In this document: one piece after another, positions 1-64,000 of the stretch
Numbering within the stretch: position 1 is the stretch's first letter
Layout: each line of letters opens with the position of its first letter
NCBI GenBank assembly: GCA_008375315.1
Contig: CP032507.1
Span: 124,001 to 188,000 of the forward strand
Length of the DNA stretch: 64,000 nt
Direction: 5' to 3'
From: Ectothiorhodospiraceae bacterium BW-2
Lineage (GTDB): Bacteria > Pseudomonadota > Gammaproteobacteria > Thiohalomonadales > Thiohalomonadaceae
The notes under the pieces: model-generated
What the model saw: only the letters and a program-made list of their open reading frames with translations
Databases searched by the model: none
Told to the model about the DNA's origin: nothing
Made by a program: the position numbers and the translations under genes

Positions 1-1
1 T

Positions 2-2422
2 GTGCCGGCACGCAAACTCAAACTAGCCAGTGGTGAAGAGGTTTGGGTGGCCTCGGTCTATGACATGCTCATTGCCCAGTACGGCATTGATCGTGGTTTA
101 GGTGACAATCTAGCCACCTCCTATGACGATGCCAATATCGCCTACACCCCTGCCTGGGGCGAGAAGGTGACCGGCGTAAAACGGGCCGATCTCATTCGCA
201 CCGGACGAGAGTTTGCCGACAATGCGAGTAAAACCCAGGGTAAATCGATGGTCATTATGGGGGCAGCGATTAACCACTGGTACCATAACGATATGGGCTA
301 TCGCAGCATTATGAATATGCTCCATATCTGCGGCTGCGTTGGTCAGTCGGGGGGTGGCTGGGCGCACTATGTCGGTCAAGAGAAGCTACGGCCTCAAGCG
401 GGTTGGGCGCCAATAGCCTTTGCTCTCGATTGGCATCGGCCACCGCGTCACATGAACTCAACCACCTACTGGTACTTCCATACCGATCAGTGGCGCTATG
501 AGAAGGTGAGTGGCGACTCGATTATGGCCTCTACCGCCAAAGGGAAGTATAAGGGCTACCAGATTGCCGACTACAATGTGGTTTCACAACGGCTCGGCTG
601 GCTCCCCTCGGCACCCCACTTTAACCAAAACCCTATCGAGATTGTAAAAGCGGCTGAAAAAGCCGGCGCAACCGATGAGGCGGGTGTGGCGAACTATCTG
701 AAAGAGCAACTTAAAAGTGGCAAAATTGCCTTTGCGAGTGAAGATATCGACGCCGCAGAGAACCATCCTCGCAACCTCTTTGTCTGGCGGGCTAACCTGC
801 TCGGCTGTTCGGCTAAGGGGCATGAGTATTTTCTCAAACACCTAGTCGGGGCACAAAATGGCGTCATGCAGGAGGGAACGGAGGGAGCCGACTCCAAAGA
901 GATTAAGTGGCGTGAAAAGTCACCGGTCGGTAAGCTCGATCTCATGGTCGATATCAACTTCCGCCTTAACTCAACCGGTGCCTACTCCGATATTATTCTG
1001 CCGACGGCAACCTGGTATGAGAAGGCCGATCTCAACACCACCGATATGCACCCCTTTGTCCACCCGATTGGCAAGGCGGTCGATCCACAATTTGAGTCAA
1101 AATCGGATTGGCAGATCTTCCAGACCATTGCGAAAAAGTTCTCTGAACTGGCCGAAAGTGAGCTCGGTACCCAAAAGGATGTCGTCTCGCTGCCGATGCA
1201 GCACGACTCTCCCATGGCATTAGCCCAGCCGTTTGGTGAGGTAAAGGATTGGAAACGGGGCGAGTGCGATCTGATCCCCGGCAAAACCGCGCCGCTGTTT
1301 AAACTGGTAGAGCGCGACTATCCTAATACCTGGAAGAAGTTTACCTCGGTCGGCCCCTTAATGAACAAGCTAGGGAATAACATTAAAGGGATCGACTGGA
1401 ATACCGATCTTGAAATTGAGCAGCTTGGCAAACTCAATGGAGTGATTACGGAGGAGGGGATCTCAAAAGGGCGGCCACAACTGCTCGAAGATGAGGCGGT
1501 CTGCGATACGGTACTGCACATGGCTCCAGAGACCAACGGTGAAGTAGCGCACAAATCGTGGACAGCACTGTCGAAAAAGACCGGCATTGATCACCACCAT
1601 CTCTACGCCGGACGGCATGAGGAGAAGATTCGTTACCACGACATTATTGCCCAGCCGCGCAAGATTATTACCGCGCCGACCTGGTCGGGCATTGAGTCGG
1701 AGGAGGTGAGTTACAACGCCTGCTATACCAATATCCATGAGCATATCCCCTTTAGAACCCTGACTGGCAGAGCCTCGTTCTATCTCGATCATGAGTGGAT
1801 GCTCGACTTTGGCGAAGGGCTCTGCTGCTATCGGCCACCACAAGATCTTGGCGCGCATACCCATCTGCCGGCGGTACTCGCTGGTAAGCTGCAAGGTAAA
1901 AAGACCCTCACCCTTAACTGGATCACGCCCCATTCGAAGTGGGGGATCCACTCGACCTATCAGGACAATCTGCGGATGTTGCACCTGTTTCGCGGCGGCC
2001 CCTACTTCTGGCTGAATGAGGATGAGGCCAAAAGCATCGGTATTAAAGATAACGATTGGGTCGAAGCGGTGAATGCCAATGGAGCGACGGTCGCTCGTGT
2101 AGTGGTGAGTCAGCGGGTACCGCAAGGGATGGCAATTATGTACCACGCCCAAGAGAAGAATGTGAATGTTCCCGGTTCGAATACGACCGGTAAACGGGGC
2201 GGTATTCTTAACAGCGTCACCAAGGTGATTATGAAGCCGACCAATATGATTGGCGGCTACGCCCAGCTCTCCTACTCGTTTAACTACTACGGCACCGTCG
2301 GTAGTCAGCGAGATGAGCATGTCATAGTGCATAAAATTGAGGAGGCTGATATCAACTGGCTTGAGGGGGATTTGACACCTGAGCGGGAGAGACAGCTCAA
2401 TCCGGTTGGAATTAACAATTAG
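2..2422 (+). CDS. narG: Respiratory nitrate reductase alpha subunit, 3' part
   Basis: C-terminal 806 residues of the molybdenum-bis-MGD catalytic subunit of membrane-bound nitrate reductase, which reduces nitrate to nitrite on the cytoplasmic face. The frame is open from the first bases, so the true start and the N-terminal Fe-S and Mo-ligand regions lie outside the window; the family is about 1250 aa. Recognisable blocks include HHHLYAGRHEEKIRYHD and, near the end, NVPGSNTTGKRGGILNSVTK and GGYAQLSYSFNYYGTVGSQR. It is followed 19 bp later by narH, then narJ and narI, in the standard operon order. Identification is secure; the first in-window GTG is not a proposed start. Confidence 0.97.
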   Translation: MPARKLKLASGEEVWVASVYDMLIAQYGIDRGLGDNLATSYDDANIAYTPAWGEKVTGVKRADLIRTGREFADNASKTQGKSMVIMGAAINHWYHNDMGYRSIMNMLHICGCVGQSGGGWAHYVGQEKLRPQAGWAPIAFALDWHRPPRHMNSTTYWYFHTDQWRYEKVSGDSIMASTAKGKYKGYQIADYNVVSQRLGWLPSAPHFNQNPIEIVKAAEKAGATDEAGVANYLKEQLKSGKIAFASEDIDAAENHPRNLFVWRANLLGCSAKGHEYFLKHLVGAQNGVMQEGTEGADSKEIKWREKSPVGKLDLMVDINFRLNSTGAYSDIILPTATWYEKADLNTTDMHPFVHPIGKAVDPQFESKSDWQIFQTIAKKFSELAESELGTQKDVVSLPMQHDSPMALAQPFGEVKDWKRGECDLIPGKTAPLFKLVERDYPNTWKKFTSVGPLMNKLGNNIKGIDWNTDLEIEQLGKLNGVITEEGISKGRPQLLEDEAVCDTVLHMAPETNGEVAHKSWTALSKKTGIDHHHLYAGRHEEKIRYHDIIAQPRKIITAPTWSGIESEEVSYNACYTNIHEHIPFRTLTGRASFYLDHEWMLDFGEGLCCYRPPQDLGAHTHLPAVLAGKLQGKKTLTLNWITPHSKWGIHSTYQDNLRMLHLFRGGPYFWLNEDEAKSIGIKDNDWVEAVNANGATVARVVVSQRVPQGMAIMYHAQEKNVNVPGSNTTGKRGGILNSVTKVIMKPTNMIGGYAQLSYSFNYYGTVGSQRDEHVIVHKIEEADINWLEGDLTPERERQLNPVGINN

Positions 2423-2441
2423 TTATTAGAGGAACTGTGTA

Positions 2442-4010
2442 ATGAAAATTCGCGCACAAATTGCCATGGTGCTCAATCTGGACAAGTGCATCGGCTGCCA
2501 TACCTGCTCGGTCACCTGCAAAAATATCTGGACTAACCGTAAGGGGGTCGAGTACGCCTGGTTTAATAATGTTGAATCGAAACCCGGGGTAGGTTATCCC
2601 AAAAATTGGGAGGATCAGCAGAAGTGGATGGGGGGCTGGCGAGCCGCTGGTGGCAAGCTGGAGCTCAAAGCGGGCGGTCGCTTTAAAAAGCTCGTCAATA
2701 TCTTTGCTAACCCCGATATGCCGCAAATTGACGACTACTATGGCCCGGAGCCGTTCGATTACGACTACGCAAAGTTACAGAACAAGCCCCTATCGGAGGC
2801 GGCACCGACCGCCCGTCCGATCTCGGCGATTACCGGTGACCGAATCGATAAAATCACCTGGGCGCCGAACTGGGAGGATGATCTGGCCGGGGCATTTGAA
2901 GATCGCTCGCAAGATGTCAACTTTAAAGATATCGAAAAGCAGATGTACAAAGAGTTTGAAAAAACCTTTCACATGTACCTGCCGCGGCTCTGTAACCACT
3001 GCCTCAACCCCGCCTGTGTCGCCTCCTGTCCGAGTGGGGCGATGTATAAGCGCGAGGAGGATGGGATTGTCTTAATCGACCAAGATAAGTGTCGCGGTTG
3101 GCGGATGTGTGTCAGCGCCTGCCCCTACAAAAAGATCTACTATAACTGGGAGTCGGGCAAATCGGAGAAGTGTATCGCCTGCTATCCACGGGTCGAGTCG
3201 GGGCTGCCGATGGCGTGCGCCGAGTCGTGTGTCGGTCGGATTCGCTATGTCGGGGTGATGCTCTATGATGCCGATAAGATCTCCGATACGGCAGCCACTC
3301 AGAGCGAACAGCAGCTCTATGATGCCCAGATGGGGGTCTTTCTCGATCCAAACGATGAGGCGGTGATTAAACAGGCGATTGCCGATGGCGTACCGATGCA
3401 GTGGATTGAAGCGGCGCAAAACTCTCCGGTTTGGAAGATGGCGATGGAGTGGAAGATCGCCTTCCCGATCCATCCAGAGTTCCGTACCCTGCCGATGATG
3501 TGGTATGTGCCACCGCTCTCACCGGTACAGAGCCAGATTGATCAAAACAATCTACCGACCGAGGCCGATGGCAATATCCCTAAGGCCGAAGCGCTGCGGT
3601 TCCCAGCCAAATATCTGGCCAATCTGCTCACCGCCGGTGATGAGAAGCCGATTATTAGCGCCCTGCAACGACTATTAGCGATGCGTAGTAATCAGCGCAG
3701 CAAGGCGGTTGATGGTCAGAGCAATACCGCAGCGCTTGAGTTGACCGGACTGACTGAAGCGCAATCGGATGCGATGTATCAGCTACTCGGCATTGCTAAC
3801 TATGACGATCGTTTTGTTATCCCCACCAGTCAGCAGGGGCAGGCACCGTATATCGAAGACCCTTATGCTTTTCAGGGGCAGAACGGCTTTAGCGCCGGTA
3901 ACTGTAGCGGCCATGGCGATGATGGCGGTACTGGGCTGAGTCTTTTTCCGGTCAAACGGGAGAGCTCATTCTCGCCGCAAGATATTCAACGCAAGTATCG
4001 GAAAGGGTAA
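2442..4010 (+). CDS. narH: Respiratory nitrate reductase beta subunit
   Basis: Iron-sulfur electron-transfer subunit that carries electrons from the NarI haems to NarG. The 522 residues match the usual length. Four cysteine clusters are visible: CIGCHTC near residue 16, CNHCLNPACVASCP near 185, CRGWRMCVSACPYKK near 215 (the Trp in place of Cys is typical of the 3Fe-4S site) and CIACYP with CAESCVGRIRYVG near 245-270. The start follows a GAGG ribosome-binding site in the short gap after narG. The C-terminal half is the NarH-specific extension. Confidence 0.97.
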   Translation: MKIRAQIAMVLNLDKCIGCHTCSVTCKNIWTNRKGVEYAWFNNVESKPGVGYPKNWEDQQKWMGGWRAAGGKLELKAGGRFKKLVNIFANPDMPQIDDYYGPEPFDYDYAKLQNKPLSEAAPTARPISAITGDRIDKITWAPNWEDDLAGAFEDRSQDVNFKDIEKQMYKEFEKTFHMYLPRLCNHCLNPACVASCPSGAMYKREEDGIVLIDQDKCRGWRMCVSACPYKKIYYNWESGKSEKCIACYPRVESGLPMACAESCVGRIRYVGVMLYDADKISDTAATQSEQQLYDAQMGVFLDPNDEAVIKQAIADGVPMQWIEAAQNSPVWKMAMEWKIAFPIHPEFRTLPMMWYVPPLSPVQSQIDQNNLPTEADGNIPKAEALRFPAKYLANLLTAGDEKPIISALQRLLAMRSNQRSKAVDGQSNTAALELTGLTEAQSDAMYQLLGIANYDDRFVIPTSQQGQAPYIEDPYAFQGQNGFSAGNCSGHGDDGGTGLSLFPVKRESSFSPQDIQRKYRKG

Positions 4011-4022
4011 GGGAGATAGCAC

Positions 4023-4538
4023 ATGGTAATCTATAAACTACTCTCTAGGCTGCTCGACTACCCCGGGCGGGAGCTATTTGAGAACTTTGAGGAGCTTGAG
4101 CGCGTCGCCGCTAACGATCCCTCGCTAAATGAGAGCGAGCGGGAGACGATTTGCGGTTTTGTGTCGTGGTTATCACTGCACACCCTAACCGGTGCGCAGC
4201 AGAACTATGTCGAGACTTTCGATATGACGCCCGAGCACGATCTCCATCTCACCCACCATATCTTTGGCGATAGTGGTGAGCGGGGGCCGGCACTCATCGA
4301 TCTAACTCAGCACTATAGTGCGAACGGGTTGGCGATTGTCGAGAAGGAGATCCCAGACTATCTACCGCTGATTTTGGAGTATCTTTCGACCCTTGATGAG
4401 ACGCAGGCGCGGTTCTTTCTCGCCGATGCTCGTAAGGTCGTCAGTGTTCTCGCAAAGAATCTGGAGAAGAGTGATAGCCCTTACGCTAAACTGTTGAAAA
4501 TTGTTGAGAGCCGAGGCCAGTTGGCGCAAGCGGCTTAA
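4023..4538 (+). CDS. narJ: Nitrate reductase maturation chaperone
   Basis: A 171-residue protein of the NarJ/TorD-type chaperone family, needed to insert the molybdenum cofactor into NarG and for membrane attachment of the complex. The N-terminus YKLLSRLLDYPG and the block FDMTPEHDLHLTHHIFGD are characteristic of NarJ. The start lies 12 bp after narH, preceded by GGGAGA. Length is somewhat short for the family but the conserved core is present. Confidence 0.93.
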   Translation: MVIYKLLSRLLDYPGRELFENFEELERVAANDPSLNESERETICGFVSWLSLHTLTGAQQNYVETFDMTPEHDLHLTHHIFGDSGERGPALIDLTQHYSANGLAIVEKEIPDYLPLILEYLSTLDETQARFFLADARKVVSVLAKNLEKSDSPYAKLLKIVESRGQLAQAA

Positions 4539-4564
4539 TCTATCTATTGTTAAGGAGAAGAGTA

Positions 4565-5260
4565 ATGACTCTACACGACTTTATTTTCGGCATCTATCCT
4601 CTGATTGCCGGTACCGTCTTTCTGTTAGGGAGCTGGATTCGGTTTGACAGGGAGCAGTACACCTGGAAGGCCGACTCATCGCAGCTACTCGATAATCGTA
4701 ATATGCGTTTGGCGAGCAATCTGTTTCATGTCGGTATTTTGGCTATCTTTGCCGGCCACTTTGTCGGGTTATTAACCCCGCATAGCTGGTTTTTGGCGCT
4801 AGGGGTCGATGATTTGACCCACCAATATGTGGCCATCTACGCCGGCGTGATCTTTGGTGGTATGTGCTTTATTGGAGCGCTCATGTTGACACTGCGGCGG
4901 CTAAATAACCGTCGTGTCGCGGCGGTGGGGCGTAAGCGTGATCTGGTGACCCTTGTCTGGATTTTGATCACAGTCTCATTAGGGCTACTCTCAATTCCGT
5001 TCTCTCTCTCCCATGCCGGTAATGGCGATGCGACGGTCATGATTGCGCTAACCCACTATGTACAGAGTGTTGCTACCTTGCAGCCCGATCCGGCACTATT
5101 AGCGGGTGTGGATTGGATATTTAAGACGCATATGTTCTTTGGCATGACGCTCTTTTTAATCTTCCCCTTCACCCGTCTAGTCCATATCTGGAGTGTTCCT
5201 ATCGGCTATCTAGGTCGGGCCTACCAAATTGTTCGTCGCCGTCGGATGGTGATGAACTAG
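4565..5260 (+). CDS. narI: Nitrate reductase gamma subunit (cytochrome b)
   Basis: Membrane dihaem b subunit that oxidises quinol and passes electrons to NarH. The 231 residues show about five hydrophobic segments starting with FIFGIYPLIAGTVFLLGSWI, with histidines in FHVGILAIFAGHFVGLL and HMFFGMTLFLIFPFTRLVHIW that fit the haem ligands. The ATG at 4565 is preferred over an upstream in-frame TTG (4547) because AAGGAG lies at the right distance before it. It is the last gene of the core nar cluster and is followed by a strong hairpin. Confidence 0.95.
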   Translation: MTLHDFIFGIYPLIAGTVFLLGSWIRFDREQYTWKADSSQLLDNRNMRLASNLFHVGILAIFAGHFVGLLTPHSWFLALGVDDLTHQYVAIYAGVIFGGMCFIGALMLTLRRLNNRRVAAVGRKRDLVTLVWILITVSLGLLSIPFSLSHAGNGDATVMIALTHYVQSVATLQPDPALLAGVDWIFKTHMFFGMTLFLIFPFTRLVHIWSVPIGYLGRAYQIVRRRRMVMN

Positions 5261-5270
5261 AGATATCGGC

Positions 5271-5300
5271 CACTCTCCCTTGACTGCTCAAGGGAGAGTG
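5271..5300. terminator. Perfect 13-bp hairpin after narI
   Basis: CACTCTCCCTTGA and its exact reverse complement flank a 4-nt loop directly downstream of narI. There is no clear T-run afterwards, so it may be an attenuator or an RNA-processing and stability hairpin that separates narGHJI from the DsrC-like gene rather than a strong terminator. Confidence 0.55.
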
Positions 5301-5340
5301 GCTCTCTCGAACTTTATGATTAACTTCAAGAGGTATCAAT

Positions 5341-5709
5341 ATGATGCGTGCTAATCCATTCGCTATTCGTAGTGAGTATATTTTGGTCGGTGAGACGAGT
5401 GTTGAAACCGATCAGGAGGGGTACATTCAGGATATGGAGCTCTGGTCGGAGGGGTTTGCTAAGGCGCAGGCAGAGAAAGAGGGGCTGACCTTGACCTCGG
5501 AGCACTGGGATGTGATCCACTATATTCGTGACTACTATGAAGAGCATGGCGTACAGGCACAGGTACGCACTATGATTAAACATTTTAAACAGGCTTGGGG
5601 TGAGGAGCGGGGTAATAACCACTATCTGCACGATCTCTTTCCTATGGGCGGGCCGCAAAAACAGGGCAACCGTCTAGCCGGTATTCGGCGCACTAAGGGT
5701 GAACACTAA
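5341..5709 (+). CDS. DsrC/TusE-family protein lacking the C-terminal cysteines
   Basis: A 122-residue member of the DsrC/TusE/RspA family. DsrC is the sulfur-carrying partner of dissimilatory sulfite reductase and TusE is a relay protein in tRNA 2-thiolation; both act through a penultimate cysteine on a flexible C-terminal arm. The family core is clear: GYIQDMELWSEGFAKAQAEK, LTLTSEHWDVIHYIRDYYEE and LFPMGGPQKQGNRLAG. The C-terminus, however, ends GIRRTKGEH and the whole protein contains no cysteine. That fits the cysteine-free RspA-type subgroup proposed as regulatory. It has its own ribosome-binding site (AAGAGG) and lies between narI and moaA, which suggests a role tied to nitrate respiration. 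Function is inferred. Confidence 0.88.
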   Translation: MMRANPFAIRSEYILVGETSVETDQEGYIQDMELWSEGFAKAQAEKEGLTLTSEHWDVIHYIRDYYEEHGVQAQVRTMIKHFKQAWGEERGNNHYLHDLFPMGGPQKQGNRLAGIRRTKGEH

Positions 5710-5730
5710 CGGGTATGGAGTAATATCGCT

Positions 5731-6732
5731 ATGGCTTTAGCAGGGCTAATCGACCCATTTGGGCGCAAAATTAACTATCTGCGTCTATCGGTCACAGAGA
5801 AGTGTAACTATCGCTGCTTCTATTGTATGCCGGAGGAGGGGGTAAGCTGCTTATCACGCCGTCAGCTACTTAACCGAGAGGAGCTGCAGCGGCTGGTAAC
5901 CCTCTTCGTGGCGTTGGGGGTTAGCAACATTCGTCTGACCGGAGGGGAGCCGCTAGTTCGCAAAGATCTGCCACAGCTAGCCGCCCCACTTGCTCAATTA
6001 GCGGGACTCGAAGAGCTATCGCTCTCCACCAATGGCCACCTCTTAGCGCAGCGGGCCGAATCGCTCTACCGCGCTGGTGTGAGTCGCTGCAACATCTCGC
6101 TCGATTCGGTCGATAGCGCTAACTTTCATACCATTACCAAAGGCGGCGATCTACAGCGCGTGATCGCCGGTATCAAGGCGGCCAAGGCGGTCGGCATGAG
6201 TCCGGTTAAGCTCAATATGGTGGTTATGCGTGGCGTGAATGAGCATGAGATTGAGGCGATGATCGACTTTGCCGCCACAACCGAGTGTCAGCTACGCTTT
6301 ATTGAGACGATGCCGATGGGGGGCTTAGGGGAGCAGTTAAGCTCCCGTTACTACAGTGCTCAGAAGATCGTGGCGCGGGTTAAGGGGTATTTGGGCAGTG
6401 AGCTTATTCCCGTCAAGCCGAGTCGGGGCGCTGGGCCGGCGCGGTGTTATCAGATAGGCACCACTTCACAGCAAATAGGTGTCATTTCGGCGATGTCGCA
6501 ACACTTTTGCGAGGGGTGTAATCGCATTCGTCTCACGGCTGAAGGGGCGTTGGTGCTCTGTCTAGGGCAAGAGGCTGCGATACCGTTAGGAGCGATGCTG
6601 CTCGCCGGTGCGAGCGATAGTGAACTGCAACAGCAGATCGTAGCCGCCATCGCCGCGAAGCCCTACGGCCACGATTTTCACGATAAGAGCCGCTATAGCG
6701 TGCAGCGGATGATGGTAAAAACCGGAGGGTAG
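5731..6732 (+). CDS. moaA: GTP 3',8-cyclase
   Basis: Radical-SAM enzyme catalysing the first step of molybdopterin synthesis from GTP. The 333 residues match the family. The N-terminal radical-SAM cluster is C25-x3-C29-x2-C32 (CNYRCFYC), followed by RLTGGEPLVRKDL. The C-terminal 4Fe-4S site is in FCEGCNRIRL and LCLG, and the conserved GG end is present. Its place next to narGHJI makes sense because NarG needs the cofactor. Confidence 0.96.
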   Translation: MALAGLIDPFGRKINYLRLSVTEKCNYRCFYCMPEEGVSCLSRRQLLNREELQRLVTLFVALGVSNIRLTGGEPLVRKDLPQLAAPLAQLAGLEELSLSTNGHLLAQRAESLYRAGVSRCNISLDSVDSANFHTITKGGDLQRVIAGIKAAKAVGMSPVKLNMVVMRGVNEHEIEAMIDFAATTECQLRFIETMPMGGLGEQLSSRYYSAQKIVARVKGYLGSELIPVKPSRGAGPARCYQIGTTSQQIGVISAMSQHFCEGCNRIRLTAEGALVLCLGQEAAIPLGAMLLAGASDSELQQQIVAAIAAKPYGHDFHDKSRYSVQRMMVKTGG

Positions 6733-6748
6733 GGGCTAGAGCTGGTAT

Positions 6749-7375
6749 ATGGATTCAAATTTGACTAAAGATGAGGCGTTAGAGCGACTGGTTAGCGGAA
6801 ATATACGCTTTGTCGCAGGGCAGTATGGGATTGAACAGAGAGTGACCATACAACAGCGGGTGGAGATGCTCTATGGGCAGCACCCTTTTGCGGTTATTTT
6901 AGGCTGTTCTGACTCAAGAGTTCCGGCAGAGATTATTTTTGATCAGGGATTAGGTGCGCTGTTTGTGATTCGTATTGCTGGCAATATTGTTGCTCCCTCT
7001 CAAATCGGCAGTATTGAGTTTGCCTTAGAGAAATTTCAGCTACCGTTGGTAATTGTTTTAGGTCACTCTATGTGTGGTGCTGTTAAAGCGACTATCGATG
7101 AGATAGATAGCTGTGCTAGTAATGACGCCTCAAGCGTACTCTCTATTGTCAATCGTATTCGACCGGTGGTGATGCCTCTGCTTAAGATCGGGCTAACGAG
7201 TGGATCAGAGCAGCTACTAGAGACGGCGATTGATGCTAATATTCTCGCCTCAGTGAACCATCTTCGTTATGGCTCAACGATTATTGAGCAGCGGTTAAAG
7301 CAGGGAAAGTTAGAGGTGTTAGGGGCGAAATACCACCTAGATTCGGGTGAAGTTACCTTTTTTAACTCTTGCTAG
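6749..7375 (+). CDS. Beta-class carbonic anhydrase
   Basis: Interconverts CO2 and bicarbonate in the cytoplasm. The 208-residue protein carries the beta-class zinc motif CSDSR (C53, D55, R57) and the second half of the site, HSMCGAV (H106, C109). The typical stretch VIRIAGNIV lies between them. It starts 16 bp after moaA and may share its transcript; the start lacks a strong ribosome-binding site. Confidence 0.94.
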   Translation: MDSNLTKDEALERLVSGNIRFVAGQYGIEQRVTIQQRVEMLYGQHPFAVILGCSDSRVPAEIIFDQGLGALFVIRIAGNIVAPSQIGSIEFALEKFQLPLVIVLGHSMCGAVKATIDEIDSCASNDASSVLSIVNRIRPVVMPLLKIGLTSGSEQLLETAIDANILASVNHLRYGSTIIEQRLKQGKLEVLGAKYHLDSGEVTFFNSC

Positions 7376-7420
7376 CTACCAATCAATCAATACCTTCGCT
7401 ATGTTGGTCTTGTGCATCGT

Positions 7421-7512
7421 GTAACCGTTCACTCACCCCGCCAAATTATAGCCCTCACCCCAACCCTCTCCCGCTAGGAGAGGGAGATAAGGAGGGGGGA
7501 GTGAACGGTTAC
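7421..7512. repeat. Inverted repeat with nested hairpin (small REP/MITE-like unit)
   Basis: In the 309-bp gap between the carbonic anhydrase and the helicase gene, GTAACCGTTCACTC (7421-7434) is repeated exactly inverted at 7499-7512. Between the arms lies a second hairpin, CCCTCTCC...GGAGAGGG, in a CT-rich stretch. The structure looks like a short non-coding mobile or REP-type unit. Nothing else was recognised in the gap. Confidence 0.6.
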
Positions 7513-7684
7513 AGTTTGGGATTGGTTGTCTGAGTGAGAGAAGATTGGCATAATAGAATTTATGAAATTAACGCATATCTTTAGGCAATAGAGGCGATTC
7601 AATAATCAATTTCAGATATCAGGGAGAGAACAAATGTGCCTGCTAATAGTATCTGACGCTATCGTGGCAATCAGCACATAACTC

Positions 7685-9619
7685 ATGCTGATCGACAACC
7701 GCAAAACCGGCAAAGTCGGCGATGAAATTAAACAGCATCTGCAAACGGACACACGCCTGTCAGTAATTTCTGCGCTTTTTTCCCTCTATGGCTATCAAAC
7801 CCTGAAGCAACAGCTAGAGCAGTGCGCCGCTGTAAAATTACTGCTACCCCAAACGAGCAGCGATACACTCTTTCCACTGCAAAACTTAACCGGTGATCGC
7901 TACGAGCTGCATCGCAGAAACCAACTGATTCAGGCGGCGATTGCCCGACAATGTGCTGACTGGTTACAAAATAGTGCCGAAGTCAGACAGATCAGAAAAG
8001 AGGCCGGTGTCAGCCAAAACCTGTTCCATCTGCAACAGCCTGATGGTAATGCGTTAGCGATACAGGGTAACGCCAGTTTCACCTCAACCGGCTTTGGCTA
8101 CAGCGAATCGGATCAATACTTCATGAACATGAAGATAACCGAACCACAAGGCACCGCCGCAATGTTGGAGTGGTTCAACGCCATCTGGAACGATCACCAC
8201 GCCACCACCGACATCAAACAGCAAGTATTGCAACAGCTTAACCACCTGGCCAGTGACCAACCTTCTGAGTTAATCTACCTGCTTACCCTTTATCACCTCT
8301 TTAGTGGCTCGCTCGATGAGCTGACCGAAGAGCGGATTATTAAAAGCAAAACCGGTATTCACCAAACAACTGTCTGGAACAAGCTCTATAAATTTCAGCG
8401 TGATGGTGTCATGGGGGCAATTGATAAACTGGAGCGCTACAACGGCTGCATCATTGCCGATAGTGTCGGTTTGGGCAAAACCTTTGAAGCGCTGGCGGTG
8501 ATTAAATATTACGAGCTGAGAAATGACCGCGTACTGGTACTCTGCCCGAAAAAACTGCGCGAAAACTGGAGTCTCTACACCCTTAATGACCGCCGTAATC
8601 TGCTCGCTGATGACCGCTTTAACTACGATATTCTCAACCATACCGATCTGACCCGTACCGGCGGCTTCTCCGGCGATATCAACCTCGCGACCCTCAACTG
8701 GGGCAACTACGATCTGATTGTGATTGATGAATCGCACAACTTCCGTAATACACCCGATGCTAAAGAGGGCATCACCCGCTACGGACGGTTAATGAATGAG
8801 GTGATTCGTAACGGGGTTAAGACTAAAGTGCTGATGCTCTCTGCCACCCCGGTTAATAACCGCATGAATGATCTAAAAAATCAGGTTGCATTTATTACCG
8901 AGGGTAACGACAGCGCCTATAAAGAGGAGGGTATTGCCAGCATTGAACAGTCGCTACGCCGAGCCCAAACCCGTTTTAACGACTGGTTAAGTGAAAGCCC
9001 CCGCACGACAGAATCCTTAATGCGTAGCCTCAACTTCGACTACTTCAAGCTGCTCGATATGCTCACCATTGCCCGTTCGCGTAAACATATCGAAAAGTAT
9101 TATGACATTAGCGAAATCGGCCAGTTCCCCCAACGACTGAAACCACAAAATATCAAAGCCGATATTGATACGCTCGGCAACTATCCGCCTTTAAAAGAGA
9201 TTAACAACACCATTCGTCGGCTCCATCTCAGCGCCTACTCACCGATAAAATATCTGCGCAACGACAAACGCGCTGAATATAGCCGCAAATATGACATACA
9301 AGTAAAAGGCGGCAAATCCGTTTTTCGACAGGAAGATCGCGAACAGAGCCTGATCCACCTGATGCGGGTCAATTTGCTCAAACGGATGGAGAGCTCCATC
9401 AACTCATTTGCTCTCACTCTGCAAAAACTGCTGAATGCGGTAGAGCAGCTGTTACATCGACTGGATAGTTATCAAGGCATAAGCGGCAAGTCACAACAAC
9501 AGAGCACCGAAAGCCTGTTTAGTCGGGGTGGCACGCAACTCAGTGGCGATCACTATCACGGATTGGACGATTTTGAAGTGGTCAGCTATCTGATATTACT
9601 CTCTCCTCAACCCAATTAA
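7685..9619 (+). pseudogene. SNF2/SF2 helicase with PLD-like N-terminus, C-terminally truncated
   Basis: The 644-residue product has an N-terminal region like phospholipase-D-type helicase partners (about 1-200). An SF2/SNF2 ATPase core follows: Walker A IIADSVGLGKTFEAL near residue 255, Walker B VIDESHNF near 350 and motif III LMLSATPVNNR near 390. The second RecA-like lobe (motifs V and VI) is missing; the frame ends in LILLSPQPN just where the family normally runs on for several hundred residues. Such helicases are known beside DUF4391 and type III-like methyltransferase genes, which is what follows here. It is probably an inactive remnant of a defence locus. Confidence 0.8.
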
Positions 9620-9636
9620 CCTACAGGAGTATAACG

Positions 9637-9849
9637 ATGAAAACCCTATCGGTAGAACTCAATGACCAAGCCTATCAACAGGTGATCCATTTTTTACAAA
9701 CACTGCCCAAACAGGACTATCACCTGTTGGATGATTTTGACCAACTAAGCACTGAGGAGAAACAACAACTGGCAGCGATAGAGCATCAATTAGCACAAAA
9801 CGATAGCAGTGATTTTGAATCATGGGACAGCGTGAAGCAGCAACTCTAA
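9637..9849 (+). CDS. Putative RelB-like antitoxin
   Basis: A 70-residue acidic protein (MKTLSVELNDQAYQQVIHFL...) ending just before a RelE/ParE-like gene, with AGGAG upstream. The beta-strand/helix start and acidic tail suit a type II antitoxin that binds both DNA and toxin. The assignment rests mainly on position and size, since no specific family motif is decisive. Confidence 0.65.
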   Translation: MKTLSVELNDQAYQQVIHFLQTLPKQDYHLLDDFDQLSTEEKQQLAAIEHQLAQNDSSDFESWDSVKQQL

Positions 9850-9851
9850 CG

Positions 9852-10115
9852 ATGTATTCGATACAGGTTCATAAACAGGTCAAAAAATATCTGTTATCAC
9901 TGCCAAAAAATTACCGGCAGAACATCGCAGAGAAGATGGATCTACTTGCGATTGATCCCTACCACCATCCACAACTGGATATTAAACCGATGGTGGGCGA
10001 AAACGATTACTATCGTTTACGGGTCGGTCAATATCGCTTGATTTATCGCGTTGAGAATCAAAAGCTATGAGTGCTGGTGATGAAGCTGGGATCCAGAGGT
10101 GGTATTTATAAATGA
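9852..10115 (+). pseudogene. RelE/ParE-family toxin interrupted by an in-frame TGA
   Basis: Starting at ATG 9852, two bases after the antitoxin stop, the product MYSIQVHKQVKKYLLSLPKN... with YYRLRVGQYRLIYRVE is a typical RelE/ParE ribonuclease/gyrase-poison fold. A TGA at 10068-10070 stops it at 72 residues. The same frame then continues VLVMKLGSRGGIYK to a second stop at 10113-10115, which is exactly the family's usual C-terminal strand and basic tail. A single-base change of a leucine codon would explain this. The toxin is probably inactivated unless the TGA is read through. Confidence 0.75.
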
Positions 10116-10414
10116 TCGCCTCCCTACACCAGTTTGAAGCCGCTCTTAACCTGCCGCCCGACAGCATCATTAACCACCTGATCGCCTATCATGCCGCTCG
10201 CCATAGCGGCGACTACCAACCCAACCATACAAATCCACAACAGCGTTGGCAGGCGGTTAATCAGCTCGATCAACTCGCCAAACAGCAGACGACACTGCGC
10301 AAAAAACTGAAGCAGGAGCGGCAGATGAGCCGGCAAATTGCCCTCAATGGCCAGCTTCGCAGTCTCAATACCGAATTCGCACAACAGATTCAAATCCTAC
10401 AGGAGCCACAATGA
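10112..10414 (+). CDS. Small coiled-coil protein, possibly DUF4391-like
   Basis: A 100-residue protein whose second half, KKLKQERQMSRQIALNGQL, resembles the charged C-terminal helix of DUF4391 proteins that accompany type III-like methyltransferases. DUF4391 proteins are usually about twice as long, so this may be shortened. The start overlaps the end of the toxin frame, and the stop overlaps the methyltransferase start by ATGA, indicating translational coupling. The function is not known. Confidence 0.6.
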   Translation: MIASLHQFEAALNLPPDSIINHLIAYHAARHSGDYQPNHTNPQQRWQAVNQLDQLAKQQTTLRKKLKQERQMSRQIALNGQLRSLNTEFAQQIQILQEPQ

Positions 10415-11505
10415 GCAGTGATAAGCCCACCCTAAACCGCTTAACCGCCGAAGAACTGACCAGCCCCGATGGCGTGACCGACAACCTTGAGGCACTCAAA
10501 ACTCTATTTCCCGAAGCCTTTAGCGAGGGCAAGATCGATTTTGCGGTACTGCGGCAGTTATTGGGCGATAGCACGGTATTAACCGAAGGCGAAGAGAAGT
10601 ACGGCCTTAACTGGCACGGTAAAAAGCGGGCGCGGCAAATTGCGCTAACCCCCTCTAACGCCACCCTGCGCCCTTGCCCTGAAGAGAGTGTCGATTGGGA
10701 GACCACCCAAAACCTGTTTATCGAAGGCGATAATCTGGAGGTGCTCAAACTGCTACAAAAGAGCTACGCCAATAAGGTGAAGATGATCTACATCGACCCG
10801 CCCTATAACACCGGCAAAGAGTTTATCTACCCCGATAACTATCAGGATAACCTCGATACCTATCTGCGCTACACCGGCCAAAAGGGTGAAGATGGGCTAA
10901 AACTGAGTTCCAATAGCGAAACTTCGGGTCGGTATCACACCAACTGGCTCAATATGATCTACCCGCGATTGAAGGTGGCGCGGAGTTACGCCACCATCGC
11001 CGACATCGGCAAAGAGCGCATTCGCCGCGCCGCTGCCAAAATCCGCAGCGAACACCCCGACTACAACGGCGATCTCGGCTTCAAAGTGTTCAAACTCGAC
11101 TCCAGCAATATCCGCCCGTGGAACCCGCACCCCACCGATATCGAAACCGCCCTGCGCGAACATGAACAGCATCTCTATCAAGACCGCAGCGAGCAGGATA
11201 TTCTCTACGAACTGCTGCTCAAGCGCGGGGTTGAGCTGACCGTCCCCATCGAACAGCGCACCCTCGGCAACCACACCCTGCACAGCATCGGCTACGGCGT
11301 ACTGTTCGCCTGCCTCAGCGAGCAGATTCACGCCAGCGACATCGAACCCCTCGCCCAAGCAATCATTGACTGGCATCAAGAGCTGGCTCCCGAAACCGAA
11401 CCGCAATGCTTCTTCCGTGACAGCGCCTTTGCCGATGATATTGCCAAAACCAACCTTGCCGCCATCTTGCAACAGGGTGGGTTGAAACATCTGCGGAGTT
11501 TGTAA
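10411..11505 (+). pseudogene. Type III-like DNA methyltransferase (Mod) with internal deletion
   Basis: The 364-residue product keeps both ends of a beta-class site-specific adenine methyltransferase. The N-terminal half has motif IV, MIYIDPPYNTGKEF near residue 128, and NWLNMIYPRLKVARS near 175. The C-terminal part has FKVFKLDSSNIRPWNP and the typical end RDSAFADDIAKTNLAAIL. Between LKVARS and YATIADIGKERIR the expected middle, with the SAM-binding FxGxG motif, is absent, a loss of roughly 200-280 residues in frame. The enzyme should be inactive. No restriction (Res) subunit remains nearby. Confidence 0.85.
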
Positions 11506-11507
11506 AG

Positions 11508-11877
11508 TTGGACACTTCGCAACTGGTTGAATGGGTTAATCAGCTTCGCTATCTCCCTCATGAGATGGCATGTGTTGAATTTAAGCGTAACTGGGATGAT
11601 GCCAATGATATCGCTCAATACATTTCGGCACTCGCCAACAGTGCTGCTCTGGAGGGAAAAGAGCGCGCTTGGATGGTTTGGGGGATTGATGATGTGACTC
11701 ATGAAGTAACAGGCACCGATTTTTCGCCTGCTACCGCGAAAGGCAAAGGCAATCAGCCATTGCAGATTTGGTTAGCTCATCGAATTACCCCAACCTCTGA
11801 TTTTCATTTTCATGAAGTCACCCATCCAAAAGGCAGGATTATAGTGCTGGAAATTTTTCCCGCCCGTATAGCGCCAC
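11508..11877 (+). pseudogene. AlbA_2-domain (Schlafen-type) protein, truncated by an IS
   Basis: About 123 residues from a TTG start 3 bp after the methyltransferase. CVEFKRNWDDANDIAQYISALANSAAL and AWMVWGIDDVTHEVTGT match the AlbA_2 putative DNA-binding domain of Schlafen-like/ATP-binding regulators. The reading frame runs into the left end of the IS3-family copy at 11878, and its remaining C-terminal domain is not found on the other side. Confidence 0.75.
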
Positions 11878-12234
11878 CGGAAGCTGTCAAGTAATTTGAG
11901 ACCAGTTGTTAAAAAAATAAAGCTCTAAATCTAGCCGGTGATTGCCACTGCCCTCACCGGCAAATTTCGCCTATGTTGAGTCATGACGCAACAAGGAGCG
12001 AACATGACCCTCATGGCCCTTTGCCGCAAGAGCCAAGCCCTTCAGCAAGGGGGAGCTGCAAGGCGAACTGCAACCCCTAATCTAGGAACCTCCCTCCTGC
12101 ACCGCGTTACCCACAGCCCGCCCCCCTACGATAATAAGGGGGTCTCCGGGGGCGGGCTATGGATAACGCTCTGTCATTCAGCCACCACAACCGGCTAAAG
12201 CCATCGACGATAGACCCACTAGCGGCACCGTCAC

Positions 12235-13284
12235 TCATCTCTCCTTCGCTCTATTCAGGGTTGGATAGTTGACCTCCAGCGACCCCACCCCCTCCTCCGG
12301 TAGAGCGGGGTTAATCCATACCTCAGTAGGGGGTTGCTTAACCTTGGGCTCACCATGAATAAAGCGTTTCGGATGCTGCTGATAGGCCTGCTTCAGCGCC
12401 TGTTCACGCTGCTCGCTAACCTCCTTGTAACGACCGGTAAATACCTGCTCTGGAGTGAACCACGCAATCCCTCGATGGTGGTGGTGGAAACAGTACCAGT
12501 CAACATAGTCACTAAACCATATTCTGGCATGGTCAACTCCTGTAAATCGTTGAGGATAATCGGGTTGTTGCTTGAGTGTTTTAAATTGACTCTCGCTAAA
12601 CGGATTGTCGTTACTGACTCGTGGACGGCTGTGGGAGCAGGTGATCCCCAGTTCGGCCATCAAGTCGAGATAGCCTCTGGCGGTCATCGGCACACCTCTA
12701 TCCTGATGCAGTGTTAAGCCACTGAGCGCGACCCGATAGCGAGCCGCTGCGTCACTGATTAACAGCTTGGAGAGCTCACTATTCTCCTTCCTTGAGACCA
12801 TCCAAGCCACAATAAAACGGCTGTAGAGATCCATCACCACATAGAGATTCAAGAAGTTACCCTGCTCTGTGGTGGGAAGCTTAGTGATATCCCATGTCCA
12901 AACCTCATTCGGGCGGGTCGCCCGTAATCGGGGGATAGCGTGTGATTTGGCCGGTTTTTGAGCTCGCCGCTCTCCCGTCTGTTGATTAGCACGAAGGATC
13001 CGATACATCGTACTGATTGAACAGTAATATTTCCCTTCATCCAGCAGGCTAGCATAGATCTCTGCCGGAGGTTGGTCATAGAATCGTTCGCTGTTCAAAA
13101 GCCCCAGAACGGCTTGCCTCTCTGCCTCACTCAGCGCATTGGCTGCGACGGGTCTTGGAAGGCTCGCTCGGGGGGAGACAACCGGAGCCTGTCGGCGGTA
13201 GTAGCCTGCACGCGAGAGCGCTAGGCTATCGCAAGCGGCTCTTATGCTCACCGAACTGGGGCACTCTTTTTCAACTAATCTCAT
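12235..13284 (-). CDS. IS3-family transposase OrfB, copy 1
   Basis: A 349-residue DDE integrase-type transposase. The catalytic triad is visible as D132 (TWDITKL), D195 (LHQDRG) and E231 (NPFSESQF), with DX35E spacing typical of IS3. An HTH-like region precedes it. The ATG overlaps the orfA stop. This copy differs from the copies at 15310, 29876 and 42213 by L247F (PQRFTG). Confidence 0.93.
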   Translation of the reverse strand: MRLVEKECPSSVSIRAACDSLALSRAGYYRRQAPVVSPRASLPRPVAANALSEAERQAVLGLLNSERFYDQPPAEIYASLLDEGKYYCSISTMYRILRANQQTGERRAQKPAKSHAIPRLRATRPNEVWTWDITKLPTTEQGNFLNLYVVMDLYSRFIVAWMVSRKENSELSKLLISDAAARYRVALSGLTLHQDRGVPMTARGYLDLMAELGITCSHSRPRVSNDNPFSESQFKTLKQQPDYPQRFTGVDHARIWFSDYVDWYCFHHHHRGIAWFTPEQVFTGRYKEVSEQREQALKQAYQQHPKRFIHGEPKVKQPPTEVWINPALPEEGVGSLEVNYPTLNRAKER

Positions 13285-13685
13285 AAGCTTATCTCTGTGT
13301 TCATCTGCTCCAATAAGCTGAAGGCTTTTTTTTGGAGCGCAATCACCCCTTCGGTCTGCTGTAACCGTTGGCTAAGACGCTGAATTTCCTTCTTTAAACG
13401 CTCTATCTCCTTATCTCGCTTGTCTAGGCTCGGTTTGCGACCACTCTGTTTCCCTTTCAGGCCAGCCTGCCCCTGTGCTTGCAGTTGTCGGCGCCATTTG
13501 GTCAGATGGGAGCTGTAGATCTGCTCTTTGCGCAGCAGCTCGCCTAGCTGACCCGGCTCCTTGCACTGCTCTGCTTCTGCTAGGATCCGAAGCTTCTCTT
13601 CCTCACTAAATTTGCGGTAGGAGCGCTTCTCTTCATCGGGGTCGGTAACCTCGTTGGAGGGTAAAACGGTAGTATCTTTGGGCAT
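13281..13685 (-). CDS. IS3-family OrfA, copy 1
   Basis: A 134-residue DNA-binding protein with an HTH (KFSEEEKLRILAEAEQ) and a C-terminal leucine-zipper-like coiled coil. ATG at 13685 (MPKDTTVLP) is chosen because GAGGAG lies 8 bp upstream; a longer in-frame start has no such site. An A8 run near its end is a likely -1 frameshift site for making an OrfAB fusion. Confidence 0.9.
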   Translation of the reverse strand: MPKDTTVLPSNEVTDPDEEKRSYRKFSEEEKLRILAEAEQCKEPGQLGELLRKEQIYSSHLTKWRRQLQAQGQAGLKGKQSGRKPSLDKRDKEIERLKKEIQRLSQRLQQTEGVIALQKKAFSLLEQMNTEISL

Positions 13686-13765
13686 CGTGTATCTCCTCTG
13701 TTGCCCCCCTGATTCTACATTCATTTCTCATCAGGGGTGGTCTCAGGGTATCTTGACACTCAGGG

Positions 13766-14094
13766 CGTCCAAGGCCAACTCGGCACGTCTGAAACTGTCA
13801 GCGGAATTCAAAAGCGCAATGATGTCGGGCGATGCTGAAATTGCAGGAACTCCTCTTAGAGCGCTGCTTTATGCCTTGTTTGAACTTTCCAAAGAGATGG
13901 AAGTGGATGATGTGCTGCTTCACTTGATGGAAAACTGCCCGAACTATCTTCCGAACAAAGCCTTGCTGGCAAAAATGGCGGACTATCTCGCAGAAAAACG
14001 GGAAGGTCTGAAAACGACAAAGGCATTCAAACCCGACGTGGAAGCAAGCTGCGCTCGCGTGCTCGCGGAAGCTATCAGAAACCAGAGGCTGTAG
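13766..14094 (+). pseudogene. C-terminal fragment, probably DUF1156 methyltransferase
   Basis: About 109 residues open from the IS edge: GTPLRALLYALFELSKEMEV, LMENCPNYLPNKALLAKMADYL and the end ARVLAEAIRNQRL. This resembles the C-terminus of DUF1156 proteins, large adenine-methylase-like proteins of DUF499/DUF1156 defence loci. The N-terminal part is missing. The assignment comes from memory of the family end and is moderate. Confidence 0.5.
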
Positions 14095-14099
14095 AATAA

Positions 14100-14592
14100 A
14101 TGGCCACGAATAAACGCAAATTGGGTAAAACCACGGAACACACAGAAAACACAGAACACACGGAAGTGAGTTTTGGTGGATTGGTAGGTGATATTCGAGA
14201 GATTATCTCGCAGGCTCGATCACTTACACGGAGAAGTGTGAACTCTCTTCAAGTTATATCCAATTATCTGATTGGTATGCGGATTGTCTTCGAAGAGCAA
14301 AGCGGTCAAGAACGGGCAGATTATGGGAAAGCAACCCTAAAGGAACTATCGGCAGAATTAACAGAGGAGTTTGGAAGAGGCTATTCTCGCAGTAATCTGG
14401 AATACATGCGGAAGTTCTATTTGACCTATGCGCCATCAATAGAAAAAAAATCCCAAACACTGTCTGGGATTTCTGGTTACCGACAAATTAGCCAGGCAGT
14501 GTCTAACCAATCTCTTTCCCACAAACCTCAAACATTGTCTGAGGAATTCGATATAGCAAAGATTACGCAGACATTGTCTGCGCAATTACCGT
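14100..14592 (+). pseudogene. YhcG/DUF1016-family protein, N-terminal part
   Basis: About 164 residues. After a TE/HTE-rich leader (encoded by a near-repetitive stretch of CACGGAACACACAG type), the DUF1016 N-terminal domain is clear: IISQARSLTRRSVNSLQVIS, IVFEEQSGQERADYGK and LSAELTEEFGRGYSRSNLEY. The C-terminal PDDEXK nuclease domain is missing because the gene is cut at 14593 by an IS end. It starts 5 bp after the previous fragment, so both likely came from one defence operon. Confidence 0.8.
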
Positions 14593-14828
14593 CGGAAGCT
14601 GTCAAGCAATTTGAGACCAGTTGTTAAAAAAATAAAGCTCTAAATCTAGCCGGTGATTGCCACTGCCCTCACCGGCAAATTTCGCCTATGTTGAGTCATG
14701 ACGCAACAAGGAGCGAACATGACCCTCATGGCCCTTTGCCGCAAGAGCCAAGCCCTTCAGCAAGGGGGAGCTGCAAGGCGAACTGCAACCCCTAATCTAG
14801 GAACCTCCCTCCTGCACCGCGTTACCCA
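14593..14828 (-). mobile_element. Partial IS3-family element (right-end fragment)
   Basis: 236 bp identical in layout to the tail end of the IS3-family element: it begins CGGAAGCTGTCAAG and stops at the GTTACCCA of the tail hairpin, where the next full copy begins in opposite orientation. The rest of this element is not found beyond that copy, so an insertion was followed by loss of the remainder. Confidence 0.88.
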
Positions 14829-14908
14829 CCCTGAGTGTCAAGATACCCTGAGACCACCCCTGATGAGAAATGAATGTAGAATCAGGGGGGCAACAGAGGA
14901 GATACACG

Positions 14909-15313
14909 ATGCCCAAAGATACTACCGTTTTACCCTCCAACGAGGTTACCGACCCCGATGAAGAGAAGCGCTCCTACCGCAAATTTAGTGAGGAAGAGAA
15001 GCTTCGGATCCTAGCAGAAGCAGAGCAGTGCAAGGAGCCGGGTCAGCTAGGCGAGCTGCTGCGCAAAGAGCAGATCTACAGCTCCCATCTGACCAAATGG
15101 CGCCGACAACTGCAAGCACAGGGGCAGGCTGGCCTGAAAGGGAAACAGAGTGGTCGCAAACCGAGCCTAGACAAGCGAGATAAGGAGATAGAGCGTTTAA
15201 AGAAGGAAATTCAGCGTCTTAGCCAACGGTTACAGCAGACCGAAGGGGTGATTGCGCTCCAAAAAAAAGCCTTCAGCTTATTGGAGCAGATGAACACAGA
15301 GATAAGCTTATGA
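14909..15313 (+). CDS. IS3-family OrfA, copy 2
   Basis: 134 residues, identical to the OrfA at 13281-13685. The ribosome-binding site GAGGAG precedes ATG 14909. The stop overlaps the orfB start by ATGA. Confidence 0.9.
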   Translation: MPKDTTVLPSNEVTDPDEEKRSYRKFSEEEKLRILAEAEQCKEPGQLGELLRKEQIYSSHLTKWRRQLQAQGQAGLKGKQSGRKPSLDKRDKEIERLKKEIQRLSQRLQQTEGVIALQKKAFSLLEQMNTEISL

Positions 15314-16359
15314 GATTAGTTGAAAAAGAGTGCCCCAGTTCGGTGAGCATAAGAGCCGCTTGCGATAGCCTAGCGCTCTCGCGTGCAGGCTACTACCGCC
15401 GACAGGCTCCGGTTGTCTCCCCCCGAGCGAGCCTTCCAAGACCCGTCGCAGCCAATGCGCTGAGTGAGGCAGAGAGGCAAGCCGTTCTGGGGCTTTTGAA
15501 CAGCGAACGATTCTATGACCAACCTCCGGCAGAGATCTATGCTAGCCTGCTGGATGAAGGGAAATATTACTGTTCAATCAGTACGATGTATCGGATCCTT
15601 CGTGCTAATCAACAGACGGGAGAGCGGCGAGCTCAAAAACCGGCCAAATCACACGCTATCCCCCGATTACGGGCGACCCGCCCGAATGAGGTTTGGACAT
15701 GGGATATCACTAAGCTTCCCACCACAGAGCAGGGTAACTTCTTGAATCTCTATGTGGTGATGGATCTCTACAGCCGTTTTATTGTGGCTTGGATGGTCTC
15801 AAGGAAGGAGAATAGTGAGCTCTCCAAGCTGTTAATCAGTGACGCAGCGGCTCGCTATCGGGTCGCGCTCAGTGGCTTAACACTGCATCAGGATAGAGGT
15901 GTGCCGATGACCGCCAGAGGCTATCTCGACTTGATGGCCGAACTGGGGATCACCTGCTCCCACAGCCGTCCACGAGTCAGTAACGACAATCCGTTTAGCG
16001 AGAGTCAATTTAAAACACTCAAGCAACAACCCGATTATCCTCAACGATTGACAGGAGTTGACCATGCCAGAATATGGTTTAGTGACTATGTTGACTGGTA
16101 CTGTTTCCACCACCACCATCGAGGGATTGCGTGGTTCACTCCAGAGCAGGTATTTACCGGTCGTTACAAGGAGGTTAGCGAGCAGCGTGAACAGGCGCTG
16201 AAGCAGGCCTATCAGCAGCATCCGAAACGCTTTATTCATGGTGAGCCCAAGGTTAAGCAACCCCCTACTGAGGTATGGATTAACCCCGCTCTACCGGAGG
16301 AGGGGGTGGGGTCGCTGGAGGTCAACTATCCAACCCTGAATAGAGCGAAGGAGAGATGA
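15310..16359 (+). CDS. IS3-family transposase OrfB, copy 2
   Basis: 349 residues with the D132-D195-E231 triad intact. It matches the consensus product of the element, L247 and E127. It is followed by the 358-bp non-coding tail of the element. Confidence 0.93.
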   Translation: MRLVEKECPSSVSIRAACDSLALSRAGYYRRQAPVVSPRASLPRPVAANALSEAERQAVLGLLNSERFYDQPPAEIYASLLDEGKYYCSISTMYRILRANQQTGERRAQKPAKSHAIPRLRATRPNEVWTWDITKLPTTEQGNFLNLYVVMDLYSRFIVAWMVSRKENSELSKLLISDAAARYRVALSGLTLHQDRGVPMTARGYLDLMAELGITCSHSRPRVSNDNPFSESQFKTLKQQPDYPQRLTGVDHARIWFSDYVDWYCFHHHHRGIAWFTPEQVFTGRYKEVSEQREQALKQAYQQHPKRFIHGEPKVKQPPTEVWINPALPEEGVGSLEVNYPTLNRAKER

Positions 16360-16717
16360 GTGACGGTGCCGCTAGTGGGTCTATCGTCGATGGCTTTAGC
16401 CGGTTGTGGTGGCTGAATGACAGAGCGTTATCCATAGCCCGCCCCCCGGAGACCCCCTTATTATCGTAGGGGGGCGGGCTGTGGGTAACGCGGTGCAGGA
16501 GGGAGGTTCCTAGATTAGGGGTTGCAGTTCGCCTTGCAGCTCCCCCTTGCTGAAGGGCTTGGCTCTTGCGGCAAAGGGCCATGAGGGTCATGTTCGCTCC
16601 TTGTTGCGTCATGACTCAACATAGGCGAAATTTGCCGGTGAGGGCAGTGGCAATCACCGGCTAGATTTAGAGCTTTATTTTTTTAACAACTGGTCTCAAA
16701 TTGCTTGACAGCTTCCG

Positions 16718-17208
16718 GCATGGTGTGGTGTCACCTGTTCCCGATTGGGGATGCGTCGCTGGTAACGGTGGGGTGTCAACGCCTAAGCTATCTGCTTGTT
16801 AACTCATTTACCGCCAGAGCATTAGCGGTAAGAATAGTTACAGAAAATTCCGGTAAGCGAACACCGGGCATAGATCAAGAACTCTGGAATAAACCCACAA
16901 TCAAATACAAAGCGATAAAGACTCTTAAACACTGGACAGGTTACCATCCAAAACCACTGAAACGGATCTATATTCCGAAGAAAAATGGCAAACAGCGTCC
17001 GCTGAGTATCCCTTGCATGGATGACAGAGCCCGTCAGGCACTGTATATGCAAGCACTACAACCGGTAGCAGAAACGTTAGCTGACGAAAATTCATATGGT
17101 TTTCGAATTCAACAAAGCTGCACCGACGCCATTGATCAATGCTTTAAAGTATTGAGACAGAAAAGTTCAGTGCAATGGATACTGGAATGCCTCGCATTCC
17201 TTCGATAA
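16718..17208 (+). pseudogene. Group II intron reverse transcriptase fragment (N-terminal)
   Basis: Open from the IS edge. The stretch FTARALAVRIVTENSGKRTP, then GYHPKPLKRIYIPKKNGKQR, PLSIPCMDDRARQALYMQAL and ENSYGFRIQQSCTDAI are RT domains 0-2 of LtrA-type maturases. The frame is lost after VQWILE, just before the catalytic region with YADD, so no functional RT remains. No intron ribozyme domain V was recognised nearby. Confidence 0.82.
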
Positions 17209-17622
17209 GCCATCTCATCTACTGAGAGCCGTTTTATCTAACTGAGGGTATAGGCTGCTGCAACAGCATGGCTGTGGTCAATACCCAGCAATGCTCAAGG
17301 GGTGGCGTTCAGTGCGACATATAGTGTCTGATTGAAGATATTGTCGCATTTACTAAGATGCACAAGAGGGTATAATGAAGCCAATAGAGGGGCGTTGTGG
17401 CCTCGCTGTAAACGTTACAGCTGAATGACGAACCGAGTTATAATCTGACAGGTGGATAGTTTTGCATAGGATAAATGAGCTTGTTGTGGTAATATTTGAG
17501 CATACTCTTATATCTATTATTTGATAGTAATTGTTCCTTAATCAAGCTATGTGGTTTTATTTTAATCAGATGGGTGTTGATGTTATTGGTATTTTTATGT
17601 ACGGGAGGAGATTTTGAACGAT
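17209..17622. other. Intergenic stretch, nothing recognised
   Basis: About 410 bp between the RT fragment and the hydrolase gene. I see no ORF with coding character, no intron domain V and no convincing attC site. A ribosome-binding site GGAGGAG at 17604-17610 serves the next gene. Confidence 0.5.
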
Positions 17623-18117
17623 ATGAAAATAATATTTTCGCATGGCAAAGAGAGCGGACCCTGGGGTAGCAAGATTAAAAGACTTGCGAATACGGCATCA
17701 ATGCATGGTTATGATGTTGATAGTATAGATTATTCTGATATTTCCGACCCAGATGATAGAGTTGAACGATTATTGGATGTGTTGAAAAATCTTAGTGGAG
17801 ATTTTGTTCTTGTTGGATCAAGTATGGGCGGTTATGTGTCATTGGTTGCTTCAGAAAGTGTCGATACCAAAGGCGTTTTCTTGCTTGCTCCAGCATTGTA
17901 TATGTCTGGTTATGATAAACAAAACTATACTACCCGCTCTCCTGTTGAGATTGTGCATGGTTGGTCTGATGATATCATCCCTCCGGAAAATTCGATCAAA
18001 TTTGCCAAGGCGGCTAATAGTATATTACATCTAATCCCCGGAGATCATCGACTGAACTCGTCTATAGAAATTGTTGATGTGATTTTTCGTAATTTTTTGA
18101 CTTCGATTGATGTTTAA
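17623..18117 (+). CDS. Small alpha/beta hydrolase (RBBP9/YdeN-like)
   Basis: A 164-residue serine hydrolase. The oxyanion/N-terminal strand IIFSHGKESGPWGSK, nucleophile elbow GSSMGGY, acid HGWSDDIIP and catalytic histidine GDHRL form a complete triad. ATG 17623 is preferred over a TTG at 17614 because GGAGGAG lies 12 bp before it but only 3 bp before the TTG. Base composition is more AT-rich than recCBD downstream, suggesting separate acquisition. The substrate is unknown. Confidence 0.82.
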   Translation: MKIIFSHGKESGPWGSKIKRLANTASMHGYDVDSIDYSDISDPDDRVERLLDVLKNLSGDFVLVGSSMGGYVSLVASESVDTKGVFLLAPALYMSGYDKQNYTTRSPVEIVHGWSDDIIPPENSIKFAKAANSILHLIPGDHRLNSSIEIVDVIFRNFLTSIDV

Positions 18118-18213
18118 AGCAATCAGGCCAAATGTCTTTATTGATGTTAACTCATGCAATTCAATTGTCTTCATGAAATGCGATTTATACCTTTTGGTTT
18201 TTGACAATGAGAG

Positions 18214-18945
18214 ATGGTGATGCCAGTATTAATGGAATGTATTAACGTGTTTGTGTTGTATAAAAAGTTAATTAAAGTTTTTCCTGGGGGCGAACCAGCT
18301 CTTAATGAAGCTTGTTTGTCTGGTGGTATATGGCATGATGGCTTTTTAGTACGCTTTGGCGCTATGAATGAGTTTGATATGGAACTAATTGTTGGTGATT
18401 TAAAAAATTGGGGATTAAAACCGGGAAAAGATTTCGGTTTTGATGAGCCATGGATAGAACACTCACCTGATGGTTTTTCAGCACCATGTGTGGCTCTTAA
18501 AGGAGAGCTGAATGCGCCCTTAGTTGGACCTCATAACATTAATGATTTTTTGGGTGGGAAAGTAAAACCGTTGCGCCGCAGAGCGACTGTCATCATTCAA
18601 CATGATGAAAAAGTTCTTTTAGTACGGGATCGGGGCAAGAAAAGCTACTCTTTACCGGGCGGCAAAGTGGAACGCAAAGAGCAACCCCTATGCGCGGCGA
18701 TTAGAGAGCTGTATGAAGAGCTCAGCATGCGGGCAGTAAAGGTCGAGCGATGTCCTCAAGCGGACTACAATGCGGCTTATAACAGCCATATCGTGTGTGT
18801 AATAGAGAGTGACGATCAGCCGCTTATCAACAGAAGAGAGCTGGATGACTACCTGTGGTGGGATAGAAAAAAAGAGATTGCCCGATACCGTCACGTTGAC
18901 CAAATTTTATCCGCTTTATGTAATAATCCTCCCCACTCACCCTAA
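18214..18945 (+). CDS. Nudix hydrolase with an unrecognised N-terminal domain
   Basis: A 243-residue protein. Residues about 125-235 form a Nudix domain with the box GGKVERKEQPLCAAIRELYEEL minus its ends as usual (G-x5-E-x7-REL-x-EE), cleaving a nucleoside-diphosphate-linked compound. Residues 1-115 contain MECINVFVLYKKLIKVFPGG and PWIEHSPDGFSAPCVALKGE; I do not recognise this domain. The N-terminal half is visibly more AT-rich than the Nudix half, which may reflect a fusion. It ends 28 bp before recC. Confidence 0.82.
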   Translation: MVMPVLMECINVFVLYKKLIKVFPGGEPALNEACLSGGIWHDGFLVRFGAMNEFDMELIVGDLKNWGLKPGKDFGFDEPWIEHSPDGFSAPCVALKGELNAPLVGPHNINDFLGGKVKPLRRRATVIIQHDEKVLLVRDRGKKSYSLPGGKVERKEQPLCAAIRELYEELSMRAVKVERCPQADYNAAYNSHIVCVIESDDQPLINRRELDDYLWWDRKKEIARYRHVDQILSALCNNPPHSP

Positions 18946-18973
18946 ACACAAATTCCCACCAAGGCACTAACTG

Positions 18974-21900
18974 ATGCAACCGACAACAACCTCTCTCCCA
19001 ACTCCCGGACTAGCCATCATCTACAGCAACGATACCGAACAGCTACGTCGGGTGGTGATTCAGTGGCTGACACAACAGCCGGTCTCGCCACTGGGGCTTG
19101 AGACGATATTGGTACAATCGAACGGTATTGCCCAATGGCTCAAGATGGCGCTGGCGAGCCGCGATGAAGGGGGACCGGGCGTCGCAGCCGGGATTGAAAT
19201 TGAGCTACCGAACCAATTTATCTGGCAGCTCTATCGCGCCATTTTGGGCGATGTGGTGCCAAAACATCTGCCTTACGATAAAAACAACCTCAGTTGGCGC
19301 ATCCTGCACCTGCTGCCGCAGCTACAGCAGGAGGCGATTTTTGAACCGGTGCGGCGCTATCTGGCTGACGATGAACAGGGGCTTAAATCGTACTATTTAG
19401 CCCTACGCCTGGCCGACCTGTTTGACCAATATCAGGTCTACCGGGCTGACTGGTTAAATAGCTGGAGTCAGGGGGAGGATACTCTGCCCGATGGCAAAGG
19501 CGCTAATCCCCCTGTACCGTCTGCCCAGCTGTGGCAGCCGGCACTGTGGCGCGCGCTGCGGCAAGATATGGCACAGCGGGAGTCGCCACAACGCTTCTCC
19601 AGTCGCGCCGATGTGCATCAGCAGGCGCTTCAAGCGCTGCAGGCGGGCGATATTGCCAACCCGGCAGCGCTGCCGGAGCGCCTGATTGTGTTTGGTATCG
19701 CCGCTCTGCCGCAGCAGAGTGTTGAGCTGCTAGCGGCACTGGCAGCACACCGCCAGGTGATTATGGCCATCCTCAACCCCTGTCGCTACTACTGGGGTGA
19801 TATTACCCTGCTCAAAGATGAGATTCGCCAGCAGCAGTGGCGACAGCAGCGTAAAGCGGGGCTACCGCAGCAGATCGATCCGGATCTGCTTCATGTCCAT
19901 GCCCCGCCACTGCTCGCCTCACTCGGGCGACAGGGGCGAGACTACATCAGCTATCTGCAGCAGTTTGACCAACCCGAGCGCTATCGCGACTGGTTTAGCC
20001 AGATTGATCTGTTTGATGAAGAGCTGCCGGAGGGGGAGGGCACCCTGTTACAGCAGCTGCAGCGCGATATTCTCGAGCTGCGGCCGGTTCCGACACCTCC
20101 CCGTTCACTCGACCTATCTGATCGGTCGATCACCTTTCATCAGGCTCATTCACGCCAACGCGAAGTCGAAATTCTGCAGGACCGACTCATCGCCGATTTA
20201 GCTTCTGACCCCACCCTACAGCCGCGCGACTGCATGGTGATGATGCCCGACATTCACAGCTATAGCGCCCATATTGAAGCGGTGTTTGGCCGGATTAACC
20301 GCGATGACCCGCGCTATATCGGCTATACTCTGGCCGACCAGAGGCAGCGGGGCCACAATCCGCTGCTGATTGCGGTGGAATACCTGCTTAACCTGCCGCA
20401 GCAGCGGGTGACGCTCAGTGAAGTGTTATCGCTATTGGAGGTTGAAGCGCTGCAGCGCCGCTTTGGTTTCAATGCCGCCGCGTTAGTGCAGTTAAAGGTT
20501 TGGCTGGAGGAGTCCGGCGTGCGGTGGGGGCTGAGTGAAGCGCACCGGCGTCAACTGGAGTTAGCCGCCATGGGTCACCCCTACAGCTGGGCCGCCGGTA
20601 TGGAGCGGATGGTGGTGGGCTATGCCATGGGCGAGACTGAGGCCTGGCAGGGTGTCACCCCCTACGGCGAAGTATCGGGTCTGGCGGCTGCAGAGCTGGG
20701 CACGCTACTAGCACTCATGCGGCAACTCGAACTCTGGCAGCAGCGTTTAACCGCTGAACCGATGCGCCGGCTCACCGACTGGCAAGCGCTGTTAGGGGGC
20801 AGTGAGGAGACACCCGGACTGCTGGAGAGCTTCTTTACGATGGAGAGTCTCAGCGAGCAGGCGCTCCAGCTGCGGCTACAACACGCCTTAGCTGGGCTGC
20901 GTCAAAGCTGTGATGCCGGTGGCTTTGACCAACCGCTCACCCTGGCGGTGGTGCGCGATAGCTGGTTAAGCGGGATAGATGAGAGCGGGCTGAGTCAACG
21001 CTTTATGGCCGGCCATGTCACCTTCTCCACCCTGCTGCCGATGCGGGCGATTCCGTTTCGACGCATCTATATGCTGGGGATGAACGATAAAGAGTATCCG
21101 CGTACCCGTCGCCCCGATGATTTTGATCTGATGGCCGGGCGCTACCGTCCCGGCGATCGCTCGCGGCGGGATGACGATCGCTACCTCTTTTTAGAGGCGC
21201 TGCTCAGCACCCGCGAAGCGCTCTATATTAGTTGGATCGGGCGCAGTGTGTACGACGATACCCCCCAGCCACCGAGTGTACTGATTAGCCAGCTGCGTGA
21301 CCAAATCGATAAGGGGTGGCGCATTGGCAGCGAGCGACCGCTGCCTTATCTGACGACAGCCCATCCGCTCCAACCCTTCTCCCGCCGCTATTTTGGTGGC
21401 GATGTCACCACCTATGCGCATGAGTGGCAACTGCCACCGGCTACAGCGCAAGAGAGTGAGCCGCTGCCCCCGTTAACCGCAGAGCAGCAGCCGGAGCTGA
21501 CTCTAACCACCCTGGCCGATTTTATGCGCCACCCAGTGACCCACTTTGTGCAGAGCCAGTTTAAGGCGCGTTATCGCCGACAGTCGGTCGCGATGTCGGA
21601 TGATGAGCCGTTCTCGCTTGACGGACTTGAACAGTATCAGCTGCAGCAAGAGATTGTGGCACGGCTACTAAGCCGCGATTTTTTGACGGTAGAGGAGGCG
21701 GTTACCGGCTACTGTAGCCGCCAAAATCTGCCACTATACGGTTTTGGCGAGCAGCTCCGACAGACGCTTATTGCAGCGATAACGCCGCTGTGGCACCACT
21801 TTTTAAGCGACTGTGGCGGACAGTGGCAGCCGGGAGAGGGGGTTGAGTGCCATATTGCACTACCGACAGGCACACTGGTGGGCGCGGTTGAACCGCTCTA

Positions 21901-22426
21901 TCAACTCAGTGGCGCCTCTGCAGTACAACTGTTGTGGCGTGGGGGGAAAATTCTGACCGAAGGTTCGGGGGATAAAAGTGAACAGCCGCGCTGGCATATT
22001 CTTGCCACCACCTGGTTACAGCAGTTAGCCGCCAATGCGATGGGGGTGGCAGTCTCAACCCGACTCTATGGCGAGGGGGGGTGTCTCTGTTTACCCCCAA
22101 TCAACGCTGAAGCGGCCCGCACACAGCTCGATGGAGTGTTACATTGCTGGCAGAGTGGACTCAAGTCCCCCTTACCCTTAACCCTGAAAAGTGCCATCGC
22201 CTGGCTGCAGCAGGATGAGAAGAGCAGTCGGGAGGAGATTGACGGCAGCTATCAGCAGGAGGGGGCGCTGAGTGAAACGCCGGAGCTGCGACGCTACTTT
22301 AGCGACTTTGATGCGATGGTTGAGGCAGGCTTACCGCAAGCCGCCGCCGCACTCTACGGCCCGTTAACCGCAACTGCATGGCAGTGGTACGATGCCCCCG
22401 CCAATAGCCACGATAGCGAGATATAA
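18974..22426 (+). CDS. recC: Exonuclease V gamma subunit
   Basis: 1150 residues, the usual RecC length. RecC is the Chi-recognition and DNA-splitting subunit of RecBCD, which resects double-strand ends for recombination and degrades foreign linear DNA. The opening IIYSNDTEQLRRVVIQWL and QSNGIAQWLKMALA, and the inner blocks FSTLLPMRAIPFRRIYMLGM and RRPDDFDLMAGRYRPGDRSR, are typical. It is followed 2 bp later by recB. Confidence 0.96.
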   Translation: MQPTTTSLPTPGLAIIYSNDTEQLRRVVIQWLTQQPVSPLGLETILVQSNGIAQWLKMALASRDEGGPGVAAGIEIELPNQFIWQLYRAILGDVVPKHLPYDKNNLSWRILHLLPQLQQEAIFEPVRRYLADDEQGLKSYYLALRLADLFDQYQVYRADWLNSWSQGEDTLPDGKGANPPVPSAQLWQPALWRALRQDMAQRESPQRFSSRADVHQQALQALQAGDIANPAALPERLIVFGIAALPQQSVELLAALAAHRQVIMAILNPCRYYWGDITLLKDEIRQQQWRQQRKAGLPQQIDPDLLHVHAPPLLASLGRQGRDYISYLQQFDQPERYRDWFSQIDLFDEELPEGEGTLLQQLQRDILELRPVPTPPRSLDLSDRSITFHQAHSRQREVEILQDRLIADLASDPTLQPRDCMVMMPDIHSYSAHIEAVFGRINRDDPRYIGYTLADQRQRGHNPLLIAVEYLLNLPQQRVTLSEVLSLLEVEALQRRFGFNAAALVQLKVWLEESGVRWGLSEAHRRQLELAAMGHPYSWAAGMERMVVGYAMGETEAWQGVTPYGEVSGLAAAELGTLLALMRQLELWQQRLTAEPMRRLTDWQALLGGSEETPGLLESFFTMESLSEQALQLRLQHALAGLRQSCDAGGFDQPLTLAVVRDSWLSGIDESGLSQRFMAGHVTFSTLLPMRAIPFRRIYMLGMNDKEYPRTRRPDDFDLMAGRYRPGDRSRRDDDRYLFLEALLSTREALYISWIGRSVYDDTPQPPSVLISQLRDQIDKGWRIGSERPLPYLTTAHPLQPFSRRYFGGDVTTYAHEWQLPPATAQESEPLPPLTAEQQPELTLTTLADFMRHPVTHFVQSQFKARYRRQSVAMSDDEPFSLDGLEQYQLQQEIVARLLSRDFLTVEEAVTGYCSRQNLPLYGFGEQLRQTLIAAITPLWHHFLSDCGGQWQPGEGVECHIALPTGTLVGAVEPLYQLSGASAVQLLWRGGKILTEGSGDKSEQPRWHILATTWLQQLAANAMGVAVSTRLYGEGGCLCLPPINAEAARTQLDGVLHCWQSGLKSPLPLTLKSAIAWLQQDEKSSREEIDGSYQQEGALSETPELRRYFSDFDAMVEAGLPQAAAALYGPLTATAWQWYDAPANSHDSEI

Positions 22427-22428
22427 CC

Positions 22429-25400
22429 ATGACTAAAAAACTCTGTCCGATCACCTTTCCGTTACACGGTAAACGGCTGATTGAAGCGAGTGCCGGTACC
22501 GGTAAAACCTATACCCTGGCTGCGCTGTTTGTACGGCTGATATTGGGCCATGGCGGGGCTAACGGCCAACCGCAGGCGCTGACTCCACCGCAAATTTTAG
22601 TGGTCACTTTTACCAATGCCGCTACCGCAGAGCTCCGTCAGCGGATTCGTGATCGCCTAATCGAAGCGGCACAGCTATTTCGGGGTGAGCTGAGCCAACC
22701 CGATCCCTTTTTTAGCGCACTTTTGGCCGACTACCCGCCGGCTGACCATCCGCGCTGTGCCACCACCTTAGAACTGGCAGCGGAGTGGATGGATGAGGCG
22801 GCGATTTTTACTATTCACGGCTGGTGTCAGCGGATGCTGACCGAACACGCCTTCGATTCAGGCGCCGCGTTTGATGAAACGCTGGAGCAGCAGAGCGATG
22901 AGCGGCTGATGCAGATTTGTCGTGACTACTGGCGCCACTTCCTCTACCCCCTGCCGCCGACACTGCTGCAGGCGGTTAACCCCTGGCAGAGCCCGGAAGC
23001 GCTGTTTGAGGCGGTAGAGCCACTGCTGGAGCGGGGTGTGTTGCCGGTGATAGGCGAAGAGCTGCTGCCCGAACCTTGTGCACCGCAAGCCTTACAACAG
23101 CCGGTTGAGCAGTGGCAGGCAGCGCAGCAGGCGGTGTTACAGCAGTTAGCTGAGGTCGATAAGGCCGATGCGATGGCCAAATTGGATTGCGCTATGGAGA
23201 AGGGCGTCTTAAATGGTAACTCCTTCAGAGTTAAAGATTGGCCACAGCAGCGGCAGCAATTACTCGACTGGCAACCGCTACAGCAGATATTGCCATCGAA
23301 AATGGTGGAAAAATATTGCCAACAAAATTTAACCGACAAAACTAAAAAGGCTAAACAGCAAGAGACACCGACCCACCGGCTATTTGAGCTATTGGACGAC
23401 TTATACCAACTGGAACAGGGCTCGCCGCTACCACAAGCGACACAGCAGCTACGGGTTCACGCCGCGCGCTGGATTGAAGCCCAATTTATTCAGCGTAAAA
23501 CGGCAGAGCGGGTGCTGACCTTTAACGATATGTTGACCCGGTTACAGCAGGTGCTGCTCGATGAGCGGGGAGAGCGTCTGGTGGAAGGGATTCGGCAGCA
23601 GTTTCCGGTGGCGTTAATTGATGAGTTTCAGGATACCGATCAAATTCAGTGGCAGATTTTTAACCGTATCTATGGCCATGCCGCACAGCAGCAGCTTGCG
23701 CTGATTTTAGTTGGTGATCCCAAACAGGCGATCTATAGCTTTCGCGGAGCCGATATCTACACCTATCTCAGCGCCAGAGAGCAGGCCGATGCCCACTACC
23801 ACCTTGAGACCAACTACCGCTCAACTGATCCGATGGTGACAGCGGTGAACCAACTGTTTGATCAAGCCGATCAGACCCAAGCGGACGGTGCGTTTCGTTT
23901 TGTACAGGCGGGGCAGAACCGACTGCCGTTTGAGCCGGTTAAAGCGAACGGCCGTCGCGAGCAGCTCTGTTATCGCGGTCAGCCGTTAGCGCCGCTTAAC
24001 TACTGGCTTATCGATACCCCCTATCCGGCTGACAGAGAGGTTAAGGGGAGCGGATTAATCAATAAAGCCGACTATCAACAGCTACTGGCCGACTACTGTA
24101 GTGGTGAAATTGCGGCACTGCTATCCGAGCCGCAGTGTGGGTTTTATCAGGGGGAGAGCTTTACCCGGCTACAGGCGGGCGATATGGCGATTTTGGTACG
24201 CGATCGCAATGAAGCGAACGCCATCCGTCAGGCGCTACAGCAGCGCGGATTGCGCTCGGTCTATCTGTCGGAGCGCAACTCTGTGTTTGATAGTGATGAA
24301 GCCGAGCTACTACAGAGCTGGCTTCAGGCGTGCCATAACCCCGATGAGGAGTCGCTGTTACGGCTGGCGTTAATGCTACCGCTATCGATGCGCAGTGATG
24401 TCGAACTGCTCCGGCTAACGCAGGAGGAGCAGGCGTGGGAGGCGATGACCGAAGCGCTGCGTGGCTGGCAACAGCTATGGCAGAACCAGGGTGTGTTAGC
24501 GATGCTGCGCCACTGGCTGCACTATATGGCACTGCCGCAGCGCTGGCTGGCCGAACCGCGCTATGGCGAGCGCAGTTTGACCAATCTGCTCCATCTGGCT
24601 GAGCTGTTACAGCAGGAGAGCCAAATGCGGCGTAGCCTCACCGGCCTGCTGCGCTGGTTTGAAGAGCAGCGACAGCAGGCCAGTGGCGGAGAGGGGGAGC
24701 AGCAGCTGCGGCTGGAGAGCGATGCGGCGCTCATTAAAGTGGTGACGATTCATAAATCGAAGGGGTTGGAGTATCCGCTGGTGTTTCTGCCCTTTATCTG
24801 CAACAGCCGCATCCTTAAAAAGGGCGATTCGGGACGCTACTACAGCGACCGATGGCAGCAGAGTGTCTACGATATTGAGCTAACCGACGCGACTAAAACA
24901 GTGGCGCTGTTAGCGCAGCAGCAGGAGGATATTCGCCTGCTCTATGTCGCCTTGACCCGGGCGCGGCACGCCTGCTGGCTCGGTTTAGCGCCACTGCTGT
25001 CGGGTACATCACCCAAAAATCATACCGCCCAGAGTGCGATTGGCCATCTGCTGCAGCTTAAGCCGCAGAGCACGGCCGCAGAGATGGCGCAGGCGTGTCA
25101 ACCGCTTAACTGGCAGCGCCTGAGGCCCAAAGATGCAACCTTAAGTGAGGCTTTGGAGACAGAGACCCCAACGGGGGCAGCGCTCACCTTAACCCAACCG
25201 ATCCGACGCTCAAACTGGTGGATTGCCAGCTACTCCGCCCTGCAGCATGGCGGCAGTGGTGGCGATGAGCTGGCCGATCGCCGTAGCGATGAGCTGGGAT
25301 CGGAGATGGGACAGAAGTCGTCGGGTCAACCAAAGCTTGACACGATACACGCCTTTGCCAAAGGGGCGAAGCCGGGCTCACTGCTACACGATCTCTTAGA

Positions 25401-26061
25401 GTGGAGTCAGCGACAAGGGTGGGCAACCTTTGACCCCTATAGTGACGCCAATCACGCCGTTATTGAGCAGCGGCTACGCGACCACGGTTGGGAGAAGCAG
25501 ACGCCGGTGATTCAGCAGTGGCTACAGCAGATGCTACAGACGCCGTTACAACGCGGTGGCACCCTGGCGACATTGCCACAATCGATAGCGGAGATGGAGT
25601 TCTGGCTGGAGGTCAAGCAGGTTGAGGTGAGTCAGTTAGATCAGATGATTACCCAAGCCATCTGGCCGGAGCTGGCCCGTCCGGCACTCAAACCGACCCA
25701 ACTCAATGGCATGCTCAAGGGGTTTATCGACTTAACCTATCTGGCTGCCGACGGGCGCTACCGGGTCGCTGACTATAAATCGAACTGGCTCGGCCCCGAT
25801 GAGACCTACTATACCACCGACGCGGTCAAACAGGCGCTACTGCACCACCGTTATGAGGTGCAGGCTGTCCTCTATCTGCTAGCGCTGCACCGGCTGCTCA
25901 CCCAGCGTCAGCCCGGCTATTTGGATGAGCCGCAGCGCTATCTCGGCGGGGCGCTCTACTGGTTTATTCGTGCGCCTGAGGCGGGGCAGATTCAGCTCGA
26001 TATCCCGCTAACGCTGATTACGGCGCTGGATCAGATGTTTCAACAGGGGAGAGCCGCATGA
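22429..26061 (+). CDS. recB: Exonuclease V beta subunit (helicase-nuclease)
   Basis: 1210 residues. UvrD-type SF1A helicase with Walker A EASAGTGKTYTLAAL (residues about 19-33), Walker B ALIDEFQDTDQIQW near 400 and motif VI LLYVALTRARHACW near 845. The C-terminal nuclease domain has GMLKGFIDLTYL and RYRVADYKSNWLG, the catalytic D-x-DYK pattern. The stop overlaps the recD start (ATGA). Confidence 0.96.
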   Translation: MTKKLCPITFPLHGKRLIEASAGTGKTYTLAALFVRLILGHGGANGQPQALTPPQILVVTFTNAATAELRQRIRDRLIEAAQLFRGELSQPDPFFSALLADYPPADHPRCATTLELAAEWMDEAAIFTIHGWCQRMLTEHAFDSGAAFDETLEQQSDERLMQICRDYWRHFLYPLPPTLLQAVNPWQSPEALFEAVEPLLERGVLPVIGEELLPEPCAPQALQQPVEQWQAAQQAVLQQLAEVDKADAMAKLDCAMEKGVLNGNSFRVKDWPQQRQQLLDWQPLQQILPSKMVEKYCQQNLTDKTKKAKQQETPTHRLFELLDDLYQLEQGSPLPQATQQLRVHAARWIEAQFIQRKTAERVLTFNDMLTRLQQVLLDERGERLVEGIRQQFPVALIDEFQDTDQIQWQIFNRIYGHAAQQQLALILVGDPKQAIYSFRGADIYTYLSAREQADAHYHLETNYRSTDPMVTAVNQLFDQADQTQADGAFRFVQAGQNRLPFEPVKANGRREQLCYRGQPLAPLNYWLIDTPYPADREVKGSGLINKADYQQLLADYCSGEIAALLSEPQCGFYQGESFTRLQAGDMAILVRDRNEANAIRQALQQRGLRSVYLSERNSVFDSDEAELLQSWLQACHNPDEESLLRLALMLPLSMRSDVELLRLTQEEQAWEAMTEALRGWQQLWQNQGVLAMLRHWLHYMALPQRWLAEPRYGERSLTNLLHLAELLQQESQMRRSLTGLLRWFEEQRQQASGGEGEQQLRLESDAALIKVVTIHKSKGLEYPLVFLPFICNSRILKKGDSGRYYSDRWQQSVYDIELTDATKTVALLAQQQEDIRLLYVALTRARHACWLGLAPLLSGTSPKNHTAQSAIGHLLQLKPQSTAAEMAQACQPLNWQRLRPKDATLSEALETETPTGAALTLTQPIRRSNWWIASYSALQHGGSGGDELADRRSDELGSEMGQKSSGQPKLDTIHAFAKGAKPGSLLHDLLEWSQRQGWATFDPYSDANHAVIEQRLRDHGWEKQTPVIQQWLQQMLQTPLQRGGTLATLPQSIAEMEFWLEVKQVEVSQLDQMITQAIWPELARPALKPTQLNGMLKGFIDLTYLAADGRYRVADYKSNWLGPDETYYTTDAVKQALLHHRYEVQAVLYLLALHRLLTQRQPGYLDEPQRYLGGALYWFIRAPEAGQIQLDIPLTLITALDQMFQQGRAA

Positions 26062-27938
26062 ACGCACTACCACAACTGCAACAGCACCTGGCTGACTGGG
26101 TAAAACAGGGCGTGCTACGCCAACTTGACCTGGAACTGCTCTACACTCTGGATCACTTAGCCCCGGAGCCAGAGCCGTTAGTCTGGCTTACCACTGCAAT
26201 CGTGAGCGCCCTCTACGGCGAAGGGCACAGCTCTGTGAGTCTGACGCTGCTATCCGGGCAGCCCGATGCGCTGTTAGGGGTCACGGGCAGTGAAGTTAAT
26301 CCGTTGCCATCACAGTTACTACAGGGGGTCACGCCGGAGTCGTTACAACAGCAGCTACTCAAAAGTCGCTGGTGTAGCACACAAGGGGAAGCACCGTTAA
26401 CGCTGGCGGGGGAGCGCTGCTATCTGACCCGGCTCTATCGGGCTGAGGCGCTGATTCGCACTCAAATCGGGCAGCGTTTGACCAATGCTGAACCGGTTGA
26501 CCACGATAAGCTCAACGCCACCCTGGCGCAACTGTTTCAGCCGCAGGGGGAAGAGTCCGCCCCTGACTGGCAAAAGCTCGCTGTGGTGCTGGCACTGCAG
26601 CGGCGCTTTATGATTGTCACCGGTGGCCCCGGCACCGGTAAAACGACCACGGTAACCCGCCTGCTTGCCGCACTACAGCAGCTGGCTGACAAACCGCTGC
26701 ATATCGCTCTGGCCGCGCCGACCGGTAAAGCGGCTGCGCGGCTCAATGAGTCGATGGCCGGGGCGTTAGCACAGCTCCCTGCAGGCTGGGCCGACTCGCT
26801 GCCGCGACAGGCACAGACACTGCACCGGCTGCTGGGGGTTAAACTGCACCACCACAGCTTTCGTCACCATGCCGGTCGGCCACTGGTGGAGGATGTGATT
26901 GTGGTGGATGAAGCCTCGATGGTCGATTTGGAGTTAATGGCGGCACTGATGGCGGCACTAAAACCGACGGCGCGGCTGATTTTGTTGGGCGATAAAGATC
27001 AACTCGCCTCAGTTGAGGCGGGAGCGGTATTAGGCGATCTCTGCCGTGGCGCGGAGGCGGGCAACTATAGCGCGGTGACGATAGCGCAACTGCAACCTTT
27101 TAGCGATAGCACTTTAACCCCGTGGCAAGGGGAGGGGAGTGCGATGAATCAGGCCACGGTGATGCTGCGCCACAGCTACCGCTTTACCGGAGCGATTGGC
27201 GAGCTGGCGATAGCGGTCAACCGGGGGGAGGGGGAGACGGTGCTAGCTCAGTTACGGCAGGCGCAACAGTTACCCGATAGCCCGATCCACTGGGTTCAGC
27301 CTACTGATCCGGGTGATCCACAGCTAAGACGGCAGATTATGACGCAGCTGAAACCGTTTTTAGCCCGAATCGATCCGACTGAGCGGTGTGACGATGAGCG
27401 GGCACTGGCTCTTTTACAGCAGTTGAGCCGGTTTCAACTGCTGTGTGCGTTACGCCAGGGCGAGTGGGGGGTAAGTGCGCTAAACCGGCGGATTAGTGGC
27501 TGGGCCAAGGCCGAGTGCGGCGTGAGTGGGGCTTCGGAGTGGTTTGTCGGTCGCCCTGTCATGGTACTGCGTAATAACTATGCCCTCGGTGTGATGAATG
27601 GCGATGTCGGTCTGACGCTACTGAATCGTGCCGGCGAGTTAAGGGTGGCCTTTAAAACTGTGGGTGACGGGGAGTGCCACAATACGATTAAGTGGGTGCT
27701 GCCGGGACGATTAGGTGAGGTGGAGAGTAGTTATGCGCTAACGGTGCATAAGTCGCAGGGATCTGAGTTTAACCACTGTGCGCTGCTGCTGCCGCCTAAA
27801 GAGAGTCCGGTATTGACCCAGGAGCTGTTCTATACCGCTCTGACCCGGGCTAAAGAGGGATTTACCCTCTTTGCCGGTAGTGAGGCAGTGATTAAACAGT
27901 GTGTGGAGCGTCGGGTGTGGCGTGGTAGTGGGTTGTGA
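26058..27938 (+). CDS. recD: Exonuclease V alpha subunit (5'-3' helicase)
   Basis: 626 residues. SF1B helicase with Walker A IVTGGPGTGKTTTVTRLL near residue 190, Walker B VVDEASMVDLELM near 285, and the C-terminal motif SYALTVHKSQGSEFNHCALL with FYTALTRAK. It completes the recC-recB-recD operon; the tight 2-bp gap and 4-bp overlap indicate one transcript. Confidence 0.96.
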   Translation: MNALPQLQQHLADWVKQGVLRQLDLELLYTLDHLAPEPEPLVWLTTAIVSALYGEGHSSVSLTLLSGQPDALLGVTGSEVNPLPSQLLQGVTPESLQQQLLKSRWCSTQGEAPLTLAGERCYLTRLYRAEALIRTQIGQRLTNAEPVDHDKLNATLAQLFQPQGEESAPDWQKLAVVLALQRRFMIVTGGPGTGKTTTVTRLLAALQQLADKPLHIALAAPTGKAAARLNESMAGALAQLPAGWADSLPRQAQTLHRLLGVKLHHHSFRHHAGRPLVEDVIVVDEASMVDLELMAALMAALKPTARLILLGDKDQLASVEAGAVLGDLCRGAEAGNYSAVTIAQLQPFSDSTLTPWQGEGSAMNQATVMLRHSYRFTGAIGELAIAVNRGEGETVLAQLRQAQQLPDSPIHWVQPTDPGDPQLRRQIMTQLKPFLARIDPTERCDDERALALLQQLSRFQLLCALRQGEWGVSALNRRISGWAKAECGVSGASEWFVGRPVMVLRNNYALGVMNGDVGLTLLNRAGELRVAFKTVGDGECHNTIKWVLPGRLGEVESSYALTVHKSQGSEFNHCALLLPPKESPVLTQELFYTALTRAKEGFTLFAGSEAVIKQCVERRVWRGSGL

Positions 27939-28123
27939 TGGGATACCCATATGATATCTAATTTTGGTATTGATTAACAGAATCAGAATTTATACCCTTT
28001 TTGGATCCAAAAATGCCAATCTTCTACGGCCTGCAAACTATCTTCACCCAGATTGACGGGTTTGAAAAACAAGCGTTTGACTTTTAAGGACGACAATCCA
28101 ACAAAATATGTGAGGAGTTTCTA

Positions 28124-29353
28124 ATGCCTTTTTTATCCCTACTTGATAATAGAGCCAAGCCTAAAGGCTCAAGAGATCCACTTGGTTTTGAGCTAGTTTG
28201 GTCACACTTTGGTCGTAAGGTGATTGGAAATCTCACTACCATCACTTCCTCAATGGATAACTTTGCAGTAGCACTGCTTGGGTTCTTATGGGCTAATCAA
28301 CTGGTGACAGTCGAGGAAGAATGTGAACGGCACAAGAAGATAAGGGAAATATTCCTACGCTACGAACAGTTGACTGGCTATATCCGTTATCTGGGTAAAG
28401 CACAGGATATCATGGGTGTGACACGGGTACAGAAGCGTATCCTGGATGAGTCCTTCAAGCTCACGCTGGGCCTCGGTATGGAACAGCAGATATTGAGCGA
28501 CCAGGCAAGTTATGGCCTCTGGGGTCTCTATTCGACTGCGGCCCGTGATACGGGACTTGTCGAGGGGAATAACCGTGCTGTAACCCCACTGGGGAGATCA
28601 ATTGCAGATGCCATCGTGAAACAGCTTGGAGAGGCCAGTGAAGAACTGTACAAATTGATCGGATTAAACAAAACTTTGGATAGAGGGCAGCTGGAGCAGA
28701 TCGCTCCAACTTTTATGAAGGCGATTCACCATCAGAGTGTGCAGCAGCCACTACTCAATGCACTGATGTCCGGCAGTGATCCTCATGCAATTCAGAACGA
28801 GTTGTGGCATATCACCAAGCAGCTTTACAGGGATAAGGGGGAGACTATTGGGGAAACTGCAGACTTTGTCTCTGAGGTTCTTAAAACCAAACCCAGTGCA
28901 GAACTTACGCAATCACTCCACGAGATTATGTCTATTGAGCGCATCCTAGTTGCCGCAAACAATATCTTTCACTATTGCCGTCGCAAGGACGGTGAGCATC
29001 TTGATTCGATCTTCAAAACGCTTGATGGGCATTATAGCTATGCCTACCTTCCTAAGAATGTTCCTGATACAGACTTTCCCAGAAGGGATACATTGCGCTC
29101 GATCTTGGAGGCGTTTCAACATAATGATAGCAGGCGCGTAGTGAGCGAGGTTCTTTCACTGAATAAATCGGTCATGCAGCAGCGCAGTGGGGCACCCTGG
29201 GTCGAGCTGGAATCGGGTGATACCTTGCGGGTGAAGGTGAAGAGTGAAAAAGCGGAGCTTCGCCAGCAGGAGGAGCTGGAGCAGAAATGGGACTACGACT
29301 ACTTTATCGGTTCCTTCGTTAAAATTGCACATCAGAATTTGGGTAAAGCCTAA
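28124..29353 (+). CDS. Uncharacterised protein, first gene of a helicase/PLD cassette
   Basis: 409 residues, mostly helical, starting after a good GTGAGGAG ribosome-binding site. I recognise no catalytic motif. Visible stretches are GFELVWSHFGRKVIGNLTTI at the start and DYDYFIGSFVKIAHQNLGKA at the end, with many charged helices between. Its stop shares a base with the start of the PLD gene (TAATG), and that gene overlapped the helicase gene, so the three were co-translated. The position suggests an accessory or sensor subunit of a defence-type system. A 25-codon ORF at 28013-28087 upstream (MPIFYGLQTIF...) may be a remnant. Confidence 0.7.
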   Translation: MPFLSLLDNRAKPKGSRDPLGFELVWSHFGRKVIGNLTTITSSMDNFAVALLGFLWANQLVTVEEECERHKKIREIFLRYEQLTGYIRYLGKAQDIMGVTRVQKRILDESFKLTLGLGMEQQILSDQASYGLWGLYSTAARDTGLVEGNNRAVTPLGRSIADAIVKQLGEASEELYKLIGLNKTLDRGQLEQIAPTFMKAIHHQSVQQPLLNALMSGSDPHAIQNELWHITKQLYRDKGETIGETADFVSEVLKTKPSAELTQSLHEIMSIERILVAANNIFHYCRRKDGEHLDSIFKTLDGHYSYAYLPKNVPDTDFPRRDTLRSILEAFQHNDSRRVVSEVLSLNKSVMQQRSGAPWVELESGDTLRVKVKSEKAELRQQEELEQKWDYDYFIGSFVKIAHQNLGKA

Positions 29354-29517
29354 TGGACAGCGCCGTTATAACAGAACGACTGCTTGAACTGATTGATGAT
29401 CGTCAGGTGCTTGCAGCGCTGTTCACCACATACACCTTTGAGACTGACTTCTTCGAGCTTGAAGTAATACCACTACTACTGAGCCAGGAGATGCCTTATT
29501 CGGCAGACGAAAGGGTC
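29353..29517 (+). pseudogene. PLD-family protein, N-terminal piece
   Basis: 55 residues: LLELIDDRQVLAALFTTYTF, then FFELEVIPLLLSQEMPYSAD, a familiar opening for phospholipase-D-like proteins encoded beside SF2 helicases. The frame runs into the IS3-family copy at 29518. The remainder of the gene is at 31407-31883 and 33866-35128. Confidence 0.72.
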
Positions 29518-29875
29518 CGGAAGCTGTCAAGCAATTTGAGACCAGTTGTTAAAAAAATAAAGCTCTAAATCTAGCCGGTGATTGCCACTGCCCTCACCGG
29601 CAAATTTCGCCTATGTTGAGTCATGACGCAACAAGGAGCGAACATGACCCTCATGGCCCTTTGCCGCAAGAGCCAAGCCCTTCAGCAAGGGGGAGCTGCA
29701 AGGCGAACTGCAACCCCTAATCTAGGAACCTCCCTCCTGCACCGCGTTACCCACAGCCCGCCCCCCTACGATAATAAGGGGGTCTCCGGGGGGCGGGCTA
29801 TGGATAACGCTCTGTCATTCAGCCACCACAACCGGCTAAAGCCATCGACGATAGACCCACTAGCGGCACCGTCAC

Positions 29876-30925
29876 TCATCTCTCCTTCGCTCTATTCAGG
29901 GTTGGATAGTTGACCTCCAGCGACCCCACCCCCTCCTCCGGTAGAGCGGGGTTAATCCATACCTCAGTAGGGGGTTGCTTAACCTTGGGCTCACCATGAA
30001 TAAAGCGTTTCGGATGCTGCTGATAGGCCTGCTTCAGCGCCTGTTCACGCTGCTCGCTAACCTCCTTGTAACGACCGGTAAATACCTGCTCTGGAGTGAA
30101 CCACGCAATCCCTCGATGGTGGTGGTGGAAACAGTACCAGTCAACATAGTCACTAAACCATATTCTGGCATGGTCAACTCCTGTCAATCGTTGAGGATAA
30201 TCGGGTTGTTGCTTGAGTGTTTTAAATTGACTCTCGCTAAACGGATTGTCGTTACTGACTCGTGGACGGCTGTGGGAGCAGGTGATCCCCAGTTCGGCCA
30301 TCAAGTCGAGATAGCCTCTGGCGGTCATCGGCACACCTCTATCCTGATGCAGTGTTAAGCCACTGAGCGCGACCCGATAGCGAGCCGCTGCGTCACTGAT
30401 TAACAGCTTGGAGAGCTCACTATTCTCCTTCCTTGAGACCATCCAAGCCACAATAAAACGGCTGTAGAGATCCATCACCACATAGAGATTCAAGAAGTTA
30501 CCCTGCTCTGTGGTGGGAAGCTTAGTGATATCCCATGTCCAAACCTCATTCGGGCGGGTCGCCCGTAATCGGGGGATAGCGTGTGATTTGGCCGGTTTTT
30601 GAGCTCGCCGCTCTCCCGTCTGTTGATTAGCACGAAGGATCCGATACATCGTACTGATTGAACAGTAATATTTCCCTTCATCCAGCAGGCTAGCATAGAT
30701 CTCTGCCGGAGGTTGGTCATAGAATCGTTCGCTGTTCAAAAGCCCCAGAACGGCTTGCCTCTCTGCCTCACTCAGCGCATTGGCTGCGACGGGTCTTGGA
30801 AGGCTCGCTCGGGGGGAGACAACCGGAGCCTGTCGGCGGTAGTAGCCTGCACGCGAGAGCGCTAGGCTATCGCAAGCGGCTCTTATGCTCACCGAACTGG
30901 GGCACTCTTTTTCAACTAATCTCAT
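29876..30925 (-). CDS. IS3-family transposase OrfB, copy 3
   Basis: 349 residues, the same product as the copy at 15310-16359, with an intact DDE triad. Confidence 0.93.
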   Translation of the reverse strand: MRLVEKECPSSVSIRAACDSLALSRAGYYRRQAPVVSPRASLPRPVAANALSEAERQAVLGLLNSERFYDQPPAEIYASLLDEGKYYCSISTMYRILRANQQTGERRAQKPAKSHAIPRLRATRPNEVWTWDITKLPTTEQGNFLNLYVVMDLYSRFIVAWMVSRKENSELSKLLISDAAARYRVALSGLTLHQDRGVPMTARGYLDLMAELGITCSHSRPRVSNDNPFSESQFKTLKQQPDYPQRLTGVDHARIWFSDYVDWYCFHHHHRGIAWFTPEQVFTGRYKEVSEQREQALKQAYQQHPKRFIHGEPKVKQPPTEVWINPALPEEGVGSLEVNYPTLNRAKER

Positions 30926-31326
30926 AAGCTTATCTCTGTGTTCATCTGCTCCAATAAGCTGAAGGCTTTTTTTTGGAGCGCAATCACCCCTTCGGTCTGC
31001 TGTAACCGTTGGCTAAGACGCTGAATTTCCTTCTTTAAACGCTCTATCTCCTTATCTCGCTTGTCTAGGCTCGGTTTGCGACCACTCTGTTTCCCTTTCA
31101 GGCCAGCCTGCCCCTGTGCTTGCAGTTGTCGGCGCCATTTGGTCAGATGGGAGCTGTAGATCTGCTCTTTGCGCAGCAGCTCGCCTAGCTGACCCGGCTC
31201 CTTGCACTGCTCTGCTTCTGCTAGGATCCGAAGCTTCTCTTCCTCACTAAATTTGCGGTAGGAGCGCTTCTCTTCATCGGGGTCGGTAACCTCGTTGGAG
31301 GGTAAAACGGTAGTATCTTTGGGCAT
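30922..31326 (-). CDS. IS3-family OrfA, copy 3
   Basis: 134 residues, identical to the other OrfA copies. ATG at 31326 follows GAGGAG. Confidence 0.9.
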   Translation of the reverse strand: MPKDTTVLPSNEVTDPDEEKRSYRKFSEEEKLRILAEAEQCKEPGQLGELLRKEQIYSSHLTKWRRQLQAQGQAGLKGKQSGRKPSLDKRDKEIERLKKEIQRLSQRLQQTEGVIALQKKAFSLLEQMNTEISL

Positions 31327-31406
31327 CGTGTATCTCCTCTGTTGCCCCCCTGATTCTACATTCATTTCTCATCAGGGGTGGTCTCAGGGTATCTTGACAC
31401 TCAGGG

Positions 31407-31883
31407 AATGCCAGTACTGGGTGGAGGTGTCTCGCGGAAAGGTAAGACGAAAATTTATCAACATCCTGCTAGAAGATATTGTCTTTCTGAAAGGTCACCG
31501 TGCATTTGTGCCGACAGATGGCCCAACGGCCATTGACGTTATCGAGCAGTTTCTCGATGCCTGTAGCGGCGGCAACAGTGTCGAGCCGACCTACTACTAC
31601 GGCCTTAGCTTTCCAGATAACCATCGAAGCTTCAGCGAGTTCCTGTCACGTACGCCAAGTCCTTTGGCACAATACAATAACTGGCACCTTGAGATCATCT
31701 CGCCTTTCTTTGCCGATGATGCCAGGAATGATGAGCATAAGATCTTTTTAGGTATGGGGGTTGTCGACATCAAATTGTTGCTTCCCTTTGATGATGAAAA
31801 GAATGCCCTTTGTCAGCCCATCTTTCGTCAAATCCGACCAAAATCCCCAAAATATATCGGGAACCCGATATGCGATTTTAATT
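31407..31883 (+). pseudogene. PLD-family protein, middle piece
   Basis: About 159 residues open from the IS edge: ECQYWVEVSRGKVRRKFINI, then AIDVIEQFLDACSG and WHLEIISPFFADD. ECQYWVEV fits the sequence just after a first PLD motif region (GSANLT-type), which would have been lost with the missing codons. The frame is stopped at the left end of the IS1634-family element. Confidence 0.62.
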
Positions 31884-33865
31884 AAATCAATTACTTGAGT
31901 TTTGAAAATAAATCGTAGTGCCATAATGTGACGGATAGGCTTGCAATCCCCCATTTTGCAGCTACACTGTCAGTATGTATATTCGTCGCACTACGATTAA
32001 AAGCCACGGCTCCGGTGAGCCCTACTTCACCTATCGACTGGTGGAATCCACCCGTGTGGCCGGCAAGGTCAAGCAACAGACCCTGCTCAATTTGGGTCGC
32101 CACTTTAGTGTAGAGTCGGCGCAATGGCCGCTTCTGACCGCCCGCATTGAGCAACTGTTGAACGCACAGGGCGATTTTCTCACCCTGGCACTGCCAACCG
32201 CCCTGGAGCAGACCGCCCAGCAGTTGAGCAACAAACTACAGCAAACCGGTTACGGCGAACCGTTACCGCCGCACACCTGGCAATCGGTCGATATGGACTC
32301 TCTGGAGCTAAGCCGGCCTCGTCAGGTTGGCATTGAACAGTTGGCTCTGCATGCGCTGCAACAGCTGAAACTGATTGATAAACTGCAAGAGCTTGGCTTT
32401 AACCGTCATGAACTGGCCGCAGCCATTGGCAATATCGTTGGGCGCATGGCTTCTCCTGCCAGCGAGTGGGCCACCTATCACTGGCTCCAGCAGCAGAGTG
32501 GACTGGGCGAGCTCATCGGTTATGACTTTGACGCCATGGGGCATGATCGCCTCTATCAAGCCAGCGACCTGCTCTGGAAACACAAAGCGGCACTGGAGGC
32601 CCATCTCTGGCAGCGGGAGCAGACGCTTTTCGATCTGAAGGAGACTATCGCCCTCTATGACTTGACCAATACCTTCTTTGAAGGAGCGCCCGACTCCGAA
32701 CTGGCACAGCGTGGGCGCTCCAAGGAGCGGCGCAGTGACTGCCCGCTCGTTACCCTCGGTCTGGTACTCGATAGCAGTGGCTTTCCGCGCTGTTCACGCC
32801 ACTTTGCCGGTAATGTCAGCGAACCCTCCACCCTGGAGGGTCTGCTCACTGAGCTGGAAGCCTCGCCACACAGTACTGTTATTATGGATGCCGGCATTGC
32901 CAGTGAGAAGAATCTACAGTGGCTGAAAGGTGCCGGTTACCACTATATTGTCGTGAGCCGTCAACCCCATCGAGAGTTTGATGAGACCCAGGCCACGCTG
33001 ATCAAAGAGAGCCCCGGCAATTGCGTACGCGCGCAGCGGGTTGAGGATGGCGAGCGGGGGGAAGTCAAACTCTACTGCCACTCCGAAGCGCGAGAACTGA
33101 AAGAGCAGGCGATTCTGGATAGCATTGCGCAACGCTTTGAAGCGGGGTTAACCGCCCTTAATGAGGGACTATCTAAACCCCGTTGCACCAAAAGCAGCGA
33201 GAAAATCCATGAGCGGATTGGTCGGCTCAAACAGAAGTATTCCCGTGCAGCCGCCCGCTATACCATTAGCGTCAGCGAACAAGAGGGCAAAGCCACGGCC
33301 ATCACCTGGTCTCTCAACGATGCCGCCGACTCAGCGGCCAGCCATCCCGGCGTCTACTGTCTGCGCACCGATTTACTCGATTGGGATGCTGCCAAGCTGT
33401 GGCAGACCTATATCCTGCTCACCGACCTCGAAGCGGTCTTTCGCAGCCTGAAAAGCGAACTGGGGATGCGCCCCGTCTATCACCATACAGCCGATCGCCT
33501 CGAGGGCCACCTCTTCATCACCCTGCTCGGTTACCATCTCGTGCATACGCTGCGACATCAACTCAAAGCACACGACATTCATGCGAGCTGGACATCCCTG
33601 CGACAGCTGTTTGCCAATCGTCAGCGGGTGAGTGTCACCGTCAAGCGTGAAGATAATCGCACCATTCATCTGCGCAAAACCACCCGCATCGAACCCCATC
33701 AACGTCCAGTTCTGGATGCGCTGGGACTCGACTATTCGGTCCATCCGACAAAGATGACGCTGATCTAAATTCGGCTCAGTCAACACGCGTTCTGCATTCT
33801 GCATCGTGAAAAATCATAGATGTAGTGCCATACTACCCATTGAATTCGTCTCAACTATTTGATTT
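31884..33865 (+). mobile_element. IS1634-family insertion element
   Basis: About 1982 bp carrying one transposase gene. The ends are imperfect inverted repeats: AAATCAATTACTTGAG at 31884-31899 and the complement of AAATCAAATAGTTGAG at 33850-33865. No clear target duplication was found. It splits the middle and C-terminal pieces of the PLD-family gene. Confidence 0.78.
31975..33768 (+). CDS. IS1634-family transposase
   Basis: 597 residues of the IS4/IS1634 DDE superfamily. It shows the typical opening GSGEPYFTYRLVESTRVAGK, the first catalytic region IALYDLTNTFFEG, VIMDAGIASEKNL, and the late block LLTDLEAVFRSLKSELGMRP with the conserved E. Full length, so probably active. Confidence 0.9.
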   Translation: MYIRRTTIKSHGSGEPYFTYRLVESTRVAGKVKQQTLLNLGRHFSVESAQWPLLTARIEQLLNAQGDFLTLALPTALEQTAQQLSNKLQQTGYGEPLPPHTWQSVDMDSLELSRPRQVGIEQLALHALQQLKLIDKLQELGFNRHELAAAIGNIVGRMASPASEWATYHWLQQQSGLGELIGYDFDAMGHDRLYQASDLLWKHKAALEAHLWQREQTLFDLKETIALYDLTNTFFEGAPDSELAQRGRSKERRSDCPLVTLGLVLDSSGFPRCSRHFAGNVSEPSTLEGLLTELEASPHSTVIMDAGIASEKNLQWLKGAGYHYIVVSRQPHREFDETQATLIKESPGNCVRAQRVEDGERGEVKLYCHSEARELKEQAILDSIAQRFEAGLTALNEGLSKPRCTKSSEKIHERIGRLKQKYSRAAARYTISVSEQEGKATAITWSLNDAADSAASHPGVYCLRTDLLDWDAAKLWQTYILLTDLEAVFRSLKSELGMRPVYHHTADRLEGHLFITLLGYHLVHTLRHQLKAHDIHASWTSLRQLFANRQRVSVTVKREDNRTIHLRKTTRIEPHQRPVLDALGLDYSVHPTKMTLI

Positions 33866-35128
33866 TTTGCACTATTCGATCTAGCAAATCGAAAGATGGG
33901 TCAGGAAGCCTACTACCAGCATATACAGCAGGAGGAAGGGATTGAGTGGGCCCAGTGGCGAGAAGGAATCGCCCGCACACTCGGGCTGATTGGTGATCAC
34001 TTCAGACGTCTGCACGCCAAGGTCTACCATTTCTACAATGGACGGGCCTCCTGGGTATTCGTCGGTTCAGTCAATTTCACCTATAAGGCCATCCATGAGA
34101 ATGTCGAGGCGGGTTTTCTTGCTCGTCTCGATACCCCGGGGCCGCTGCTTGAGCCCATGCCGGAGGATAGGGTGGTGGAGCAGTTTGCCGATCTGGATGA
34201 GGCTGTGCCCGGAATGGAGAGTGATAAAGGGGATGAGGTGATATTGCCAGACCTGCACCTCTGCTACGACTGGGTATCGAAGCAACTGAAAGGGCGCACA
34301 AAGACGAAGCGCAAAAGGTACGAGATTGAGATCCTAGGTCCGGAGGGGGAGCCTGTCATCGAGCCCTGGGCCATCCCCTACCAGGAGGTGGTGTATGAGG
34401 GAGAGACGGGGCGACTGGAGAAGGCTCTTAGAAATGGCTCTCTGGTCAAGGTACGGGGACGGGAACTGGATCGCAGGGAACGGCCAATCATCCTCGCCCA
34501 TCCGGTATTACTGCAGCAGATAGGATGGAGCCACAAACCCCTCGACCTTCCTGCGCTCTCAGCGGAGCAGATCCTGGCTATCTATGCGGGGATGTCCCAG
34601 GAGCGTCGCCAGATGATGCTGGTCGATGCCAAGATCCGTGCCCTAGTGTTGAGTGCGCAAGGGGGGGAGCTGACCGTTCACACCGATGATCAGATCATCG
34701 AACAGTTCTTCTGCGAGTATGCAGAGATATTCAATGCCTTCTCCAGGCTAAGAAAACGCCTCGAGGCCTCGCTTGAGGCTGAGCAATATCATCAACTAGA
34801 CTACTACCTGACAGGCAAGGGGGTCGATAGCATACCCTCCCTCATCGAGCGAGCCACCCGAACGGATGAGAATGATAAACCGCTCAATGCGGTGACGACC
34901 TACCTGTTACTGCTATCTGCGCTGGAACTCTACCGACTTGATGAGTTCTCCGGTCGTCCGGCTGTGGAGGCGCTGCAACACCAACTCATGGATCAAATCG
35001 AGGCACTTAAATCCGGTGACCGTCTGGTACTTGAGGACGATACGCCGAAAAATCGTAAAACCTTCTTCAAGTGGTTCGAAGAGGAGTTTTTCAGAGCATA
35101 TAAGCCAGTCGATGAGGGTGCCGCATGA
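33866..35128 (+). pseudogene. PLD-family protein, C-terminal piece with HxK motif
   Basis: About 420 residues open from the IS edge; a start at ATG 33896 would give a 410-residue protein. It has RRLHAKVYHFYNG followed by WVFVGSVNFTYKAIHENVEA, the second HxKx4D-type phospholipase-D/nuclease motif (H, K, N and E positions visible). A long C-terminal helical region follows. The stop overlaps the helicase start by ATGA. PLD proteins with helicase partners often act as nucleases in defence systems. Loss of the N-terminal motif suggests the gene is now inactive. Confidence 0.75.
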
Positions 35129-38100
35129 ATCCCATCGACCTGGAAACCGCCAGACAACTCATCGACTACACCGGTGGGGATGACGCACTCGAATCGCTAG
35201 CCGACATCCAGATCAAGGGTGCAGTTGCCCTGCAAAACAGGATCTGTGACCCAGAGATCGGCCTTGCCTATCTGGCCGATGAGGTCGGGATGGGGAAGAC
35301 CTACATCGCTCTGGGTGTGGTCGCAATAATGCGTTACTTCAATCCGATGCTACGCGTTCTGTATATTTGCCCAAGCCGTAATGTACAGGAGAAATGGGTA
35401 AGAGAGTACAAGGCCTTCATTCGTACCAATGTCCGGGTCAGTCAGGGGCGCATTCGCACACGTGAGGGCAAGCCTGCCGCTCCTTATCAAAGCTGTCGTA
35501 ATGTTGTAGATCTCCTGCATGATGCGGCCTCCGGCTATTATGCTGACTTCTTTATTGGTAAAGACAGTTTCAGTATCAGTATCAGCGATGACGTCTCAGT
35601 CTGGGAAAGGAAGCGTGATGAGCTCAAGGCGCTGATCCCTGCTCATGAATGGAAGGGGATCATCAAATCAAAATACGATGTAAAAGAGCAATATGCACGT
35701 GCCCTGAACTATATCTTACCAACCTTCGATCTGGTCGTTATCGACGAGGCTCATAACTTCAAACACGACTTTCAGAGTAGTGACAGAAATAGGGTGCTAT
35801 CCGGGGTACTGGGCTTCCGGGAGGAGGACGGATACTTCCCTCGTGCCAGACATGCCTTGATGCTCTCGGCAACGCCTTATGACCGCAACCTGAATCAGCT
35901 GCGTAACCAGCTGAAGATGGTAGGCCGACTCGACCTGCTTCCTGAAGAGATGGACGACAACGACAAGCCTCAAATGACGGAACGGTTACGTAACTTCCTT
36001 GTAAGACGACTCAATACACTCAAAGTCAATGGCGATGACTTGACGAGAAACATGTATCGGCGCGAGTGGCGAAAAGGTCCCAAGGCCGAGATACTGCTCG
36101 AATCAGATGAGCAGAAGCTGGTGACCGCACTGGTGCAGAAGAAGGTGGGGGAGATGTTGACTCGCCAGTCGGGTTCCCCCTCCTTCCAGATGGGACTGCT
36201 GGCCTCTTTCGAAAGCTTTGCCGAATCAACCCGCTCAGAACCTGTGCAGTTCGATGGTGATAAGGCCGACAAGAAGCAGAGCGATGCGCGGGATCGCCAT
36301 GTGATCGGGCAGTTGGTAGATAACTACATCGACTACGGTTTGGGGCGTACCCTGCCGCATCCCAAGATGGACAGCGTGGTCAAGCGCCTAGGGCAGGCGA
36401 TGTTCAATGAATCGAAGAAACAGATCGTCTTTGTTCGGCGGGTCAAAAGCGTTAACGAGATCAAGGATAAGCTCGACGATGCCTATAACAGATGGATAAG
36501 TGGCTACATCGATGATGTGCTTAAAGAGCACGAAGAACCAAAGGCAATCATGGCGGGTGTCTATGCCAGCTACCTGGAGGCGAGTCGAAAGCGTGACAAA
36601 GATTTACTTGGGGGTGAGTTTGACCGAACCGTAGATACTACTGAAGAAGAACTCCCCCCAAAGAACGACACTTTTTTCGCCTGGTTCTTTCGTGGGGCTC
36701 TCCCCAAGGAGGCGGCAACGCAGCTCGCGGTCACAGGCGGGGAGTTTCCATCACCGGAATCAGTTCGAAATGGACTGGCAGCCAAGAACCAGGTTATCGT
36801 TAACCTGCTTGAACCGAATTGGGCATGGTACCTGTGTCGGCGTGAGGGGCTCGATCTGACAGATATTCTGGCACAGAACGGTGAGGATATTGCCGCAATG
36901 GCAGGGAGCTATATCACGGGCGACCTCACCAACTACCACTACGAGCTCTTTCATGCCTGCCAGACAGCCTTTGTCAGGTGGCTGGTTGAGTATCAGGGCC
37001 TGGCAGAATTCAAACCGTTGTATGAGCATATGGTTACCTCTTATTCACAACGGAGTGATGAGTATGTGAATAAAGACAAACTCGCTAATCAACTTTCCAC
37101 AGAGACACTTTACACCGAACTGGAATCGGTAGACCTGGGGGATGCGATTGTTCCCATGCAGGCAAAGCTCTACGAAGCACTCAAGTCGGGGAAGATAGAG
37201 GATGAGTTAGCGCGTTTTGAGATCCATAAGACCCTGATGAGTTTCGTTCTGAGAACGGCGCACGGGATCATCGACATCTACCTAGCGCGACTGAAACAGG
37301 GGCCAGGAAATCTCACAGTGGAGAGTCGTACCCAATGGATCCGCGACTTTGTGGTTATGTTATCTCGCCAGAAGGAGAGCAGGGGGTTTACCACCTGGCA
37401 TGAACTGGTGCATCTGGGCGCCCACATGGAACTCATTATCAAAAACAGCATCCCGGAGATCCTAGAGAAAAGCCAGGGTGAATACCGCAAAGTCCTAAGT
37501 AATATGCTGAATCCGGTCTCCCCGGTGATAGGTGCATCAGGTGAAACCTCGGGGCGTTCAGCTCAGGCGAGAAAGTTCCGTATGCCGGGTTACCCGTTGG
37601 CACTTGTTACGACCGACGTGTTTCAGGAGGGCGAGGATCTGCACACCTTTTGTGACAGTGTCGTCCACTATGGTCTATCCGGTTCACCAGTAAGCCTAGA
37701 GCAAAAGACGGGGCGCGTGGATCGTGTCGGTGCCATGGCGCAACGTCGTCTGATGGCCCTGGAGCGCCAAGCGGAGGAGGATGACTATATCCAGGTGACC
37801 TTCCCGTACGTCAAAGAGAGCATCGAGGCATTGCAGATCAGACAGATCTGCCGGAATATCAATGAATTTATTAAATCCCTGCATGATGTTGTCCCAGGCG
37901 ATCACACCGTCGCGGATATCGTAGATGTAGAAAGGGCGATGTTTGAGAAAGAAGAGGTGCCCGAGCAGATCCTCACGCCACTTAAATCGCCCTATGACCC
38001 GACAGTCGAAGTAGCGAATGAATTTCGTGCCGTCGAGGAAGTCGAAGAGAATGATCGTCGCCGGACGGCAGAGATCGCCCACCTCATGAACCTGATCGAC

Positions 38101-38919
38101 AACAAGATCGAAGGCAGTGAGCAGGTCTATCATCTTCAGGAAAGTGATGTCGATATCCCGGCAGGCAAGACGGCGATCAGGTTGGGCTCGGCCAGAGCCA
38201 GTGGTGAGTTGCTGCTATCGCTAAGCTGTCAGGCCGAATCGGGTATCTACAGAATCGATAATAAGACGCAACTGCTTGAGCTGATGTGCGACCTGTCATG
38301 GACCACATTTCACCGTACCTTCGTCACCGAGTCTTCGGATGCCAAGAACAGCTATCACCTTTACTTCAATGCCGAGATGCTGGTTGGCGGTGAGGGGGTG
38401 ACACAACGCTGTGAAATTGACCGTCTCTTCGAGCGCATGAAGATTAAGCACAACCCGCAGGGCTATTGCGTTGAGCTGCCGGATGCGATCCGCGCACTTA
38501 TCGATTCCATCAATGAAGATACTCCCATCCCTGTTGATCGCACAGGCGGGACGCGTGTCAGGGTGACACATGAGGCGGGTGTTACCACCCTGCTGTTCGA
38601 GTTCGGTGGTCTGGTACTGCCAAGAACACAACGTATCTCACTCTTCTCATCGCACGAGCGGGTAGTTTTTCTGAGTCATGCGACACGGGCGGGGTTTTGT
38701 AAGGAGCTCGATGCAAGGGATATCATCAAATACACTTGGATGCGAAATCGCCATATCGATCTGGTGGAGTTCGTTGTCGACCCATCGCAGGCAATCACAG
38801 GAAGGGTGGTCCATCCCAGTGAGGAGATGCAGTGGGAGGAGTTTATCTATTGTGCCTATACCTTGGCCGTAGAGACCGACAACTTAGAATACCTGCTGAG
38901 TAAACATGACATTCTGTAG
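35125..38919 (+). CDS. Large SF2/SNF2-type helicase of the PLD cassette
   Basis: 1264 residues. N-terminal ATPase lobe: GLAYLADEVGMGKTYIALGV (Walker A, near residue 45), VIDEAHNFKHDF (Walker B, near 205) and LMLSATPYDRNLNQLRNQL (motif III). A long insertion of about 500 residues follows. The second lobe has TTDVFQEGEDLHTFCDSVVH and LEQKTGRVDRVGAMAQRRL (motifs V-VI). The C-terminal 350 residues are unassigned. It is a DNA translocase or helicase, probably of a nucleic-acid-targeting defence cassette with the two upstream genes. The frame is intact although its PLD partner is broken. Confidence 0.85.
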   Translation: MNPIDLETARQLIDYTGGDDALESLADIQIKGAVALQNRICDPEIGLAYLADEVGMGKTYIALGVVAIMRYFNPMLRVLYICPSRNVQEKWVREYKAFIRTNVRVSQGRIRTREGKPAAPYQSCRNVVDLLHDAASGYYADFFIGKDSFSISISDDVSVWERKRDELKALIPAHEWKGIIKSKYDVKEQYARALNYILPTFDLVVIDEAHNFKHDFQSSDRNRVLSGVLGFREEDGYFPRARHALMLSATPYDRNLNQLRNQLKMVGRLDLLPEEMDDNDKPQMTERLRNFLVRRLNTLKVNGDDLTRNMYRREWRKGPKAEILLESDEQKLVTALVQKKVGEMLTRQSGSPSFQMGLLASFESFAESTRSEPVQFDGDKADKKQSDARDRHVIGQLVDNYIDYGLGRTLPHPKMDSVVKRLGQAMFNESKKQIVFVRRVKSVNEIKDKLDDAYNRWISGYIDDVLKEHEEPKAIMAGVYASYLEASRKRDKDLLGGEFDRTVDTTEEELPPKNDTFFAWFFRGALPKEAATQLAVTGGEFPSPESVRNGLAAKNQVIVNLLEPNWAWYLCRREGLDLTDILAQNGEDIAAMAGSYITGDLTNYHYELFHACQTAFVRWLVEYQGLAEFKPLYEHMVTSYSQRSDEYVNKDKLANQLSTETLYTELESVDLGDAIVPMQAKLYEALKSGKIEDELARFEIHKTLMSFVLRTAHGIIDIYLARLKQGPGNLTVESRTQWIRDFVVMLSRQKESRGFTTWHELVHLGAHMELIIKNSIPEILEKSQGEYRKVLSNMLNPVSPVIGASGETSGRSAQARKFRMPGYPLALVTTDVFQEGEDLHTFCDSVVHYGLSGSPVSLEQKTGRVDRVGAMAQRRLMALERQAEEDDYIQVTFPYVKESIEALQIRQICRNINEFIKSLHDVVPGDHTVADIVDVERAMFEKEEVPEQILTPLKSPYDPTVEVANEFRAVEEVEENDRRRTAEIAHLMNLIDNKIEGSEQVYHLQESDVDIPAGKTAIRLGSARASGELLLSLSCQAESGIYRIDNKTQLLELMCDLSWTTFHRTFVTESSDAKNSYHLYFNAEMLVGGEGVTQRCEIDRLFERMKIKHNPQGYCVELPDAIRALIDSINEDTPIPVDRTGGTRVRVTHEAGVTTLLFEFGGLVLPRTQRISLFSSHERVVFLSHATRAGFCKELDARDIIKYTWMRNRHIDLVEFVVDPSQAITGRVVHPSEEMQWEEFIYCAYTLAVETDNLEYLLSKHDIL

Positions 38920-39012
38920 TTCACTCGTTTTCCCTTTAAAAGGGCGCTTCGGTATGTATCCTCTCCAAACCACAGGGTCACTGCCTAGGCTGTCGAAATG
39001 CCCTCATTTTCA

Positions 39013-39130
39013 GCTATAATGGTTTTGCTCAACAGATTTTACGCCTCAGGAATGGGAGTGTCATGTCTCTTGTTAAACCGAGCAAACTGCCAGTTTGTGG
39101 CTACCTCTGACGAAACGGTGAACAAAGCCA
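39013..39130. mobile_element. Remnant of the DUF6399-type IS end
   Basis: About 118 bp closely resembling 50452-50568, the promoter-side end of the IS at 48701. Both share AACAGATTTTACGCCTCA, GTGTCATGTCTCTTGT and the terminal CTGACGAAACG-TGAACAA. Several substitutions show it is older. No transposase remains. Confidence 0.75.
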
Positions 39131-39136
39131 TGATTG

Positions 39137-39273
39137 GCCTTGTTCATCGTTTCGTCATCTAACGGTAGGTTGGGCAAAGCGTAGCGTGCCCAACTGCACT
39201 CTGTTGGGCACGAGCTAACGCTCTTTGCCCAACCTACCCTGACCAACGGGCTGACGAAAGCATGAACAAGGCC
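39137..39273. mobile_element. 137-bp MITE with DUF6399-IS-like inverted repeats
   Basis: GGCCTTGTTCATCGTTTCGT at the left and its near-complement at 39252-39273 match the terminal repeats of the IS at 48701-50568. Internally it is one long hairpin, GGTAGGTTGGGCAAAG...CTTTGCCCAACCTACC. It has no coding capacity and is likely mobilised by the DUF6399 IS. Confidence 0.82.
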
Positions 39274-39562
39274 GATGTTTCCTTAGTTACGGTGATAAAT
39301 AGTTTTGTTAACTAATTTTATCTCCGATATTATTGATGTCCTGTTTCCTGTGAAACCAAAAAGTGCCATTTCTTAGTTATTCCTAACTAAGCAATGAAAA
39401 AGGTCATCTACGGGTACATCAGAGCTCCGATTATTGCAGATGAGTTTAGAATTTTTTTCATGTAAGTGTGAGACTATAATTTTATGTCTTTATATGAAGA
39501 AATTTTTAACTCCGAAGTATATAGATTGATTTCGTCAAAATTTTTTCACAAAGGGTTTGGTA
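39274..39562. other. AT-rich upstream region of the island, with a hairpin
   Basis: Leader of the AT-rich gene set. CTTAGTTA and TAACTAAG (39372-39391) form an 8-bp stem with a 4-nt loop. Base composition drops sharply here relative to the helicase gene, marking the island edge. No ORF with good support was seen. Confidence 0.45.
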
Positions 39563-41182
39563 ATGAATTTAGAGCAGGTAATTGAAGCAATTAAATCTAC
39601 ATATGATGGGCATCAAAGTTTAAGCGAAATTGTAGATGATTTGAGTGGCGGTAATTATATTAATCACTGGGCAGAAAGACTTTGTGATGACGAATTTAAT
39701 AAAAATAATGAATTGGCAAAAGAATTGTTTGTTATTTTTGTTGATACATGTGAAAGTGTTAGGGAGCTAAATAATGTTGCTTTTCAAATATCTCGTGAAG
39801 ATGTATTAAATGACCATGAATGGGCTAGAGATTTGTATCGAAAAGCTATTGAGATGGCTTCAGATAATGTCTCTGAATTACGATTAATTGCAGATAATAT
39901 TATTTGTGACGACTCTTTAAATGATAAACAATGGGCAAGAAAAATTTATAAAAAAATAGAAGGGAATTTATGTGATTTATCTGAGTTTAATGAGTTAATT
40001 GATTCTATTGGTAATAACTTAAATGACAGAAAATGGAGTCTTGAATTAATAAATAAAGCAAAAGATTCTTTGTTATCTGCTGAGGATCGATTTGAGTTTG
40101 CGGGGTATAGCTCGACTATAATTGAACTCGCTAAACTTATTGCAGATATTAATTTTGGAAATGATAAAGAATCTGCAAAAGACCTATTTGAAATATTAAA
40201 AGATTATGAAGGGGTTACATGTCTTCTTGATGCTGCGAGAGAAGTTAAAGAAATCTATGAAGATGAATCGGATTACGTCGCAACCTTTATGAATGAATGC
40301 CTCAAGAAGTCTTTAGAGTATATGGATGATGGATATTATTGTGATGTCTATTATTTCATTAAAGATGATATGGAAGATGAAGACCGTGCCCAAGAATTTA
40401 TGGAAGAATATGAAGATGAAATGAGAAACGATTATGAGAATTATGGTGGTTGTGGTGAATTATTTGAAGATAATGAAAATGATATTGATTTAGATGATAT
40501 TGATTTTGATAACTATGATGATGAAAGAAATGCAATTAGAATTGGTTTAAAATTTCTATATTCTGATTTAGAAGAGCTATTGGAGGAGGAAGAAGAATTT
40601 GATTCGGCTAAAGAAATTGCTCAAGAGAAAATTTCGGAATTTATAGATACTTTTAACGATAAGGTTTCAGGTAATATGGAAGATAATATATATTATATGT
40701 CTTCATATAGCGATGAGTCAGTTGAATTAGATAATATATCAGGAATCAGCATAGAGAAATTCGATGTTGAATTTGATAATCTATCTATATATATTGTCCT
40801 TGCAAAAAAAATTCCAAGGGATATTCTAGATCGTATAGCATTAGATATGGTTGAGTATGATTTTACCCTTGAGGCGCTTAATGATGATGGTGATTTGGTA
40901 TATCAGAATTATTCTCAAGGTGAATATGATAGTGGTTACTATATGGCTAGTGATGATGAGGATGCGTTTGTTAATCAAAATTTAGATAAATATGAATTTG
41001 CGAAAGAAAGATTAAATGTTGAAGGGTCTTGTTCATCTCTTCGTCAGCTCCCCTCCACCCCTTTCCCGCTGGGAGAGGCGGAGAGGGAAGGCGAGGGAAT
41101 CATGCCTCATGAAGGTGACGAGACGATGAACAAGACCATGTTGCCGACATTCCGCATACATTTCCAAGATTTGGCAATTTAA
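39563..41182 (+). CDS. Acidic helical-repeat protein of the AT-rich island (C-terminus altered)
   Basis: 539 residues, very acidic, AT-rich coding. The N-terminal half has repeated units of LND-x-x-WAR-x-x-Y-x-K type (LNDHEWARDLYRKA, LNDKQWARKIYKK, LNDRKWSLELINKA) that predict TPR-like helical hairpins. The middle is extremely Asp/Glu-rich (NDIDLDDIDFDNYDDE). ATG 39563 is preferred to a TTG two codons earlier. The last 52 codons are not native: a MITE at 41024 and then an IS1634-like end supply them. Removing the insertions gives an ancestral stop right after ERLNVE, a 487-residue protein. The function is not recognised. Confidence 0.7.
   Translation: MNLEQVIEAIKSTYDGHQSLSEIVDDLSGGNYINHWAERLCDDEFNKNNELAKELFVIFVDTCESVRELNNVAFQISREDVLNDHEWARDLYRKAIEMASDNVSELRLIADNIICDDSLNDKQWARKIYKKIEGNLCDLSEFNELIDSIGNNLNDRKWSLELINKAKDSLLSAEDRFEFAGYSSTIIELAKLIADINFGNDKESAKDLFEILKDYEGVTCLLDAAREVKEIYEDESDYVATFMNECLKKSLEYMDDGYYCDVYYFIKDDMEDEDRAQEFMEEYEDEMRNDYENYGGCGELFEDNENDIDLDDIDFDNYDDERNAIRIGLKFLYSDLEELLEEEEEFDSAKEIAQEKISEFIDTFNDKVSGNMEDNIYYMSSYSDESVELDNISGISIEKFDVEFDNLSIYIVLAKKIPRDILDRIALDMVEYDFTLEALNDDGDLVYQNYSQGEYDSGYYMASDDEDAFVNQNLDKYEFAKERLNVEGSCSSLRQLPSTPFPLGEAEREGEGIMPHEGDETMNKTMLPTFRIHFQDLAI
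41024..41137. mobile_element. 114-bp MITE inserted in the 3' end of the acidic gene
   Basis: Terminal repeats GGTCTTGTTCATCTCTTCGT and its near-complement at 41116-41137 resemble the DUF6399-IS ends. The interior has CT/GA-rich arms around CCCGCTGGG. Left flank ATGTTGAA (41016-41023) reappears to the right as ATGTTG (41138-41143), and, once the next element is removed, as ATGTTGAA, an 8-bp target duplication. It is translated in frame as part of the gene it interrupts. Confidence 0.82.
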
Positions 41183-41324
41183 TAAAATTTTGATTTTAAA
41201 TAAAGAATAATATTAAGCAAAATTCATGCCTGTATTTGATGTTCTGCATACAAAATTTTCACTTGAGTATTTAGCCAACGCCCAGATTTGGTGAATTTTA
41301 ATATAGCATCAGGTGTAGAATTGT

Positions 41325-41731
41325 ATGTCAGTCCATGTAGAAACAGGTACCCCATTACATCCCAACCATTACGAAACCAAAACCCTAGACCATTTGGGTC
41401 TAGTATCCGCCATGATTGATGAATTAGGGTTGGTTGAGCAAATAGATGCCCTACTACCTAAAGATGAAGAGAAACAAACTATTTCCCACGGACAGGCTGT
41501 TAAAGCAATGATTTTGAACGGATTAGGGTTTGCTCATCGCGCACTCTATCTCACGCCTCTTTTTTTTCGGGATAAACCTGTCGATAGATTAATCGGAGAA
41601 GGAGTTACTGCTGATCAAATTAATGACGATGCTCTGGGGCGAGCCTTAGACGCTGTATATAACTATGGCATTGACTCACTCTATGGACAATTAGCTGTTA
41701 AAAGCGTTCATACACTCGGCTTAACGGGAGG
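41325..41731 (+). pseudogene. DUF4277/IS1634-type transposase, N-terminal fragment
   Basis: 136 residues: ETKTLDHLGLVSAMIDELGL, ISHGQAVKAMILNGLGFAHR and LGRALDAVYNYGIDSLYGQL. It is clearly homologous to the start of the transposase at 46087-47739 but not identical, so the two belong to different elements of one family. The frame is cut at the IS3-family copy. Confidence 0.85.
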
Positions 41732-41811
41732 CCCTGAGTGTCAAGATACCCTGAGACCACCCCTGATGAGAAATGAATGTAGAATCAGGGGGGCAACAGA
41801 GGAGATACACG

Positions 41812-42216
41812 ATGCCCAAAGATACTACCGTTTTACCCTCCAACGAGGTTACCGACCCCGATGAAGAGAAGCGCTCCTACCGCAAATTTAGTGAGGAAGA
41901 GAAGCTTCGGATCCTAGCAGAAGCAGAGCAGTGCAAGGAGCCGGGTCAGCTAGGCGAGCTGCTGCGCAAAGAGCAGATCTACAGCTCCCATCTGACCAAA
42001 TGGCGCCGACAACTGCAAGCACAGGGGCAGGCTGGCCTGAAAGGGAAACAGAGTGGTCGCAAACCGAGCCTAGACAAGCGAGATAAGGAGATAGAGCGTT
42101 TAAAGAAGGAAATTCAGCGTCTTAGCCAACGGTTACAGCAGACCGAAGGGGTGATTGCGCTCCAAAAAAAAGCCTTCAGCTTATTGGAGCAGATGAACAC
42201 AGAGATAAGCTTATGA
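41812..42216 (+). CDS. IS3-family OrfA, copy 4
   Basis: 134 residues, identical to the other OrfA copies; ATG 41812 after GAGGAG. Confidence 0.9.
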   Translation: MPKDTTVLPSNEVTDPDEEKRSYRKFSEEEKLRILAEAEQCKEPGQLGELLRKEQIYSSHLTKWRRQLQAQGQAGLKGKQSGRKPSLDKRDKEIERLKKEIQRLSQRLQQTEGVIALQKKAFSLLEQMNTEISL

Positions 42217-43262
42217 GATTAGTTGAAAAAGAGTGCCCCAGTTCGGTGAGCATAAGAGCCGCTTGCGATAGCCTAGCGCTCTCGCGTGCAGGCTACTACC
42301 GCCGACAGGCTCCGGTTGTCTCCCCCCGAGCGAGCCTTCCAAGACCCGTCGCAGCCAATGCGCTGAGTGAGGCAGAGAGGCAAGCCGTTCTGGGGCTTTT
42401 GAACAGCGAACGATTCTATGACCAACCTCCGGCAGAGATCTATGCTAGCCTGCTGGATGAAGGGAAATATTACTGTTCAATCAGTACGATGTATCGGATC
42501 CTTCGTGCTAATCAACAGACGGGAGAGCGGCGAGCTCAAAAACCGGCCAAATCACACGCTATCCCCCGATTACGGGCGACCCGCCCGAATGAGGTTTGGA
42601 CATGGGATATCACTAAGCTTCCCACCACAGAGCAGGGTAACTTCTTGAATCTCTATGTGGTGATGGATCTCTACAGCCGTTTTATTGTGGCTTGGATGGT
42701 CTCAAGGAAGGAGAATAGTGAGCTCTCCAAGCTGTTAATCAGTGACGCAGCGGCTCGCTATCGGGTCGCGCTCAGTGGCTTAACACTGCATCAGGATAGA
42801 GGTGTGCCGATGACCGCCAGAGGCTATCTCGACTTGATGGCCGAACTGGGGATCACCTGCTCCCACAGCCGTCCACGAGTCAGTAACGACAATCCGTTTA
42901 GCGAGAGTCAATTTAAAACACTCAAGCAACAACCCGATTATCCTCAACGATTGACAGGAGTTGACCATGCCAGAATATGGTTTAGTGACTATGTTGACTG
43001 GTACTGTTTCCACCACCACCATCGAGGGATTGCGTGGTTCACTCCAGAGCAGGTATTTACCGGTCGTTACAAGGAGGTTAGCGAGCAGCGTGAACAGGCG
43101 CTGAAGCAGGCCTATCAGCAGCATCCGAAACGCTTTATTCATGGTGAGCCCAAGGTTAAGCAACCCCCTACTGAGGTATGGATTAACCCCGCTCTACCGG
43201 AGGAGGGGGTGGGGTCGCTGGAGGTCAACTATCCAACCCTGAATAGAGCGAAGGAGAGATGA
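42213..43262 (+). CDS. IS3-family transposase OrfB, copy 4
   Basis: 349 residues, the same product as at 15310-16359, DDE triad intact. Confidence 0.93.
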   Translation: MRLVEKECPSSVSIRAACDSLALSRAGYYRRQAPVVSPRASLPRPVAANALSEAERQAVLGLLNSERFYDQPPAEIYASLLDEGKYYCSISTMYRILRANQQTGERRAQKPAKSHAIPRLRATRPNEVWTWDITKLPTTEQGNFLNLYVVMDLYSRFIVAWMVSRKENSELSKLLISDAAARYRVALSGLTLHQDRGVPMTARGYLDLMAELGITCSHSRPRVSNDNPFSESQFKTLKQQPDYPQRLTGVDHARIWFSDYVDWYCFHHHHRGIAWFTPEQVFTGRYKEVSEQREQALKQAYQQHPKRFIHGEPKVKQPPTEVWINPALPEEGVGSLEVNYPTLNRAKER

Positions 43263-43620
43263 GTGACGGTGCCGCTAGTGGGTCTATCGTCGATGGCTTT
43301 AGCCGGTTGTGGTGGCTGAATGACAGAGCGTTATCCATAGCCCGCCCCCCGGAGACCCCCTTATTATCGTAGGGGGGCGGGCTGTGGGTAACGCGGTGCA
43401 GGAGGGAGGTTCCTAGATTAGGGGTTGCAGTTCGCCTTGCAGCTCCCCCTTGCTGAAGGGCTTGGCTCTTGCGGCAAAGGGCCATGAGGGTCATGTTCGC
43501 TCCTTGTTGCGTCATGACTCAACATAGGCGAAATTTGCCGGTGAGGGCAGTGGCAATCACCGGCTAGATTTAGAGCTTTATTTTTTTAACAACTGGTCTC
43601 AAATTGCTTGACAGCTTCCG

Positions 43621-44414
43621 TCTCCATTGCCACAGAGTGGCTGGAAAACCCCGAAGAGGGCAACTATGACAAACAGGATTGTGAGCGTAAGGCATTCAAA
43701 CGCCTAGCAAAAAAGTTGAAATCGGCGTTTCCGCGTCTACCCATCTGTCTGGTTGCCGATGGACTCTATCCTTATCAGGGATTCTTCGAAATTTGCTCAG
43801 AGTATGGTTGGGGCTGGATAGTCACCTTCAAGGATGGCAATCTGCCATCTGTTTGGGAAGAGGTTAAATCCTTGTGCCAGTTAACATCCGGCAATCAACG
43901 AAAAATCATTCTACGGCAACAGGATAATGTCATTGAGCAAAACTATACATGGATTAACGATATTGACTATCATGGCGTGAAACTACACTGGCTGGAATGC
44001 ATAGAGACAACCACCGACAAAGAGGGGCAGATAATTGAAAATCGGTTCGTTCACATTAGCTCCTATCCCATCAACTGGAATACGGCACCGGAATTGAGCC
44101 GTACCGGACGCTTACGCTGGAAAATAGAGAACGAAGGCTTTAATACCCAAAAAAATCATGGATATGCATTAGAGCACAAATTTTCACGGGTGAGTTATCT
44201 GGCGACCAAGAATTACTACCAGTGCTTGCAAATAGCTCACATCATCAATCAGTTACTGGTATTTAGCAAGACATTTCAAAGTGTTATGCAGGGGAAGATG
44301 ACCTTAAAGCGCATCTGGGGAAAGATGATTGCCGTTATGACTGAACGAAAACTGTCGGTAACGAAATTAGCCCAACTCACCGGGCGCCCCTGCCAGATTC
44401 GACTCATCAATTAA
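43621..44414 (+). pseudogene. Transposase C-terminal fragment of a different IS
   Basis: About 263 residues open from the IS edge: LPICLVADGLYPYQGFFEIC, WGWIVTFKDGNLPSVWEEV and LRWKIENEGFNTQKNHGYAL. The D and E regions fit a DDE transposase of the IS4-like superfamily that is not the DUF4277 type on the other side of the IS3 copy. The N-terminus is lost. Confidence 0.75.
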
Positions 44415-44621
44415 AAGACGATGGAGATCCCCGCTCCGAAATTCGGGATAACCCTCATTACACACTGGAGACAAGCTCACTCAACACCGCTGTACAATTT
44501 GAAATAGTTGACTTTTCAACAAGGAAATGTTGAGAAGAGGGGGGGTATTGTCGCCAAGAAAGCAAGGCTATGTAGTGATGCTGGTTTGGCGGTGACTCTG
44601 AATTGCTGTGCGGAATGTCGG

Positions 44622-45341
44622 ATGTTGAATAAAAATTCAGAATATGCTGTTCAATTCACAGCACATGAATTAAAAATAATTTTTATGCAAGATTTGGATT
44701 ATTATAAAAATAATCCAAATCTAAATTTTAAAGTCCGACCTGGATATGGTTATAATAAATTTTATTTAGATTGGGTTGATGGCTCATATGATATGAGCCT
44801 CCAGGCTTTAATACATTTTATAATGTTTGAGAGAAATCTCTTCAAAAGAATAGTTTCTAAAGAGACGTATAGAAAGCTTTCTCCATTTATGAAAAAAAAT
44901 CCAGAAGGATTGTTTGATTTTTATGATCATGATGTGCAAGATGGTGAATTGGTTGATAAAATTGAATGGTTATTAATAAACTTCATCAGATGCTTATTTA
45001 AAGCCAATGGCCTTGAATTTCAAAATGATGATTACAACTCAGACGCACAATTTTCACATATATCATCATGTGCTGTTTTTGAAAATATTATTGTATCTAG
45101 GAAATTTTATCAAGACTTTAACGATTATATCAAAACAAATAACTTAAATGATGATGAAATTGAACAACTATCTGTAATATTTAATAATACATCAGACTTG
45201 AAGGGGCTTTTGTATTTATCAGAATCTTTATTAAAAAAGTATACTGAATTATCAAAAAAAATAGTTGAAATCAGCATTACAAGAGCAAACAAAAATAGCG
45301 AACTAAGCAAAATTGCTTTTTTTTATAAAGAAACATTTTAG
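44622..45341 (+). CDS. Unknown protein, second gene of the AT-rich island
   Basis: 239 residues, AT-rich. The frame is open further upstream, but those codons are IS end sequence. The ATG at 44622 (MLNKNSEYAVQFTAHELKII) lies in the ancestral target site and would have overlapped the stop of the acidic gene (ATGTTGAATAA), so this start is favoured. No family is recognised; the protein is mostly helical, rich in Lys, Asn and Phe, without signal peptide or membrane segment. It ends 9 bp before the kinase-like gene. Confidence 0.6.
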   Translation: MLNKNSEYAVQFTAHELKIIFMQDLDYYKNNPNLNFKVRPGYGYNKFYLDWVDGSYDMSLQALIHFIMFERNLFKRIVSKETYRKLSPFMKKNPEGLFDFYDHDVQDGELVDKIEWLLINFIRCLFKANGLEFQNDDYNSDAQFSHISSCAVFENIIVSRKFYQDFNDYIKTNNLNDDEIEQLSVIFNNTSDLKGLLYLSESLLKKYTELSKKIVEISITRANKNSELSKIAFFYKETF

Positions 45342-45350
45342 AGATGAAGA

Positions 45351-45988
45351 ATGGATGATGAAGGTGCAAGCATTAAAAAATTAGTTAAAAAAGATGGTTA
45401 TATTTATAAGTACTACAGAAAAGGTAATTTGCTTTCTTCTTGCGATATTATTGGGAATAGAGTTGATATAATTAATAATTTTTCATATCATAAATATGAA
45501 GCATTAATAAACACACAAATCGATGTCGATGCTGATACGTATATATATAAAAAAAATATTTAAAGAAAGAAAAAAACTACAAAATTGATACTGTCGAATT
45601 AAAAAAAATTGCTATAGCATTGGAACATATTAATAGCTTAGGATTCATTCATGGTGATATAAATAATAAAAATATTATCCATACTGAGGATGGGTATAAA
45701 ATTATTGACTATGAACCAGACCTTTACCAAATAAAAAATGGCAAGAAACAACTTATGGTTACTTTACCTTATACATCTAAATATGAATATGTTAATAAAT
45801 TGTGCCTAACAACAACAGACAAATTAGGGTTTTTTTATTACGTAAGAAGATTGAGTGGTAAATTTAATGCAAGAGATATAGTAAGGTTATCAAAAAATTT
45901 TGCGCATCCAGATTATATAGGTATGACAGAAATCGAGTTCAATAAACTTAGCTATTTAGAAATATTGACTTTATCATTAGGATGTTAA
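45351..45988 (+). pseudogene. Small kinase-like protein split by a frameshift in an A8 run
   Basis: Two frames join into one about 212-residue protein. The first (45351-45563) ends DTYIYKKNI. The second carries EHINSLGFIHGDINNKNIIH, the HxDxxxxN catalytic loop of protein kinase-like folds, then GYKIIDYEPDL in place of the DFG metal-binding motif. The frames meet at an A8 tract (45549-45556); nine A residues would restore a single frame. It is either a recent frameshift or a site of transcriptional slippage. The N-lobe is very short, resembling minimal LPS- or aminoglycoside-kinase-like proteins. Third gene of the AT-rich island. Confidence 0.65.
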
Positions 45989-46068
45989 TAAAACACATGG
46001 AAAATTTATTTTAGATGAGAATGAAATTAAGCCTGTGAATAGAATAATGGCTGTTTTCATGCTTATTA

Positions 46069-47815
46069 CCGGGACTCCGCACGACATCATCCACTTCCAG
46101 AATATAACTTGGAATAGCGCTCACCCAACATGTTTACCAGAGCGATATGATACTCATTCAGATTCAGCACAAGCTCCTGCGTTTCCGCAATAACAAGCAA
46201 TGTAATACCCGAAAAATATTGGAAAACCCAGCGTGCAGAAGGATTGTTGATGAGTTTACCTTTTTGGTTGGGGAAGGTTTCGTCGCAGGCCGCCAGTCGT
46301 TCCCGAATACGATGTTCCAAAGCGGCGTACACCATCAGACTCAGAGTCATGACCATCATCAGCGCCATGATGCGCTTAGGTGACTCAAGGAACAGTGTCG
46401 ATGCCATAAACATTGGGTCTTTAAGAAAGCGGAAGCCGCGTTCGACTTTTTGCTGGTCTTTGTAGGCCGCAATGAGTTCTTCATGCGGTAAGGCTTGATC
46501 GTCGAGCTGATTACTGGCGAGGATAAAACAACTTTTGCGTTGCAAGCGACGGGTGCGTTCTTGAAGATCTACAGCCATCGCACCCTCAATGCGATAATCG
46601 AAATAGTCGGGTTGCCGCCCTTGTGCGGGTCGGCCTTTACCCTTAAAGCGCGGGATAGCGTTGATCTCCACCTCACTGAGAGTATTCAGCTTCAGCGTCG
46701 TTTCAAATTGAGTCAACGCTTGGCGGGCATCAGCGTCGCAGGCAAAATTTTGCTTGCATAGCTTGGTAAATGCCCTCAACTCAGCCAGACTTTGTTTGCC
46801 ACACTGTTTATTGATAGTTTTCTGAGCACGCTGGTAGGCTTCTGGTGAAAACACAACGACCCAACGCTGCCTAACCTCGCCATAGTTGACCCCCAGCGCG
46901 CGGAAGGCGGGTTGTTCCGGAGTGTGTATCCATTCAGGAGCCGTCATATCGATGATCTCGCGTGCCAAATTCAGCGTTTCCGGTACCCGACTAATCCACA
47001 GCAGGTGATTCATCGAACTGAGTGTATCGGCTGTATACAACGCACTGTCGGCAACCAGGTATTCGATACTGAAATCGCTATCCATCTGTTCGGTGAAATC
47101 GGTCACCATCTCACGAAAGCTCTCTTTATCGCTATTATTACCATTCAGCGTCTGCATCAGTAATGGGATTCCGGCTTGACGCTCACAAATCAGTTGCAGT
47201 ACCACCTGGTTCAGGTCGGGGCGGTGATCACGACTGTAGCCTTTGGTGAGCTGAATGACACCCTCTTCCGGCTCTTCATCACTGTTGTACCGACCATCAA
47301 CATGAAAACTGGTCGAGTCCAGATGTCCAAAACGGCACGACAATCCCAACCTGTGCACCGCTTGTGATGCGAGCTGTGGGTAGAGCACTGAAGGATCGTA
47401 GTTCCATATCGCATCCAAAGCGCGCCCCAATACATCGTCATTCAGATGCGCTGATTCAATATTTGGGCCAATGAGGCGTTCCACGGGTTTATTGCTGAAG
47501 AACTGCTCTGTCAGATACAGCGCGCGATTGGCAAAGCCCAAACCATTTAAAACCATGGCTTTAACTGCCTGGCCAATCGAGACGACACGTTTTTTCCCGT
47601 CTTGAAGTATCAATGCATCGATGAGACTGCCGATCCCCAGCTCATCGTACATGCCTGCAACCAAACCCAGATGATCCAGGTTTTCGCTACGGTAATATTG
47701 AGGGGATTCCATTGAACCCGTGCTGATGTGTGATGCCATGTGAGTCTCACCTAACGCTGAAAATAACTAGATCTGGGGAAATAGTTCCTGATGCTCAAGG
47801 TGTGCGGAGTGTCGG
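46069..47815 (-). mobile_element. IS1634-family (DUF4277) element
   Basis: 1747 bp bounded by CCGGGACTCCGCAC (46069-46082) and GTGCGGAGTGTCGG (47802-47815), an imperfect inverted repeat related to the ends of the element at 41144. No target duplication was found. It lies just beyond the AT-rich island. Confidence 0.82.
46087..47739 (-). CDS. IS1634-family transposase with DUF4277
   Basis: 550 residues. DUF4277 N-terminal domain (SENLDHLGLVAGMYDELGIG), first catalytic Asp in FGHLDSTSFHVDGRY, second in EYLVADSALYTADTL, and the late DDE block KDQQKVERGFRFLKDPMF with the conserved Glu. Full length and apparently intact. Confidence 0.92.
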   Translation of the reverse strand: MASHISTGSMESPQYYRSENLDHLGLVAGMYDELGIGSLIDALILQDGKKRVVSIGQAVKAMVLNGLGFANRALYLTEQFFSNKPVERLIGPNIESAHLNDDVLGRALDAIWNYDPSVLYPQLASQAVHRLGLSCRFGHLDSTSFHVDGRYNSDEEPEEGVIQLTKGYSRDHRPDLNQVVLQLICERQAGIPLLMQTLNGNNSDKESFREMVTDFTEQMDSDFSIEYLVADSALYTADTLSSMNHLLWISRVPETLNLAREIIDMTAPEWIHTPEQPAFRALGVNYGEVRQRWVVVFSPEAYQRAQKTINKQCGKQSLAELRAFTKLCKQNFACDADARQALTQFETTLKLNTLSEVEINAIPRFKGKGRPAQGRQPDYFDYRIEGAMAVDLQERTRRLQRKSCFILASNQLDDQALPHEELIAAYKDQQKVERGFRFLKDPMFMASTLFLESPKRIMALMMVMTLSLMVYAALEHRIRERLAACDETFPNQKGKLINNPSARWVFQYFSGITLLVIAETQELVLNLNEYHIALVNMLGERYSKLYSGSG

Positions 47816-48248
47816 CTCTAAATACAGTTGGACTCATTTCTTTTCCTGCGCCTAACAAGTTATTAAACAGATCCGTATATCTTCCCAACAGACCCGCATT
47901 AGCCTCCCTGAATCCGGCCGAAAACAGCGATTTCCTAACGGGTGATCTTTCCATTTGGCAGGATAAACAGAAAACCGGTTATCTTCCCCGTCGATCAGGT
48001 ATGGAGTGAGTATATCAAAAATCCATGACAATTCTATCGTCTTACCCATTAGTTTGCGGTTTTTGGGTACAAAAAGACTCTTGATGTGCGGTAATGAGTG
48101 ATTTAATCTTGCGAAATGGTACCTGTTTTGGTGATTTTCTAACGGGTTATCCTCCTTTTTGTCATGATCACTGACCAGGGCGTGTTTGATGCTGGAGCTA
48201 AGAGGTCAAGTCTTGACATGACAGTTATGGGTGCGCTAACACTTCCCC
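47816..48248. other. Degenerate intergenic stretch
   Basis: About 430 bp with no well-supported gene. A short minus-strand frame (47852-48049, MGKTIELSWIFDILTPYLID) could be a remnant but matches nothing I know. CTAACGGGTGATC and CTAACGGGTTATC occur about 200 bp apart as an imperfect direct repeat. Confidence 0.4.
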
Positions 48249-48346
48249 ATGACTCGCCAACTTCGACTTGAATTTCCTGGCGCAATTTATTATGTCGCTT
48301 CGCCTGGCAACGCGCAAAACGCTTGGAAAGTTTGTTTGCCCATGCG
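48249..48346 (+). pseudogene. REP-associated tyrosine transposase (RAYT) start fragment
   Basis: MTRQLRLEFPGAIYYVASPG is the standard opening of Y1/TnpA_REP transposases, which process REP hairpins. Only about 30 residues remain. An upstream GGTCAAGTCTTGACATGAC palindrome looks like a REP unit. Confidence 0.7.
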
Positions 48347-48348
48347 GT

Positions 48349-48477
48349 TCAAGGCGACAAGGTCTTGCGCGACGCGACCATCAGAAAAGCGTTTGTTTTT
48401 AGCGTATGTTTTTGCTCAGTAAAAAAAGGTGGATCGAGATAAATAAGATCAATAGAGCCTTTGTCAATCGACTTCAT
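48349..48477 (-). pseudogene. DNA methyltransferase fragment with DPPF motif
   Basis: From an ATG at 48477: GSIDLIYLDPPFFTEQKHTL, motif IV of a beta-class adenine/cytosine-N4 methyltransferase, near its N-terminus. After about 29 residues the homology stops at the junction with the RAYT fragment. It is another broken restriction-modification relic. Confidence 0.68.
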
Positions 48478-48490
48478 TTCTAGTGCCTGA

Positions 48491-48556
48491 GGGTCAGGTC
48501 TTGCAATCACGCATTTGGGCATTGCGTTACGGATGCCGGATTGCAAGACCTGACCC
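48491..48556. repeat. REP-like palindrome
   Basis: GGGTCAGGTCTTGCAAT (48491-48507) and its exact reverse complement (48540-48556), with a 32-nt loop that can pair further. The sequence is of the type associated with RAYT genes, consistent with the RAYT fragment 150 bp away. Confidence 0.75.
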
Positions 48557-48700
48557 CATTTCTGACCCTGGCATGGTTAGTGAACACACGAGGCAAACCA
48601 GTGGCGTAAGCCATCTATTATTCACATTTCATCTCCGCAAATCGGCTAAGAGCACGCATTTAATCTATGGTTCCACCAAGAGTGGCTGCTTTCAGTTGCG

Positions 48701-50568
48701 GGCCTTGTTCATCGTTTCGTCAGGCCGCCATCGCTAGCACAGGCTTAGAGTCCGGTTTTACTCGTTTTTGTGCGGGGCGCCGAGGTAGATCAACCTGGTT
48801 AAGCAGGTGTGCAAATAGACTGTCATGCTGTCGCTGAAACAGGCGTTTTGCCGGTGTGTCGTTTCCTGTTGCGTTATGATAGTTGTGTACGATAGTTAGT
48901 GCAGAGAGCCTCTCATCGCTGAGTCGGTGCAAAGGGTGATGCCAAAGCGCTAAGTGGCCATTGCGCCCTTCCACGGTAGAGCTGGAACGCTGGAACAGGT
49001 CAGCGCACTCATTGGCAACGGCTTCAACTTGTACCCTTTCTTGCTCGGGTAATGACATGATGGGGTGTTCGGATTGGCGTAAGGGTTCGAGCAACGCCTG
49101 ACTGGTAGCGGCGATCGGTTGGGCTTTTTCTGCGGTGGTCATTCTCTGAGCTACCCGTTGAAGGTAGAGCGCCGGAATAAGCTGATCATGAATAGCATCT
49201 GTTATCTCCTCGTTGAGATCGAGCTCCTTCAGTCGGGTATTAATCGTCTCAGTCACAAAGCAAAGCGTCTGTTGCATTGCCGGGAGTAGGCGCTCAGCCT
49301 TCTCAATAGAGGCGATCACTTTATCGCCTAAACCATAGCGATAGACTAAAGATTTTAGCCGTTCCATGCGCTGTCGAATTAAGTCGATGCGCTCTTCTGG
49401 CGGTAACCCTGTGCCTTTTTGCAAGTCGACTAAATGGTAGTCTGAACTGATGCCGTTGAGCTCATCTTTGGCTTGCTGATAGTCGCGGGCGATTTGCTCG
49501 AAAGCGCGTTGTTTTTTATCAAGAACGGCTTGAGCATACTCCAGTCTGGGTTGATGGTTAGCGGGTCTGCCGGGGCCTCTCTGCTCAGTCTGTTGCCTCT
49601 CTATCCGGTCTTCCCAAGAGTTGACTCTTGTCTGAGCGCGATTGAGCTCTGCCTGGCATTCGCTATATTTTTGTGAAAAACGCCGAAAAAGTGTTTTGGC
49701 TATTTCGTGGAGTAGGTGAAAAAGATCGGGACTGTGATTGGCCTCGTAATGTTTGGCATGGCTGATGAGGCCTTTGGCTTCATCACTGGTCGATTGAATA
49801 ACCTTCATAGTCAGCTCGTTAATCGACTCATCTACCGCCTTATTCCAGGTATCGGCGCTACGATCTGCTGCATATTGCTCCACAAGGATATAGCCGCTCA
49901 CCGCTTCCATCGCCACTAAGCAAATGTCAGGATGAAAGGTCTCATCTTCGATCAAACTGATAGGCTTTACCGGCGTTTGGCTGCGGTGGGCAACGGCCTG
50001 TTCGCGTTGCTCGGCTCCATAGCTAAGGATTTTCTGTTCAATTGGCTGGGCAACGGCTTGCTGAGCCCCCAGTGAGTTAGCCACAAAAATATCCAGTCCA
50101 CTGAGCTGAATAATTTGCATCACGCCCCGCAGACCATGCGGTTGATAACTCAGCACAAAGTGAAGTGTAATAATCAATCGATGCAGAAACGCAATTCCAT
50201 CCGGGTGCTCAAAAAAGTCAGCCACCACCGGTGAGCAAGGCAGCGACTCTTTGCGCTGACGCCAGTGACGCAGTGTGGTGCGAGGAATGTCCAAGTGCTG
50301 TGCAATGTCGGCTTCACTCAGCTCCTGAGTCATTTGCTCGTATTGCTCTAACAGTTGGGCAATGTCTATACGGCTACGGCGCGGTTTCTGCTTGGGATTT
50401 GCGACCGATTCAGTTACACTTGCTTCTGACATGGCACTTCCTCTTTTGTGGCGATAAATGGTTTTCGTCAACAGATTTTACGCCTCATGAGTGTAGGTGT
50501 CATGTCTCTTGTAAAATCGGGCAAGCTGCCGGTTTGTGGCTGTCCCTGACGAAACGATGAACAAGGCC
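48701..50568 (-). mobile_element. DUF6399-type insertion sequence with 8-bp target duplication
   Basis: 1868 bp bounded by perfect 23-bp inverted repeats beginning GGCCTTGTTCATCGTTTCGT (48701-48723 and complement 50546-50568). CAGTTGCG stands directly outside both ends (48693-48700 and 50569-50576), so the insertion is simple and recent. The transposase stop codon lies within the left inverted repeat. Confidence 0.92.
48720..50432 (-). CDS. DUF6399 transposase-like protein
   Basis: 570 residues. An N-terminal HTH (ADIAQHLDIPRTTLRHWRQR) is followed by a catalytic-like core with LIEDETFHPDICLVAMEAVS (D/E positions) and ending SSSTVEGRNGHLALWHHPLH, the DUF6399 signature with a conserved Glu. 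The start at 50432 is chosen because GAGGAAG lies upstream; a longer frame exists. It is flanked by perfect inverted repeats and a target duplication, which supports transposase function although the family is named only as a DUF. Confidence 0.82.
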   Translation of the reverse strand: MSEASVTESVANPKQKPRRSRIDIAQLLEQYEQMTQELSEADIAQHLDIPRTTLRHWRQRKESLPCSPVVADFFEHPDGIAFLHRLIITLHFVLSYQPHGLRGVMQIIQLSGLDIFVANSLGAQQAVAQPIEQKILSYGAEQREQAVAHRSQTPVKPISLIEDETFHPDICLVAMEAVSGYILVEQYAADRSADTWNKAVDESINELTMKVIQSTSDEAKGLISHAKHYEANHSPDLFHLLHEIAKTLFRRFSQKYSECQAELNRAQTRVNSWEDRIERQQTEQRGPGRPANHQPRLEYAQAVLDKKQRAFEQIARDYQQAKDELNGISSDYHLVDLQKGTGLPPEERIDLIRQRMERLKSLVYRYGLGDKVIASIEKAERLLPAMQQTLCFVTETINTRLKELDLNEEITDAIHDQLIPALYLQRVAQRMTTAEKAQPIAATSQALLEPLRQSEHPIMSLPEQERVQVEAVANECADLFQRSSSTVEGRNGHLALWHHPLHRLSDERLSALTIVHNYHNATGNDTPAKRLFQRQHDSLFAHLLNQVDLPRRPAQKRVKPDSKPVLAMAA

Positions 50569-50637
50569 CAGTTGCGGCAGACTCCCATCCGAACTAAAAT
50601 AATACACATCAAAAGGTGTGTTATACAGGTGAAACCC

Positions 50638-50853
50638 ATGCGAACCAACATTAATCTGGACGACCAACTAGTCAACGAGGCATTTGCCCTAACCAAAATC
50701 AAAACCAAAAAAGAGCTGGTCTATCAGGCACTGAAAGAGTTTGTCGAAAATCGTAAACGGCTTAACCTGCAAGAGCTGAAAGGCAGCGGCGGCATTGCCG
50801 ATGACTACGACTACAAAGCACTACGGGCAGGCATCGAGGTTAGCCTGGGTTAA
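50638..50853 (+). CDS. vapB: VapB-type antitoxin
   Basis: 71 residues. MRTNINLDDQLVNEAFALTK and KELVYQALKEFVENRKR form the ribbon-helix-helix domain common to VapB (type II VapB family with a C-terminal GG-x-x-DDYD tail). An upstream frame extension is IS end sequence and was excluded. It is adjacent to vapC with a 4-bp gap. Confidence 0.88.
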   Translation: MRTNINLDDQLVNEAFALTKIKTKKELVYQALKEFVENRKRLNLQELKGSGGIADDYDYKALRAGIEVSLG

Positions 50854-50857
50854 TTTG

Positions 50858-51286
50858 ATGTATCTGGTCGATACCTCAGTCTGGATTGACTACATCAACG
50901 GCAGAGCGGGTCAGCATGTTGAACGGCTCGATCAACTGCTCGCCAACCCGCTTGCAGTGGGCATTACCCACCTTATCTACCTTGAGATTCTGCAAGGGGC
51001 GAAGGATCAGGCCCATTACGACCGTTTTGAACGCTACCTTTCCGGGCAGCGCTTCTACACCCTGCAAAACGGCGCGGCCAGTTACGCCACCGCCGCAAAA
51101 CACTACCTGCACTGCCGCCAGCGAGGGATAACTATCCGCTCGACCATCGACACCCTCATTGCTCAATGTGCGATAGAGAACCGGCTGATACTGCTGCACC
51201 ACGACCGTGACTTTGTGCAGCTGGCCAAAGTGGTGCCCGGGTTGCAGCAACAGAACTACCTGAATGCGGCAGCTATAGCCGAATAG
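50858..51286 (+). CDS. vapC: VapC-type PIN-domain ribonuclease toxin
   Basis: 142 residues. PIN domain with the acidic metal-binding set: D5 in YLVDTSVWIDY, E in HLIYLEILQGAKD, D in RSTIDTLIAQCA and D in LLHHDRDF. VapC toxins cleave tRNA or rRNA when VapB is degraded. The ATG at 50858 fits the conserved start MYLVDTS. Confidence 0.92.
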   Translation: MYLVDTSVWIDYINGRAGQHVERLDQLLANPLAVGITHLIYLEILQGAKDQAHYDRFERYLSGQRFYTLQNGAASYATAAKHYLHCRQRGITIRSTIDTLIAQCAIENRLILLHHDRDFVQLAKVVPGLQQQNYLNAAAIAE

Positions 51287-51362
51287 TCGTTATCATGCCG
51301 TTGGACACCTTATATTGATTCCCATTTCAACGATTCACTTACATTCACGACGAGGAGAAACC

Positions 51363-51713
51363 ATGCGCCAATACCAACTAACCCTGTTCACTGCGACGCT
51401 GCTGATGCTGCTCGCCCTGCCAATGGCAGCACTGGCCGACAAAGGCATTGTCCGCATCACCACCAGTCCCGGCGATGCCAAAATCTATGTTGATGGCAAA
51501 CGCAAGGGCAGCACACCGAGCCAGGCGGGGCAGAGCTTTGCCATTCAACTCGGCGAGGGCGAATATAAAATTGAAGCGGTAAAGGCGGTCGATGACTACA
51601 ACGAAAAGTATGGCACCAAAGATATCTTTGTGGCAGAGGATACCGTTCAGGCGATTGACCTCGACTTAAAGAGCCGCTTGACTGAGGCCGGTAAAGTACG
51701 CGAAGCCAAGCGC
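51363..51713 (+). pseudogene. PEGA-FGE protein, N-terminal piece (PEGA domain)
   Basis: 117 residues. A Sec signal peptide (QLTLFTATLLMLLALPMAAL, likely cleavage after ALA) is followed by a PEGA domain (GIVRITTSPGDAKIYVDGKR, STPSQAGQSF). The frame is interrupted by the IS3-family copy at 51714. Without the IS and one copy of the GCGC duplication it continues exactly in frame, EAKRLAEQKAHAKN, into the formylglycine-enzyme-like domain at 53603. It would be an exported protein. Confidence 0.85.
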
Positions 51714-51793
51714 CCCTGAGTGTCAAGATACCCTGAGACCACCCCTGATGAGAAATGAATGTAGAATCAGGGGGGCAACAGAGGAGATACACG

Positions 51794-52198
51794 ATGCCCA
51801 AAGATACTACCGTTTTACCCTCCAACGAGGTTACCGACCCCGATGAAGAGAAGCGCTCCTACCGCAAATTTAGTGAGGAAGAGAAGCTTCGGATCCTAGC
51901 AGAAGCAGAGCAGTGCAAGGAGCCGGGTCAGCTAGGCGAGCTGCTGCGCAAAGAGCAGATCTACAGCTCCCATCTGACCAAATGGCGCCGACAACTGCAA
52001 GCACAGGGGCAGGCTGGCCTGAAAGGGAAACAGAGTGGTCGCAAACCGAGCCTAGACAAGCGAGATAAGGAGATAGAGCGTTTAAAGAAGGAAATTCAGC
52101 GTCTTAGCCAACGGTTACAGCAGACCGAAGGGGTGATTGCGCTCCAAAAAAAAGCCTTCAGCTTATTGGAGCAGATGAACACAGAGATAAGCTTATGA
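51794..52198 (+). CDS. IS3-family OrfA, copy 5
   Basis: 134 residues, as the other copies. The A8 run at 52146-52153 lies where both frames are open: a -1 shift there gives ...LQKKSLQLIGADEHRDKLM and joins OrfB in frame. Confidence 0.9.
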   Translation: MPKDTTVLPSNEVTDPDEEKRSYRKFSEEEKLRILAEAEQCKEPGQLGELLRKEQIYSSHLTKWRRQLQAQGQAGLKGKQSGRKPSLDKRDKEIERLKKEIQRLSQRLQQTEGVIALQKKAFSLLEQMNTEISL

Positions 52199-53244
52199 GA
52201 TTAGTTGAAAAAGAGTGCCCCAGTTCGGTGAGCATAAGAGCCGCTTGCGATAGCCTAGCGCTCTCGCGTGCAGGCTACTACCGCCGACAGGCTCCGGTTG
52301 TCTCCCCCCGAGCGAGCCTTCCAAGACCCGTCGCAGCCAATGCGCTGAGTGAGGCAGAGAGGCAAGCCGTTCTGGGGCTTTTGAACAGCGAACGATTCTA
52401 TGACCAACCTCCGGCAGAGATCTATGCTAGCCTGCTGGATGAAGGGAAATATTACTGTTCAATCAGTACGATGTATCGGATCCTTCGTGCTAATCAACAG
52501 ACGGGAGAGCGGCGAGCTCAAAAACCGGCCAAATCACACGCTATCCCCCGATTACGGGCGACCCGCCCGAATGATGTTTGGACATGGGATATCACTAAGC
52601 TTCCCACCACAGAGCAGGGTAACTTCTTGAATCTCTATGTGGTGATGGATCTCTACAGCCGTTTTATTGTGGCTTGGATGGTCTCAAGGAAGGAGAATAG
52701 TGAGCTCTCCAAGCTGTTAATCAGTGACGCAGCGGCTCGCTATCGGGTCGCGCTCAGTGGCTTAACACTGCATCAGGATAGAGGTGTGCCGATGACCGCC
52801 AGAGGCTATCTCGACTTGATGGCCGAACTGGGGATCACCTGCTCCCACAGCCGTCCACGAGTCAGTAACGACAATCCGTTTAGCGAGAGTCAATTTAAAA
52901 CACTCAAGCAACAACCCGATTATCCTCAACGATTGACAGGAGTTGACCATGCCAGAATATGGTTTAGTGACTATGTTGACTGGTACTGTTTCCACCACCA
53001 CCATCGAGGGATTGCGTGGTTCACTCCAGAGCAGGTATTTACCGGTCGTTACAAGGAGGTTAGCGAGCAGCGTGAACAGGCGCTGAAGCAGGCCTATCAG
53101 CAGCATCCGAAACGCTTTATTCATGGTGAGCCCAAGGTTAAGCAACCCCCTACTGAGGTATGGATTAACCCCGCTCTACCGGAGGAGGGGGTGGGGTCGC
53201 TGGAGGTCAACTATCCAACCCTGAATAGAGCGAAGGAGAGATGA
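52195..53244 (+). CDS. IS3-family transposase OrfB, copy 5
   Basis: 349 residues with the DDE triad. It differs from the common product by E127D (RPNDVW). Confidence 0.93.
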   Translation: MRLVEKECPSSVSIRAACDSLALSRAGYYRRQAPVVSPRASLPRPVAANALSEAERQAVLGLLNSERFYDQPPAEIYASLLDEGKYYCSISTMYRILRANQQTGERRAQKPAKSHAIPRLRATRPNDVWTWDITKLPTTEQGNFLNLYVVMDLYSRFIVAWMVSRKENSELSKLLISDAAARYRVALSGLTLHQDRGVPMTARGYLDLMAELGITCSHSRPRVSNDNPFSESQFKTLKQQPDYPQRLTGVDHARIWFSDYVDWYCFHHHHRGIAWFTPEQVFTGRYKEVSEQREQALKQAYQQHPKRFIHGEPKVKQPPTEVWINPALPEEGVGSLEVNYPTLNRAKER

Positions 53245-53309
53245 GTGACGGTGCCGCTAGTGGGTCTATCGTCGATGGCTTTAGCCGGTTGTGGTGGCTG
53301 AATGACAGA

Positions 53310-53376
53310 GCGTTATCCATAGCCCGCCCCCCGGAGACCCCCTTATTATCGTAGGGGGGCGGGCTGTGGGTAACGC
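53310..53376. repeat. Long hairpin in the IS3-family tail
   Basis: GCGTTATCCATAGCCCGCC pairs with GGCGGGCTGTGGGTAACGC across a short loop. It lies 65 bp after orfB and is present in every full copy. A closely related hairpin occurs at 57019-57086 in an unrelated transposon. It may act as a terminator or processing signal, or be an older inserted unit. Confidence 0.75.
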
Positions 53377-53602
53377 GGTGCAGGAGGGAGGTTCCTAGAT
53401 TAGGGGTTGCAGTTCGCCTTGCAGCTCCCCCTTGCTGAAGGGCTTGGCTCTTGCGGCAAAGGGCCATGAGGGTCATGTTCGCTCCTTGTTGCGTCATGAC
53501 TCAACATAGGCGAAATTTGCCGGTGAGGGCAGTGGCAATCACCGGCTAGATTTAGAGCTTTATTTTTTTAACAACTGGTCTCAAATTACTTGACAGCTTC
53601 CG

Positions 53603-54055
53603 GCGCCTTGCCGAGCAGAAAGCGCACGCCAAAAATGCCCTCGCGGATATTGCCAAAAATATAGTGACCATCCCCAAAGGCTGTTTTCAGATGGGTGAAG
53701 GGGCGAAAAGTGATTATGAAAAACCGGCACACCAAGTCTGTGTCGAGAGCTTTAAGTTAAGCAAATATGAAGTCACCCAGGCGCAGTGGCAGGCGGTGAT
53801 GGGTAGTAATCCCAGCAACTTTAGTGGCTGTGCCACCTGTCCGGTGGAAAAAGTCAGTTGGGATGATATTCAGACTTTTCTGCAAAAGCTGAACGGGTTA
53901 ACCAGCAAGCGCTATCGCCTGCCGAGTGAAGCGCAGTGGGAGTACGCCTGTCGTGGTGGCAAAAGCGGCCAAACCTACTGCGGTGGCAACAGTGAAAACA
54001 GCGTGGCGTGGTACGATGGTAATAGCAACGACAAGACCCACCCCGTGGGTGGGGC
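53603..54055 (+). pseudogene. PEGA-FGE protein, FGE/SUMF1-like piece
   Basis: About 151 residues, continuing the gene from 51363. The formylglycine-generating-enzyme/sulfatase-modifying fold is clear: IPKGCFQMGEGAKSDYEKPA, SKYEVTQAQWQAVMGSNPSN and YRLPSEAQWEYACRGG. The conserved C-terminal part (HDMxGNVWEWC-type) is missing because the three-gene transposon begins at 54056, and no remainder is seen beyond it. Confidence 0.85.
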
Positions 54056-54231
54056 TGTAACGACCCACAAAATCAAAGGGCACTACAGCCGAAATGACCC
54101 GCTCTGACAAAGAGGTTCTTTTTCAATTCACTTGCTAGCAGTCTGGGACGGAAAGAAGAAAAACAGAGGGTATCTCCCTGCGGTAAAATGTGACAATTTG
54201 CCGTCATCGCACGCAACCGAAAGGAGTACCC

Positions 54232-54771
54232 ATGTCGCGTATTGTGCCCAATATCACCACTCTTGAGCAACACCATCAGCAACTTCAGGTCAATCCGGAG
54301 CAATATTTTCCGGATTGCTGCCCGCCCTGTGGCAAAACACAACTGTGGAGCCATGGCGTCTATTTTCGCTATCCGGATCGAGGGTTGGAGAGTCAGGGGG
54401 TTTATAACCCTTGCCCAATTCCCCGCTTTTTTTGCCCGGCATGTAAGCGAACCTGCTCCCGTTTACCCGAATGTATTCCGCCCCGACGCTGGTATCTTTG
54501 GATTATCCAGCAACAGATGCTGTTAGCCGTGCTATGTGGCCAGTCATTTAATGCCGTCAGTCAACAATTTTTGCCGTCGCGTCGCACCTTAACCCGCTGG
54601 TGGGGCTGGCTGGACGAGAAGAGTCAGCTGTACCGTTTCAGGCTGGCCACTTTTTTCCCACAGCAGGAGCGCTACAGCCATTTTGAAACTTACTGGCAGC
54701 AAGCGCTGAAGAGTGTAGGGTTGTCAAAATGTATGGCAACCCTCGATAGAACAGGGGTGATTGTCCCGTGA
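54232..54771 (+). CDS. Zinc-ribbon HTH protein (DUF6431-like)
   Basis: 179 residues. CCPPCGKTQLWSHGVYFRYP and FFCPACKRTCSRLPECIPPR supply paired CxxC motifs of a zinc ribbon. SFNAVSQQFLPSRRTLTRWW looks like an HTH. ATG 54232 follows AAGGAG. Proteins of this kind accompany DDE and ExeA-like AAA genes; by analogy with TniQ/TnsD it may choose the target, but that is inference. Confidence 0.7.
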   Translation: MSRIVPNITTLEQHHQQLQVNPEQYFPDCCPPCGKTQLWSHGVYFRYPDRGLESQGVYNPCPIPRFFCPACKRTCSRLPECIPPRRWYLWIIQQQMLLAVLCGQSFNAVSQQFLPSRRTLTRWWGWLDEKSQLYRFRLATFFPQQERYSHFETYWQQALKSVGLSKCMATLDRTGVIVP

Positions 54772-54903
54772 ACTGACAACTTTTTTGCGGGTTAAGATAC
54801 GATAACCTACTGTTATTATTAACCCCACACTGTTTAGCAACTCCCGCTTTTAGATCGTTTGTTATTTAATCCCTCGCTCTTTAATTAACCATTGGAGCAA
54901 CAC

Positions 54904-56211
54904 ATGAATAGCAATGATCCCATCGCCCTGTTTCGCTTTAGCGTGATTGGCAGTTTAATCAGCCAGACACTGCGGCAGGGCGATTTAAAACAAGAGCTGG
55001 AGAAACTGGCGCAGAGAACTTGGGCGATTCCCAATAGTCACCGTACGCAGTTAAGCGCCAAAACCATTGAGGGGTGGTACTATCTCTACCTCAAACAGGG
55101 GCTGGAAGGGCTCGTTCCCAAGCCCAGGCTCGACAAAGGTGCCTCTAAATTATCCCCCTCACTGCAGCAGCAAATCATTTTAGCGAAAAAAGAGAACCTC
55201 AAGCGCTCTGTCCGACAGTTGGTTCGACTGATGGAGGAGCGGGGCGAGGTGCCAAAAGGGTCGCTGTCGCGCTCGACCGTACACCGCTTGCTGCAACAGC
55301 ACGGGCTCTCTGCGGTGCGTGGCGGTGAGTCAGAACCTCAAGAGTATCGCGCCTTTGAGGCGGAGTTTGCCGGTGATATTTGGTACAGTGATGCGATGCA
55401 TGGCCCCAAGGTGATGCATGAGGGTCGCTTGCGCAAAGTCTATCTTATCAGCCTGATGGATGATGCCTCCCGGCTGGTGCCCCATGGCGCTTTCTGTTTA
55501 GGCGAAACGGCTCTGGATGTGGAAGGGGTACTCAAACAGGCGGTATTAAAACGCGGCCTCCCCAAAAAACTGGTCATTGATAACGGAGCGGCCTATCGGG
55601 CTGACTCGCTAAAAGGGATTTGCGCCCGGTTAGGGATAGCTTTAATCCACTGCCGCCCCTACGCCCCGCAAGGAAAAGGCAAACTGGAACGGTGGCACCG
55701 AACCGTCAGAGCCCAATTTCTGTCGGAACTCAGGCTTGAGTCGATGACGCTGCCCCAATTAAACAGCCTCTGGTGGGCTTGGTTGGAGCAGCACTACCAT
55801 ACGGCACAGCACAGTGCTTTAAACGACTCACCCATTCTCCGCTATCAGCGCGATTTAAGTCGGATTCGCCCTTTGGGGGAGAAAGCGACACAACTGGACG
55901 ATATCTTCTACTACCGAGTTGAGCGCAAAGTGCGTAGAGATGGAGCGGTCAGTTATGAGGGGGTGCGTTATGAGGTCGATTATGCCCTCAGTGGTAAAAC
56001 CGTGACGCTGGTAGTCGACCCGCATACTCAAACGGTTAAACGGGTTGTCGATGCCGATGGAAACCCAATCAGTTCAGCCACTTTAGAGGATAAGCTGGCC
56101 AACACCCATCGCCGCCGCCAGCGTAAAAGTGAAGCCGTCGCTGAGAACCACAGTAGCGGCCCCTCACCGGTCGATCTGGCCGCACAACGCCACTACGGAG
56201 GGGAGTCCTAA
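54904..56211 (+). CDS. DDE transposase (TniA/TnsB/IS481-like)
   Basis: 435 residues. N-terminal HTH repeats (SAKTIEGWYYLYLKQGLEGL), then the rve integrase core with catalytic D in IWYSDAMHG, D in KLVIDNGAAYRA and E in GKGKLERWHRTV. A C-terminal beta-barrel region (VSYEGVRYEVDYALSGKTVT) is Mu-transposase-like. ATG 54904 follows GGAG. Its stop overlaps the ATPase start by one base. Confidence 0.9.
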   Translation: MNSNDPIALFRFSVIGSLISQTLRQGDLKQELEKLAQRTWAIPNSHRTQLSAKTIEGWYYLYLKQGLEGLVPKPRLDKGASKLSPSLQQQIILAKKENLKRSVRQLVRLMEERGEVPKGSLSRSTVHRLLQQHGLSAVRGGESEPQEYRAFEAEFAGDIWYSDAMHGPKVMHEGRLRKVYLISLMDDASRLVPHGAFCLGETALDVEGVLKQAVLKRGLPKKLVIDNGAAYRADSLKGICARLGIALIHCRPYAPQGKGKLERWHRTVRAQFLSELRLESMTLPQLNSLWWAWLEQHYHTAQHSALNDSPILRYQRDLSRIRPLGEKATQLDDIFYYRVERKVRRDGAVSYEGVRYEVDYALSGKTVTLVVDPHTQTVKRVVDADGNPISSATLEDKLANTHRRRQRKSEAVAENHSSGPSPVDLAAQRHYGGES

Positions 56212-57008
56212 TGCGTACCTTACATCACTTTGGATTCAAACACTTCCCACTCGATCAGCGTCAAGAAAACTTGTGGCATGATGAGACGCACGAGCGGCTG
56301 AAAAACCGGTTTCAGTGGTTATTGGAGTCTCCCGGAGTCGGACTGTTAACCGGAGAGCCGGGGGTGGGCAAAACCGCTTGGCTACGCCATCTCACCGAAG
56401 GACTGAATCCTCACAGTTATCAGCTTATCTATCTGGCCGAAACCGATTTTGGCCGGGTCGATATCTATCGGGCGCTGGCACTAGAGCTCGGACTGGAGCC
56501 GGCATATCGCCGAGCCCAATTGTGGCGTGATATTAAGCAACGAATTGAAGAGCTCACGACCCATCAGGCGCTGTTACCGATCTGGATTATCGATGAAGCA
56601 CAAAATCTGCCCACTGCTTTTTTTCGCGATTTTCCGGCCTTCATTAACTTTGCCTTTGATTCGAAAGAGCTGTTAACCGTTTGGTTTGTCGGTCACCCCT
56701 ATCTGGCGACTTTGCTGGAGCGACAACCCTATAATGCTTTAAACAGTCGGATCCATGTGCGGTTACAGCTTAAACCGGTGACTGAACGCCAGCTATTCCG
56801 GCAGCTCATTGAACACGCTTTTGAAAGTGCCGGTGCGTCTCAGACCCTGCTCTCCGATTCGGGAATAGAGTTGCTACATCAAGCTTCGGGAGGGATTCCC
56901 CGCCGTGCTGCCCGTTTATTGAAAACCTCGTTAAATCTGGCAGCGGAAAAAGGGATGAATCATCTACCCGATGAGTTAATCCAGGCCGCTATTGAGGAGT
57001 TGCGTTAG
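56211..57008 (+). CDS. AAA ATPase (TniB/TnsC/ExeA-like)
   Basis: 265 residues. Walker A LLTGEPGVGKTAWLRHL near residue 45, Walker B LPIWIIDEAQNLP near 125 and a sensor-2 region GGIPRRAARLLKTSLNLA. The family regulates transposases and target selection. It is coupled to the DDE gene and is the last gene of the element. Confidence 0.9.
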   Translation: MRTLHHFGFKHFPLDQRQENLWHDETHERLKNRFQWLLESPGVGLLTGEPGVGKTAWLRHLTEGLNPHSYQLIYLAETDFGRVDIYRALALELGLEPAYRRAQLWRDIKQRIEELTTHQALLPIWIIDEAQNLPTAFFRDFPAFINFAFDSKELLTVWFVGHPYLATLLERQPYNALNSRIHVRLQLKPVTERQLFRQLIEHAFESAGASQTLLSDSGIELLHQASGGIPRRAARLLKTSLNLAAEKGMNHLPDELIQAAIEELR

Positions 57009-57018
57009 GGGCAATCTA

Positions 57019-57086
57019 GCGTTATCCACAATTCGCTCCTCTGAAGACCCTTATATATCGTAAGGGGAGCGGGTTGTGGGTAACGC
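57019..57086. repeat. Hairpin related to the IS3-family tail hairpin
   Basis: GCGTTATCCACAATTCGCTC...GAGCGGGTTGTGGGTAACGC, 11 bp after the ATPase stop. It aligns along its whole length with the 53310-53376 hairpin, including the loop TATATATCGTA/TATTATCGTA and the trailing GCGG. Confidence 0.78.
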
Positions 57087-57384
57087 GGCCAACCACAAAT
57101 AGAGCGGGACGAGTCTGTGATGGATTTGTCCCGTTTTGTTTTGGGGTGAGGTGTGCTCTGTTTTAGCGTGGGACTTTGCTTCTGTCTCATCTAAAAAAGG
57201 GCGGGACAAATCTCCTTGGAGAGTGTGGGACGGTACAGTTATTCAGTTTAGCGACTATGGTCAATAATTAACCAATAGAAGCGATATTGACCACCCTAAG
57301 GAGAGTGAGTGTTTCGAAAAAAAATTTCATTTTGCCACCATTTCATCTGCAACTAACTTCGTCTCCGCCATTTGATTAAATATA

Positions 57385-57960
57385 TTAACTTAGCAAAATT
57401 GAGCTGACCCAATCTGGTAATATCCGAGCACTATATTTAATCTTACCATGTTGAATCAACAATACCCTTTTGAAAGGCTGCTCTGTTGATGAATTATCAA
57501 TAACATGGATCTGATCACAAAGAGCAATCGATTTTTTCACATTTTGTAAGGTTTTTGGGATTCTTTTTAGGACCTTGGATTCGGGTACAAAATGCCCCCC
57601 TTCCCTAACACGTTGAGCAATCCTTGCCTGATTTAGCATCGTCATATGGAGATGAATAAAAACCATAATAACCTCATAACCCAGCGCTTTTGCCTGTGCA
57701 ACAAAGTCTATTTTTGACGGGTGAGAGTAGACTGTTTCAAAGCAAAAACTGGCACCAGATAGCAGTAATTGAGTTCGAAGCTCTTCGGCCAATTTCGCCG
57801 CATCGTAACTATGCTCTTCCGGGTTCTCCGGATAGGTTTCTTTAGCTATTCGATCGGCATTGACAAAGGGTAGATTGAGCGGCTCCAGATAGAGCGAGTA
57901 GAATGTGCTTTTTCCGGCTCCATTACCTCCAACCAATATCCAAAGCTGCTTTTTATTCAA
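57385..57960 (-). CDS. Zeta-toxin-like P-loop kinase
   Basis: 191 residues. Walker A GGNGAGKST (residues 11-19), NADRIAKETYP and ETVYSHPSKIDFVAQAKALG match the zeta-toxin/UDP-GlcNAc-kinase-like family. It overlaps the upstream small gene by 4 bp, a typical toxin-antitoxin arrangement. A non-toxic nucleotide-kinase role is possible. Confidence 0.8.
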   Translation of the reverse strand: MNKKQLWILVGGNGAGKSTFYSLYLEPLNLPFVNADRIAKETYPENPEEHSYDAAKLAEELRTQLLLSGASFCFETVYSHPSKIDFVAQAKALGYEVIMVFIHLHMTMLNQARIAQRVREGGHFVPESKVLKRIPKTLQNVKKSIALCDQIHVIDNSSTEQPFKRVLLIQHGKIKYSARILPDWVSSILLS

Positions 57961-58373
57961 CGCTCGGCAGTATCAATCGGTACGAATTGGCCGTTTTCGA
58001 AAGAGCCCACAGAACGCTCTCCCCCTTTCTCAATCTGCTCAATATAGCCGGGATATTGCTCGGAGGCCTGATAAACAAGAGGGGCTGACGTCAATTTTCG
58101 TGCAAGCTCGCCGCTGGTGCGATCGCATTCTAACTCCGCAAAAACGGTGTCAGGATTTATAGGTTGACCAACTGTTGGCTCAACTTTGATTCTGGCAAGC
58201 CCCATAGAGACTTTTAGTAATGTATCCGCATCTAAATATCGATTAATTTGTCGTCCAAGCGACGCCCAATATTCAATCTGTTCAGCTGCACTTCGGTGCA
58301 ATTGCGAACCAGTTAGTGTTGCGGCCTGCATTAACTCTTCCTGAAGACGAACCGGTGAGGCTGCTTTTGCCAT
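57957..58373 (-). CDS. ParD-like antitoxin partner of the zeta-like kinase
   Basis: 138 residues. PVRLQEELMQAATLTGSQLH and RSAAEQIEYWASLGRQINRY match ParD-like/TA_anti proteins, with a longer acidic tail. The start at 58373 lies 5 bp after GGAGG; an overlapping ATG 4 bp upstream is out of frame. It is transcribed before the toxin, as usual. Confidence 0.78.
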   Translation of the reverse strand: MAKAASPVRLQEELMQAATLTGSQLHRSAAEQIEYWASLGRQINRYLDADTLLKVSMGLARIKVEPTVGQPINPDTVFAELECDRTSGELARKLTSAPLVYQASEQYPGYIEQIEKGGERSVGSFENGQFVPIDTAER

Positions 58374-58748
58374 TCATACCTCCGTTTTTAATATCGTTGC
58401 CAGTGACTATATGACTAATTGTAGCATACTGCTACACAAAATCTCGTTTTTTTGTTGATTCCAGCAAGTCTTGCTGACCTTGAGACTGTGATCGATAAAC
58501 AAACAAGCGCTCAAGCAGCATTTCAAAAAAATCCACGGCATTTTGATAGCCTTACAATCGCACACCACATATTCCCCATCTTACTACCCGCAAATACAAT
58601 CCCAAATTCAGCCGGCCCAACTACCCTCGTCTCCAGTTCTCGATCACCAATCGGACCAAAGCAGCCTGAACGTAACCTTACGCCACCATAGCGTGACAGC
58701 CCCGGAGCCGGCCTGATAGACTTAAACAGATGGAGGGAGTGGGCTCGG

Positions 58749-59711
58749 CTAAGCCGCAGCCTTCAGGGGAACTGATAGCGATGCCAGCGTCTGCTGATAG
58801 TTCCAAGGGAACCACAACTGTGGGTGGCGATTAACCTGATGGACATAATGCTGTAGCGCCACCAAATAATCAAACGGATTGACCTTAGCCAAATAGCAAG
58901 TAGCGACCAGAGAGAGAATGACATCGGCGACACCGGCTCCGCCGAGCGTTCTGAAGAAGAGACTGTTACGCCGTCCCCGAATCACCAGCTTGAGCATGCG
59001 CTCCATCTGGTTATTATCGATTTGCGCCCCCTCAATGCGGCAAAATCCGGTCAATTTGTCGTAGTGGTTGAGCAGATAGCGGATCGCTTTGCCCAGCGGA
59101 CTGTTTTCCTCGACATCGCCACTCTCAATCTGCGCCTCGCCCCACTGTTTGAGCTGCGCCATCAGCGGCAGTGAGTGCTGCTGATGGTAAGCCAGCCGCT
59201 CTGCCGGGGTGTACTTCTCCTCCTTGCAGTGAGCATCGTGGTGCCACACCGGGTCGTAGAGCGCTAACACCCATGGGCCGTTATCCGGATGCAGCTCTGC
59301 CACATCCTCAAACCCCCGCCTACAGTGGCTGTTGCAGAATGTATCGTGTCGCTGTGTTTCATCCAGCACCGTAGGCAGATTGCGACTGAGCGCATCGCAC
59401 ATGATAGTGGGTTTGGGTAACCCAGGATGGCGCAGACGCAGAATCTCATCGATCAACTCTCCGGCATGGCCGATATCGGTCTGGTAGAGCACGATTTGTT
59501 GGCCACTCTCCAGTGTCGCGATTACGCCGGAAGTGAAAGTACCGCTGCGGGATTTAAGTTGACCGCTCCGTCTGTCAGGCTTCAGAATCGTGCCCTGATT
59601 CAAAATCCGGTTGGGTGTGTCATCCAGATGGTGCCATTTTACCAAATTTGAGAGGAGTTGGCGTAGTTGTTGTGCCTTAATCGCACTTATCGGCTCTGCT
59701 GGGCGAGGCAA
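58749..59711 (-). pseudogene. IS66 TnpC, N-terminally truncated
   Basis: About 320 residues with the IS66 DDE core: MCDALSRNLPT, HCRRGFEDVAEL, then NNQMERMLKLVIRGRRNSLF and GVADVILSLVATCYLAKVNP. About 190 N-terminal residues of the usual 510 are absent. Confidence 0.88.
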
Positions 59712-59944
59712 CCCCGATATTTGCCTTTGGAGAGGCGTTTGGTCATCAGCCAGTAGCCATTGTTCTCATAGACCAGCAGGCGAATCATCGTTTTGGAGCG
59801 GTTAATAAAGGCAAACACGGTGCCCGAGCGCGGCTGTTGGCCGAGTTGGTGTTGGCACAGCGCGACAAAGCCGTCGATGCCACGGCGAAAATCAGCCGGT
59901 GCTGTCGCTATCATCACCGGAGTCTGTTCTGTGAGGTAGATCAT
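59687..59944 (-). pseudogene. IS66 TnpB, C-terminally truncated
   Basis: 85 residues with the TnpB signature PADFRRGIDGFVALCQHQLG and VFAFINRSKTMIRLLVYENN. The usual length is about 115. The last 10 residues are read from tnpC in another frame, marking the deletion joint. Confidence 0.87.
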
Positions 59945-60327
59945 GAGTTAGCTCCCATCTGACTGAGCAGGGGCAGTAGTTGCCGCCATTGTTCCGGTGA
60001 TAACTCGCCCTCCACACTCAATGGTCGACCGGTAGTGGTTTCGGTCGTCCATTTGAGAGCTAGAAGAGGTTCGCTAGTCGGCTCTGACGGTTCAAGCGCG
60101 ATGAATCCCGGGATGGTGTCGTTCTCCTCCCGGCTCTTCTTCCAGCTGCTGAGTTGACGGTAATTGATGCGCAGCGCTTTGAGTATGTGGCTCACCGGGT
60201 AGTGGCCTATTAACGCTACGGTTTGTTGTTGCAGCGCCTCGGGAATTCGGCTTCGCGCGCTCTTTTCCGGGTTCTCCCGCCAATCTTTAAAGGCCTGCGA
60301 TACGGCTGCTAGGGTGGGGTTCGGCAT
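59941..60327 (-). CDS. IS66 TnpA
   Basis: 128 residues, HTH-type accessory protein (HYPVSHILKALRINYRQLSS). ATG at 60327 follows GAGGAG; a longer frame upstream is not needed. It overlaps tnpB by 4 bp. Confidence 0.8.
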   Translation of the reverse strand: MPNPTLAAVSQAFKDWRENPEKSARSRIPEALQQQTVALIGHYPVSHILKALRINYRQLSSWKKSREENDTIPGFIALEPSEPTSEPLLALKWTTETTTGRPLSVEGELSPEQWRQLLPLLSQMGANS

Positions 60328-60409
60328 CTCTGTTCTCCTCTGTGGTTCATCAGGGGAGTAGTGAAACAAATTTTTCGGGGCTTTTTACGCTATGGTGGCG
60401 TAAGGTTAC

Positions 60410-62756
60410 CAACCATCCGGCGGCCGGAAACTACTTCTATCTGGTGACCGTCTACAACGCCACCGGCGAGACGGCCTTCAACGCCGCTGCGGTCATTGCC
60501 CGGGCCACCGCAGCCGGGGAGATGAACAAGCTCTCCTGGCTACCGGTCAGCGGCGCGACCGGCTATCGCGTCTACCGGGCCGCCACCAACGGCGCACGCA
60601 CCGACTACAAGCGCCTGATGGAGCTGGGCAGCGAGGCGATCTCCTACGTCGACGACGGCGTCGAGGAAACCACCACCGCTTCGCCTCCGGCCACCAACAC
60701 GGCCGGGCTCACCATGTCGCCGGTCCAGCTCGAGCTGGGTAACCTCAACGTGATCAACTTCGGGCGCGGCAGCCTCGGCGATCAGCCGGTGAACGGCTCC
60801 AACTGCAGCCTGGACTACGACTATTACCTCGGTCGCCGCGACATCGTTTACGCCACCACCACCGAGATCAAGCGGCTGGAAGGGGCTCCGGCGGATTTCC
60901 CGAAGCTGCCCATCGTGCCGGAAAACGCCCTGGGGCTGTGCAGCATCGACTGCCCGCCCAACTCCACCGACATGGAGATCCGCAACTTCGGCCTGACCCG
61001 CATCACCATGGACCAGATCCACGACATCATTCAGGATGTCGAGGACCTGAAGTACAACGATGCCCAGTACCAGATGAACAACGAGCTACAGAACCGGGAC
61101 GCCCAGACCAAGAAAGGCATCTACTCGGACGACTTTTCGAACACCGCTCAGTCGGACATCTACCACGCCGAATGGGACGCCCGGGTCAACGAGATCGCCC
61201 GGTTCGTCGCGCCGGACCGTATTCCGCACTCCACGGTGCTCTCGGTCGATCAGGTGGGCAGCAACGCGAGCTTCTTCGGCAGCCTGGCGCTGTTGCCGGG
61301 CAACGAGACCGCGCTGGTGGAGCAGAACGATTGGTCCGAGGAGCGCAACATCAACCCTTACGCCGTGTTCGACAAGCCCCCGGCCATGCTCCAGATCACG
61401 CCCAACCTCGGGCGGCGGGGCCAGACCGGGATCGCCGTCACCGGTATCAACTTCACCCCGAGCAAGTCCGGCATCGTGCTGCGCTGCGATGGCCAGGTGA
61501 TGGCCAGCAACCTGATCAGCGACGAGGCCGGTCGGGTCAGCGCCTCCTTCACCATTCCGACCAATGCCCGCAACGGCAACCGCATCGTGGAGATGGCCGA
61601 CGGCGTCTACTCGGCCAGGGCCAGTCTGCAGATCAACGATCCGCTGGTCATCACCCGCATCGAGCGCATCATCGAGAACCGCATCATCCGCGTGCCCGTG
61701 GTGCAGGTAGTCTGGCGCACCCAGACCATCTTCGTGCCCCGCGACCCGCTGGCCCAGACCTTCAGCTTCACCCAAAACCAGGTGATCTCCAGCATCGGGC
61801 TTCAGTTCACCGCCAGGGACCCGAGCATCCCGGTCACGGTGCAGATTCGCGGCGTCACCACCGGTCTGCCCAACGGCGTGGTGTTCGCCGAAAAGGTGTT
61901 GGCCCCGAACGAGATCAGCCTGAGCGGCGAGACCCGCATCCGCTTCGACGACCCGTTCTACGCCGAGGCCAACACCAGCTATTCCGTGGTGCTGCTGACC
62001 AACAGCACAAACTACAAGGTGCGCACCGCCACCCTGGGCAAGATGGGCCGCTGGGGCATCATCACCCGTCAGACCTACATGGAGGGCGTGCTGCTGGAGA
62101 GCTCCAACGCCGAGACCTGGACGCCGCTCAACGGCTCCGACCTTGCGATGAAGATCTACGGCTACAACTTTCAGTCCGAAGGGATGATCCGCTTCCAGCC
62201 GATCACCGGCGTGCAGTTCTCCGACATCAACCTCGACGAATACTCGGCCATCCCGCAGGGCACCGGCCTCGACTGGGAATACTCCACCGACGGCGGCGTG
62301 ACCTGGGACGCCATGGTTCCCGCCGAGGAGGAACGGTTGCCCAACCTCGCCGCCCGGGTCCAGATCCGCGTGCGCCTGAGCAGCTCGCTTGCCAACGACA
62401 CCCCAGCCATCAACTTTCGCGACGTCAACCTGGTGGGCTACCTCAACAAGACCACCGGGGCCTACCTGACCCGCGAGAACGAGCTGACCCAGGGGGTGGA
62501 ATCGACCAAGGCCTATGTGCAGATGCAGATCCCCAGCGGCACCACCCTGCAATGGTTCGCCAGCAACGACGGCGGCCTGACCTGGGAGGCGATGACCATC
62601 CAGGACACCCGGCCCATCGACGAGAACTGGACCGAGTACACCCTGGTGCGCACCTTCACCGACAACACCGGCAACAAAGTCCGCTACAAGGCCGAGATGA
62701 CCGGCACGCCGCTGATCTACCCGCGCATCCATTCGCTGGGCGCGACCCTGAGCTAA
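60410..62756 (+). pseudogene. DUF4815-like phage structural protein, start lost
   Basis: About 781 residues open from the IS66 edge; GC-rich codons unlike the rest of the window. An N-terminal fibronectin-like stretch (GNYFYLVTVYNATGETAFNA, LPVSGATGYRVYRAATNGA) is followed by the DUF4815-type block NSTDMEIRNFGLTRITMDQI and DDFSNTAQSDIYHAEWDARV, an IPT/TIG-like domain (QITPNLGRRGQTGIAVTGIN) and repeated beta-domains with TDGGVTWDAM and NDGGLTWEAM. This architecture suits a phage tail or baseplate/fibre protein. The start was removed by the IS66 insertion. Confidence 0.75.
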
Positions 62757-62768
62757 GGAGGCACGGCC

Positions 62769-63026
62769 ATGATTGTTCGACGCAAAGGCGGCCTGACCGA
62801 GTTCATCCCCACGCCGCAGGAGAAGCGCGACGGCCTGATCCGCGACCACGCTCTGGGCCTGCTGGAAAATCTGCACCAGCGCCTGGCGCGGCTGGAACGG
62901 GCATCAAAGCTCCCGGCCGACGAAGCGGAGGCCTTCACGGCGCTGCTGGCGCGGATGCGGGCCGACGAGTCGCGCAACCTCGAGCTGCACGCCAGCCTGA
63001 TCACCGGCGAAACCGCTTCCGGCTGA
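62769..63026 (+). CDS. Small phage-associated protein
   Basis: 85 residues, largely one charged helix (LIRDHALGLLENLHQRLARL). ATG 62769 follows AAGGAGGC, 12 bp after the structural gene. No function is recognised; it likely belongs to the same tail module. Confidence 0.7.
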   Translation: MIVRRKGGLTEFIPTPQEKRDGLIRDHALGLLENLHQRLARLERASKLPADEAEAFTALLARMRADESRNLELHASLITGETASG

Positions 63027-63050
63027 CCGGCTCACTGCCACCGCTAACCC

Positions 63051-63088
63051 AGAAACCCCGGATACGGCCAGCCCGTTCCGGGGTTTCT
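63051..63088 (+). terminator. Hairpin terminator after the phage genes
   Basis: AGAAACCCCGG and CCGGGGTTTCT form an 11-bp stem with a 16-nt loop, 25 bp after the small gene. There is no strong T-tract beyond the TTTCT. Confidence 0.62.
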
Positions 63089-63274
63089 GCCGCCTGTGCG
63101 CCGCTCAATCCGACCAAGTTCGCAAGTCATTGAAAATAAACGTGTTAAATGTCGGCTTCGGCTGTTCTTCTACTTGATTTGTGTCCGGAAAGAAGCATTC
63201 ATTCATGGTGTAAGCAGAGGCTAAAAAGCCCTGCCAGACAACGACTTAGAAGCGCTATGAACGACGGAGGCACC

Positions 63275-64000
63275 ATGAACCTGAAAGAGATCCACTACGG
63301 GATCGAGATCGAGACCGTAAAACGCACCCGGGAACAGATCGCCTGGGCCATCCACTCGGTGGTGGGCGGCACGGTCCGCCATGTCGGCATTCCCAGCAGC
63401 TATGACCCCTGGGAGGTCGAGGACCTGCGCGGCCGTGTCTGGAAGGTGGTGGGGGACGCCTCCCTGACCAGCGTCCCGGCCCATCTGCGGGCCGAGGTGG
63501 TCAGCCCGGTGCTCGGCTACGACGACATCCCGCAACTGCAGGAGGCGGTCCGGGCCATCCGCCGCGCCGGGGGCAAGATCAACAGCCAGTGCGGCATCCA
63601 CATCCATATCGACGCCGCGCCCTTCGACGGCAGGCACCTGGGTAACCTGGCCAAGATCATCTACAAGCAGGAACCGCTGATCCTCCACGCCCTCGGCATC
63701 AGCCGCGACCGGCTCAACCGCTACACCCGGCCGGTCAGCGACGAGCTGATCCAGCGCATCGAACAGCATCGCCCCCGCACCAAGGACCAGCTCAACCGCA
63801 TCTGGTACGGCTACCACAACCGCCAGCCCCAGCACTACGACAACAGCCGCTACCACGGGGTCAACCTGCACAACGTCTGGTACCGGGGCACGGTGGAGTT
63901 CCGCTGGTTCGAGGCGACCCTCCACGCGGGACGGATCAAGGCCTACCTGCAGTTCTGCCTCGCCGTCGCCGCCAAGGCGCTCAATGGGCGGGCCGCCTCC
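63275..64000 (+). CDS. Amidoligase family protein (3' end outside the window)
   Basis: 242 residues, open at the window end. [20 protein letters not shown], then [20 protein letters not shown] and [20 protein letters not shown] match amidoligase_2 enzymes, relatives of glutamine synthetase and gamma-glutamylcysteine ligase thought to form amide bonds between peptides or amino acids. GGAGG precedes ATG 63275 at good distance. Codon use is GC-rich like the adjacent phage genes, so it is probably a phage cargo or structural-modification gene. The antisense frame on this stretch is a shadow. Confidence 0.85.

Follow-up and report, generated by a model that had tools for sequence, protein, structure and literature searches.

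Cysteine-free members of the DsrC superfamily are an already known category; Venceslau et al. in 2014 reportedly named them RspA and proposed that they are regulatory. DsrC proper has two cysteines in its C-terminal tail and a place in the dsr operon, and TusE has the penultimate one of these cysteines. The DsrC of A. vinosum is persulfurated at its penultimate Cys111 (PMC3397948). The sirohemes of DsrAB are described as partly exposed for the interaction with DsrC, and many sulfite reductases reduce nitrite in a side reaction (PMC10229431). The role of the extra DsrC homologs of A. vinosum was left open in its genome paper (PMC3368242). In the literature searched, which included few subscription papers, we found no account of a Cys-free DsrC branch linked to nitrate genes. 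The nitrate-linked and dsr-dependent branch described here appears to be new within the Cys-free category.

The window, i.e., the whole stretch of 64,000 nucleotides that was analyzed (contig CP032507.1, positions 124,001 to 188,000), stems from Ectothiorhodospiraceae bacterium BW-2, whose genome is called G000 in the following. It contains a small gene preceded by narGHJI and followed by moaA and a carbonic anhydrase gene (Table 1). TIGRFAM matches bore out the placement between narI and moaA that had been predicted. The true start of narG is located before the window at G000:C1:122664. Further upstream, molybdenum cofactor genes, NarL-like and NarX-like genes and genes for two NarK-like transporters were recognized by eye in the translations.

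Table 1. Features of the nar region, numbered from the first nucleotide of the window.
Feature	Position	Strand	Evidence
narG, truncated by the window start	2..2422	+	TIGR01580, 1164.3 bits (cut-off 1084.15)
narH	2442..4010	+	TIGR01660, 831.9 bits
narJ	4023..4538	+	TIGR00684, 119.1 bits
narI	4547..5260	+	TIGR00351, 237.8 bits
Hairpin (16-bp stem, 4-base loop) in the gap between narI and the DsrC-like gene	5268..5303	+	RNA MFE
Cys-free DsrC-fold protein, 122 aa	5341..5709	+	PF04358 (E 2.1e-33), TIGR03342 (105 bits), AlphaFold2 model and Foldseek match to DsrC
Conserved tail, residues 103-122 (GGPQKQGNRLAGIRRTKGEH)	5647..5706	+	Comparison of 96 sequences, alignment to DsrC and TusE
moaA	5731..6732	+	TIGR02666, 365.4 bits

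The gene begins with two adjacent ATG codons, either of which may be the start, and its product contains zero cysteines. The Pfam DsrC model covered residues 17-117 with 115.4 bits (cut-off 24.9), and the TIGR03342 score was well beyond the cut-off of 53.5 bits that indicates membership in the DsrC/TusE superfamily. Among proteins of known structure, the DsrC of A. vinosum (1yx3) was both the top phmmer match and the best Foldseek hit in the PDB (E 2.8e-9; the top eight hits all belonged to the DsrC family) for an AlphaFold2 model built from 46 input sequences. This model, with a mean pLDDT of 89.6 and values <50 at residues 1-6 and 120-122, shows the DsrC fold. The original prediction of a complete DsrC fold signature in a protein devoid of cysteine was therefore correct on both counts.

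Compared to DsrC (1yx3, 1sau, 2v4j chain C), the protein has the same predicted fold, the motifs FP-x-GP-x-KQ and AG, and the same tail length after AG. It differs by Asn110 and Glu121 in place of the two cysteines, by one added Gly, by an identity of 37-43% where measured, and by a gene location beside nitrate genes, in the window within the nar operon, a relative in genome G504 with its gene in a dsr cluster being the exception. With TusE it shares the superfamily model TIGR03342, but it has Glu121 instead of the penultimate cysteine and reached just 96 bits with the TusE equivalog model NF008562 (cut-off 191 bits). The absence of tail cysteines it has in common with RspA as reportedly described. 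The product is a member of the DsrC/TusE superfamily that is neither DsrC nor TusE.

Relatives were collected by two scan patterns, one of them GGPQKQGN, which favors tails of the GEH type, and by a profile search scoring the whole protein, tail included; the members added by the latter carry the same tail. With this bias, the tail GGPQKQGNR-x-AG-xxxx-GEH was nearly invariant across 96 distinct sequences (window protein included). Residues 103-111, Ala113, Gly114, Gly120 and Glu121 were identical in all 96, and the final residue was His in 95 and Val in one. After AG, the tail can be aligned to those of DsrC and TusE up to the end, with one Gly added; Asn110 then falls on the first DsrC cysteine and Glu121 on the penultimate one, which corresponds to Cys111 of A. 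vinosum DsrC. None of the 96 sequences has a cysteine within its last 50 residues. In the stretches examined, cysteine was absent from 78 sequences, and a single one was present in 18, in 14 of them near the N-terminus. A sequencing error hiding a tail cysteine, which would have undermined the prediction, is ruled out by this agreement. Since the cysteines used by DsrC and TusE are missing, sulfur carriage on them is excluded, as had been claimed. The positions conserved in both the Cys-free group and DsrC are nearly all common to TusE as well, Glu26 and Gly120 being the only DsrC-conserved positions kept here and absent from TusE; hence no DsrC-specific docking signature is evident.

The scan yielded 361 confirmed stretches, possibly including other DsrC-family genes, and the best 80 of them, some of which share a genome, were analyzed for their neighbors, a tabulation that had been proposed along with the prediction. 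In 59 of these 80 loci, narI had the same orientation and was no more than 7 kb away (upstream in 54, downstream in 5), and in most nar loci the Cys-free gene directly followed narI. One of the five downstream cases, L110 (Thiothrix), has the gene between a narK-like gene and narG. Any nar match was obtained in 74 of 101 loci, including three with NarH only that we read as cross-matches, and the narI counts alone were used. In 11 out of 56 relative genomes, an ortholog was detected with an E value of at most 4.2e-50; the next-best matches were at E 3.3e-25 with at most 45% identity. The ortholog adjoined nar genes in ten of the 11 genomes, and narI lay within 1.5 kb of 10/11 members vs 0/38 other DsrC-family loci, a control set that contains at least one gene twice (as L001 and as L162) and some loci with shorter flanks. 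This comparison with the paralogs rules out chance adjacency; the lack of a conserved nar association, named beforehand as a reason to drop the prediction, was not encountered.

Among the 21 of the best 80 loci without narI, 12 had the gene by HPP and/or LysR-like genes, four by PP2C/kinase genes together with nitrate-type ABC or NarK-type transporters, and two beside ubiU/ubiV. No recognized nitrate neighbor was present at L084, L087 and L095 (3/80) and at L042. In six of the 21 loci nar could have been missed because less than 1.1 kb of upstream sequence existed. Family assignments were checked on examples, namely HPP in three loci, the transporters and the kinase/phosphatase of L099 and L092, UbiU, UbiV, and NarK, which scored just under its cut-off; LysR was identified by eye. 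According to PMC7438415, HPP is putatively a transporter of nitrite. An operon comprising nirB, nirD and the gene of a nas-like molybdoenzyme precedes the Cys-free gene in genomes G063 and G141; in one example of each, NirB and NirD exceeded their cut-offs and the Nas-like protein remained below. In G158 the Cys-free gene lies near cobA and heme d1-like genes, the latter read by eye. Hence, the initial description as a nar-cluster gene holds for the majority of loci but is too narrow, as the gene also occurs by genes for nitrate assimilation, by nitrate/nitrite transport genes, by HPP/LysR-like genes and in a dsr cluster. Spread by viruses was rejected, since none of 36 pattern matches in viral contigs was confirmed.

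A class sample of 276 genomes contained the gene in 12, narG in 48, dsrA in 91, nirB in 144 and napA in 55 genomes. All 12 carriers matched the dsrA model vs 79 of 264 non-carriers (p 1e-6). Shared ancestry is not accounted for in this and the following p values; the 12 carriers have 11 family labels. At least one of narG, nirB and napA was present in 170 genomes; 76 of these have dsrA, and 12 of the 76 carry the gene, whereas it is in none of the 94 without dsrA (p 4e-5). Within the dsrA genomes, napA was enriched in carriers (9/12 vs 29/79, p 0.02), and all 12 carriers had narG or nirB vs 56 of 79 others (p 0.03); narG by itself was found in 5/12 vs 17/79, which is not significant (p 0.15). 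Only five of the 22 sampled genomes with both narG and dsrA carried the gene, so it is unnecessary for combining the two. It was found in none of the 26 narG genomes lacking dsrA.

Ten further carriers all matched the dsrA model, giving 22 of 22, with three weak cases: G011 scored only in the dsrB-like range, and G013 and G215 matched by fragments only. In 14 of the 22, narG was found, and in all of these but G033 (13/14) the gene is adjacent to nar; eight had no narG match. The link between sulfur chemistry and nitrate respiration that had been suggested from the window thus gained support. As every carrier matches the dsrA model, the tie is stronger than could be seen from the window. In a phylum sample of 397 genomes, three members were identified by score (G000, G504, G520), all of one class. 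Thirteen of the 16 genomes with matches at E <= 1e-30 were not accepted as carriers (5.2e-35 to 8.2e-31), the best locus of each having the penultimate cysteine as in DsrC or TusE. In G504, in which narG had no match, the gene is flanked by a dsrN-like and a dsrR-like gene; a cobA-like gene lies further out, and dsrA is at a distance of about 11 kb (identities read by eye). Of the genetic ties to DsrAB, this placement is the most direct one.

Our tentatively favored reading, though less likely than not, is a DsrC mimic without sulfur. It would bind a protein of the Dsr system, probably DsrAB, and restrain or protect this partner when nitrite is formed or imported. Such a protein would be a paralog of DsrC that lost sulfur transfer and kept the fold and the protruding tail. 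It would be produced together with the enzymes or importers that bring nitrite into the cytoplasm, and would occupy the DsrC site on its partner. With the siroheme sulfite reductase DsrAB as the likeliest partner, the docking may slow sulfur oxidation or shield DsrAB from nitrite during nitrate use. Fold, cysteine loss, tail conservation, nitrate linkage and co-occurrence with dsrA-model matches were observed; what we infer from them is which partner is bound, that docking takes place, that activity is affected and that nitrite is the signal. A mimic of this kind should occur only with dsrAB, and all 22 carriers agree with this, the three weak or fragmentary ones included. Against it stand the near-complete overlap of its DsrC-like positions with TusE, the small share of narG and dsrA genomes that carry the gene, the loci without a recognized nitrate neighbor, and the non-significant enrichment of narG among dsrA genomes. 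A more specific version is rather doubtful. In it, a dedicated mimic produced along with nitrate reductase or nitrite importers closes the channel that DsrC uses in reverse DsrAB, and its conserved Glu-His end reaches the siroheme at the place of the DsrC cysteine, thereby protecting the siroheme from nitrite and gating sulfur oxidation. If true, the plug would act at the protein level to switch between using nitrate and oxidizing sulfur.

Many of the stretches matched in the scan come from groups of sulfur oxidizers (Sedimenticola, Thiodiazotropha, Thiobacillus, Thiothrix and others). To our knowledge, it is unsettled how such organisms keep nitrite and siroheme-based sulfur oxidation compatible; a small Cys-free protein accompanying both systems would be a testable handle on this compatibility. 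The position of the gene next to nitrate genes in many sulfur oxidizers suggests that the use of nitrate and the oxidation of sulfur are connected in a way yet unexplored. The carrier Ca. Thiodiazotropha endolucinida (L100) has highly expressed dsrC/tusE genes in a transcript table (PMC13137333), among which the Cys-free gene may be.

A regulator of the RspA type is almost as likely as the mimic, though taken by itself somewhat unlikely. Here, a DsrC fold freed from sulfur transfer would act on DNA or via a regulator and tune nar/nas or dsr genes to the sulfur or nitrogen status. The regulatory role proposed under the name RspA would fit, and so would A. vinosum DsrC, which reportedly binds DNA near dsrA. 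LysR-like genes, read by eye, adjoin many of the non-nar copies, and in the window genome the NarX/NarL-like genes lie upstream of nar. However, the body of the Cys-free group is acidic like that of DsrC, with a mean net charge of -6.9 when the last 20 residues are left out, the fold search gave weak matches to LexA (E >3), and regulation per se does not explain why the tail was kept at DsrC length.

An assembly or adapter protein for the membrane-bound nitrate reductase NarGHI and its relatives is improbable. The position just after narI in most nar loci would suit this role, as would the adjacent moaA, seen in the window and, by tblastn, in three of 71 narI loci. The missing narG match in eight of 22 carriers disfavors a strict partner of narG, as do the HPP/LysR-like and dsr-cluster contexts without narG, and the assembly role is less likely because none of the 26 narG genomes without dsrA carries the gene. 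A sulfur carrier like TusE or DsrC, e.g., for molybdenum cofactor or tRNA, may be dismissed as hardly credible in spite of the family annotation (TusE/DsrC/DsvC) and the neighboring moaA, the missing cysteines ruling out a sulfur relay and the TusE equivalog score being far below its cut-off.

Besides the gene in question, G000 harbors three other DsrC-family genes: the dsr cluster contains a true DsrC, a second product has the penultimate cysteine as its single one, and the third is again Cys-free. This third gene (L144:10269-10613, minus strand) has the tail RKGGY, is divergent from dsrAB and lies beside a cas6_cmx6 gene (TIGR02807). The same tail was seen in 13 other loci when tails were compared. 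The RKGGY group (L004, L033, L168-L179) resembles the nitrate-linked group in lacking tail cysteines (14/14) and in Gln72 and Trp86, which both Cys-free groups have unlike DsrC and TusE, but its tail is longer. The 23 members included in a tree of 79 rows formed one group (99/94), which joined the RKGGY group at 100/99 with tail columns included. When seven rows and the tail columns were removed, the members remained together (99/95), but they joined the RKGGY group in only 23% of the bootstrap trees. A single origin of the two Cys-free groups thus appears supported with the tail columns and not without them. G000 also has two dsrA genes (G000:C1:433060-434262 and 1090833-1092035) with nearly equal scores. 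Tails ending in WSTG with the first cysteine only occurred in L022, L180, L182, L183 and L187, which form one group in the tree. In L131, L134, L135 and L136 (G292, G091, G196, G158), the DsrC-like domain makes up the C-terminal part of ORFs of 213-235 aa, whose N-terminal parts of approximately 100 aa are similar to each other.

Regarding the gap upstream of the Cys-free gene in the window, the region of the very strong hairpin (5255-5345) gave an RNA MFE of -39.5 kcal/mol (z -7.2), and no terminator-like T run was found at the hairpin itself. Perfect stems of at least 9 bp between narI and the gene were present in 23 of 66 other locus stretches, some of which represent the same locus twice, and T runs followed some of these 23 stems. 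Eleven loci were picked for a long gap, and nine of them (L049, L051, L059, L063, L069, L080, L083, L101, L116) contain a small gene with the cytochrome c motif CxxCH between narI and the Cys-free gene.
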